Positions 1 through 40,248 of a stretch of 40,248 nucleotides of DNA are shown in pieces. Below the pieces are notes generated by a model that was not told the origin of the DNA, did not search any database, and was given only the letters and a program-made list of their open reading frames with translations. Location of the stretch: NCBI GenBank assembly GCA_947372965.1, contig CANBVR010000010.1, forward strand, positions 1-40,248. Reading direction: 5' to 3'. Each line of letters starts with the position of its first letter. Position 1 is the stretch's first letter. The position numbers and the translations under genes were made by a program. This DNA comes from Actinomycetota bacterium. GTDB lineage: Bacteria > Actinomycetota > Actinomycetes > Nanopelagicales > Nanopelagicaceae.

Positions 1-693
1 CCCGAGCGACTCAATGTGAGCCACGTCTAATCTCGTTGCAATTCCAGATTCCGCCACCTTAAGGCGATCTGTTGGAATAAGTGGGATCAGTAGATCAAAG
101 GCGCCAGAATCAACTTCAAGAGTCTTCAAGTTGCGACTATTTACTCCAATAATTCTTGCATCAATATTGAGGGCAGCTTCTAACTCGTTTTGGTCGTGGA
201 CCTCGACTAATACGTTCATGCCTAACTCATAGCTCATCTGGTAAAAATCTCGTAACTCGCTCTTAGATAAGCCCGCAACAATCAAGAGCTGAAGGTCAGC
301 GCCTATTGCTCGCGACTCAATCACTTGATATTCGGTCACAATGAAATCTTTACGAAGCAGCGGAATATCAACTTCATTTCTGACTTCGATGAAATCAGCG
401 ATTGATCCCTTAAAACGTCTTTCTTCGGTCAGGACACTTATGACACTCGCTCCACCTGAAACATATTGCGCTGCTAAAGACTTGGGGTCGGCAATTGCAG
501 CAAGATCGCCTTTACTCGGCGAAGCTCGCTTGATTTCTGCGATGACAGAAGTTCCAGACTTACCAATTGCTGCCGCTGCATCCCTGACTTTTGGAGCTTG
601 CGAAAGTTGCTCTGCTAATTTTCCTGCAGGCATACGTCGACTGGCTACATCTTGCTTTACACCTTCAATTATGGATTCAAGCACGGTACTCAT
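1..693 (-). CDS. trpC: Indole-3-glycerol phosphate synthase (3' end outside window)
   Basis: This enzyme closes the indole ring, converting 1-(2-carboxyphenylamino)-1-deoxyribulose 5-phosphate to indole-3-glycerol phosphate in tryptophan synthesis. The frame is open from an ATG at 693 to the window edge, giving 231 residues of a family usually near 260. The family signature IAEIKRASPSKG lies at residues 51-62 and carries the catalytic Lys. LLRKDFIVTEYQ (about 112-123) is the second conserved strand and loop of the barrel. An AESGI stretch follows near residue 220. The start overlaps the stop of a small membrane protein gene by four bases (ATGA), so translation is probably coupled. It is the last gene visible of the his-trp run. 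The family assignment is firm; only the C-terminus is unseen. Confidence 0.96.
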   Translation of the reverse strand, partial: MSTVLESIIEGVKQDVASRRMPAGKLAEQLSQAPKVRDAAAAIGKSGTSVIAEIKRASPSKGDLAAIADPKSLAAQYVSGGASVISVLTEERRFKGSIADFIEVRNEVDIPLLRKDFIVTEYQVIESRAIGADLQLLIVAGLSKSELRDFYQMSYELGMNVLVEVHDQNELEAALNIDARIIGVNSRNLKTLEVDSGAFDLLIPLIPTDRLKVAESGIATRLDVAHIESLG

Positions 694-857
694 AAAGACG
701 GATCGACCCCCTCGTTTTGAGCGCTCCAGGAGTTGGTTACTAGACCCTCTTTACTAGGTTTTCTTTCATACTTTTTTGAAATACCTCGCCGAGCCATTCG
801 ATAGAGAAGAAATAAACCTATTACAAGTGTAAATAGAAAAATAATTAGCTCTTTCAC
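690..857 (-). CDS. 55-residue single-pass membrane protein between trpE and trpC
   Basis: This short gene fills the gap between trpE and trpC exactly. Its GTG start overlaps the trpE stop (GTGA) and its TGA stop overlaps the trpC start (ATGA). The product is 55 residues: MKEL, one hydrophobic segment of about 15 residues (IIFLFTLVIGLFLLY), a positive cluster (RMARRG, then KKYERK) and a polar tail. That is the pattern of a membrane-anchored protein with its tail in the cytoplasm. Many actinobacteria have a larger membrane protein of unknown role between trpE and trpC; this may be a reduced form or an unrelated one. Function is unknown. The double overlap and the coherent membrane-anchor architecture are the case for it being real. 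Confidence 0.66.
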   Translation of the reverse strand: MKELIIFLFTLVIGLFLLYRMARRGISKKYERKPSKEGLVTNSWSAQNEGVDPSL

Positions 858-2359
858 TTTTGCCCTGCCATTGCATTTGCCGTTGCAATCGCGCCTAGAA
901 CTGCGGCGGCCTTATTGAGGCATTCTTGATTCTCCGCTTTTGGATCTGAGTCCGCAACTATCCCTGCGCCAGCTTGTACATAAGCAACTCCATTTTTGAT
1001 CACTGCAGTTCGTATAGCAATACAAGTGTCAATATTTCCAGTGAAATCCAAGTATCCAATTGTTCCGCCGTAGATTCCACGGCGAGTTGGCTCGTTATCT
1101 TCAATAATTTGCATCGCTCGTGGCTTTGGAGCCCCTGACAAAGTTCCAGCTGGGAAAACAGCAAAAAGTGCATCTACCGCACTTTTAGCTTTTGAAAGTC
1201 GACCGATGACGGTAGAAACGATATGCATTACATGTGAATAACGTTCTACTTGCATAAATTCAACCACTTCAACCGAACCAGATTCACTAACTCGTCCAAG
1301 ATCATTTCTCCCAAGGTCGACCAGCATTAAATGCTCAGCCCGCTCCTTTGGATCGGCCAATAACTCTTCACCGAGCGCCACATCTTCTTCTGGCACAGTA
1401 GAACGCTTTCTGGTGCCTGCAATTGGGTGGATCATAATCTCACCGCTTTTTACCTTAACCAAAGCTTCTGGACTCGACCCTACTATTTCCAAGCCATTAT
1501 CAAAGCGAAGTAAATACATATAAGGACTTGGGTTATGCAGTCGTAGTACTCGATAAATATCTAGCGCCTCAGCTTTAGCTGGAATTGAAAAACGTTGAGA
1601 GAGAACTACCTGAAATGCTTCTCCCGATCTAATTTCTTCCTTTATCAATTCAACTTTCGCCTGATATTCCTCATCGGACATATTTCTGTCAAAAACTGGA
1701 GTTGAAGGCTCGATTAACTTAGAAATGGCTGCCGGTGATGAGGCGGAGAGATCCTCGTTCATAGCATCAAGGCGCTTATTTGCACTTTCGTATGCATCAA
1801 CCACGCGATCATCACTTCCATCCCAGTTGATTGCATTTGCAATCAAAGTAACGACGCCTTCTTGATGGTCAAAGATTGCTAAGTCTGTTGTTAACATAAA
1901 ACTAATCTCGGGAAGATCTAAATCCTTTATCGAACTATAAACAATTTTTTCAAGACGGCGTACAGCGTCATAACCCATAAAGCCAACTAGTCCACCCGTG
2001 AGCGGTGGTAAATTGGAAAGCTTTGGCGACTTCAAGTGCGCCGCGGATAAGCGAAGAGCTTCGAGAGGGTCAATTCCATCAGGGGCGCCGGCTGGTTGAA
2101 TTCCTTCCCAAAAAGCAACTCCTCCTTTTTCGGTGAGAGTAGCTTGGCTATTTACTCCAATAAATGAATACCGTGACCAAGTTCCACCATGTTCAGCTGA
2201 CTCAAGTAGAAATGTTCCCGGGCGATTCTTTGCCAACTTGCGATACAAAGTTAAAGGCGTCTCGCTATCTGCTAAAAGTTTTCGCCAAACCGGAATCACG
2301 TTGTGGTTTTTAGCAATTTGCGAAAATTCCGCAAGGCTCATGCCATTATTCAAATCCAT
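854..2359 (-). CDS. trpE: Anthranilate synthase component I
   Basis: TrpE makes anthranilate from chorismate with ammonia supplied by the glutaminase TrpG, the first committed step to tryptophan. The 501-residue length is normal for a stand-alone component I. The N-terminal domain has the LLES motif with downstream SRYSFIG, the site of tryptophan feedback binding in the family. The C-terminal chorismate-binding domain has HPIAGTRKR, LVDLGRNDLGRV, FPAGTLSGAPK and YGGTIGY. The ATG at 2359 lies three bases after the hisI stop; a second ATG seven codons in is possible. No trpG or trpD is seen here. The position directly after the his genes suggests one transcript with them. Confidence 0.97.
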   Translation of the reverse strand: MDLNNGMSLAEFSQIAKNHNVIPVWRKLLADSETPLTLYRKLAKNRPGTFLLESAEHGGTWSRYSFIGVNSQATLTEKGGVAFWEGIQPAGAPDGIDPLEALRLSAAHLKSPKLSNLPPLTGGLVGFMGYDAVRRLEKIVYSSIKDLDLPEISFMLTTDLAIFDHQEGVVTLIANAINWDGSDDRVVDAYESANKRLDAMNEDLSASSPAAISKLIEPSTPVFDRNMSDEEYQAKVELIKEEIRSGEAFQVVLSQRFSIPAKAEALDIYRVLRLHNPSPYMYLLRFDNGLEIVGSSPEALVKVKSGEIMIHPIAGTRKRSTVPEEDVALGEELLADPKERAEHLMLVDLGRNDLGRVSESGSVEVVEFMQVERYSHVMHIVSTVIGRLSKAKSAVDALFAVFPAGTLSGAPKPRAMQIIEDNEPTRRGIYGGTIGYLDFTGNIDTCIAIRTAVIKNGVAYVQAGAGIVADSDPKAENQECLNKAAAVLGAIATANAMAGQK

Positions 2360-2361
2360 AG

Positions 2362-2697
2362 CTACTTCAATTCAATTTTATTATGAAAACAACTTACCTC
2401 GCCCGTATGGCATGCCGCGCCCGTTTGATTAACCTTTAGCAATAGCGCATCGGCATCGCAATCAAAAAAAATCGACTTAACTTCTTGGAAGTGACCCGAA
2501 CTTTCCCCTTTTAGCCAAATCTTATTCCTGCTTCTACTCCAATATGTAGCCTGCTTAGTTTGAAGAGTTTTAATAAGTGATTCTTCATTCATCCAAGCGA
2601 GCATGAGTACTTCACCGGTAGATGCATCTTGTGCTATGGCTGCAATCAAATCACCGTTTTGAAGTCGCGAAAGGATTTCACTTGGAATACCGGTCAT
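2362..2697 (-). CDS. hisI: Phosphoribosyl-AMP cyclohydrolase
   Basis: HisI opens the adenine ring of phosphoribosyl-AMP, the third step of histidine synthesis. This is a stand-alone cyclohydrolase of 111 residues with no fused HisE domain. DCDADA is the metal-binding acidic motif, and ACHTGEVSC gives the conserved cysteines. The mid-region [10 protein letters not shown] and [15 protein letters not shown] are typical of the family. I prefer the ATG at 2697, which sits ten bases after an AGGAG ribosome site; an in-frame TTG two codons upstream (2703) is also possible. It lies 23 bases after hisF and three bases before trpE, joining the two pathways. No hisE or hisG is present in the window. Confidence 0.95.
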
Positions 2698-2720
2698 GGC
2701 CAATTCTCTCCTACTCCAGG

Positions 2721-3482
2721 CTAATTTCGCACTGGATATCCGCGAGCGGCTAAATCACGCTTGACATCAGATATTTGAATCTGCCCAAAATGGAAAACGC
2801 TTGCAGCCAAAACCGCATCGGCCCCAGATTCGATTGCATCACCAAAATCGCTCACTACTCCGGCGCCGCCACTTGCAATTATCGGTACTGATGAGATCTC
2901 TCGGGCAGCTTTTATTAATTCAATATCAAATCCCGCTTTTGTTCCGTCGGCGTCCATTGAATTAAGTAAAATCTCACCAACTCCGCGCCTTATCCCTTCG
3001 GATATCCATTCAAGGGCATCAAGGCCAGAGCTTTCTCGCCCTCCGTGAGTTGTAACCTCAAAACCTGATTTTGTACTTGCCCGGCGAGCATCAACGGATA
3101 AAACAAGTACTTGGTTTCCAAATCTCTCTGAAATCTCATTAAGCAATTGCGGCCTTGATATTGCGGCCGTATTTACCGAAACTTTATCGGCGCCGGCTCG
3201 AAGTAATTCATTTACATTTTCTGTACTTCGAATCCCACCGCCAACTGTGAGCGGAATAAATACTTGGTCGGAAGTTGCGCCAACAATCTCTAAGGTAGTC
3301 GCTCGCTCTTCTACGCTGGCGGAAATATCTAGAAAAGTTAATTCATCAGCGCCTTCTTCATCATATTTCTTTGCCAGCTCAACTGGATCTCCTGCGTCAC
3401 GCAAATTTAGAAAGTTGACTCCCTTTACAACTCTTCCGCCCGCAACATCTAGGCAGGGAATTACTCTCTTTGCCAAAGTCAT
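2721..3482 (-). CDS. hisF: Imidazole glycerol phosphate synthase, cyclase subunit
   Basis: HisF is the (beta/alpha)8-barrel subunit that uses ammonia from HisH to make imidazole glycerol phosphate and AICAR. The 253-residue length is standard. The N-terminus [15 protein letters not shown] carries the first catalytic Asp (D12). The second catalytic Asp is in LSVDARR near residue 130. Phosphate-binding loops are TVGGGI and IASGGAG. The ATG overlaps the priA stop by four bases (ATGA). HisF and its partner HisH flank priA in the same transcript, a usual arrangement that favours making the two subunits in equal amounts. Confidence 0.98.
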
Positions 3483-4219
3483 TTAGAGGATACCTCTAGA
3501 GCTTGTGGCAAAGTAAAGGCTCCGGCATAAAGTGCCTTTCCAACGATTGCGCCTTCAACCCCAATAGAAGTCAGCTCTCGCAGGTCAATTAAGTCTTGTA
3601 ATTTTGAAACGCCACCACTTGCTACTACTGGTTGCTTGGTAGCGGCACATACCTCCCGAAGTAGTTCGAGGTTTGGTCCAGTTAAGGTTCCATCTTTTGC
3701 AACATCGGTCACGATATACCTCGAGCAACCATTTCGATCTAAGCGATCAATTGTTTCGAATAGATCGCCGCCCTCTTTCGTCCAACCTCGCGCCGCTAAA
3801 ATATGGCCACGAACATCGAGTCCGACTGCGATTCGATCGCCGAATTCAGAGATAACTTTTGCCGTCCAATCTGGATTTTCCAATGCGGCAGTTCCTAGAT
3901 TGACTCTCTTACATCCGGTAGCAAGCGCCTTTCGAAGAGATTCATCATCGCGAATGCCACCTGAAAGTTCTACCTTAATGTCAACGCTTGCAATCACTTC
4001 TGCAAGAAGTTCGGCGTTACTCCCAATTCCGAATGCAGCATCTAAATCAACTAGGTGAATCCACTCAGCTCCAGCTTCTACAAATTCGCGCGCAACCTCG
4101 ATAGGTGCACCATAGGTACTCTCCCTACTTAACTCACCTTGAACCAATCGAACGGCCAATCCGCCTTTAACATCGATAGCTGGAAGTAATTCCAACTTGG
4201 AATTGAGCGCTTTACTCAT
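3479..4219 (-). CDS. priA: Bifunctional HisA/TrpF isomerase PriA
   Basis: PriA catalyses the same Amadori-type rearrangement on ProFAR (histidine pathway) and on phosphoribosylanthranilate (tryptophan pathway). The barrel has LPAIDVKGG with the first catalytic Asp, [14 protein letters not shown] with the second, and [10 protein letters not shown] at the C-terminal phosphate site. The RGW motif in the [11 protein letters not shown] loop is the actinobacterial PriA feature that lets the active site switch between substrates, and ordinary HisA lacks it. I chose the ATG at 4219 because it overlaps the hisH stop as ATGA; an upstream GTG at 4234 would add five residues. No separate trpF is seen next to trpE and trpC, which fits dual use. 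Confidence 0.95.
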
Positions 4220-4812
4220 AAGGATTCCACCCAATTCTCAATAAGTTTTGCGCCAGATTTTCCACTCTTCTCTGGGTGGAACTGCGTGGCAACAATATTT
4301 TCAAACTCAACAGCCGCAACAAATTTCTCGCCATAAGTAGTGTGCGCATTCAAAGCACCTGGGATATCTGACTTGGCTGCAAAGGAATGGACAAAATAGA
4401 AGCTATCTCCGGAAATACCTTTAAATAATTTGCTCCCCACCGGAGCAACTACGTTATTCCAACCAATATGCGGAAGGATTGGTGCTGAAAGCTCGCTTAT
4501 ATTTCCCTTTAATAATCCAAGCCCTGAAGTGGAACCCTTCTCGCTACTTGATTCAAAGAGAACCTGCATCCCAACACAAATACCAAAGATTGGTTTTCCG
4601 CTTTTGATGCGCTCCTTAATTATTTCCACTCCACCAGCGGAGATAAGTTGTGCCATACAAGCCGCAAAGGCGCCAACTCCGGGCACAACCAACCCATCTG
4701 CCTTTAGACAAACTTGCGGATCCTTCGTTACAACGCTATCGCTATCAGCTAATTCAAATGCTCGATGTGCTGAACGCAAGTTGCCCGACCCGTAGTCGAG
4801 AATTGCGATCAA
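4216..4812 (-). CDS. hisH: Imidazole glycerol phosphate synthase, glutaminase subunit
   Basis: HisH releases ammonia from glutamine and passes it to HisF. It is a 198-residue class I glutamine amidotransferase. The catalytic Cys is in [12 protein letters not shown] and the His-Glu pair is in QFHPEKSG near the C-terminus. The N-terminal [10 protein letters not shown] is typical of HisH. It starts with TTG at 4812, overlapping the hisB stop as TTGA. The same TTGA arrangement recurs at murC and yggS in this window, so the non-ATG start is credible. It is downstream of hisB and upstream of priA. Confidence 0.97.
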
Positions 4813-5393
4813 AGAACGCCCTTAGTTGATGGCACGCCGGTGGTTTTTCCGTCCACTGCACAAGCATCTTTCAACGCTCTTGCTGCTGCCTTAAATTGCG
4901 CTTCAAAAACGTGGTGCGCATTTCTTCCTTCAAGTACTCGTACGTGGAGTGCGATGCGCGCTTCAGCCACGATTGATTCCCAGATATGACGTCCGAGAGT
5001 CGTGTCGAATGTACCTATCAATTCAACTATCTCGGGCTGGCGGTGAACTAAATATGGACGGCCAGACAAATCAACGGCCGCTTGCACTAAAACTTCATCG
5101 AGCGGAACCATGGCATCACCAAATCGGCGAATACCGGCCTTATCCCCTAGCGCTTCTCGTAGCGCTTGTCCGAAGGCAAGTGAAGTATCTTCAACGGTAT
5201 GGTGAGAATCAACATCTACATCGCCCTTAGTTCTCACAGTTAGATCAAAGCCAGAGTGTTTTCCGAGTTGCGAAAGCATGTGATCGAAAAATGGAACACC
5301 AGTTTCGACATCGATCTGACCTGAACCATCGAGATTTAGTTTTACATCAACCTCTGACTCTTTTGTCTTTCGGTTAACATGTGCAGTTCTCAT
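4809..5393 (-). CDS. hisB: Imidazoleglycerol-phosphate dehydratase
   Basis: HisB removes water from imidazole glycerol phosphate to give imidazole acetol phosphate. It is the monofunctional 194-residue type, without the phosphatase domain fused to it in enterobacteria. Manganese-binding motifs are visible: FFDHML, the paired histidines in DSHHTVEDT and the C-terminal HHVFEAQFK. The ATG at 5393 has a GGAG ribosome site seven bases upstream. About 61 bases separate it from hisC, the largest gap in the his run, but no terminator is visible there. A separate histidinol-phosphate phosphatase must be encoded elsewhere. Confidence 0.97.
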   Translation of the reverse strand: MRTAHVNRKTKESEVDVKLNLDGSGQIDVETGVPFFDHMLSQLGKHSGFDLTVRTKGDVDVDSHHTVEDTSLAFGQALREALGDKAGIRRFGDAMVPLDEVLVQAAVDLSGRPYLVHRQPEIVELIGTFDTTLGRHIWESIVAEARIALHVRVLEGRNAHHVFEAQFKAAARALKDACAVDGKTTGVPSTKGVL

Positions 5394-5454
5394 CTTTGAC
5401 TCCTACTTATCAGGACTTTTCGGTCAGTTCCATTTGGGTAAATCGATAGCTTAA

Positions 5455-6549
5455 TTATGGCTTATGTGAAGCGATAGCCGCCAAAAATTGATCATTCTCT
5501 TTAGGCGTGCCAATTGTGACCCTCAAATACCCAGGAATTCCAATATCCCGGATCAGAATTCCGTGATCTACTAAATCCTGCCAGACCTTGCCTGCTGAAC
5601 CGGTAAATCTCGAGAACATCATGAAATTTGCCTGACTTGGAACAACATTGAATCCATAACCAATCAACTCGGCGCAAACTCGCTCACGTTCTGAAATCAA
5701 CAATTTAACTTCGGCCTGAAGCAGATCTGCTTTTGAAAGGGCAACCTGAGCGCTGGCTTGTGTAAGAGAACTCAGGTGATACGGAAGTCTTGCAACTAGG
5801 CATGCCGCTACAACTTTAAGATCACCAATTAGATAACCAACTCGGGCTCCAGCAAAGGCGAATGCTTTACTCATCGTTCGAACTACAACCAAATTCGGGT
5901 ACTTAGAAATTAGAGTTACAGCTGAACTTTGCGTTGAGAATTCGGCATAAGCTTCATCAACAACTAAGAGTCCATTTACCTCACTAGCAGCTTTCGCAAG
6001 CTCGGCAATCTCTCCCAATTTGAGAATCGTTCCTGTCGGATTATTTGGGGTGGTAATAAACGTTAGTCCAGGTTTTATTTTATGGATTTCGTTAATAGCC
6101 AAAGAAATATCTAACGTGAAATCACTAGCTCGCGAAGCTGCGTTCCAATTCACGCCGGTAACTTTTGCAATCAAGGGATGTACTGAGTATGAAGGAACGA
6201 AACCAAGGGCGCCACGACCTCCACACGCCAACATTAAAGTTTGCAAGATTTCATTACTTCCATTAGCAGCCCAGATATTTTCTGAGTTAAAACTCGTGCC
6301 GGATTGTGAATTTATATAACCAGCAAGTTTTTCTCGCAACAAGATGGCATCTCGGTCTGGATAACGGTTTAAGTTGCTAAGAACTTTTGGAAGTTCGGCA
6401 AGTATTTCATCGACCACTTCCTTCGGTAACTCAAATGGATTTTCGTTAGTGTTCAGCGCAACTAAATCAGGCATCTGCGGAGCACCGTACGGTGTGAGTT
6501 CGCTAAGTTCGCTTCGAATAGGAAGCCACTCTGGCCAGTTATTTGCCAT
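5455..6549 (-). CDS. hisC: Histidinol-phosphate aminotransferase
   Basis: HisC is a PLP-dependent fold-type I aminotransferase that converts imidazole acetol phosphate and glutamate to histidinol phosphate. TPNNPTG is the conserved Asn-containing turn, VDEAYAEF carries the Asp that contacts the PLP ring nitrogen, and [16 protein letters not shown] carries the PLP lysine. I chose the ATG at 6549 (MANNWPEW), which gives 364 residues, near the family norm, and overlaps hisD by 11 bases. An upstream GTG at 6567 would add six residues and a longer overlap. It lies in the his run between hisD and hisB. Confidence 0.95.
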
Positions 6550-7864
6550 CGTGATCCAATCTGGCACTCATAGCTTCGCCATGTGCAGGCAAATCTTCAG
6601 AGTTTGCAAGTGTGATTACATTGGCAGCGATATCGATAAAGGACTTTTCGTCGTATTCAATAAAACTTACGCCCTTTAGAAAACTTTGAACAGATAGACC
6701 ACTTGAATGGCAGGCACATCCCCCAGTGGGCAGAACATGGTTTGATCCAGCAGAGTAATCTCCAAGTGAAACTGGCGAGAATCTTCCGATAAAGACAGCA
6801 CCAGCGTTTCGAATCATGTTTGCATCGCTTCTTGAGTTTTTAGTTTGAATTTCCAAATGTTCTGCGGCATAGGCATTAACAACGTCGATTCCCTGCTCGA
6901 TTGAATCCACAAGTACGATCGCAGATTGCTCCCCAGAAAGGGCGAGATGGATCCGCTCACCATGCTTGGTTTTTGAAACTCGCTTACTCAATTCTGATTT
7001 CACTTCAGCGGCAAGTTCCTGGCTATCAGTAACTAAAACAGCAGCCGCGATCACATCATGTTCGGCTTGGCTAATTAAGTCGGCGGCAACTTCGCTTGCT
7101 TTTGCTGTCGAATCAGCAAGTACTGCTACTTCTGTAGGGCCGGCTTCGGAATCAATTCCAATTTTTCCACGTAGCGCCCGCTTCGCTGCGGCAACATAGA
7201 TATTTCCAGGTCCGGTAACCATATCCACTGGTTCGCAAACGCCAGCTACTCCATATGCGAACATGGCAACAGCTTGGGCGCCACCAATTGCATAGACTTC
7301 CTCAATTCCCAAAAGTGCACATGCAGCCAAAATCGTTGCATTTGGCCACCCGTTGTTATCACTTTGCGGTGGCGAGGCAATAGCAATGCTTGAAACTTTT
7401 GCAATCTGCGCTGGGACAACATTCATTATTACTGAACTCGGATATACCGCTCGCCCACCAGGAACATAGAGCCCAACGCGATCAACTGGAATCCATCGTT
7501 GAGTGACCCTGCCCCCTGAAACTACTTCGGTCACTTTCTCACTTCGAATTTGATCCGAGTGAACAATTCTTACTCGGCGGATAGCTTCTTCAAGCGCAGC
7601 ACGAATATTTGGATCGAGTTTTTCAAGTGCCTTAGTAATCTCAACTTTTGGAACTCTAATTGACGTTGGCTTAACTCCATCGAATTCACCGCAAAGGGAG
7701 ATCAAATCTTCTTCACTTGCGGTTGCGACACGTTTAAGGATTGGTTCAATTGCGATTACTGCAGCGGCAACATCCATTTGTGCCCGCGGTAATTCGGTGC
7801 GATATTGAGCTCTAGTTAGTAATCGCCCACGAAGGTCTAAGGTTCTAATTTCTACGGGCTTCAC
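6539..7864 (-). CDS. hisD: Histidinol dehydrogenase
   Basis: HisD is a zinc enzyme that oxidises L-histidinol to L-histidine in two NAD-dependent steps, ending the pathway. At 441 residues it is the usual size. [12 protein letters not shown] and [10 protein letters not shown] are the core signature, SQAEHD holds metal and base residues, and [15 protein letters not shown] is the conserved C-terminal loop. AEHLEI holds a further conserved His. Translation probably starts at the GTG at 7864, which has only a weak ribosome site. It follows dnaE1 by 14 bases, so the his genes seem to lack a promoter of their own at this junction. Confidence 0.97.
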
Positions 7865-7878
7865 CCGTGAATTCTAAT

Positions 7879-10800
7879 CTAAACCAAGCAATCCGGACCG
7901 AGGATTGATTTTAAGTCGGCGCTCAAGCTTGGTGAAGCAGTTACGCGAAGTTCATCACCAATTTTCAGGACCATACTCTTCTTCCCATCATCTAATTTGA
8001 GATGGACCTCACGCTTTCCAGGATGAGAGCGCAAAATCTCCTTTATCCGGTCGACTACTGGCGGGGTGCATCGCATTGTTTCCATACTAATAATCAACGG
8101 CCCTGTTGGAGCGGCGCTGATATCAGGAGTTGAGAGATCAAGAGCCATCATTTTCACTTGTTCTTCACGCTTATCAACTCGTCCACGTATGACAACGATT
8201 CGATCCTCGACCAAATTCATTGCATGCTTCTGGTAATAATTTGAATAGAACATGACATCAATTGCACCTTCAAGGTCCTCAACCGTAACAATTGCCCACG
8301 GGACACCAGTCTTTGAAACTTTACGTTGAATTTGTGTAACAAGACCACCAACGGTTACAACCTGGTCATGGCCAACACCATCATCCGGAATCTGGCTAAT
8401 TGGCATATCAGTTGCCGCACGGAGAAGATGTTCAACTCCTAAAAGAGGATGGTCTGAAACATAAAGACCGAGCATCTCTCGCTCGTAGGCTAGTAGGAGG
8501 GCCTTCTCCCATTCCTGCGCCGGGATATCAATCTCAACACCTGATACTGCTGACGCCGTCTCACCAGGTGCGACACCAAATAAATCAAACTGACCAATTG
8601 ACTCTGCACGCTTAGCTTCCATTACCGAATCAATTGCTTCGAGGAAAATAAGCGTCAAGCCTTTTCTTGGATGGTTTAAGGAATCAAATGCTCCCGCTTT
8701 TATCAGTGATTCAATCGTCTTTTTATTGCAAACAATGGCATCAACTTTTGAGAGGAAGTCGCCAAAAGAGGCATACCTACCCTTCTCTTTTCGACAAGCG
8801 ACTATTGAAGCTACAACGTTTTCACCAACATTTCGAATTGCAGTTAGTCCAAAACGAATATCAGCTCCAAGCGGGGTGTAGTCCCCAAGGGATTCATTTA
8901 CATCAGGAGGAAGGACTTTAATTCCCATTCGACGGCACTCATTTAAATAGAGCGCAGATTTATCTTTATCATCTCGGACAGATGTCAAAAGTGCAGCCAT
9001 GTATTCTGTTGGATAATTAGCTTTAAGATAGGCCGTCCAATAAGAAACGATTCCATAACCAGCAGAGTGAGCTCTATTGAACGCGTAATCCGAGAACGGA
9101 ATTAGCGTTTCCCATAATTTATCTATCGCCGACTTTGAAAATCCATTCTTCGTCATTCCCTCTTCAAAATTCACATATTCCTTGTCCAGGATATCTTTGT
9201 TCTTCTTTCCCATGGCCTTACGTAAAAGGTCTGCACGCCCCAAACTGAAGCCAGCAACCTTCTGGGCAATTGCCATTACTTGCTCTTGATAAACGATCAA
9301 TCCGTAAGTGTCATCGAGTATTTCAGATAGCGCTTCTCTCAATTCTGGATGAATAGAGGTTACTTCTTGGCGCTTATTTTTTCGATCTGCATAATCATTA
9401 TGCGCATTAACTCCCATAGGGCCAGGGCGATATAGCGCAATTACCGCGGAGATATCTTCAAAAGAATCTGGGTTCATCTGGCGAAGAAGGGCCCGCATTG
9501 GGCCACCATCGAGCTGGAACACTCCAAGAGTTTCACCGCGTCCGAGCAACTCGAAAGTCTTTAGATCGGTCAATTCCAAAGTAGCTAAATCTAGATCAAC
9601 GCCTCTATTGGCCTTTATGTTCAATAAAGCATCATCTAAAACTGAAAGATTTCGTAAACCTAGAAAATCCATCTTTAGCAGACCGATTGATTCACATGCA
9701 CCCATATCGAATTGCGTGATGATCGCACCATCTGAATCGCGGCGATGGATTGGAATAATGTCTAAAAGTGGAACCTTACTTAAGATAACACCAGCAGCAT
9801 GTACGCCCCACTGACGTTTAAGTCCTTCCAACCCACGCGCCGTATCAACAATTCGCTTTGAATCCGGATCGGTCTCATACAAAGTTCTAAATTCGCCTGC
9901 TTCCCCATAGCGATCATCTTCAGTATTAAATACCCCACTAAGAGTTATATCTTTGCCCATAACCGAAGGTGGCAACGCCTTAGTTAGCTTGTCACCATTT
10001 GCATATGGATATCCAAGGACGCGAGTTGAATCCTTTAGTGCTTGCTTTGATTTAATGGTGCCATAAGTAATTATCTGTGCCACACGATCCTCGCCGTACT
10101 TACTGGTTGCGTATGCAATCATTTCCGAACGACGACGTTCATCAAAATCCAGATCAATATCCGGCATTGAAATACGTTCTGGATTTAGGAACCGCTCGAA
10201 TAAGAGTCCATGTCGAATTGGATCAAGAGCAGTAATTCCCAATACATACGAGACCAATGATCCGGCTGCCGATCCACGGCCCGGTCCGACTCGAATTCCA
10301 ACAGCTCGAGCATGAGAACATAAATCAGCAACAACTAAGAAGTAGCCAGGAAAGCCCATCTTTATCATGACATCTAATTCATAATCTAAACGTGATTGAT
10401 ATTCAGGCGGAACGCTTCCCTTAAATAGCTCCGATAGGCCACGATTTGATTCTTTACGTAGCCAAGAATCTTCAGTTTCTCCATTAGGGACAGAATATTC
10501 GGGCATCAAATTTTCATTTTCCAGCATGGTGATCTCACAACGCTCTGCGATTAATAAAGTGTTATCGCAAGCATCAGGATGATCTTTAAAAATTTCACGC
10601 ATTTCTCGGGCACTCTTTAAATAAAATTCATCATTTTCAAATTTAAATCTCTTCGGGTCGGCCATAGTTGAGCCCGACTGAACGCAAAGTAAGGCTTCGT
10701 GTGCCGGTGCATCCTCATGCTTTGTATAGTGAAGATCATTTGTTGCTAAGAGTGGAAGTCCTAATTCCTTGCCAAGCTTTAGCAGATCTGCACGCACTCT

Positions 10801-11394
10801 TGTTTCGATATCGATTCCATGATCCATAAGTTCTAAGAAATAATTATCAGCACCGAAAATATCTCGAAAATCGCTGGCCGCTGCCTTTGCCTCGCGATAG
10901 GCACCCATTCTCAAACGTGTTTGTATTTCCCCACCTGGGCACCCAGTTGTTGCAATTAAGCCACTTGAATATTTTGAAAGTAGTTCGCGATCCATGCGTG
11001 GTTTGTAGTAATAGCCTTCAAGAGAGGCGAGAGAAGATAACCTAAAAAGATTATTTAGTCCTACATTATTTTCAGCCAAGATCGTCATGTGGGTATATGC
11101 GCCACCACCTGAAACATCATCCTCGCCACCATCGGCCCACTTAACTCGCTGTTTATTAAATCTAGATTCTGGAGCAACGTAAGCTTCAATTCCAATGATT
11201 GGCTTTATGCCCGCCTTCTTCGCTTTTTTATTAAAGTCATAGGCACCGAAAACATTTCCATGATCCGTAATGGCGATCGCTGGCATCTCTTCTTTTGCAA
11301 CCTGAGCAACAAGCTCGTCCACGCGGGCGGCACCGTCAAGCATGGAGTATTCAGTGTGTACATGTAAGTGGACAAAACCCGGTTGCGCAGACAT
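7879..11394 (-). CDS. dnaE1: Replicative DNA polymerase III alpha subunit
   Basis: DnaE1 copies the chromosome. Its 1171 residues run PHP domain, C-family polymerase core, helix-hairpin-helix and OB fold. The catalytic aspartates are in PDIDLDF at residues 411-417. The PHP domain keeps the metal-site residues: HLHVHTEYS (9-17), ITDHGN, IGIEAY, THMTI, TGCPGG and NDLHY. In mycobacterial DnaE1 this domain is the proofreading exonuclease, and the retained ligands suggest the same here; that is inference from the family. The C-terminus has VGGLVTQIQRK of the OB fold. It lies 20 bases after rluD and 14 before hisD. The second, degenerate-PHP polymerase is at 35676-39002. Confidence 0.98.
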   Translation of the reverse strand: MSAQPGFVHLHVHTEYSMLDGAARVDELVAQVAKEEMPAIAITDHGNVFGAYDFNKKAKKAGIKPIIGIEAYVAPESRFNKQRVKWADGGEDDVSGGGAYTHMTILAENNVGLNNLFRLSSLASLEGYYYKPRMDRELLSKYSSGLIATTGCPGGEIQTRLRMGAYREAKAAASDFRDIFGADNYFLELMDHGIDIETRVRADLLKLGKELGLPLLATNDLHYTKHEDAPAHEALLCVQSGSTMADPKRFKFENDEFYLKSAREMREIFKDHPDACDNTLLIAERCEITMLENENLMPEYSVPNGETEDSWLRKESNRGLSELFKGSVPPEYQSRLDYELDVMIKMGFPGYFLVVADLCSHARAVGIRVGPGRGSAAGSLVSYVLGITALDPIRHGLLFERFLNPERISMPDIDLDFDERRRSEMIAYATSKYGEDRVAQIITYGTIKSKQALKDSTRVLGYPYANGDKLTKALPPSVMGKDITLSGVFNTEDDRYGEAGEFRTLYETDPDSKRIVDTARGLEGLKRQWGVHAAGVILSKVPLLDIIPIHRRDSDGAIITQFDMGACESIGLLKMDFLGLRNLSVLDDALLNIKANRGVDLDLATLELTDLKTFELLGRGETLGVFQLDGGPMRALLRQMNPDSFEDISAVIALYRPGPMGVNAHNDYADRKNKRQEVTSIHPELREALSEILDDTYGLIVYQEQVMAIAQKVAGFSLGRADLLRKAMGKKNKDILDKEYVNFEEGMTKNGFSKSAIDKLWETLIPFSDYAFNRAHSAGYGIVSYWTAYLKANYPTEYMAALLTSVRDDKDKSALYLNECRRMGIKVLPPDVNESLGDYTPLGADIRFGLTAIRNVGENVVASIVACRKEKGRYASFGDFLSKVDAIVCNKKTIESLIKAGAFDSLNHPRKGLTLIFLEAIDSVMEAKRAESIGQFDLFGVAPGETASAVSGVEIDIPAQEWEKALLLAYEREMLGLYVSDHPLLGVEHLLRAATDMPISQIPDDGVGHDQVVTVGGLVTQIQRKVSKTGVPWAIVTVEDLEGAIDVMFYSNYYQKHAMNLVEDRIVVIRGRVDKREEQVKMMALDLSTPDISAAPTGPLIISMETMRCTPPVVDRIKEILRSHPGKREVHLKLDDGKKSMVLKIGDELRVTASPSLSADLKSILGPDCLV

Positions 11395-11414
11395 CGATCG
11401 GAGATTACTACTGA

Positions 11415-12356
11415 CTAATTCGACTGTTGGGCATGGGAGAGAATCTCAAGGCAGCGTGTCAGGTCTTCGGGGTAATCGGAGAAGAAAGCGATCTCCTCCC
11501 CTGTGCTTGGGTGGGTGAATTTTAACTCTCGAGCATGGAGCCATGGTCTAGAGATTTGTAAGCGATCGGCAATCGTGTGGTCTGCACCATAAGTTAGGTC
11601 TCCTACCAATGGATGGCGAAGAGCTGAGAAGTGAACTCTAATTTGGTGGGTGCGACCAGTTTCCAATTCAATTTGCAAAAGAGAAACTGATGGAAAAAAT
11701 TCAAGTGCGGTGTAATGAGTAATGCTGGGCTTGCCATCTGAAACAACTGCGAAGCGATAATCTTCTTTTGGATGGCGATCGATTGGTGCATCAATGGTTC
11801 CTTCAGATGGATCCATATGTCCTTGTACAAGTGCGTGATAAACCTTTGTTACTGAGCGATCTCGAAACTGCTGCTTTAAATTACTGTATGAATTTTCATT
11901 CTTTGCAATAACCATTAATCCCGTGGTTCCAACGTCAAGGCGATGAACAATTCCCTGTCGTTCAGCCGCACCACTTGTTGCAACTTGATATCCGGCTGCA
12001 ATAACTGCGCCAATAACTGTTGCCCCTCGCCATCCCGGACTTGGGTGCGCGGCAATACCCGCTGGTTTGTCTACGACAATTACATCTGCATCATCATAAA
12101 TAACCTTTAACCCTTCAACTGGAGTTGGTTGTAGTGATGGCTCGACCCGCGCTGCTGGCATGGTCACTGATATAAAATCGCCACTTAGTACGCGATCGGA
12201 TTTAGTCGCAATTTTGTCATTTCGGCTTACTTCGCCCTCTTCAATAAGCCCCACAACTACAGAGCGAGATAATCCAAGTAATCTAGAAAGTGCCGCGTCA
12301 ATACGCTCACCTTCCAACCCCTCTGGGATTGAAATATTTTTCTCTTCGCGACTCAT
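11415..12356 (-). CDS. rluD: 23S rRNA pseudouridine synthase, RluD type
   Basis: This RluA-family enzyme isomerises uridine to pseudouridine in RNA; the RluD subgroup acts on 23S rRNA helix 69. Residues 13-60 form an S4 RNA-binding domain (ERIDAALSRLLGLSRS). The catalytic domain has VVDKPAGIAAHPS, the active-site motif GIVHRLDVGTTGL with its Asp, TGRTHQIRVH and PLVGDLTYG. The 313-residue length is normal. The ATG directly follows the lspA stop with no gap, and GGAAAG just upstream can serve as ribosome site. lspA-rluD pairs are common in bacteria. Exact target uridines cannot be read from the sequence. Confidence 0.94.
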   Translation of the reverse strand: MSREEKNISIPEGLEGERIDAALSRLLGLSRSVVVGLIEEGEVSRNDKIATKSDRVLSGDFISVTMPAARVEPSLQPTPVEGLKVIYDDADVIVVDKPAGIAAHPSPGWRGATVIGAVIAAGYQVATSGAAERQGIVHRLDVGTTGLMVIAKNENSYSNLKQQFRDRSVTKVYHALVQGHMDPSEGTIDAPIDRHPKEDYRFAVVSDGKPSITHYTALEFFPSVSLLQIELETGRTHQIRVHFSALRHPLVGDLTYGADHTIADRLQISRPWLHARELKFTHPSTGEEIAFFSDYPEDLTRCLEILSHAQQSN

Positions 12357-12836
12357 TTACTTTCCAACCATTCTGAGTGGAATGTTCTTCCACCGCAAGT
12401 AAAGAATCGACAGGGCGCCGATCACAACTGCAGAATCTGCAATATTAAAAGTGGGCCAACTTCCCACCGATATCCAATCTACAACCGCTCCTTGCAAACC
12501 GCCCGGGGAGCGAAAAATTCGATCAGATAGATTTCCAAATATCCCACCAAGCACCGTTCCAAAGGCCAAGGCCAATGGTTTCGAGGAAGTTCTAGAACCA
12601 AGATAAAAAATGGCTGCCGCAACTAAAATAGCAAAACCTGATAGAAAAATGGTCTTGCTTGTCGCCAAACTAAATGCCGCCCCCTTATTGAATCTGAGTT
12701 CAAACTTAAAGAAGGTTCCAATTATCAGTTTTGGACCATCAATCAAAAACTTTACTGCCATCGCCTTGGTTAAATAATCAGCAAGAAAAACTAAAAGGGC
12801 ACAAACTGCTAACTTGCGGCGCACTTCTAGGGTCAG
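12357..12836 (-). CDS. lspA: Lipoprotein signal peptidase (signal peptidase II)
   Basis: LspA cleaves the signal peptide of lipid-modified prolipoproteins in the membrane. Four hydrophobic segments are visible. The two catalytic aspartates are in GNLSDRIF and in FNIADSAVV; RFNKGAAFS is the conserved loop between. The start is uncertain. A CTG at 12836 overlaps the upstream TGA stop as CTGA, and GAGG lies seven bases before it, matching the overlap habit of this genome. A GTG at 12821 or an ATG at 12869 are the more conventional choices but have no nearby ribosome site. The function is secure; the first 5-16 residues are not. Confidence 0.93.
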   Translation of the reverse strand: MTLEVRRKLAVCALLVFLADYLTKAMAVKFLIDGPKLIIGTFFKFELRFNKGAAFSLATSKTIFLSGFAILVAAAIFYLGSRTSSKPLALAFGTVLGGIFGNLSDRIFRSPGGLQGAVVDWISVGSWPTFNIADSAVVIGALSILYLRWKNIPLRMVGK

Positions 12837-13687
12837 CGTCGTTCCTCTTTTTGCTTGCAAACCATGCACAATGTCGCACGTGGAAATACTTGCAAACGTG
12901 CCTTACCAATTGAATTACCGCACTCTTCACATTTACCGTAACTCTTTGAGTCAATTCGCTCAAGTGCATGCTCTGTTTGCAAGACCATGTCACGCGCGTT
13001 ATAGACCAGAGACATTTCGTGTTCGCGTTCGAAAGTCTTAGTACCAGCATCAGCTTGATCATCGCCGGCGCCTACTCCTGCGGCGCTTATTAAATCAGCC
13101 ATATCGGCCTCAACAATTGCAAGCTCTGACTTCAATCTAACTAATTCCTTCGCCAATTCACTGCGCATTGATTTGAGTTCAGTTGCAGTCCAATTTTCGA
13201 CAGTCTCACCAAGATTAAGTGCTGCTGGTGGTCCTTTGATCGGCTTTAGACCTGGCCCCTTTTTACCGCTCTTTATCGGACGTGGTGGTGGTGGCATGGT
13301 TAACCGGCGTTCTTCAACTACGACCTCAGCAACTGCCACTTCATTTGTTGTTACAGTGATAGTTGTTGAATTTCCTTTTGTAGTTGTTTGAAGTCGGGCC
13401 GCAACTGGCTTTGCGGCAATTTTCTTTGCGCTCTTGGCAAGTTGAGGTTTCACAATATTTGGTGAACGTGTAGGCGCGCTCTTCTTAACAACTGGCTTAA
13501 CAGCCTTCTTAGCCACAGCCTTCTTAGAAATTGGCTTACTTGCTTTCTTTGCGGCAGCCTTCTTTGCTACAACCTTCTTAGGTGCGGCTTTTTTCGCACT
13601 CTTTTTTGTCGAGCTTGCCTTGGCTGGAGCCTTTTTAGATTTCACTGATGCCGCTTTCTTGACCAACTTTGAGACGACTTTCTTCAT
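12833..13687 (-). CDS. TraR/DksA-type zinc-finger protein with lysine-rich histone-like N-terminus
   Basis: The 284-residue protein has two parts. Residues 1 to about 100 are a basic tract of Lys, Ala and Pro repeats (AKKAAPKKVVAKK and similar), like bacterial histone H1-type tails that bind DNA. The C-terminal half has a coiled segment, an acidic turn (GDDQADAGT) and a four-cysteine zinc finger, C253-x2-C256 and C274-x2-C277. That finger and the FEREHE segment are typical of actinobacterial TraR/DksA proteins, which bind RNA polymerase. The ATG at 13687 has GGGTGG upstream and a promoter just before it; an earlier ATG at 13774 would run through that promoter. It is first gene of the long run. 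A DNA- or nucleoid-linked transcription role is inferred. Confidence 0.85.
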   Translation of the reverse strand: MKKVVSKLVKKAASVKSKKAPAKASSTKKSAKKAAPKKVVAKKAAAKKASKPISKKAVAKKAVKPVVKKSAPTRSPNIVKPQLAKSAKKIAAKPVAARLQTTTKGNSTTITVTTNEVAVAEVVVEERRLTMPPPPRPIKSGKKGPGLKPIKGPPAALNLGETVENWTATELKSMRSELAKELVRLKSELAIVEADMADLISAAGVGAGDDQADAGTKTFEREHEMSLVYNARDMVLQTEHALERIDSKSYGKCEECGNSIGKARLQVFPRATLCMVCKQKEERR

Positions 13688-13715
13688 GGAATTTCCACCC
13701 TTCACGCGCCCGCAA

Positions 13716-13744
13716 AGGTTAATGCCGTTGGCAACAAAGACCAA
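13716..13744 (-). promoter_or_regulatory. Promoter of the TraR/DksA-lspA-rluD-dnaE1-his-trp run
   Basis: On the minus strand TTGGTC (13744-13739) and TAACCT (13721-13716) are separated by exactly 17 bases. Both match the key positions of a housekeeping sigma promoter. Transcription would start about seven bases further on, leaving a leader of about 20 bases before the ATG at 13687. No other clear promoter was seen between here and trpC, although internal ones may exist. Confidence 0.55.
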
Positions 13745-13761
13745 CTTAGGCGCGCTAGAAT
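13733..13761 (+). promoter_or_regulatory. Candidate promoter of the ileS leader
   Basis: TAGAAT at 13756-13761 is a good -10 hexamer. The -35 region 17 bases upstream (AACAAA) is poor. Transcription would begin near 13768, just before the first helix of the T-box leader. It overlaps the divergent promoter on the other strand, so the two may compete for polymerase. Confidence 0.42.
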
Positions 13762-13776
13762 TGCCCCCTCGCAAGA

Positions 13777-13996
13777 AAATGGCGCTGAAGAGGCAATCAC
13801 CTTGGAGCCACCAGAAGAAATGCTGTTGATGTCAGTTCAGAAGACATTAATTGCAAGGTAGAACTGGGAGCGGGAGTAAAGCGGTAGTAAATTCGAAAGA
13901 ATTTTTACTACAAGGCGGGTGGTACCGCGGTTAGCAATAGCCGTCCCTCCAATTTTCGTGGGTTCTAAGTAAAAACTCACCTGGATGGGATTGGAT
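13777..13996 (+). promoter_or_regulatory. T-box leader of ileS, translational type with very short Stem I
   Basis: GGGTGGTACCGCG at 13917-13929 is the T-box signature. Its UGGU bulge (13920-13923) can pair with the ACCA end of uncharged tRNA-Ile. An antisequestrator hairpin with GCAA loop (13928-13943) follows. Stem III is 13884-13911 with a GAAA loop. A short hairpin, AGG (13791-13793) with CCT (13800-13802), has loop CAATCA holding the Ile codon AUC (13796-13798), the expected specifier. There is no terminator with a T-run before the ATG. Instead GTCCCTCC (13943-13950) can pair with GGATGGGAT (13983-13991) by the ribosome site. This fits the actinobacterial ileS class, where uncharged tRNA frees translation. 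The T-box is certain in kind; stem details are hand-drawn. Confidence 0.9.
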
Positions 13997-14000
13997 AGAA

Positions 14001-17000
14001 ATGTCTTCAATTAAGTCACTAGCTCCGCAGATCGATCTGCCTGCCGTTGAGCACCAAATTCTCTCATTCTGGGAAACACAAGAAATTTTTAAGAAGACCA
14101 TAAGTGCGCGCGATGGCGCACCTTCGTGGACTTTCTACGAAGGCCCACCAACTGCAAATGGAAAACCTGGCACTCACCATATTGAGGCTCGAGTCTTTAA
14201 AGATTTATTCCCTCGTTACCAGACAATGAAGGGCCATCAAGTAATTAGAAAAGCTGGATGGGATTGTCACGGACTACCAGTAGAAATTGCAGTTGAGAAA
14301 GAACTTGGATTTACCGGGAAAGGTGATATCGAAGAGTTCGGGATTGCCGAATTTAATGCAAAGTGTCGAATTTCGGTGCAAGAGCACGTTGACGAATTTA
14401 TTGGCATGACTCGCCGCATGGGGTTTTGGGTAGATTTCGATGAAGCCTATTGGACCATGTCTAGTGAATATGTTGAGAGTGTCTGGTGGTCGCTCCAACA
14501 AATTTGGAAAAAGGGATTGCTTGTACAAGACCACAGAGTTGCCCCGTACTGCCCTCGTTGTGGAACAGGATTATCCGATCATGAATTAGCCCAAGGTTAT
14601 GAAACGGTTACAGATCCATCAGTTTATGTTCGCTTTCCGGCTACATCTGGCAAGATCGCAGAACTTGGAGCTAGTTTCTTGGTTTGGACTACAACTCCTT
14701 GGACTCTAGTTTCAAATACTGCAGTAGCCGTAAACCCTAAAGTTGAATACCAAGTTATTGAAATTCCTGGCGAAAATGGACCCGAACGTCTGGTGGTTGC
14801 TGAAAACTTAGCAAATATTCTGGGCGAAGAAAGAAAAGTAATTGCAACCTTCATTGGCTCCGAGCTCGAACGCACAACTTATTCTCGCCCCTTTGATTTG
14901 ATCGAAATTCCTGATTCTCATTTCATTGTTCTGGCCGAGTATGTAACTGTTGAAGATGGAACTGGATTAGTTCACCAAGCTCCCGCCTTTGGCGCCGATG
15001 ACTTCCAGGTTTGCCGTAAATATGGCTTACCTGTAGTAAATCCAGTTGCGCCGGATGGTCATTTCACCTCTGAAACTAAATTGGTCGGTGGGATCTTCTT
15101 CAAAGAGGCTGATAAGCCACTCGTTAAAGATTTAAAATCTCGAGGGCTACTTTTTAAACAACTTCAATACGAGCACTCATATCCACATTGTTGGCGCTGT
15201 CATACAGTTTTGATTTATTACGCGCAACCATCTTGGTATATCAAAACTACGCAAATCAAAGACGCACTTCTGCGCGAAAATGCCAAGACCGATTGGCACC
15301 CTGAAACAATTAAGACGGGGCGCTATGGCGATTGGCTTAATAACAATATTGACTGGGCAATTTCAAGAAATAGATACTGGGGCACGCCCCTACCAATCTG
15401 GCGCTGTGAGAATAAGCATGAACACTGCGTTGGGTCCTTGGCTGAACTAGGAGAACTTTCTGGAAAAGAATTAAAGGGTACTGACCCGCATAGACCATTT
15501 GTTGATGACATCACTTTTGCTTGCAAGGAGTGCGATTCGACCATGGTTAGAACTTCAGAAGTTATTGACTGCTGGTTTGACTCAGGTGCAATGCCATTTG
15601 CGCAATGGGGCTACCCTCATAAAGAAGGTTCGGAAGAACTATTTAAGGCCGCCTACCCGGCAGATTTCATTTGTGAAGCGATTGACCAAACACGCGGCTG
15701 GTTTTACACCTTGATGACTATTGGAACTTTAGTCTTTGACCAAAGTTCATATGAAACAGTTCTTTGTCTTGGACACATTCTTGATAAAGACGGTCGAAAG
15801 ATGAGTAAGCATTTAGGTAATGTCATTGAACCTGTACCCCTTATGGATCAACATGGCGCAGATGCGGTTCGTTGGTACATGCTTGCTGCCGGATCTCCTT
15901 GGAGCGCTAGACGCGTTGGCCACGATGCGATTTCCGATGTAGTAAGAAAAACACTTCTTACTTATTGGAACACGGTCTCATTCTTCACTCTTTACGCAAA
16001 GGCATCTGATTTCCAATTGGGCACAAATACTCTCCCACTTAGCACGATGGATAAGTGGATCACTTCAGAATTGAATGAATTGATCTCTGGAGTTGACCAT
16101 GCCTACGTGGCATACGATTCACAGGAAGCCGGAAAATTAATAGCCGGTTTTATTGACGACTTATCAAATTGGTATGTCCGACGTTCCCGCAGAAAGTTTT
16201 GGGATGGCGATGGCGCTGCGCTTGAAACCTTATACAACTGCCTAAAGGAGCTAACTCTTCTTATGGCGCCAATGGTTCCATTTATAACCGAACATGTTTG
16301 GCAAGAATTGGTTCGAAACCTAGAACCAAATCTTGTTGAGTCCGTTCACTTGGCTAACTTTCCAGAAAGTAATTCAAAGTTAGTCGACCAACCGCTTTCA
16401 AAATCTGTTCGACTCTCCCGTCGATTGGTTGAACTTGGTCGCGCTGCCCGCGCTGAGTCAAAGGTCAAGATTCGCCAACCGCTTTCGCGCGCCCTTGTCG
16501 CAGCCTCGGGCTGGAGTGAAATGAATGAGGAGATTCGCTCTCACATTTCAGATGAACTAAATGTATTAAGTCTCGACGAACTCGCATCGGCTGGTGGTGA
16601 GCTTGTAAGCATCTCGGTCAAGGCAAACTTCAAATCCCTTGGAGCAAGATATGGCGCAGATGTGCAAGAGATTTCTAAAGCTATTTCAGCTAGCGATCAG
16701 TCCAGCCTCGTTAAGCAATTGCGAGCAAACGCCTCAGTAGCCCTTTCATACGGATCAAAGAGCGCTGATCTGACAATTGAAGATTTGGTTGTTACCGAAA
16801 CTCCAAAAGAGGGTTGGTCTGTTGCTTCTCACTCAGGAGAGAGCGTGGCCCTAGATCTCGAATTAACTCCCGAGCTAATTGAGGCCGGATTAGTTCGTGA
16901 AGTTATTCGCGCAATTCAAGAAAATCGTAAGCAATCAAACTTCGATATAAGCGATCGAATAAAGGTTAGTTACGGTGCTAATCCAGAGGTCCTAAAAGTT

Positions 17001-17120
17001 ATTAAGAATAATCTTGAGCTTATTGGAGCCGAAACTCTTGCAGTTGACTTCCAAGAAATTGGTGACAAGAACGATTCAAGTAATGAACTTGGATTGTGGC
17101 TTGAATTAAAGAAGTCTTAA
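14001..17120 (+). CDS. ileS: Isoleucyl-tRNA synthetase with GTHH in place of HxGH
   Basis: IleS charges tRNA-Ile with isoleucine. Its 1039 residues contain the Rossmann catalytic core, CP1 editing domain, anticodon-binding domain and a C-terminal region. In the class I HxGH signature the order is changed: GPPTANGKPGTHH gives G57-T58-H59-H60. The second signature is KMSKH (600-604). The editing domain has TTPWTL and VHQAPAFGADD with its conserved Asp. PYCPRCG and CKECD pairs suggest metal binding. KMSKHLGN and the general pattern are those of the eukaryote-like IleS2 group, which tolerates mupirocin. A T-box leader controls it. The gene stands alone on this strand and its stop overlaps that of yggT by four bases, tail to tail. 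Confidence 0.97.
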   Translation: MSSIKSLAPQIDLPAVEHQILSFWETQEIFKKTISARDGAPSWTFYEGPPTANGKPGTHHIEARVFKDLFPRYQTMKGHQVIRKAGWDCHGLPVEIAVEKELGFTGKGDIEEFGIAEFNAKCRISVQEHVDEFIGMTRRMGFWVDFDEAYWTMSSEYVESVWWSLQQIWKKGLLVQDHRVAPYCPRCGTGLSDHELAQGYETVTDPSVYVRFPATSGKIAELGASFLVWTTTPWTLVSNTAVAVNPKVEYQVIEIPGENGPERLVVAENLANILGEERKVIATFIGSELERTTYSRPFDLIEIPDSHFIVLAEYVTVEDGTGLVHQAPAFGADDFQVCRKYGLPVVNPVAPDGHFTSETKLVGGIFFKEADKPLVKDLKSRGLLFKQLQYEHSYPHCWRCHTVLIYYAQPSWYIKTTQIKDALLRENAKTDWHPETIKTGRYGDWLNNNIDWAISRNRYWGTPLPIWRCENKHEHCVGSLAELGELSGKELKGTDPHRPFVDDITFACKECDSTMVRTSEVIDCWFDSGAMPFAQWGYPHKEGSEELFKAAYPADFICEAIDQTRGWFYTLMTIGTLVFDQSSYETVLCLGHILDKDGRKMSKHLGNVIEPVPLMDQHGADAVRWYMLAAGSPWSARRVGHDAISDVVRKTLLTYWNTVSFFTLYAKASDFQLGTNTLPLSTMDKWITSELNELISGVDHAYVAYDSQEAGKLIAGFIDDLSNWYVRRSRRKFWDGDGAALETLYNCLKELTLLMAPMVPFITEHVWQELVRNLEPNLVESVHLANFPESNSKLVDQPLSKSVRLSRRLVELGRAARAESKVKIRQPLSRALVAASGWSEMNEEIRSHISDELNVLSLDELASAGGELVSISVKANFKSLGARYGADVQEISKAISASDQSSLVKQLRANASVALSYGSKSADLTIEDLVVTETPKEGWSVASHSGESVALDLELTPELIEAGLVREVIRAIQENRKQSNFDISDRIKVSYGANPEVLKVIKNNLELIGAETLAVDFQEIGDKNDSSNELGLWLELKKS

Positions 17121-17404
17121 AAGAGGATCATCACTGCTTTTTGAAGGCCTTGAACACCAACAAAAACAACGATAAATGAGAGATCAAGTGCCACTGGACC
17201 TAATCTTAAAGGTGGCACAAATCGCCGAACAAAATTAATAATTGGATCTGTTATCGCATAAATTAATTCAGCAAGGCCCAAAACTATGCCGCGAGGACGC
17301 CAATTCGGCGCAAAGATGCGGACGTAGTCAAAGATTAATCGACCTACTAGCGCCAAAGTAAAAAGGCTTAGTACTGAAGATAGCAGTGTTCCGATCAGAG
17401 GCAT
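17117..17404 (-). CDS. yggT: YggT family membrane protein
   Basis: This 95-residue protein has two hydrophobic segments (about 1-22 and 73-95) around a conserved middle, LIYAITDPIINFVRRFVPP, the hallmark of the YggT/YlmG family. Members sit next to sepF in actinobacteria, firmicutes and cyanobacteria and are linked to division or membrane organisation, without a settled biochemical role. It is the last gene of the division cluster, three bases after sepF. In many actinobacteria divIVA comes next; here the gene runs straight into the end of ileS with a four-base overlap. Confidence 0.92.
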   Translation of the reverse strand: MPLIGTLLSSVLSLFTLALVGRLIFDYVRIFAPNWRPRGIVLGLAELIYAITDPIINFVRRFVPPLRLGPVALDLSFIVVFVGVQGLQKAVMILF

Positions 17405-17407
17405 TTA

Positions 17408-17908
17408 TCAGCTTTGGTTAAAGAAACTTGCTTGTGCTGCCGCAGTCTTATCTTCATTGCTCACCATTACATTTGGTGGGGTTAGTAGAAAAACTTTAGA
17501 TGTTACGCGTTCAATACTTCCGTAGTGACCGAAAACTAGTCCGGACGCGAAGTCAATTATGCGTTTGCGCTCTGACTCTTCCATGTCACTCAGATTCATA
17601 ATGACTGGTTGTCCACTTCGATAATGCTCACCAATCGTGCGCGCTTCGCTATACATCCGAGGGTGCAAGGTAATGATGCGATCAACTACTGGCGCCTCAT
17701 GAACTTGAACTGATGGAGTAGTGCGCACCGGTGCAACTCGCACTGGTGAAGGTGTATTTCGAAGGTATGAAGGTGTTTCAGAGTCTTGAATGTCTCGACC
17801 TCTAAAACCGCGACGTGGTGTCGATTCAACTACCTCTGGGGCGAGATCTAACTCTTCGTCATCTACTAGCCCTAGAAAATTTGCTGCCTTCTTAAATGCA
17901 TTAGCCAT
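17408..17908 (-). CDS. sepF: Cell division protein SepF
   Basis: SepF anchors the FtsZ ring to the membrane, replacing FtsA, which actinobacteria lack. Of 166 residues, the first few (MANAFKKAANFLGL) form the amphipathic membrane-binding helix. A variable, acidic and arginine-containing linker follows. Residues 75-160 are the conserved SepF core, with QPVIMNLSDMEESERKRIIDFASGL and the dimer-forming FGHYGSIERV. The start is the ATG at 17908, 21 bases after the yggS stop. FtsZ with its C-terminal tail is four genes upstream in the same group. Confidence 0.95.
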   Translation of the reverse strand: MANAFKKAANFLGLVDDEELDLAPEVVESTPRRGFRGRDIQDSETPSYLRNTPSPVRVAPVRTTPSVQVHEAPVVDRIITLHPRMYSEARTIGEHYRSGQPVIMNLSDMEESERKRIIDFASGLVFGHYGSIERVTSKVFLLTPPNVMVSNEDKTAAAQASFFNQS

Positions 17909-17929
17909 GGGTAAATCTTAGGTTAGCCA

Positions 17930-18589
17930 TCAACGAACCCCGAGGATTTGGCTACCTATTCGCACATGTGTCGCGCCCATTGAAATGGCTTCAATAAAGT
18001 CATTGCTCATTCCCGCCGAAAGAACTGGGTATTTTGGAAAATCCTTCACAATTTCCCGTAACCTAGAAAAGGCGGTCAGAGGAGCTTGGCCAAGTGGTCC
18101 CACTGCCATGAAGCCACGTAAATCTAACTGGGTTTTGGTTGTTAATTGGTTTACAAACTCTTGAAGTTCGGTGGGCTTTACTCCGCCCCGATTCTCATTA
18201 TCAGTATCTAGAGAGATTTGTATTAGAACTGATTTCCCAGGACTAAGTGAATCGATCAGCATGGCATGGCGGATCTCATCAAGTGAGTGAATCAAATCGG
18301 CCCAGAGGGAGATAGATTTCAATTTATTACTTTGAATTTGACCTTGGAAATGCCAGATCACATCTGCCGGCATCTGCGGTGCCTTCGCGCTCCCCTCTTG
18401 ATCGCGATTTTCCCCAAAATCTCGCACTCCTAGTTCATACAAAATTTCCACATCACTTAAGGGGAAAGTCTTGGTTACCACTATCAAATTAATCTCATCA
18501 AGGTCGCGGCCGGCGCTTGCAGCAGCATCTGCAATTCTGCTTCTAACAGCGGCAAGATTGTGCTTTAACTCATCGCTCCGAGCGCTCAA
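17930..18589 (-). CDS. yggS: YggS family PLP homeostasis protein
   Basis: YggS (PLPBP) is a PLP-binding single-domain barrel with no catalytic activity that keeps vitamin B6 and amino-acid pools balanced. It has 219 residues. The PLP Lys is K40 in LIVVTKTFP. FGENRDQEG, WHFQGQIQSNK and the C-terminal phosphate site (SMGATHVRIGSQILG) are family marks; most relatives read WHFIGxLQxNK. The TTG start at 18589 overlaps the pgeF stop as TTGA. Its place between ftsZ and sepF is widely conserved though its link to division is unexplained. Confidence 0.94.
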   Translation of the reverse strand: MSARSDELKHNLAAVRSRIADAAASAGRDLDEINLIVVTKTFPLSDVEILYELGVRDFGENRDQEGSAKAPQMPADVIWHFQGQIQSNKLKSISLWADLIHSLDEIRHAMLIDSLSPGKSVLIQISLDTDNENRGGVKPTELQEFVNQLTTKTQLDLRGFMAVGPLGQAPLTAFSRLREIVKDFPKYPVLSAGMSNDFIEAISMGATHVRIGSQILGVR

Positions 18590-19224
18590 AATGAAATCAC
18601 TCCTGCCTGGCGACCAGTATTTTGCAACCTGCGATATGAATAAAAGTCATTTGATTGCTTTGTGCAGACATTTACATACTTTGACTTCACATTAGAACTT
18701 TGTAGCTGAGAAATCGCTCCACTTATCAAATCTAAATTTGAGCGCCCATTCTTTGCGACCATAGAGGGTAACCCTCTTGTGATCTCGGAATACATAATGG
18801 GATCAACTTCATAGCAGTCACCGCAGATTGCTGGGCCAATAATCGCTTCTATCTCTGTTGCTCCTAAAGCGATCATTTGATTAATAGTTTTGGGGATGAT
18901 TCCGTTTACAAGGCCTTTGCGACCTGCATGAATTGCTGCGATAGCAACCTTGGAAGATACAAGTATCGGAAGGCAGTCGGCAGATAAAACTGCAAGCCCT
19001 ACCGATTTATCGGTGGAGATAATTGCATCGCACTCAGGTTCACCTTGCGTATCAAAATCAACATTTATAACTTCGTTACCGTGGACTTGACGCATATATA
19101 TAATTTTGGGAATTGAAAGAAGTTTATTTAACTCCGAGCGATTTGCCGCTACATGTGCATCATCATCACCCACATGCACACCAAGATTTCCACTTGAAAT
19201 CCCAGTGAAAGTAATCCGCGCCAA
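18586..19224 (-). CDS. pgeF: Peptidoglycan editing factor PgeF (YfiH/laccase-domain protein)
   Basis: PgeF family members are zinc-binding hydrolase-like proteins; in E. coli PgeF removes wrongly incorporated serine-containing muropeptide precursors, and others act as purine nucleoside phosphorylases. The 212-residue protein has the metal site residues His in MRQVHGNEV, Cys in SADCLPILV and His in AAIHAGRKGL, plus IGPAICGDCYEVD. It likely starts with TTG at 19224, ten bases from the ftsZ stop. Which substrate it prefers cannot be decided from sequence. It is the first gene after ftsZ, as in most actinobacteria. Confidence 0.92.
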   Translation of the reverse strand: MARITFTGISSGNLGVHVGDDDAHVAANRSELNKLLSIPKIIYMRQVHGNEVINVDFDTQGEPECDAIISTDKSVGLAVLSADCLPILVSSKVAIAAIHAGRKGLVNGIIPKTINQMIALGATEIEAIIGPAICGDCYEVDPIMYSEITRGLPSMVAKNGRSNLDLISGAISQLQSSNVKSKYVNVCTKQSNDFYSYRRLQNTGRQAGVISF

Positions 19225-19233
19225 AATAGCGAA

Positions 19234-20379
19234 CTATCGCATGAAGTCTGGAATATCGATATCGTCCTCAGCAACCAAATCTTCAAATGTGATTCGGCGA
19301 CGTGTGGAAGATGAAACTTCTTCGCCCGTTGGCAGATCAAGAGCCACTGCAAGTGGATCATTTACCGCAATTGGGTCTGCATTTCCTGAAAGTGAGGCTG
19401 CATCAATCACAGGTACTGATACTCGTTTTGGAACTCCACCTTCAAAACCAGCAGCAATGACTGTAACTCGAACTTCATCGCCTAACGCATCATCGATCAC
19501 AGTTCCAAAAATAATATTTGCATCTGGATGTGCTGATTGCGCGACAAGTTCGGCCGCTTCGGAAAGTTCAAACAAACCAATATCTGAGCCACCTGCAATA
19601 GAAAGCAAGACACCATGAGCTCCATCAATTGAGGCTTCAAGTAGTGGGCTAGAAATAGCAAGTTCTGCCGCTCGAGTTGCTCGTGCTTCGCCGCGAGCTG
19701 AGCCAATACCCATAAGAGCAGAACCAGCTCCAGCCATAACACTTTTCACATCTGCAAAGTCGAGATTTATTAATCCAGGAGTTGTGATCAAATCAGTTAT
19801 ACCTTGGACTCCAGAAAGTAAAACTTGATCGGCACTTCTAAACGCTTCGATTTGCGAAATTGAACGATCCGAAATTGCGAGTAAGCGATCATTTGGAATT
19901 ACAATCAAGGTATCTACTTCTTCACGTAAATTTGCAATACCTTCATCTGCTTGTGCTGTTCTGCGCTTTCCTTCAAAGGTAAATGGTTTTGTAACAACTC
20001 CAACCGTTAGCGCACCTAAATCTTTTGCAATCTTTGCAACAATCGGTGCACCGCCTGTACCAGTTCCGCCACCTTCACCGGCAGTAACAAAAACCATATC
20101 TGCACCGCGAAGCATCTCTTCAATTTCTTCGGAATGGTCAAGGGCTGCTTGGCGACCAATTTCAGGTGCAGCACCAGCACCGAGGCCGCGAGTTAACTTT
20201 CTTCCAATATCTAATTTCACATCGGCATCACTCATGATTAGTTGTTGTGCATCCGTATTTATTGCGATGAACTCAACGCCTTTTAATCCGGCTTCAATCA
20301 TGCGATTAATTGCATTGACTCCGCCGCCGCCGACGCCGACAACTTTGATAACTGCTAAATAATTTTGTGGTGTTGCCAC
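19234..20379 (-). CDS. ftsZ: Cell division GTPase FtsZ
   Basis: FtsZ polymerises into the division ring. The 381-residue protein has the N-terminal [16 protein letters not shown]-like segment (here NAINR), the tubulin signature GGGTGTG at residues 103-109, the T7 catalytic loop VNLDFADV-like stretch ([12 protein letters not shown]) and a C-terminal tail ending [10 protein letters not shown], the conserved peptide bound by SepF and FtsW. The GTG at 20379 is the right start because it gives the usual short N-terminus ([12 protein letters not shown]) and has GAGG ten bases upstream. A longer reading frame upstream crosses the promoter. About 125 bases separate it from ftsQ, with its own promoter. 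Confidence 0.97.
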
Positions 20380-20403
20380 GAGTGCCTCTTCCCTTACCCT
20401 AAA

Positions 20404-20416
20404 TCTCAACTTGAGA
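20404..20416. repeat. 13-bp palindrome in the ftsZ leader
   Basis: TCTCAACTTGAGA is a perfect inverted repeat with a single central base. It lies between the predicted ftsZ transcription start and the ribosome site, about 25 bases before the GTG. It could be an operator or a small mRNA hairpin. No regulator can be named. Confidence 0.4.
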
Positions 20417-20435
20417 GTTATGGTGTGCTCAACTA

Positions 20436-20464
20436 AAACTAGGGTGATACGAAGGTGCAATCAA
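20436..20464 (-). promoter_or_regulatory. ftsZ promoter
   Basis: On the minus strand TTGATT (20464-20459) and TAGTTT (20441-20436) are 17 bases apart, matching the sigma-A pattern at TTG and TAnnnT. Transcription would start near 20429, giving a leader of about 50 bases. A separate ftsZ promoter is known in many actinobacteria. Confidence 0.52.
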
Positions 20465-20505
20465 CGACCGACACGAAAAAGAAAGTTATTTAATTTCTTA
20501 TTACA

Positions 20506-21201
20506 TCACTTAACGATTGGTGCGGTTGGAGTACTTAAATCAATAAAAGAAATCTTCTTATTTTCCGGCAATAGTAAAAGGCGATGAAGCACTTCGATTT
20601 TTGTCGAAATTGAATCTCCGCTACCCCACTCGATTAAGAGATCTGGCTTTCGTAAGGAAGATGTCATAGTTGCATGAAGGTTTGAAGAGATCAGCAAGCT
20701 AGTCATGGCCTGCAAAATATCTTCAGGCAGGTTGGCCACAAATTCTGCGGCAAATTTTCTCGTTTCAGGTGCACTTGCCATGAGGTTTACCTGTGGCAAA
20801 TTGCTTGGGGCATCTAGGGCGGTGAATTCCACCCCACTTGAATCTAGATAGCGAAGGGCTCCTGATTCGCCCGAAAATAGCGCTACCGGAATTCGCTGCT
20901 CTACCTTTATTGAAACTTTTCCATTAAGCCAGTTCCTTGATACCGAACTCCTCGCGACCCAATCAATATTTTCAAGAGCCTTTCTGGCCGCTGCCATATT
21001 CGCTCTGGCCAATGGCTCGCCGACCTTTAATCCGGAGTTGGAGGAAGCAATCGAAGTAGAAATAAGAACGACCTGTTTTGTCCCAGTGATATTGATCTGT
21101 TTAATTGCCAAGATATTTGACCATCCAAGACCATATGCAAGCCCAGCCACCAACAAAAGGGCAATGATCGATCTAATTAGCCGCTTAAATCTTTTAGGCA
21201 A
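20506..21201 (-). CDS. ftsQ: Cell division protein FtsQ
   Basis: FtsQ (DivIB) is a bitopic membrane protein that links FtsL/FtsB and the septal synthase FtsW-FtsI. It has a short basic cytoplasmic start (MPKRFKRLIR), one membrane span at about residues 11-28, a POTRA domain (INITGTKQVV, then GEPLARANMAAARKALENIDWV) and a beta-rich FtsQ domain (SVSRNWLNGKVSIKVEQRIPVA). At 231 residues it is compact. The TTG start at 21201 overlaps murC by eight bases. The position between murC and ftsZ matches other actinobacteria. Confidence 0.92.
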   Translation of the reverse strand: MPKRFKRLIRSIIALLLVAGLAYGLGWSNILAIKQINITGTKQVVLISTSIASSNSGLKVGEPLARANMAAARKALENIDWVARSSVSRNWLNGKVSIKVEQRIPVALFSGESGALRYLDSSGVEFTALDAPSNLPQVNLMASAPETRKFAAEFVANLPEDILQAMTSLLISSNLHATMTSSLRKPDLLIEWGSGDSISTKIEVLHRLLLLPENKKISFIDLSTPTAPIVK

Positions 21202-22579
21202 AGCGATCCTCGAGATTTTTCAAAAGTACTGGCGCTAGAGAATTAACATCTCCGGCCCCCAAAGTAACTACGACATCACCAGGTTTTGCGAGTTCACTAA
21301 TCTCTTCTACAACTTCAATCATTGACGGTTGGTATTTGACCTTATTCGAATCAATTTCTTTTGTGATAAGTAAAGAAGATACCCCTGCGATGGGTTGTTC
21401 ACTGGCTGCATAAATTTCAAGTAGATATATTTGATCTGCCAAGCTAAGTGCATTTGCAAAGTCAGAGGCAAACATTGCGGTTCGGGAATAACGATGCGGT
21501 TGGAAAATGACTATAACTCGCCCAGAGCCAGCAAATCTTCGGGCTGTCTCTAAAGTAACCCGAACCTCAGTTGGGTGATGCCCATAGTCATCGATTACGG
21601 TGATTCCATTTACTGTTCCGCGATTTTCAAAGCGACGTCTTGCTCCCGAAAAACTTTCTAGACCGTCTAGCAATTGCGGAAAACTTGCTCCTACTTCTAA
21701 CCCTGCCACAAGTGCCGCTGTTGCATTTTGCAGGTTGTGGGCCCCTGGAATCGTAAGAACTAGTTCTCCCAGGACTTTACCTCTTCTGATAACTCGCACA
21801 CTTCCACCTTTTGCCGCCAGCGACTGGTGTGAAAACGAGAATTCACCATCGGCGCCATAAGTGTGAATCGCGATATCACTACGGTTTATGCGAGAGAGAA
21901 GCTCGACAACTCCCGGGCTATCTATTCCGGCAACGAGGAAGCCGCCAGGTTTAATTGAAGCAACGAACTCTTCAAATATTTTCAACACAGATTCCAGATC
22001 CGGGAAATGATCTACGTGATCTAGTTCGATATTGGTAATGATTGCACCTAGCGGCTTGTACTCAAGAAATGAACCATCTGACTCATCTGCTTCGGCTACG
22101 AAGACTTCTCCAGTCCCTAGATGAGCATTTGTTCCAGAGCGGTTTATTGCGCCTCCGATTGCAAAAGAAGGATCCATCCCGGCACTTTGAAGAGCTACCG
22201 TCAACATTGAAGTCGTTGTGGTCTTGCCATGGGTACCTGCTACGGCGATTGCTTTTGAACCACTCATCAAAATCGATAACGCCTTTGCGCGAGTTAATAT
22301 CAAAATTCCAGCTTCTTTGGCGGAAATCAGTTCTGGATTGGATTCACTTATGGCGCTTGTGTAAACCAAGACTTCGGCATTTGAAATATTTGAAGCATGG
22401 TGCCCGATAAATACAGTTGCTCCTAAGGTTCGCAAACCTTCTAAAACCGGGGAATCCTTGGCATCACTTCCAGAGACGTTGATTCCTCGCGAGATCATAA
22501 TTCTTGCAATTCCACTCATGCCGGCGCCACCCAAGCCAATAAAGTGGACTCTCTTACGGTCCAACTCTGCAAGATTCAA
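21194..22579 (-). CDS. murC: UDP-N-acetylmuramate--L-alanine ligase
   Basis: MurC adds the first amino acid, L-alanine, to UDP-MurNAc in the cytoplasm. Of 461 residues, the N-terminal Rossmann-like domain starts VHFIGLGGAGMSGIA (11-25) and binds UDP-MurNAc. GTHGKTTT (115-122) is the ATP-binding loop of Mur ligases. EADESDGSFL and DHVDHFPD hold the metal-binding residues, and VIDDYGHHPTEV is the MurC-specific motif. The TTG start at 22579 overlaps the murG stop as TTGA. Confidence 0.97.
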   Translation of the reverse strand: MNLAELDRKRVHFIGLGGAGMSGIARIMISRGINVSGSDAKDSPVLEGLRTLGATVFIGHHASNISNAEVLVYTSAISESNPELISAKEAGILILTRAKALSILMSGSKAIAVAGTHGKTTTTSMLTVALQSAGMDPSFAIGGAINRSGTNAHLGTGEVFVAEADESDGSFLEYKPLGAIITNIELDHVDHFPDLESVLKIFEEFVASIKPGGFLVAGIDSPGVVELLSRINRSDIAIHTYGADGEFSFSHQSLAAKGGSVRVIRRGKVLGELVLTIPGAHNLQNATAALVAGLEVGASFPQLLDGLESFSGARRRFENRGTVNGITVIDDYGHHPTEVRVTLETARRFAGSGRVIVIFQPHRYSRTAMFASDFANALSLADQIYLLEIYAASEQPIAGVSSLLITKEIDSNKVKYQPSMIEVVEEISELAKPGDVVVTLGAGDVNSLAPVLLKNLEDRFA

Positions 22580-23670
22580 TTAGCTCTCCCGAGAACTTCC
22601 AAGGCCATTTGTCCAATCATGGCATCTGCCGGTAAATCTGCTGAATTCAAAACACGGTTCCGTTTGAGTGAGGCGCTTTGCATCAAGGAATTTAGATTCG
22701 ACATCAACCATTCACTATTAAATGCGCTGTTTAGGCAAATCTGCGCTCTCCCGTTTGCCACCAAATCCTGCGCGTTGGCTTCCTGCTCGCCATTACCGAT
22801 TGGGAGTGGAATTAATAGTGCGTATCGATCTACAGATGCAATCTCTGCGCAGGAGACCGCGCCACTTCTAGCAATAACTAGATCGGATATTGCATAAATT
22901 TGCGCCATATTTTCGATATATGAAAGTGGGGCATACCCGAAACGCGCCGCTGGCAGCTGATTTCCTCGACCAACCGAATGAATAACGTTGTAACCGCGAT
23001 CTATTAATTCCGTAACACTTGCGGCGATGACATCATTTATACGTTTTGCACCAAGTGAGCCACCAAAAATAAAGATGTTTTTGGATTTTGGGTTCAAGTT
23101 TAACTTTGAAGATAGCTCCAACTTTAATTGAGTTATTTGACTATCGGAAAGGCTTCGAACTGCCCTAATTTCAGACCTAATTGGCATACCAACAAGTTTT
23201 GCCGATCCCCAGCGCCCACCCAAGGACTTGGCACCCTCAAATGCAATCGTGACTTTATCTGTAAACCTGGCTCCAACTTTATTGGCCCAACCAGGCTTGG
23301 CATTTGCCTCATGAATAATTATTGGAATATTACGAATACGGGCCGCGAGATAAACGGGAGCAGATACATATCCACCAAAACCGATAACTAACTTCGAGCC
23401 ATTTAGTAATTTCAGGCTCTGTAGAACAGAAAGAAGGAATTTCACTGGCCAGATAATGGTGGCAACTGAGAAACTACGTGGAAATGGCGCTTTAAGTATC
23501 TTATGGAAATGTAGATTCGTCTTAGGCAAGAGATCGGCTTCAACCCCTCCTGAAGTGCCAACAAAGTCACATTTTATATCCGGGGAATTGGCCATAAGCC
23601 AATTTCCAACTGCGAGAGCTGGCTCTACATGGCCTGCTGTTCCGCCTCCAACTAGAGTTACGAGTTTCAT
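22576..23670 (-). CDS. murG: Undecaprenyl-PP-MurNAc-pentapeptide GlcNAc transferase
   Basis: MurG adds GlcNAc to lipid I to give lipid II on the inner face of the membrane. It is a 364-residue GT-B glycosyltransferase. The N-terminal GGGTAGHVEPALA is the glycine-rich loop, and GFGGYVSAPV and HEANAKPGWANK follow. The C-terminal domain has the second glycine loop FGGSLGAKRIN and the UDP-GlcNAc site, RSGAVSCAEI and IPLPIGNGEQEANA; most relatives have PxxxxxxxQxxNA with His or Asp-Gln, so this one is slightly varied. It overlaps ftsW and murC by four bases each. Confidence 0.97.
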   Translation of the reverse strand: MKLVTLVGGGTAGHVEPALAVGNWLMANSPDIKCDFVGTSGGVEADLLPKTNLHFHKILKAPFPRSFSVATIIWPVKFLLSVLQSLKLLNGSKLVIGFGGYVSAPVYLAARIRNIPIIIHEANAKPGWANKVGARFTDKVTIAFEGAKSLGGRWGSAKLVGMPIRSEIRAVRSLSDSQITQLKLELSSKLNLNPKSKNIFIFGGSLGAKRINDVIAASVTELIDRGYNVIHSVGRGNQLPAARFGYAPLSYIENMAQIYAISDLVIARSGAVSCAEIASVDRYALLIPLPIGNGEQEANAQDLVANGRAQICLNSAFNSEWLMSNLNSLMQSASLKRNRVLNSADLPADAMIGQMALEVLGRAN

Positions 23671-24854
23671 CCGCGGGCAACTTTACGAGATTTTAGAATG
23701 GCTTTTAATTCTGGTTCTCTACGAGCGACATTGAGAACAAAACCGATAGCTATAAAATTGGCAATTAGTGAAGATCCACCATACGAAATAAATGGAAGTG
23801 TCACGCCGATTACTGGCACTAAACCCACATCCGTTAGTAGATTTACCAAGATTTGCAGAATCAACCAGCAACCAATTCCAGTTACTGCATACTTTGCAAA
23901 AGAATCTTTGGTTGAAATCGCCACTCTGAATATTGCAAAAATTAAAATTGAATAGAGTGCGATAACAGCGAAAGTTCCAAGAAGCCCCATCTCCTCCCCG
24001 ATAACGGAGAAGATAAAATCGGTATGTGCCTCTGAGAGGTTGGCCCACTTCTGTTTACTGGCCCCGATACCAACGCCAAATACTCCTCCGCTGGCCAAAC
24101 TCATCAAGCTATGCGCCGGTTGCCAACCAGCAAATTTATAAACTGAAGGAGCGAATGGATCAAGAACGGCGCGAAATCTTCTAAGTCGACTTGGCTGAGA
24201 AATTGCGAGGAAGAGCCCGCTACCAAAGGCAACAACAAAAACCCCAAAGATTGTTCGTAGATCTATACCCGATACAAAAAGCATGGCTATGGCAATTCCC
24301 GCAACAATGGTTGCTGTTCCCAGATCTTTACCGGCAAGGATTAAACCTAAGAAGAGCGCCGTTCCTGGAATTATCAGGCCAAAGGCGCTTGAAGATTTAT
24401 CTCTCTCAACGCGTTCTTGATGGCGGCACAATTGCCTTGAGATGTAAAAGATCAAGGCAAGTTTGGCAAATTCACTTGGTTGTATTAAAAACGACCCAAA
24501 GCCAACCCAGTTTTTATTACCACCGATGCTTTTACCAATAACAATAGGTAAAACTAAAGCCGCTCCCCCAGCGAATACAGATATTCGCGCAAGGAGATCC
24601 CAGATACCAACTTTTACCAAAGCGCCATAACTGGCTAGAACTAGTCCGATAATTAGGAAGAGAAATTGGCGTAAAAATATGCCGTAGGCGTTTCCATACT
24701 GCTCGAGGGAAGTAACCGAAGAAGCGGATAGAACCATAACTAAACCCAATCCAGCAAGTGCAAGAACTGTACTCATGATCATGAAGTAGTCAGCTGTTGG
24801 CTTTTGCAAGAAACTTCGATACTGATGCAAACTTGAGTTATTGCGTTTCATCAT
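23667..24854 (-). CDS. ftsW: Lipid II polymerase FtsW
   Basis: FtsW is the SEDS-family glycan polymerase of the septum and works with the transpeptidase FtsI. The 395-residue protein has about ten membrane segments beginning near residue 24. Family marks include IGKSIGGNKNWVGFG, QPSEFAKLALI, AGKDLGTATIV, the WQPAHSLMSLASGG loop, AHTDFIFSVIGEE and the last motif VIGVTLPFISYGGSSL. It follows murD with an ATGA overlap and precedes murG in the same way. FtsW is preferred over RodA because of its dcw location. Confidence 0.96.
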   Translation of the reverse strand: MMKRNNSSLHQYRSFLQKPTADYFMIMSTVLALAGLGLVMVLSASSVTSLEQYGNAYGIFLRQFLFLIIGLVLASYGALVKVGIWDLLARISVFAGGAALVLPIVIGKSIGGNKNWVGFGSFLIQPSEFAKLALIFYISRQLCRHQERVERDKSSSAFGLIIPGTALFLGLILAGKDLGTATIVAGIAIAMLFVSGIDLRTIFGVFVVAFGSGLFLAISQPSRLRRFRAVLDPFAPSVYKFAGWQPAHSLMSLASGGVFGVGIGASKQKWANLSEAHTDFIFSVIGEEMGLLGTFAVIALYSILIFAIFRVAISTKDSFAKYAVTGIGCWLILQILVNLLTDVGLVPVIGVTLPFISYGGSSLIANFIAIGFVLNVARREPELKAILKSRKVARG

Positions 24855-26218
24855 TTCACCAAACGATTTACGGAAGATTCGAAGGAAGTACCACGTTCAG
24901 CATAAGATTTGAATTGGTCCATTGAAGCACAAGCAGGGGCAAGTAAAACTGTATCTCCCGGCTGGGCAAGTTCGATGGCTTTTGATACAACTAAATCCAT
25001 TAACTCCTGACTGGATCCAGTCATATCAATTCTATGTATGGAAATATCTGGCGCATATTTTATGAGCGCTTGTGCAATCAATTCGCGGTCGCTACCAATC
25101 AGAATCGCGGCCTTTATGCGGGGTGCACTTTTTTGAACAAGTAAATCCATCTTTGCGCCTTTAGCAAGTCCTCCGGCAATCCAAATATTTGAAAGGTGCG
25201 AAGCTAGTGCCGCAGAAGCTGCATGGGGGTTGGTTGCCTTTGAATCATTCACCCAATTAATGTCGTTCGAAGTCTTAACTAACTCAAGACGATGATGGTC
25301 CAACTCAAAAGAAGCTAAACCAGCTTTTACAACTGGATGGGCAACCCCCAAAGCAAGAGCAATGCCACCAGCCGCCATGGCATTCGCCACATTATGCGGC
25401 ACGGTAGGTTTTATATCGGATAATTCTGCAAATAATTCCGCTGCGTCCGGTGAAGTTACAAAAGCTCGATCCACTAGTAGCTCTTCTACTAAACCTATCT
25501 CGCCTGGCTGTGGAGTATCCAAACCAAAGAATATCTTCTTACCAGCCCAAGATGCAGAACGTAAGATTATTTCAGGATCTGAGAGATTTAGAATTGCACA
25601 CTTTGTCTTCTCTAAAAGTTTTAACTTTGCATTTGCATAATTAGTGAAACTTCCGTGCCAATCAATATGATCTTCAGCAATATTTAAAATAGCTACCGCC
25701 TCAAAATTGGGAAGTTCTGCCCAATCAATTTGAAATGAGGAAAGTTCCAAGAGTAGAAGCTCAAAATTTGCCGGATCTGCAACCGCTGCAATTGCTGGAA
25801 ATCCAACATTCCCGCAGGCGATGGCGCTAATTTTTGCCTCTTTTAAAATTGTCTCAAGCATCTGGACGGTTGTTGTTTTGCCATTTGTTCCAGTTATTGC
25901 AACCCATTTCTGCCCAGGATTTAATTCTTCCTTAACCAACCATGCAAGATCCAATTCACTTAAAATTTCAACCCCAGATTGACGAAGTTTTTCTATCGCT
26001 GGGTGGCTCTTCTTCCATCCAGGCGAAATGACTGCTAGATCTATCGACCCAGAGGGCAAATCATGAAGTACTTTCCGACCTGAGATCTCGCTAACTTTCT
26101 CATCAAAAATTTGAAGTTCACTTACACGTTCGGCTAAAAACTCGATTACCCCTGCACCGGTAGTACCAGCTCCAACAAGTAAAACTTTCTTGGAAGATAG
26201 TTCGCCAAGGAATGACAT
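24851..26218 (-). CDS. murD: UDP-MurNAc-L-alanine--D-glutamate ligase
   Basis: MurD adds D-glutamate to UDP-MurNAc-L-Ala. The 455-residue protein starts SFLGELSSKKVLLVGAGTTG, the UDP-binding domain. The ATP loop GTNGKTTT is at residues 110-117, LELSSFQID and NIAEDHIDWHG are the metal and substrate motifs, and WVNDSKATNPHA is the usual C-terminal signature. I chose the ATG at 26218 because it overlaps the mraY stop as TAATG. An ATG six codons upstream lies wholly inside mraY. Confidence 0.96.
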   Translation of the reverse strand: MSFLGELSSKKVLLVGAGTTGAGVIEFLAERVSELQIFDEKVSEISGRKVLHDLPSGSIDLAVISPGWKKSHPAIEKLRQSGVEILSELDLAWLVKEELNPGQKWVAITGTNGKTTTVQMLETILKEAKISAIACGNVGFPAIAAVADPANFELLLLELSSFQIDWAELPNFEAVAILNIAEDHIDWHGSFTNYANAKLKLLEKTKCAILNLSDPEIILRSASWAGKKIFFGLDTPQPGEIGLVEELLVDRAFVTSPDAAELFAELSDIKPTVPHNVANAMAAGGIALALGVAHPVVKAGLASFELDHHRLELVKTSNDINWVNDSKATNPHAASAALASHLSNIWIAGGLAKGAKMDLLVQKSAPRIKAAILIGSDRELIAQALIKYAPDISIHRIDMTGSSQELMDLVVSKAIELAQPGDTVLLAPACASMDQFKSYAERGTSFESSVNRLVK

Positions 26219-27279
26219 TATTGAGAGACAACCCATTGACCGTAGAAGAGGCCAAGTCCTGCTGCAACACTTAAGCCAGCGATAATCCAGAAGCGAATAA
26301 CGATTGTTACCTCACCCCAACCCAATAATTCAAAATGATGTTGCAAAGGTGCCATCTTAAATACTCTTTTGCCTCCAGAGAGTTTGAAATAACCTGTTTG
26401 AATTATCACCGATAAGGTGATGATTACGAATAATCCACCTAGCAAGGCAAGTAACATTTCGATTCGAAGAACGATTGCCATTCCTGAAATTGCGCCACCG
26501 AGCGCCAAAGACCCGACATCGCCCATAAATATTTTGGCTGGTGAAGCATTCCACCATAGGAATCCGGCGCAAGCTCCAGCTAACGAAGCTGCAAGCACGG
26601 CCATGTCAAGCGGATCTCTAACTTCATAGCATTGCGGTACAACTGAAAGAGCGCAGCTCTGTTTGAACTCCCAAACGCCAATCATTATGAATGCCAAGAA
26701 AGTTAAAATGGCGGCACCAGATGCCAATCCATCTAAACCATCCGTGAGATTTACGCCATTGCTTGTGCCGAGAACTAAGAAGATTATCCAAAGCACGACC
26801 AAGATCGAACCAAGAGCTATAGAAGTTTCTCTCACGGTAGAAAGATGAGTTGAAATCGGGGTCAACCCATAGCTATCCTTGAAATGTAATCCTGCATATC
26901 CAAATCCAATGGCCGCGACTGCCTGACCAAGTAATTTCTCTTTGGCACGTAATCCAAGGGATTGCTTCTTTGCAATCTTTAGCCAGTCGTCCAAGAACCC
27001 AACTAACCCAAGGCCCGACATGAGGCCAAGAACTATAAGGGCAGAGACGCTAATTCCTACACCAGTAATTAAATGGCTCAAGAAATATGCAATTGCACTT
27101 GCAGCTATAAGAACGATGCCACCCATAGTTGGGGTACCACGTTTTATATGATGACTTTTTGGACCGTCATCGCGAATCATCTGGCCAAAGCCCTTTTTAG
27201 CCAAGATCCGAATTAAAATTGGCGTGAAGACAAAACTAAAAAGTGTTGATAATGAGCCGGCGAAAATAATCCCCTTCAT
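26218..27279 (-). CDS. mraY: Phospho-MurNAc-pentapeptide transferase
   Basis: MraY transfers phospho-MurNAc-pentapeptide to undecaprenyl phosphate, making lipid I. It has 353 residues and about ten membrane helices. Conserved loops are visible: RDDGPKSHHIKRGTPTMGG near the N-terminus, FLDDWLKIAKKQSLGL with the active-site aspartates, TNGVNLTDGLDGLASG, FMGDVGSLALGG and the C-terminal MAPLQHHFELLGW. The ATG at 27279 overlaps the murF stop as TAATG, so I prefer it to an upstream start at 27297. Confidence 0.97.
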   Translation of the reverse strand: MKGIIFAGSLSTLFSFVFTPILIRILAKKGFGQMIRDDGPKSHHIKRGTPTMGGIVLIAASAIAYFLSHLITGVGISVSALIVLGLMSGLGLVGFLDDWLKIAKKQSLGLRAKEKLLGQAVAAIGFGYAGLHFKDSYGLTPISTHLSTVRETSIALGSILVVLWIIFLVLGTSNGVNLTDGLDGLASGAAILTFLAFIMIGVWEFKQSCALSVVPQCYEVRDPLDMAVLAASLAGACAGFLWWNASPAKIFMGDVGSLALGGAISGMAIVLRIEMLLALLGGLFVIITLSVIIQTGYFKLSGGKRVFKMAPLQHHFELLGWGEVTIVIRFWIIAGLSVAAGLGLFYGQWVVSQ

Positions 27280-28667
27280 TACTCTGCACCTGCCCACAAA
27301 TTAAGAAGCGAATCGGTAAGAAGATTTAATTCTTCGGCACGAGAGGCTTTTACCAAAACCACATCACCTTTGGTGAAATTTTCAACCATTGATAGGGCCT
27401 CATCTCGGGTGGAGAAGTAATGCAATTGCGTCTCCCCTTCGGCTAATTCATCCTGCGTAATGCCAGATAGGTAATCCTCTGTGCCAACACTAACTAGATG
27501 GTCAATTCCTATTTCCGTGACGAGTCTGCCAATTTCTTGATGTTCAGCGGTGGATGACGCGCCGAGTTCGTGCATCTTGCCCAAAAACGCCCAGCTTAAA
27601 CCGCCCCTTTCTTGCGCAATGAGCGCCAGGGTTCGAAGGGCCGCCGCCATACTCTCTGGGTTAGCGTTATAAGAATCATTTATCAAAAGGAGGTCATCCT
27701 TTTCAATTATTTCCATTCGCCATTTACTAGAAACTTCGGCAGTAGAAAGCGCAGCTGCAATTACCTCAAGTGGAACTCCTAAAACGGTAGAAACCGCTGC
27801 AGCGCCAAGTGCATTTGAAATCTGGTGCAGTCCAAGGAGCTGCAAACTTACTGGAGCACGACCATCTCTTGTTACTAAATCGAAATGAGCCCTTCCTTCG
27901 CGAACCTCGATATCTGCTGCTCTAACCTGGCAAGTACTTTTTTCGCCAAAAATTACTCTGTTGATTTCTAAGTTATCGGCCATATGTGGAGTCAATTCAT
28001 CATAACTTCCTAAAATCGCAAATCCATTTTTGGGAAGTGATTGGATCAACTCAGACTTTGTCGCCGCAATTACCTCACGGGAACCAAATTCACCTAGGTG
28101 CGCCTTTCCAACGCAAAGAACTAATCCAATAGATGGTTTTGCGATATTTGCCAGATACGCGATATCTCCCTGATGCCGTGCACCCATCTCTACTACACAA
28201 TATTTACTATTTAAATCACACTTTAAAAGTAAGAGTGGAACGCCTATCTCATTATTTAGGGATGCTTCCGGGGCAACAACCTCTCCCTGTGTACTTAATA
28301 TATGTTTTAGTAAATCTTTCGTCGTGGTTTTTCCCTGTGAACCCGTAACCCCAATAACTGTTAATGAAGTGAGTTGATTACGAACATGAATAGCTAAAGC
28401 CGTGAGGGATTCAAGGACATTTGATACCAAAATCGCTGGATGCTGCGTCTCTTTACTTACAAGAGCAAATTCCGCGCCATTTAATATTGCGTTGTTTATG
28501 AATTCATGCCCATCATTATTGTTTCCATCGAAGGCCACAAAAAAAGTTCCTTCTTTTGCCTTTCGCGAATCAATCACTGGAACAGCGCTTGTTACTCTGG
28601 AATCTAGCGAGTTAATTACTCTGCCACCTACAACCTTTGCGATCTGCCCCAAAGTCATCTCAATCAT
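27279..28667 (-). CDS. murF: UDP-MurNAc-tripeptide--D-alanyl-D-alanine ligase
   Basis: MurF adds the D-Ala-D-Ala dipeptide, completing the UDP-MurNAc-pentapeptide. The 462-residue enzyme has VIDSRKAKEGTFFVAFDG at 31-48, the ATP loop GSQGKTTT at 109-116, VVEMGARHQGDIAYL and the C-terminal NDSYNANPESM, which is typical of MurF. The ATG at 28667 overlaps murE by four bases. A second ATG three codons in is possible. No ddl ligase is seen in this window, so the dipeptide is made by a gene elsewhere. Confidence 0.97.
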   Translation of the reverse strand: MIEMTLGQIAKVVGGRVINSLDSRVTSAVPVIDSRKAKEGTFFVAFDGNNNDGHEFINNAILNGAEFALVSKETQHPAILVSNVLESLTALAIHVRNQLTSLTVIGVTGSQGKTTTKDLLKHILSTQGEVVAPEASLNNEIGVPLLLLKCDLNSKYCVVEMGARHQGDIAYLANIAKPSIGLVLCVGKAHLGEFGSREVIAATKSELIQSLPKNGFAILGSYDELTPHMADNLEINRVIFGEKSTCQVRAADIEVREGRAHFDLVTRDGRAPVSLQLLGLHQISNALGAAAVSTVLGVPLEVIAAALSTAEVSSKWRMEIIEKDDLLLINDSYNANPESMAAALRTLALIAQERGGLSWAFLGKMHELGASSTAEHQEIGRLVTEIGIDHLVSVGTEDYLSGITQDELAEGETQLHYFSTRDEALSMVENFTKGDVVLVKASRAEELNLLTDSLLNLWAGAE

Positions 28668-30157
28668 GCAAGTTCCTCTATCGCTCGTGCAAGTTCTAAA
28701 CGATCATCAAAGGGAAACTTTTTGCCATTAACTTCTTGACCTGTCTCATGGCCCTTACCAAGAAGAATTACACAGTCGCCTAGTTGGGCACAGGCAACTG
28801 CAAAAGCAATCGCTTCGCGTCGATCGAGAATGACATTCTCCGTCTGCGAGAGATTTAGACCTTCTGTCATATCGTGCAAAATTCTTGCTGGATCTTCACT
28901 TCTTGGGTTATCGCTTGTAAAGACTGAGATATCACTACCGTTTACCAAAGCATTTCCCATTAGTGGTCGTTTGCTTTTATCGCGATCTCCCCCACAGCCA
29001 AGAACTGCAATGATCTTTCCGCTCACAGTTTTACGAAGTGTCGCCAAAGTTCGCTCAACTGCATCTGGCGTATGTGCATAATCGACAAGTGCCAAAAAAT
29101 TCTGCTTGAGCTCAATCTTTTCTAAACGCCCAGGTGCACCGAGAAGCTTACTTAAGCTATTTCCAATAACAAGTGGATCAATCTCACTTTGCGATGCCAT
29201 GGCAACTGCCATCAAAACATTATCTAAATTGTGCTCGCCAATTAGATTCAATTCGCCTTCGATTAAAATCCCGCCAGTACCCCTAATTGAAACTTGATAG
29301 CCAGATGGAGTTTGGGTCGCGCCTTGGTAATGCCATTGCGCCTTCCTGTTGGTTCTTGAGATCGAAATCATCGGAATAGTGCCTGAGGTGAATAGCTTTT
29401 CACCATATGGATCATCGATATTTATAAAACCTAAATCAGAATATTCGGAAGTGAAAAGCTTCTTCTTGCTCTCAAAATAGTTCTCCATTGATCCATGAAA
29501 ATCTAAGTGATCTTGCGTTAAATTTGAGAAGCCAACCATCGTAAATCTACATCCTGCGATTCGACCAACTTCAATGCCATGACTACTTACTTCCATTACT
29601 ACATATCCAATATGACGTTCGCGCATAGTTGCAAATAGTGATTGAAGATCTGGAGCTTCTGGTGTTGTGTGTGTTGTCGGTAAGAGATCTTGGCCAATCT
29701 CTATTCCAACAGTTCCGATAAGGCCGGTCTGCTTTCCGGCGTATCGTAAAATTTGATTCAGGAGCGATGCCGTTGTGGTCTTGCCGTTTGTCCCAGTGAT
29801 ACCAATTAGATCAATATTTGAAGTCGGAGATCCATAGAACCATGAGCAGAGTGGCCCGATCGAAGTTCGAAGATTTGAGGAAGTCACAGTTGGCAGTTTC
29901 CCAGCAACTATTAGCGCCCCTGCTTCATCGGTTAGGACTGCTACTGCGCCAAGTTCTTTTACGTCATCAATAAAACTAGCACCATGAAATTTGGCACCTG
30001 GGAGTGCAATAAATAAATCTCCTTGGTTAACTTGCTTTGAGTTTGCAGTTATCCCAGAAAAGCTAACTTCACCTTCACGTCCATCTTGGCCATCGATACC
30101 TAGAAAATTTCCCACTTGAGAGAGAGTTTTTGAATAATCAGCGATTGGCCGAATCAT
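28664..30157 (-). CDS. murE: UDP-MurNAc-tripeptide synthetase, meso-diaminopimelate type
   Basis: MurE adds the third stem-peptide residue. The 497-residue enzyme has FSGITANSKQVNQGDLFIALPG at about 33-54, the ATP loop GTNGKTTT (122-129) and TTHTTPEAPDL. The DNPR motif at residues 416-419 is the specificity signature for meso-diaminopimelate; lysine-adding enzymes differ here. The wall is therefore predicted to be of the meso-DAP type, as usual for many actinobacteria. The ATG at 30157 (MIRPIAD) overlaps the ftsI stop as ATGA. The frame is open 82 codons further but that stretch is antisense-like sequence within ftsI and does not resemble MurE. Confidence 0.97.
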   Translation of the reverse strand: MIRPIADYSKTLSQVGNFLGIDGQDGREGEVSFSGITANSKQVNQGDLFIALPGAKFHGASFIDDVKELGAVAVLTDEAGALIVAGKLPTVTSSNLRTSIGPLCSWFYGSPTSNIDLIGITGTNGKTTTASLLNQILRYAGKQTGLIGTVGIEIGQDLLPTTHTTPEAPDLQSLFATMRERHIGYVVMEVSSHGIEVGRIAGCRFTMVGFSNLTQDHLDFHGSMENYFESKKKLFTSEYSDLGFINIDDPYGEKLFTSGTIPMISISRTNRKAQWHYQGATQTPSGYQVSIRGTGGILIEGELNLIGEHNLDNVLMAVAMASQSEIDPLVIGNSLSKLLGAPGRLEKIELKQNFLALVDYAHTPDAVERTLATLRKTVSGKIIAVLGCGGDRDKSKRPLMGNALVNGSDISVFTSDNPRSEDPARILHDMTEGLNLSQTENVILDRREAIAFAVACAQLGDCVILLGKGHETGQEVNGKKFPFDDRLELARAIEELA

Positions 30158-31947
30158 TGCTTTAACGCAACTTTCGAAAGCGCCGCCTCGGTTAGCGGAT
30201 ATGAATCGGTCTTTGGCGCTGTTGGTGCCACGTGCTTTGCTTGTAAAACAAAACTCATAACTTTTTTGAAAACCGGTCCACCAAGTGAGCCACCCCAGTG
30301 CAAACCTTGTGGCTCTTGAATCGTAACGCTGACAACATACTTGGGCATATCTGCAGGTGCGAAGCCAATAAACGATGCGGTATAACCGCGGTAACACGAA
30401 CAACTATCGTTATATTTCATTGCGGTTCCAGTTTTACCTGCAACTCGATAACCCGGAATCGCAGCTGCTGGTGCAGTTCCGTTATCAGAAACAACGCTCT
30501 CCAACATCATTCGAACTTTTGAAGCTGTATCCGCACTCACGACGCGCTCTGTCCTCTGCCCCTTGGCTGGTGAATAATGTCCAGTGCTATCTGTCGTACC
30601 AGCAACAACCGTGGGAGTGACTCGTACCCCATCATTAGCAATGGTCGCAAAGACACTTGTTGCCTGAAGGGCGGTTACCGAATAGCCCTGACCAAAGGCA
30701 ATTGTTGGTTCAGAGGTATCTGACCAATCTTTAACTGGATGCAAAATTCCAGAGGATTCACCAGGCAAATGCGAGCCGGTATTTTGTCCAATTCCAAATT
30801 TAGTTAAGTAATTATAAAGTGAATCTTTTCCAAGTTCTTGACCAATTTGTATGGCGCCAGTATTACTAGAAACCGCTAAAAGCCCAGTGGTTGTGAGTCT
30901 TTGAGTCGCGTGACGCTCGTGATCGTGAAATGTGGTTCCGCCCGCCTTGAAAGCATAAGGAATCGTGAAGACAGTTGTAGGAGTTAATTTCTTTTCTTCT
31001 AGAGCAGCCGAAACTGTAATTACTTTTCCTGTTGAACCAGGCTCATAAGTATCCTGGACGGCAGGGTTTCTAATACTCAGCAAACTAATTGATTTTTTCA
31101 CGGCTGGATCAAAAGTTGGGGCACTTGCCTGAGCCAAGATTGCGCCAGTCTTTGGATCCATAACAATTACTGTCCCAGACTTAGCATTTGCAGATTTAAC
31201 CGCTTGGCTAATTGCATCTTGTGCGACCCATTGAATATCGCGATCAATTGTTAACTTAACTGATGTGCCAGGTTTTGCTTCAACTCTAATTTGTGCTGAT
31301 CCTGGAATTACCGTGCCAGCTCCGTTCTCGTAGGCATATTGCCCGTTAACACCCGCCAAGGTATTTTCCATACTACTTTCAATACCTGAAGCGCCAACGC
31401 CTGCATCATTAGTGAAGCCGATGAGCGAAGCTGATAACTTTCCTGTTGGATATTCACGTATATATCCACGCTCAGAGAAGAATCCAACTATTCGCTTTGC
31501 CAGTCCACCTTTTTGCTTTAATACAACCTTGTTATAACTGGCCAAGGTATCTTGTAAGCGAATCCAAGTTTCTGGAGTTGTATTTTTTACGATCATTTTA
31601 TACATAAGAGTTCCGGAATAAAGTGCGGTTAATTCTGTTGGGGTGATACCTAGAACCGGAGATGTGATTTGCGCTGCTTTTGCTGGATCGGTAATTTGAG
31701 TCTGATCCACAACGATATTTACCGCCGCAACACTGCGAGCAAGTTCCACGCCATTAACATCTGAAATTAAACCACGCGGAGCCAATAGAACTGAAGTGTT
31801 GCGAAGTTCATTTGCCGCCTTCGCACTTATCGTTCCAGCGCGTACTACTTGAACAGAGAATAATTGGCAAATAATTAACGCAAAGGCAAGCCCTGTAATG
31901 ACCATAACGCTACGTATCCTGGAATGAACTAGCGCATGATGTGTCAT
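30154..31947 (-). CDS. ftsI: Septal peptidoglycan transpeptidase FtsI (PBP3/PbpB type)
   Basis: FtsI cross-links septal peptidoglycan with FtsW. The 597-residue class B penicillin-binding protein has a short cytoplasmic start, one membrane anchor at about 13-33, a dimerisation/pedestal domain (LLAPRGLISDVNG, then GFTNDAGVGASGIE) and a C-terminal transpeptidase domain. The active-site Ser is in EPGSTGKVIT (S305-T306-G307-K308). The second motif is SSN (360-362) and the third KTGTA (505-509). The Gly before the catalytic Lys is less usual than the bulky residue seen in many relatives. A Cys pair (CSC) follows KTGTA. It lies between ftsL and murE with four-base overlaps on both sides. Confidence 0.95.
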   Translation of the reverse strand: MTHHALVHSRIRSVMVITGLAFALIICQLFSVQVVRAGTISAKAANELRNTSVLLAPRGLISDVNGVELARSVAAVNIVVDQTQITDPAKAAQITSPVLGITPTELTALYSGTLMYKMIVKNTTPETWIRLQDTLASYNKVVLKQKGGLAKRIVGFFSERGYIREYPTGKLSASLIGFTNDAGVGASGIESSMENTLAGVNGQYAYENGAGTVIPGSAQIRVEAKPGTSVKLTIDRDIQWVAQDAISQAVKSANAKSGTVIVMDPKTGAILAQASAPTFDPAVKKSISLLSIRNPAVQDTYEPGSTGKVITVSAALEEKKLTPTTVFTIPYAFKAGGTTFHDHERHATQRLTTTGLLAVSSNTGAIQIGQELGKDSLYNYLTKFGIGQNTGSHLPGESSGILHPVKDWSDTSEPTIAFGQGYSVTALQATSVFATIANDGVRVTPTVVAGTTDSTGHYSPAKGQRTERVVSADTASKVRMMLESVVSDNGTAPAAAIPGYRVAGKTGTAMKYNDSCSCYRGYTASFIGFAPADMPKYVVSVTIQEPQGLHWGGSLGGPVFKKVMSFVLQAKHVAPTAPKTDSYPLTEAALSKVALKQ

Positions 31948-32321
31948 GGTTTCACCGCTAAATCTAGATACTTAATTTCCTGCGCTGGCACCATTCCAAG
32001 TTTGTGTGCTTGAACGGCAAGTTGATCTGGAGAACCTTTGGCATTAACCAATCGAAGGGTTGCATCACGTTGATCTAAAGCAATATTGCGCTCATGCTTG
32101 AGATGTTGAAGAGTAAATGCATCCTGCGTCATTAAAAGATTGAGTGTTGCAATTACAAGTAGATCAACAGTTACGACAAGTCCAAGCAATAATTGAAACT
32201 TACGAGTATTTAGTTTCTCTTGCGTATTTATTTTTCCAAGAGCTGGAACCAGATTTAAAAGAGCCTTCTTAGTTCTAGCGGTAGGGGCGCCAATTACCGG
32301 GATTAAGGTTGTGATCGCCAT
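31944..32321 (-). CDS. ftsL: FtsL-like septum protein
   Basis: This 125-residue protein has a basic cytoplasmic tail of about 43 residues, one membrane helix (about 44-65, LLLGLVVTVDLLVIATLNLL) and a short outer region with coiled-coil character (LKHERNIALDQRDATLRLVNAK). The final part, QAHKLGMVPAQEIKYLDL, is the usual FtsL-like ending, where a helix breaks at a Gly-Met-Val-Pro turn. Sequence conservation in this family is low, so the call rests on topology and on its fixed place between rsmH and ftsI. It overlaps rsmH as TAATG and ftsI as ATGA. It should help FtsQ activate FtsW-FtsI. Confidence 0.84.
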   Translation of the reverse strand: MAITTLIPVIGAPTARTKKALLNLVPALGKINTQEKLNTRKFQLLLGLVVTVDLLVIATLNLLMTQDAFTLQHLKHERNIALDQRDATLRLVNAKGSPDQLAVQAHKLGMVPAQEIKYLDLAVKP

Positions 32322-33265
32322 TATGCTGCCACTCGTTCAATCGCCCGAAGTCGCATCGATTGGGCTCGAGCATTTTGATTAATCTCAGAAGCTGTAGCTG
32401 ATTCACTGCCCCGAATTACTAATTGATAACTTGCTGCAGAGTTTGGAAGATCCATAGGTAGCCCAAGAGGCGTATGGGAGGCAGTTGCTTTTGTAAATTC
32501 GCTCTTAACAATTTTATCCTCGAGTGACTGATAGGACATAACCACCAAGCGACCACCAATTGCGATTGCCTTAATTGCTTGTGGAATTGCACGAGACAAA
32601 ACTTCAAGTTCTTGATTAACTTCAATTCGAAGGGCCTGAAAGGTTCTTTTTGCGGGATTTCCACCTGTCCGACGAGTGGCTGCTGGAATGCTTCTTTTTA
32701 CTAGTTCAGCCAGATCCTTTGTACTTTTAAGCGTTCCAGATTCTCGGGCTTCAATTATGTTATCTACGATTCTTGTGGCGAATTTCTCTTCCCCAAAATT
32801 TCTTATCACGCGAACTAAATCATTTCGAGAGTAGGTATCTAAAATCTCTTGAGCACTAAGCCCCTGACTCTGATCCATTCGCATATCAAGTGGGGCCTCT
32901 TGCGAGTAAGCAAATCCTCGATCTGCTGTATCTAGCTGCATCGAGGAGACTCCGAGATCAAAGAGGATTCCCTCAACTTCTGAAATTCCCATACCTTCCA
33001 ATACTTCAGAAATTTCGTCATAGACGGCATGCACAATAACTACGCGATCAATTACTTCATTTAGATTCTTGGTTGCAATTTCGATCGCACCCTTGTCGCG
33101 GTCAAATGCAATGATTTTCAAATTTGGGAATGTCTCTAAAAGTGCCTTGCTGTGACCACCCATTCCAAGTGTGGCGTCGATAACGATTGGATTTGTTGCA
33201 CGTACAATTGCAGGGGTTAATAGCGCGATACAACGCTCGAGTGCAACTGGAATATGTTGTTGCAT
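32321..33265 (-). CDS. rsmH: 16S rRNA (cytosine-1402 N4)-methyltransferase
   Basis: RsmH (MraW) methylates N4 of C1402 in 16S rRNA using S-adenosylmethionine. The 314-residue enzyme has the SAM loop DATLGMGGHSKALLE at about 29-43, ILFDLGVSSMQLD, the EKFATRIVDNI segment and the C-terminal RLVVMSYQSLEDKIVK. The ATG at 33265 has a strong GGGGGAG ribosome site. Between it and mraZ are 178 bases containing a large hairpin, described separately. It is the second gene of the division cluster. Confidence 0.97.
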   Translation of the reverse strand: MQQHIPVALERCIALLTPAIVRATNPIVIDATLGMGGHSKALLETFPNLKIIAFDRDKGAIEIATKNLNEVIDRVVIVHAVYDEISEVLEGMGISEVEGILFDLGVSSMQLDTADRGFAYSQEAPLDMRMDQSQGLSAQEILDTYSRNDLVRVIRNFGEEKFATRIVDNIIEARESGTLKSTKDLAELVKRSIPAATRRTGGNPAKRTFQALRIEVNQELEVLSRAIPQAIKAIAIGGRLVVMSYQSLEDKIVKSEFTKATASHTPLGLPMDLPNSAASYQLVIRGSESATASEINQNARAQSMRLRAIERVAA

Positions 33266-33352
33266 CTTCTCCCCCTTCCACTTTCTTTATTCGAACTTTT
33301 CTGCCTGATTTGAATTTAATAACGAATTCTTTTTCTTATGTTTCTTCTGCTC

Positions 33353-33429
33353 TGGTCATCGCCGGCCGACGGATCTTGGGGGTAACGGCGCCGGGGAAGG
33401 GGCGTCGTTATTGAGGTCGGCGATGGCCA
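33353..33429 (-). other. Nested GC-rich hairpin between mraZ and rsmH
   Basis: On the minus strand an inner stem of ten pairs (33410-33401 with 33392-33383, one G-U) closes a loop of eight bases, CCTTCCCC. Around it an outer stem pairs TGGCCATCGCC (33429-33419) with 33363-33353, with one mismatch. The region is far richer in G+C than its surroundings. No T-run follows in the direction of transcription, so it is not an ordinary terminator. It would be part of the mraZ-rsmH transcript, between the mraZ stop and the rsmH ribosome site. Rfam, as I recall, has an actinobacterial RNA motif named for its place upstream of mraW; whether this is a member needs a covariance search. Confidence 0.6.
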
Positions 33430-33443
33430 CAACAGAGAAACTT

Positions 33444-33875
33444 TTAAAATAGCCCGGGCAACACCTCCGAAGAAACATCAGAGAAACTCTTTTCACGATC
33501 AGCCAAATAGCTTTCCCAAGAAGAGCTATCCCAAATTTCAAGGCGAGTATTTGCGCCAATAACAACGCAATCTTTTTCAAGTCCCGCATATACACGAAGT
33601 CCGTTTGGAATTGTTACGCGGCCTTGTTTATCTGGAACTTCATCATGTGCGCCAGCAAACATCACGCGCATGTAATCGCGAGCTGCTTTTTCAGTTACAG
33701 GTGCTTGGCGTAAACGCTCAGTAATGGCAGAAAACTCGCCACTTGGAAATACATAAAGGCACCGCTCTTGCCCTTTAGTAATTACTAAACCATTTGATAA
33801 TTCATCTCGGAATCTGGCGGGCAAGATGATTCGCCCTTTTTCATCAAGTTTTGGTTCGTGGGTACCGAGAAACAT
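33444..33875 (-). CDS. mraZ: Transcriptional regulator MraZ
   Basis: MraZ is a DNA-binding protein of two tandem AbrB-like folds that form a ring-shaped oligomer and controls the division and cell wall cluster. Of 143 residues, the first domain is [23 protein letters not shown] (5-27) and the second contains [13 protein letters not shown] (about 81-93); the repeated D-x-x-GR-x-x-(L/I)P core is the family mark. The ATG at 33875 has GGGGAGGT about eight bases upstream, a strong ribosome site. Upstream lies a five-copy repeat that should be its own operator, implying autoregulation. Confidence 0.96.
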
Positions 33876-33940
33876 TTAGACCCACCTCCCCTTTTTCTTA
33901 CCTAAATACGCTCAAATCCCCCCGGAATTAAGCGGTTACA

Positions 33941-33990
33941 CCACTTTACTCCATTTTTCCCCACTTTGCACCATTTCTGACCATTTATTT
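33941..33990 (-). promoter_or_regulatory. MraZ operator: five 10-bp direct repeats
   Basis: Five consecutive 10-base units begin exactly at 33941, 33951, 33961, 33971 and 33981. On the minus strand each contains AA(A/G)TGG, preceded by A: AAAGTGG, AAAATGG, AAAGTGG, AAATGG and AAATGG types. Known MraZ sites are runs of short TGG-containing boxes with a 10-base period, for example AAAGTG(G/T) with three spacer bases in mollicutes. The array lies 65-115 bases upstream of the mraZ start. The C-rich phase continues weakly to about 34010. I could not identify a convincing -10 hexamer between it and the gene. Confidence 0.82.
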
Positions 33991-34036
33991 CCCCAGCGCT
34001 CCCCCATCCACTCCCTATTTCATAAATTTTGGGCAA

Positions 34037-34067
34037 TAAAAAAACCACCTCATCTCTGAGGTGGTCT
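34037..34067 (-). terminator. Intrinsic terminator of the dnaE2-dinB-DUF3040 operon
   Basis: On the minus strand ACCACCTCA and TGAGGTGGT form a perfect nine-pair stem with a four-base loop (GAGA), followed by seven T residues. It begins 17 bases after the stop codon of the DUF3040 gene and separates that operon from the mraZ promoter region. Confidence 0.93.
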
Positions 34068-34084
34068 CCTAAAAAATGGGCTAT

Positions 34085-34444
34085 TTAGCGGTCGAAGTTG
34101 CGCTTATCCCAACGCTCTTCTAAGCGATCTGACCACTTCTTCTTTGATTTGGCGCCATTTGCCGCCTTCATTGAGCCCGCCTTTAGGCTCAAATTTGATA
34201 GGGCGAGAAGGACTCCGCCAAGGGCAATTAGGAAGCCAACTATTCCAATAGCCACTTGCTGGGCAATTAACCCTGCAATTGTTACCGCCATTCCACCTAG
34301 TAGGGCAAGAACTCCACCTAGGAGACGTCCTGCTTGTGGTGATCTAGAACTGCCATTGAGAGTTGAAACTAGGCGTGGATCATCAGCGAAGAGAGCAGCC
34401 TCCATCTCGGCAAGCATGCGCTTTTCGTGATCGGATAGTGGCAC
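34085..34444 (-). CDS. DUF3040 family membrane protein
   Basis: The 119-residue protein starts PLSDHEKRMLAEMEAALFADDPRL, the conserved N-terminus of the actinobacterial DUF3040 family. Two membrane helices follow (about residues 41-61 and 65-86), then a basic tail rich in Lys, Arg and Trp (KSKKKWSDRLEERWDKRN). The function of the family is unknown. It is common next to dinB or mraZ in actinobacteria. The GTG start at 34444 is 48 bases after dinB. A terminator follows the stop. Confidence 0.88.
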   Translation of the reverse strand: MPLSDHEKRMLAEMEAALFADDPRLVSTLNGSSRSPQAGRLLGGVLALLGGMAVTIAGLIAQQVAIGIVGFLIALGGVLLALSNLSLKAGSMKAANGAKSKKKWSDRLEERWDKRNFDR

Positions 34445-34492
34445 AAGGCGAGAATATCGCCACAGAGCGTCGATGGAAAGTCGAAATTCGAA

Positions 34493-35698
34493 TTAACTCT
34501 CATTTTCAGGCGTTGAGCCATCTATTAACCGTGCCGGACGCACACTTCCTTGCCCAAACCTGGCACTTGCCTTATCGATAGCCGCCGTAGCCTCGCGCCA
34601 GCCCTTATCGCGCTCACCCAATTCGAGCTGTTCTGGTCCATCAACCCCATCCATCAACCCTTCAAGCCCAACTCCAACCAACCTGATTCGCGCTCTATCA
34701 AGTTTTAAAGAGATGAAAAGTGACTTTGCAACTTCAAAGACTTCCTTTGTTCCACTCATTGGCAATGCAAAAGTTTTGGAGCGAGAGATAGTTTTAAAAT
34801 CTGCAAATCTAACTTTGATTGAAATAGTTCTAGCGCTCATATCTTTTGAACGCATTCGTGCTGTTGCTTTTTCAGTAAGACGCAGAAATTCACGCAAAAT
34901 TATCTCTTGGTCTTCAATATCGGTTTCGAAAGTTTCAGCAGCGCTAATTGATTTATCAATCTCCTCAGGTTCTACATCTCGATAGTCGCGCCCCCAAGCC
35001 AATTCATAAAGTGAGGTACCCGATACCTCACCTAAGGCGCGAATTAAAGTATTTCTTGGGGTATTTGCGATATCGGCTACGGTTCGTAAACCTAATTTCT
35101 GTAGCTCTTCATTTGTTTTTGGGCCAACTCCCCAAATCGCTTTTACAGGAAGGGGGTGCAAAAATTCCAAGATCCTATCGGGGGCAATTTCGAGCATTCC
35201 ATTTGGTTTACACCTTGCCGAGGCTAACTTTGCAATAAATTTATTTGAAGCGATTCCGACTGAACAAGTTATCCCCTGTGAATCTAGAACTCGCTTTCTA
35301 ATTAGTTGACCAATTTCACGACCAGTTCCAAGGAGTCTACGGGCGCCAGTCACATCGATAAATGCTTCATCGAGTGAGAGCGGTTCAACATATGGCGAAA
35401 CTGATCTAAATATCTCCATCACGTGTTGGGAGACCTCCGAGTAACGCTCGTGATTTACTGGCAGAAAGATGGCATGTGGTGCCAGTCGCCGGGCCTGACC
35501 AATTGGCATTGCTGAGTGAATTCCAAATTTTCTAGCTTCATAATTTGCCGCAGAAACCACACCGCGCACCCCCATGCCAACTACAACAGGTTTTCCCTTC
35601 AGAGTTGGGTTATCGCGCTCTTCAACCGATGCGAAGAAGGCATCCATATCCACATGGAGAATTGTGGAAAATTCTTCATGCATCTCTGGCTCGTTCAT
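34493..35698 (-). CDS. dinB: DNA polymerase IV (Y family)
   Basis: DinB is a lesion-bypass polymerase. Of 401 residues, the catalytic carboxylates are intact: LHVDMDAFFASVE (D17) and SLDEAFID (D110, E111). That makes it an active polymerase rather than the catalytically dead ImuB. CSVGIASNKFIAKLAS and IWGVGPKT belong to the palm and thumb, and residues 240-350 are the little finger. QLELGE near residue 360 resembles a sliding-clamp binding peptide (QLxLF). The tail WREATAAIDKASARFGQG is typical of actinobacterial homologs. Its start overlaps dnaE2 by 23 bases; the ATG at 35683 would reduce this to eight. Confidence 0.94.
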   Translation of the reverse strand: MNEPEMHEEFSTILHVDMDAFFASVEERDNPTLKGKPVVVGMGVRGVVSAANYEARKFGIHSAMPIGQARRLAPHAIFLPVNHERYSEVSQHVMEIFRSVSPYVEPLSLDEAFIDVTGARRLLGTGREIGQLIRKRVLDSQGITCSVGIASNKFIAKLASARCKPNGMLEIAPDRILEFLHPLPVKAIWGVGPKTNEELQKLGLRTVADIANTPRNTLIRALGEVSGTSLYELAWGRDYRDVEPEEIDKSISAAETFETDIEDQEIILREFLRLTEKATARMRSKDMSARTISIKVRFADFKTISRSKTFALPMSGTKEVFEVAKSLFISLKLDRARIRLVGVGLEGLMDGVDGPEQLELGERDKGWREATAAIDKASARFGQGSVRPARLIDGSTPENES

Positions 35699-38600
35699 GA
35701 AGATTGAGGTTACGCCACTTCTCGTAAGAAACCGACAACTCCCACGCCGCAGTTGCTCTAAGTGAAATTCCTCGTGGGCCAGTTCTGCGAATTACCCCAC
35801 GTGCTAGAAATAACCAAGAGTTTCGAAGTAGTCCGGCGTAGCTATTTTGTACATCCTCAAAGAAAGTTAAATCATTGCAACCAAAACCATCATCTAACGT
35901 TAGGAACATAACTCGCCTCCCAGAGCGAACGGGCGGCGTTTGTAGCGCAACTTTTACTCCAGCAACCAAAACGCAGGTTCCAGCACGGTGCTTCATTAGA
36001 TCTGATGACCGAACCGCACCAATGCTATTTAGGAAATCACCGTAGAACTCCAGCATGTGAGCAGAAATATCCATTCCAGTTATCTCAACTTCGGTGCGTA
36101 CTCGCTCACTTGCAGTCAGATCTGGCAACCCACTTGCGTGCAATTGTGATGGCGCTAATTCGAAAGTCATCTGACTATTTGTCGCAGGGTTCTTTGACCC
36201 CGATAGACGATAGATATCTTGAAGATGCAAAAGTAAATCTCGGCGATTTAGCTTTGATGTAGCAAGGCTATGCAATTGATCAAAGGCGCCAATCATCACC
36301 AAACTTTCGACAATTGGCCGACTAGCGCCAGAGCGATAAACAAAATCAGCTAGATCTATATAAGGCCGCCCAGAAATAATCGAATCAACTTCCATCTCAC
36401 TTATGCCACCAACATCAGATAACGCCGTACGAATTGCAAACCCTCTAGCATCTGGCAATAAAAGCGCAGCCCCGGAACTCTTGGAATCTGGCGCTAGATA
36501 TGGAGCCCGACCAATATTTTCACTGCGCTCAACTAAATAAGTTTTTCCTGAAAGATTTGCATCGATCGGTGCAATCTCAATTCCCCATTGCCTAGCTTCA
36601 TCAAGGATTACGCGCTTTGGATACATACCTGGATCATGCGTGAGTACCCCAGCTAGGAAAGCTGCGGTGTAGTGCGTCTTAAGCCAAGCGGATTGATAAG
36701 TCGGAAGAGCGAACGCTGCGGCGTGCGCTTTACAGAAACCAAATGAAGCAAATGCACGCAAAATTTCCCAGACTTGCTCGACTACTTCAAAGGTATAGCC
36801 CTTTGCTAGCGCTGCCGGAAAGAACCAATCACAAACTATTTGCTGTCCTTCTAACGTTCCAAGTTCTCGCCGCCTTTCATCGGCCTGCGCCAAAGTAATT
36901 CCAGTAAGAGTCGAAATTATCTTTATTACCTGTTCGTGAAATACCACAACTCCTTCCGTCTCATCCAAAATTTCTCGAAGATCTTCATGAATTATTGGAC
37001 GCTCTCTAAGGCCTTGGCGAGTACCGAGAAAGGGTGTGATCATGTCGCTCTTTACTGGGCCAGGGCGAAAGAGTGAGATATCAATTATTAAATCGGTAAA
37101 AGTATTTGGGGCAAATTTTCCAACCAGTTCACGTTGTCCGGGACTTTCGATTTGAAAAATACCCAGAGTTCGAGTTGATTTAATTAAATCAAAGGTTGGC
37201 TTATCAGATAGATCAACTGCATCGATATCAAGAATTTCACCAGTTGTGCGTTCAATCTCTGAGAGTGAATAGGCAATCGCTGACTGCATTCGAACTCCAA
37301 GAACATCTAATTTCAATAACCCAATCGCTTCTACGCCATCTTTATCAAAGGCGACCATTGGATAACCGCTAGCGGCACGTTCGATCGGCGCATGATCTTG
37401 TAGTCCAATATCTGATAAGGCAATTGCACATGGATGCATCGATAGATGTCTAGGTAGTCCATCTAACCTGCCAGCTAGGGCAACTGCCATTTTTAAAATT
37501 GGCGTATTTAAATTTAACCCCTTTAGCTCTGGCAAATTTTCTAGCGCCTTGCCGATATTTCGGGATCGAATATGTGGCAACGCCTTTGCGATCTGATCTA
37601 TCTCCATTGGTGAAATCCCAAGAGCGGCGCCCACGTCTCGAATTGCATGGCGAGCGCGATAAGTCTCAACCATCGAAACTGTGGCGCATCTAGATTGATT
37701 TCCTGGTCGCGACCAGTCGTTATCGCCATACCGCTCAAAGATGGCATCATAAATTTCTAGCCGCCTTGCTGATTCCACATCAATATCAATATCTGGTAAT
37801 TCACCGCGAAGTGGTGAGCAAAAGCGTTCCATTAATAATCCATGTGACATTGGTTCGACACCAGAGATACCAAGGACGTGACAAATTAAGGAACCGGCGC
37901 CACTTCCCCGTGCGGCAACTCGAATACCTCGAGCGCGCGCTAGATCAGTTATATCTGCAACAGTTAAGAAGTAAGTTTCATAGCCAAGTCCAACAACAGT
38001 TGTGAGTTCTTCCTCGAGCCGAAGCGCCGCCTTTACTGATTGGGCGCCAGAATATTTTTTACCAAGACCAGCCTCACATCTATCGCGCAATTGCTTTCCT
38101 AATTCGATTCGACTCTTTGCCCCAACCACACTCGCTTCAGGTAAATGGATCTGGCCGATTCCAACATCTAACCGCGGTGAGAGCGCAGTGCGCTCGGCCC
38201 ATTCACGAGTGGTATCCAATAAGCCTCTTCCAGTTCGCTCTCCAGCAAGACGTGATACTTCATCAGCTAAGGCAGCCATCTGCGAGCCAGGCTTTAGATA
38301 CCCCTCACTATTGCGACGATCAACGTTCTTTATATTTAGTGGCACTAACTGCCTCGCCGCATCTAAAACATCAGCTACTGGGCCATCTGCGCGATCTAGC
38401 ATTCGTACCGAATTTGTTATTACTGCTGGTAGCCCGTGATCCCTGGCAAAACTTAGGGACCTTGCCGCGTAGGGAGTTGAGTGCGGGCCATCACCGCCAA
38501 TTTGATGGGTTACACATTCAATTGCTTGGTCTGCGAAGAGTTCTCGCCCGGCGTTATAGATAGAGATCGCTTGCGCACTTCGCCTAGCCGCGATTGCCAG

Positions 38601-39002
38601 CGCTAACTCTGATTCTGGGCCGTGAAGCAGGAGTACCTCTTTTGAGTATTCCGAAAACTTCTCCAACACTTCATAGGTGATCAGATTCTGGTCACTATTC
38701 ATCTTTATGGCGGTCAATAATCGGTATAGCGAATCTAGCTTCCCACCTTGGGCCAATAGAGTCACTCGATATTTTTTCTGGAGGAAACTTAAATTGACCC
38801 CAAGGATTGGAGTAATTCCATTTGCCTCGCAACTTTGTACAAAGGTAACCGCCCCAGCCATCCCATCACGATCAGTTAGAGCTAGCGCCTTCATCTCAAA
38901 TTCGGCTGCCCGTTCAACTAAAGATGCGGCATGGGCAGTTCCATATTTAAATGAGAAGCCACTGGCTACATGGAGATGAATAAAGTTATTGGGATCTGAC
39001 AT
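35676..39002 (-). CDS. dnaE2: Error-prone DNA polymerase DnaE2 (ImuC)
   Basis: DnaE2 is the damage-inducible C-family polymerase of actinobacterial SOS mutagenesis. It has 1108 residues. The PHP domain has lost metal ligands: HLHVASGFS replaces the HxHxEYS type and TDRDG replaces TDHGN, so proofreading is not expected. The polymerase core keeps AARGSGAGSL and the catalytic aspartates in LPDIDIDVES, with GIFQIESPGQRELV and EGVVVFHEQV downstream. The C-terminal OB fold (LVAGVKVALQTPPVRSGRR) is typical of DnaE2 rather than DnaE1. It is second in the operon, nine bases after the DUF6504 gene, and overlaps dinB. Confidence 0.95.
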   Translation of the reverse strand: MSDPNNFIHLHVASGFSFKYGTAHAASLVERAAEFEMKALALTDRDGMAGAVTFVQSCEANGITPILGVNLSFLQKKYRVTLLAQGGKLDSLYRLLTAIKMNSDQNLITYEVLEKFSEYSKEVLLLHGPESELALAIAARRSAQAISIYNAGRELFADQAIECVTHQIGGDGPHSTPYAARSLSFARDHGLPAVITNSVRMLDRADGPVADVLDAARQLVPLNIKNVDRRNSEGYLKPGSQMAALADEVSRLAGERTGRGLLDTTREWAERTALSPRLDVGIGQIHLPEASVVGAKSRIELGKQLRDRCEAGLGKKYSGAQSVKAALRLEEELTTVVGLGYETYFLTVADITDLARARGIRVAARGSGAGSLICHVLGISGVEPMSHGLLMERFCSPLRGELPDIDIDVESARRLEIYDAIFERYGDNDWSRPGNQSRCATVSMVETYRARHAIRDVGAALGISPMEIDQIAKALPHIRSRNIGKALENLPELKGLNLNTPILKMAVALAGRLDGLPRHLSMHPCAIALSDIGLQDHAPIERAASGYPMVAFDKDGVEAIGLLKLDVLGVRMQSAIAYSLSEIERTTGEILDIDAVDLSDKPTFDLIKSTRTLGIFQIESPGQRELVGKFAPNTFTDLIIDISLFRPGPVKSDMITPFLGTRQGLRERPIIHEDLREILDETEGVVVFHEQVIKIISTLTGITLAQADERRRELGTLEGQQIVCDWFFPAALAKGYTFEVVEQVWEILRAFASFGFCKAHAAAFALPTYQSAWLKTHYTAAFLAGVLTHDPGMYPKRVILDEARQWGIEIAPIDANLSGKTYLVERSENIGRAPYLAPDSKSSGAALLLPDARGFAIRTALSDVGGISEMEVDSIISGRPYIDLADFVYRSGASRPIVESLVMIGAFDQLHSLATSKLNRRDLLLHLQDIYRLSGSKNPATNSQMTFELAPSQLHASGLPDLTASERVRTEVEITGMDISAHMLEFYGDFLNSIGAVRSSDLMKHRAGTCVLVAGVKVALQTPPVRSGRRVMFLTLDDGFGCNDLTFFEDVQNSYAGLLRNSWLFLARGVIRRTGPRGISLRATAAWELSVSYEKWRNLNLHERARDA

Positions 39003-39011
39003 TTAAATAAA

Positions 39012-39335
39012 TTAATTTGGTCTAGAGGTTGGGCGAATTAGCCAAGTCTTAGTTATCTCATCGAGTTCGATCTCAAAGGTGGTGAGTGCGCCCTCGGGAG
39101 CTGCCTCTACTCGCCAGATTGCGCGAGCACCATCATCTAGCGACTCCAAGATGTTTTTATCAGTTAGATGGCTATTGCCATCGCTGATTCGATTCCACCA
39201 ACCACCAGATTCACGCCACCTAGATATGACGGCATGGATATGAAACTTGCGCCCCTTGTAAATGAATTCGACCGGTTCGCCCTCTGGGGCTAGGACCCGA
39301 GCGCTTGGCTTGCTGACTTCAGTATTTTCGAACAT
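39012..39335 (-). CDS. DUF6504 family protein, first gene of the SOS operon
   Basis: This 107-residue protein has GEPVEFIYKGRKFHIHAVISRWRESGGWWN near the start and AIWRVEAAPEGALTTFEIELDEITKTWLIRP at the end. These are features of the DUF6504 family, small actinobacterial proteins coded beside Y-family or DnaE2 polymerases. No enzymatic motif is visible. A role as accessory factor in lesion bypass is inferred only from its neighbours. The ATG at 39335 lies inside a perfect LexA box and a few bases after the predicted transcription start, so the message is probably leaderless. No other in-frame start exists before the conserved part. Confidence 0.8.
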   Translation of the reverse strand: MFENTEVSKPSARVLAPEGEPVEFIYKGRKFHIHAVISRWRESGGWWNRISDGNSHLTDKNILESLDDGARAIWRVEAAPEGALTTFEIELDEITKTWLIRPTSRPN

Positions 39336-39344
39336 ATGTTCGAA
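39327..39344. promoter_or_regulatory. lexA box: LexA (SOS) box
   Basis: TTCGAACATATGTTCGAA is an 18-base perfect palindrome. It fits the gram-positive/actinobacterial LexA consensus (TCGAAC, four bases, GTTCGA). It covers the end of the -10 hexamer, the predicted transcription start and the ATG of the DUF6504 gene. Bound LexA would block the promoter of the DUF6504-dnaE2-dinB operon. Confidence 0.9.
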
Positions 39345-39372
39345 AGATAACCGCCTCCACCGACAGGCGCAA
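39344..39372 (-). promoter_or_regulatory. SOS promoter of the DUF6504-dnaE2-dinB operon
   Basis: On the minus strand TTGCGC (39372-39367) and TATCTT (39349-39344) are 17 bases apart. Transcription would start about seven bases after the -10, close to the ATG at 39335. The overlap with the LexA box supports both calls. Confidence 0.66.
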
Positions 39373-39450
39373 GTACTGCCACCTTACGCTCAAAAGCAGG
39401 CCAGGTGAGTCCGATTCACCCCCAATTCACCGCAACACACCTCGTTATTA

Positions 39451-39520
39451 GTTGAAAGTTCAACCACTGAGACTTACCTTTTATCCTAAGAAAGTTCAAA
39501 CTTAAAACTGGTTTGAATCC
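39451..39520 (+). promoter_or_regulatory. Promoter and repeat-rich operator region of the DoxX gene
   Basis: TTGAAA (39452-39457) and TACCTT (39475-39480) are 17 bases apart and form a plausible promoter. The -35 lies inside the inverted repeat GTTGAAAGTTCAAC (39451-39464). GAAAGTTCAA occurs again at 39490-39499, 36 bases later, and TTCAAAC (39496-39502) with GTTTGAA (39511-39517) forms a second inverted repeat. The pattern looks like two sites for one regulator, which cannot be named from sequence. Confidence 0.5.
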
Positions 39521-39540
39521 CATTAAAGAAAAGGAAATAA

Positions 39541-39969
39541 ATGAGCGCAATTCTACTAATCGGCCGCATCATCTTCGGTGGCTTCTTCCTAATGTCAGGA
39601 ATCAACCACTTCACAAAGCTAGAAATGATGACCGGCTATGCAAAGTACAAGAAGTTGCCTGCCGCAAAGCTAGGTGTTCTACTTTCAGGCTTAATGCTTG
39701 TAGTTGGTGGCGCCGCCGTCCTTCTTGGTTACTACGCAGATCTAGGAGCATTGCTACTTGCAATCTTCCTAATCCTTGCCGCAATTATCTTCCACAACTT
39801 CTGGGCTGAAACAGATGCAACTGCAAAGCAAACTGAGCAAATGGGCTTTATGAAAGACTTCGCTCTTGCTGGCGCAGCACTAATCCTCTTCGCAATGCTT
39901 GCTAAGCAGGGTGGCGAAATCGACTTCGGTTGGGTTCTCTCAAAAGCTCACGTTGCACTCTGGAAGTAG
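39541..39969 (+). CDS. DoxX family membrane protein
   Basis: The 142-residue protein has four hydrophobic segments: about 3-20, 43-63, 67-89 and 107-122. The first, LIGRIIFGGFFLMSGINHFTK, has the GRxxxGxxFxxxGxxH pattern of DoxX/DoxD-like proteins. AAKLGVLLSGLMLVVGG and AIIFHNFWAE are further family marks. DoxX proteins are linked to quinone or thiol redox and oxidative stress responses; a specific reaction is not established for this type. The ATG has a good AAAGGA ribosome site six bases upstream. It is a single-gene unit with its own promoter and strong terminator, which suggests separate control and perhaps high expression. Confidence 0.88.
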   Translation: MSAILLIGRIIFGGFFLMSGINHFTKLEMMTGYAKYKKLPAAKLGVLLSGLMLVVGGAAVLLGYYADLGALLLAIFLILAAIIFHNFWAETDATAKQTEQMGFMKDFALAGAALILFAMLAKQGGEIDFGWVLSKAHVALWK

Positions 39970-39998
39970 TAAGTAAGTAAAACAAAATTAATTTAATA

Positions 39999-40039
39999 GC
40001 CCTCGGTCGCCTTCGAAAGTAGCGACCGGGGGCTTTTTT
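39999..40039 (+). terminator. Intrinsic terminator after the DoxX gene
   Basis: GCCCTCGGTCGC (39999-40010) and GCGACCGGGGGC (40022-40033) form a 12-pair stem with one G-U, an 11-base loop and a run of six T. It lies 29 bases after the stop codon. Confidence 0.95.
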
Positions 40040-40056
40040 AATGGCACGATACTGAT

Positions 40057-40248
40057 ATGGAAATCCTAGGTGCCCTGGTCGCTGGTGGCTTTATTGGAGC
40101 GGTACTTGGCCTTATTGGAGCCGGTGGCGCAATGCTCTCGGTACCAATTCTCATCTACCTCTTTGACTTCACGCCAAAACATGCAACCGTTGCAGCCCTT
40201 GCAATAGTTTTTCTCGCCGCATTTTCCGGCGCTATTCCAAAATTAAAG
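40057..40248 (+). CDS. TauE/SafE (TSUP) family membrane transporter, N-terminal part
   Basis: The window ends inside this gene after 64 codons. The visible N-terminus (GALVAGGFIGAVLGLIGAGGAML) is the first membrane helix and glycine-rich loop of the TSUP family, followed by SVPILIYLFDFTPKHATVAALAIVF, the second conserved stretch. Family members export or import sulfonates, sulfite or other sulfur anions; the substrate here is unknown. The ATG at 40057 is only 17 bases after the T-run of the preceding terminator, with no clear ribosome site, so it may use a very short or leaderless message (GATACT at 40048-40053 is a weak -10 candidate). Confidence 0.86.
   Translation, partial: MEILGALVAGGFIGAVLGLIGAGGAMLSVPILIYLFDFTPKHATVAALAIVFLAAFSGAIPKLK

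Follow-up and report, generated by a model that had tools for sequence, protein, structure and literature searches.

The locus analyzed here raises the question of which role is played by a strong hairpin that fills the gap between mraZ (33444-33875, minus strand; an ORF of 143 aa starting with MFLGTHEP) and rsmH, also named mraW (32321-33265, minus strand; an ORF of 314 aa), in a window corresponding to the whole stretch of 40,248 nucleotides that was studied.

Structure and copy number of the mraZ-rsmH hairpin

Two nested stems and an CCUUCCCC loop had been described between mraZ and rsmH in an initial annotation of this DNA, and both the sequence and the predicted fold bear this out: the segment 33340-33445 has a minimum free energy of -57.7 kcal/mol (z = -6.3), and none of 200 shuffled sequences folded as well. 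The fold was computed on the plus strand, on which the hairpin is near-palindromic; the functional strand of the hairpin is the minus (transcribed) strand. The inner stem-loop, AAUAACGACGCC-CCUUCCCC-GGCGCCGUUACC (33381-33412, minus strand), delineated by folding and covariation, carries the 8-nt loop CCUUCCCC (33393-33400, minus strand), whose conserved part in the sequence and alignments, CUUCCCC (33393-33399, minus strand), is a candidate anti-Shine-Dalgarno (anti-SD) element. An A.C mismatch in the inner stem is replaced by a G-C pair in many relatives. The outer stem, also defined by folding and covariation, has its 5' arm at 33415-33441 and its 3' arm at 33340-33367 on the same strand, and a 13-nt 3' internal-loop strand, CCCAAGAUCCGUC (33368-33380, minus strand), was recognized from the alignment of 42 family sequences. 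The coordinates first given to the hairpin, 33353-33429, cover its GC-rich core, but an AT-rich base lengthens the conserved outer stem beyond this core, and the whole mraW-RNA-like element extends over about 33334-33443 (minus strand), where it is matched with 107.9 bits (E 1.4e-30) by R1, a covariance model built from 42 Nanopelagicaceae family sequences that include the element of the window itself.

In the alignment of 42 diverse family sequences, 97.1% of the pair cells held standard pairs, and compensatory changes were found in 17 of the 29 pairs (112 cells), whereas shuffles gave 9.2 pairs and 27.5 cells, and the covariation signal was lost when the pairing partner was shifted along the sequence. 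The inner stem was paired in 99.1% of cells, with compensatory changes in five of its eight pairs, and the outer helix in 96.4%, with such changes in 12 of its 21 pairs. With this proportion of paired cells and double changes far above those of the shuffles, covariation therefore provides firm evidence for an RNA structure. Base pairing, whose loss in relatives had been put forward as grounds for dismissing the hairpin, is thus kept.

The variants also bear on the possibility that the feature acts as DNA, such as an operator of MraZ or another inverted-repeat binding site. In its favor, the sites of MraZ are rich in G and either strand of the hairpin is nearly a palindrome, but many variants keep pairing through G-U, which preserves the symmetry of the RNA and not that of the DNA, and the hairpin is devoid of a TGG-box array, a separate one being already present upstream of mraZ. 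There, a scan of the sequence located five TGG[TGA] boxes with an exact 10-bp spacing (33941-33983, minus strand), which we take to be a candidate operator of MraZ; its repeats may outnumber those described for other bacteria. We consider a DNA-level function of the hairpin to be very improbable.

An attenuator had been among the first proposals for this strong GC-rich stem located in an intercistronic gap. However, the lack of a terminator T-run, already noticed at that time, was verified in the sequence: no T-run follows the hairpin, no terminator-like site was predicted by a scan of the mraZ-rsmH gap, and no sigma-70-type promoter of their own was predicted in the scan for the genes downstream. 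The hairpin does not combine a GC-rich stem with a T-run, so that an intrinsic terminator or attenuator was rejected as a candidate, and control of transcription by such a device is, in our opinion, barely credible. A match to a dispersed repeat, the other result that would have spoken against the hairpin, was ruled out because only one copy is present in the genome according to both a DNA search and a covariance-model search; a second R1 match in the genome corresponds to this same hairpin read, with a lower score, on the reverse strand.

Homology with the mraW RNA

The initial annotation had also suggested that the hairpin might belong to the RNA motif described upstream of mraW, to be checked against Rfam. 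The mraW RNA motif of actinobacteria was listed in 2010 (Weinberg et al. 2010, PMC2864571), and no mechanism is assigned to it in the main texts of the articles consulted. Over the whole window, no match to the corresponding model, RF01746, was obtained at the gathering cut-off (50 bits). With sensitive settings, in a search that covered a 401-base stretch, no credible Rfam match other than that to RF01746 was obtained (33333-33445, 25.3 bits, E 0.0042); the alignment spans the full length of the model (positions 1-107 of 107) and includes a segment common to both, CUUCCCCGGCGC. Among the genomes of 60 relatives, 29 contained RF01746 matches, only six of the 60 at or above the cut-off, and bridging family members reached up to 40.6 bits. 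When R1, for its part, was run on 40 loci of other actinomycetes, most of them gave a match at the place of the mraW RNA (lowest E-value, 4.3e-11); over the phylum, R1 matched three genomes, none of them outside the class, with strict filters that lose weak matches.

Because RF01746 and the family-only R1 match reciprocally, the hairpin is, as judged from sequence comparison, a homologous but diverged mraW RNA. The element lies upstream of mraW/rsmH, here and in relatives, and shares with the mraW RNA its place between mraZ and mraW/rsmH, a long nested hairpin, and the CUUCCCC loop. The copy of the window differs by its asymmetric 3' internal loop with an invariant UCCGUC, by its AT-rich outer stems, and by the complementarity of its loop to the SDs of both flanking genes. 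Membership in the motif, as first suspected, is thus supported by homology, although the score of the window copy, 25.3 bits, is only half the cut-off of 50 bits.

The conservation of the element was examined in relatives, against which the mraZ ORF of the window served as query; rsmH is present in 99 of the 101 family genomes, and genomes of Candidatus Nanopelagicaceae are among its named relatives. Upstream of rsmH, CTTCCCC was found in 127 of 129 loci, which comprise 106 loci of the family and 23 of other actinomycetes, four of the latter being second copies of family loci that came in through the Rfam search. The two other loci offered 18 usable bases at a contig end and a definable gap of 25 bases, respectively. 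CUUCCCC is present in every complete family locus examined and is invariant in the alignments. UCCGUC, within the 3' internal-loop strand, is likewise invariant in 42 Nanopelagicaceae sequences. A second pairing through this strand was considered and dropped, since no conserved complement of AGAUCCGUC, which contains UCCGUC, was found in the mraZ-rsmH transcript.

Loop complement at two ribosome-binding sites

The initial annotation did not mention the complementarity between the loop and the SDs of the two genes that flank it, a feature that suggests the most specific mechanism for this RNA. In the window, the rsmH SD reads GGAAGGGGGAGAAG-AUG, and its element GGGGGAG (33269-33275, minus strand), located 3 nt before the AUG, complements CUUCCCC with one G-U pair. 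The mraZ leader contains AAAAAGGGGAGGUGG, and its SD element GGGGAGG (33885-33891, minus strand) also complements CUUCCCC with one G-U pair. GGGGRRG is common to both SDs and, with G-U allowed, pairs with CUUCCCC over its whole length of seven bases.

GGGGRRG occurs in 88 of the 106 family rsmH leaders and in 80 of the 97 family mraZ leaders, counts that are not independent and overstate independence because the family sequences share ancestry. It is the commonest of the 21 five-G/two-purine arrangements in the rsmH leaders and also in the mraZ leaders. The motif was first spotted in the window and in the first relatives and was then counted; the controls and the permutation test came after. 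Over 77,209 nt of mraZ-rsmH transcripts, 89 sites were located at the rsmH SD, 88 in the mraZ leader, and two elsewhere, and the motif was found in none of the 30 leaders of each of the ftsZ, dnaE, and ileS genes of the same family. In nine genomes, GGGGRAG precedes 15 of 655 genes, ten of these 15 being rsmH or mraZ, and the loop-complement motif is found before about 1% of the other genes. When ranked by duplex energy among 716 background genes, nine of nine rsmH leaders (p = 1.7e-7) and six of seven mraZ leaders (p = 4.6e-6) came within the top 5%; this ranking was restricted to the family genomes, the gene starts given by the ORF caller being unreliable in high-GC genomes. Complements of the loop are thus selectively placed at these two sites.

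On the MraZ tree, at least 23 state changes were counted for the rsmH site and at least 26 for the mraZ site. The match is gained or lost in only about nine of the former and about 12 of the latter; the others exchange A and G opposite the loop U and leave the pairing intact. About one sixth of the family loci have no full match at one or the other SD. As the loop never varies, classical covariation between loop and SD therefore cannot be shown. The match might be a coincidence due to G-rich SDs or shared ancestry, the hairpin itself serving the stability of the mRNA or the insulation of the cistrons. A partial match to a pyrimidine loop is to be expected from any purine-rich SD, and the match is at or near background in other actinomycetes. 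However, GGGGRRG, in this exact order, ranks first in each of two separate genes, control genes of the same family have none, and the changes along the tree mostly preserve pairing, and we regard coincidence as quite unlikely.

In several mraZ leaders (L013, L091, L107, L092, and others), the SD reads GGGGAAGG and lies within a possible hairpin of 4-5 bp, the stems of which vary in genera g4, g10, and g39 (CUGG/CCAG, AGCG/CGCU, and ACCA/UGGU). This mraZ-leader hairpin could make a kissing pair with the loop of the mraW RNA. As a kissing loop showing GGGGAAGG, it was marginal, with 21 of 500 shuffles as good, and was not retained as a candidate.

Outside the family, no excess of the loop complement was observed in rsmH leaders (8.2% vs. 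8.1% in shuffles). In the non-family mraZ leaders, it was present in 35.5% vs. 17.9% in shuffles, with other arrangements of the same letters equally common, and this modest excess is explained by ordinary GGAGG-type SDs. Loop-SD pairing was thus not supported as an ancestral role common to all mraW RNAs, the rsmH leaders being at the level of shuffles and the mraZ excess being non-specific. The CUUCCCC loop is also kept outside the family, including in lineages whose SDs do not match. Because the same loop is found there with no excess of the rsmH complement, its conservation throughout the class requires at least one further cause, older or additional, for example recognition by a protein; the anti-SD use may have been gained in a lineage-specific manner.

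Such a protein could account for the element as a whole if the hairpin were a leader in which a conserved actinobacterial protein reads the CUUCCCC loop and the inner stem and controls the expression of rsmH or of the dcw cluster. The constancy of the loop across the class, even where the SDs mismatch, is what a conserved factor would be expected to produce, and the conserved UCCGUC of the internal-loop strand could be another contact in the family. No such protein is known, however, and binding of a protein leaves the loop complement at both family SDs unexplained. A protein-binding leader as the full explanation is, in our view, unlikely.

A candidate anti-SD mechanism

The explanation that we favor, and that we hold to be somewhat probable, is that the mraW RNA acts in cis as an anti-SD hairpin for the SD of mraZ or of rsmH. 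The long covarying stem would present the invariant CUUCCCC loop, which would form about 7 bp with GGGGRRG in the rsmH SD, about 120 nt downstream, or alternatively with GGGGRRG in the mraZ SD, about 490 nt upstream. The start of translation would be blocked at the paired SD, in mraZ or in rsmH but never in both at once, because one loop holds only one SD. The complementarity thus suggests that one loop may be able to switch off the translation of either flanking gene, and the output of the MraZ regulator would thereby be tied to the output of the downstream division genes. Pairing in cells, repression of translation, and competition between the two sites are what we infer from the sequences. 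A full two-way switch, in which the loop would hold the ribosome-binding site of either mraZ or rsmH and link, in opposite directions on one mRNA, the translation of the cell-division regulator and that of the first enzyme of the division cluster, is proposed more tentatively. No prior statement of an anti-SD mechanism for the mraW RNA was found in the articles consulted, and we know of no earlier stated function for any mraW RNA.

Five loci of genus g40 (L075, L077, L081, L083, and L089) have the hairpin and the match at the mraZ SD, with an rsmH gene devoid of GGGGRRG. These loci are natural test cases for a version of the mechanism with one target.

In addition, RNase III may act on the long duplex, whether the latter stands alone or is joined by the mraZ leader. 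Processing could even be the main function, RNase III or another nuclease cutting the long stem, parting the mraZ mRNA from that of rsmH and the downstream genes, and setting their ratio, with the loop sequence kept for the nuclease or for stability. About 29 conserved pairs do form a long duplex, and cleavage of the mraZ mRNA by RNase III in C. glutamicum was reportedly described by Maeda in 2016, but the published cut falls in the mraZ coding region, outside the hairpin. The mapped 5' ends of mraW, in or after the motif, keep a processing role open: that of C. glutamicum, at 2,266,932, lies inside the 3' part of the motif (2,267,021-2,266,916; PMC3890552), and in C. diphtheriae the motif is located upstream of the mraW 5' end (PMC5784534). 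These ends were, however, called transcription starts, and processing alone leaves the invariant loop and its match to two SDs unexplained. It is thus a rather unlikely explanation when taken alone. As regards the same 5' ends of C. glutamicum and C. diphtheriae, part of the rsmH mRNA might be devoid of the hairpin or be generated by a cut inside it.

An anti-SD action of the mraW RNA would work like that of the icaR 3'UTR of S. aureus, in which a UCCCCUG motif base-pairs with the SD of the mRNA that carries it, blocks initiation, and creates a substrate of RNase III (PMC3868564). Here as well, a C-rich motif located downstream of a regulator gene is complementary to an SD of its own mRNA. Nevertheless, the sequence and the organism are unrelated, there is one SD target in icaR and two here, and the motif resides there in a 3'UTR and here in an intercistronic hairpin that also has a downstream target. 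The mechanism has been demonstrated for icaR, whereas it would only be a likeness of operation, and not membership, in the case of the mraW RNA.

These results extend the mraW RNA to the Nanopelagicaceae, in which the Rfam cut-off misses nearly all copies. The anti-SD loop is a simple hypothesis, open to point mutations. If it is true, a toggle in which one loop serves two SDs would be an unusual design, and the conserved division cluster in a freshwater group of very high abundance would be under translational control in addition to control by MraZ.
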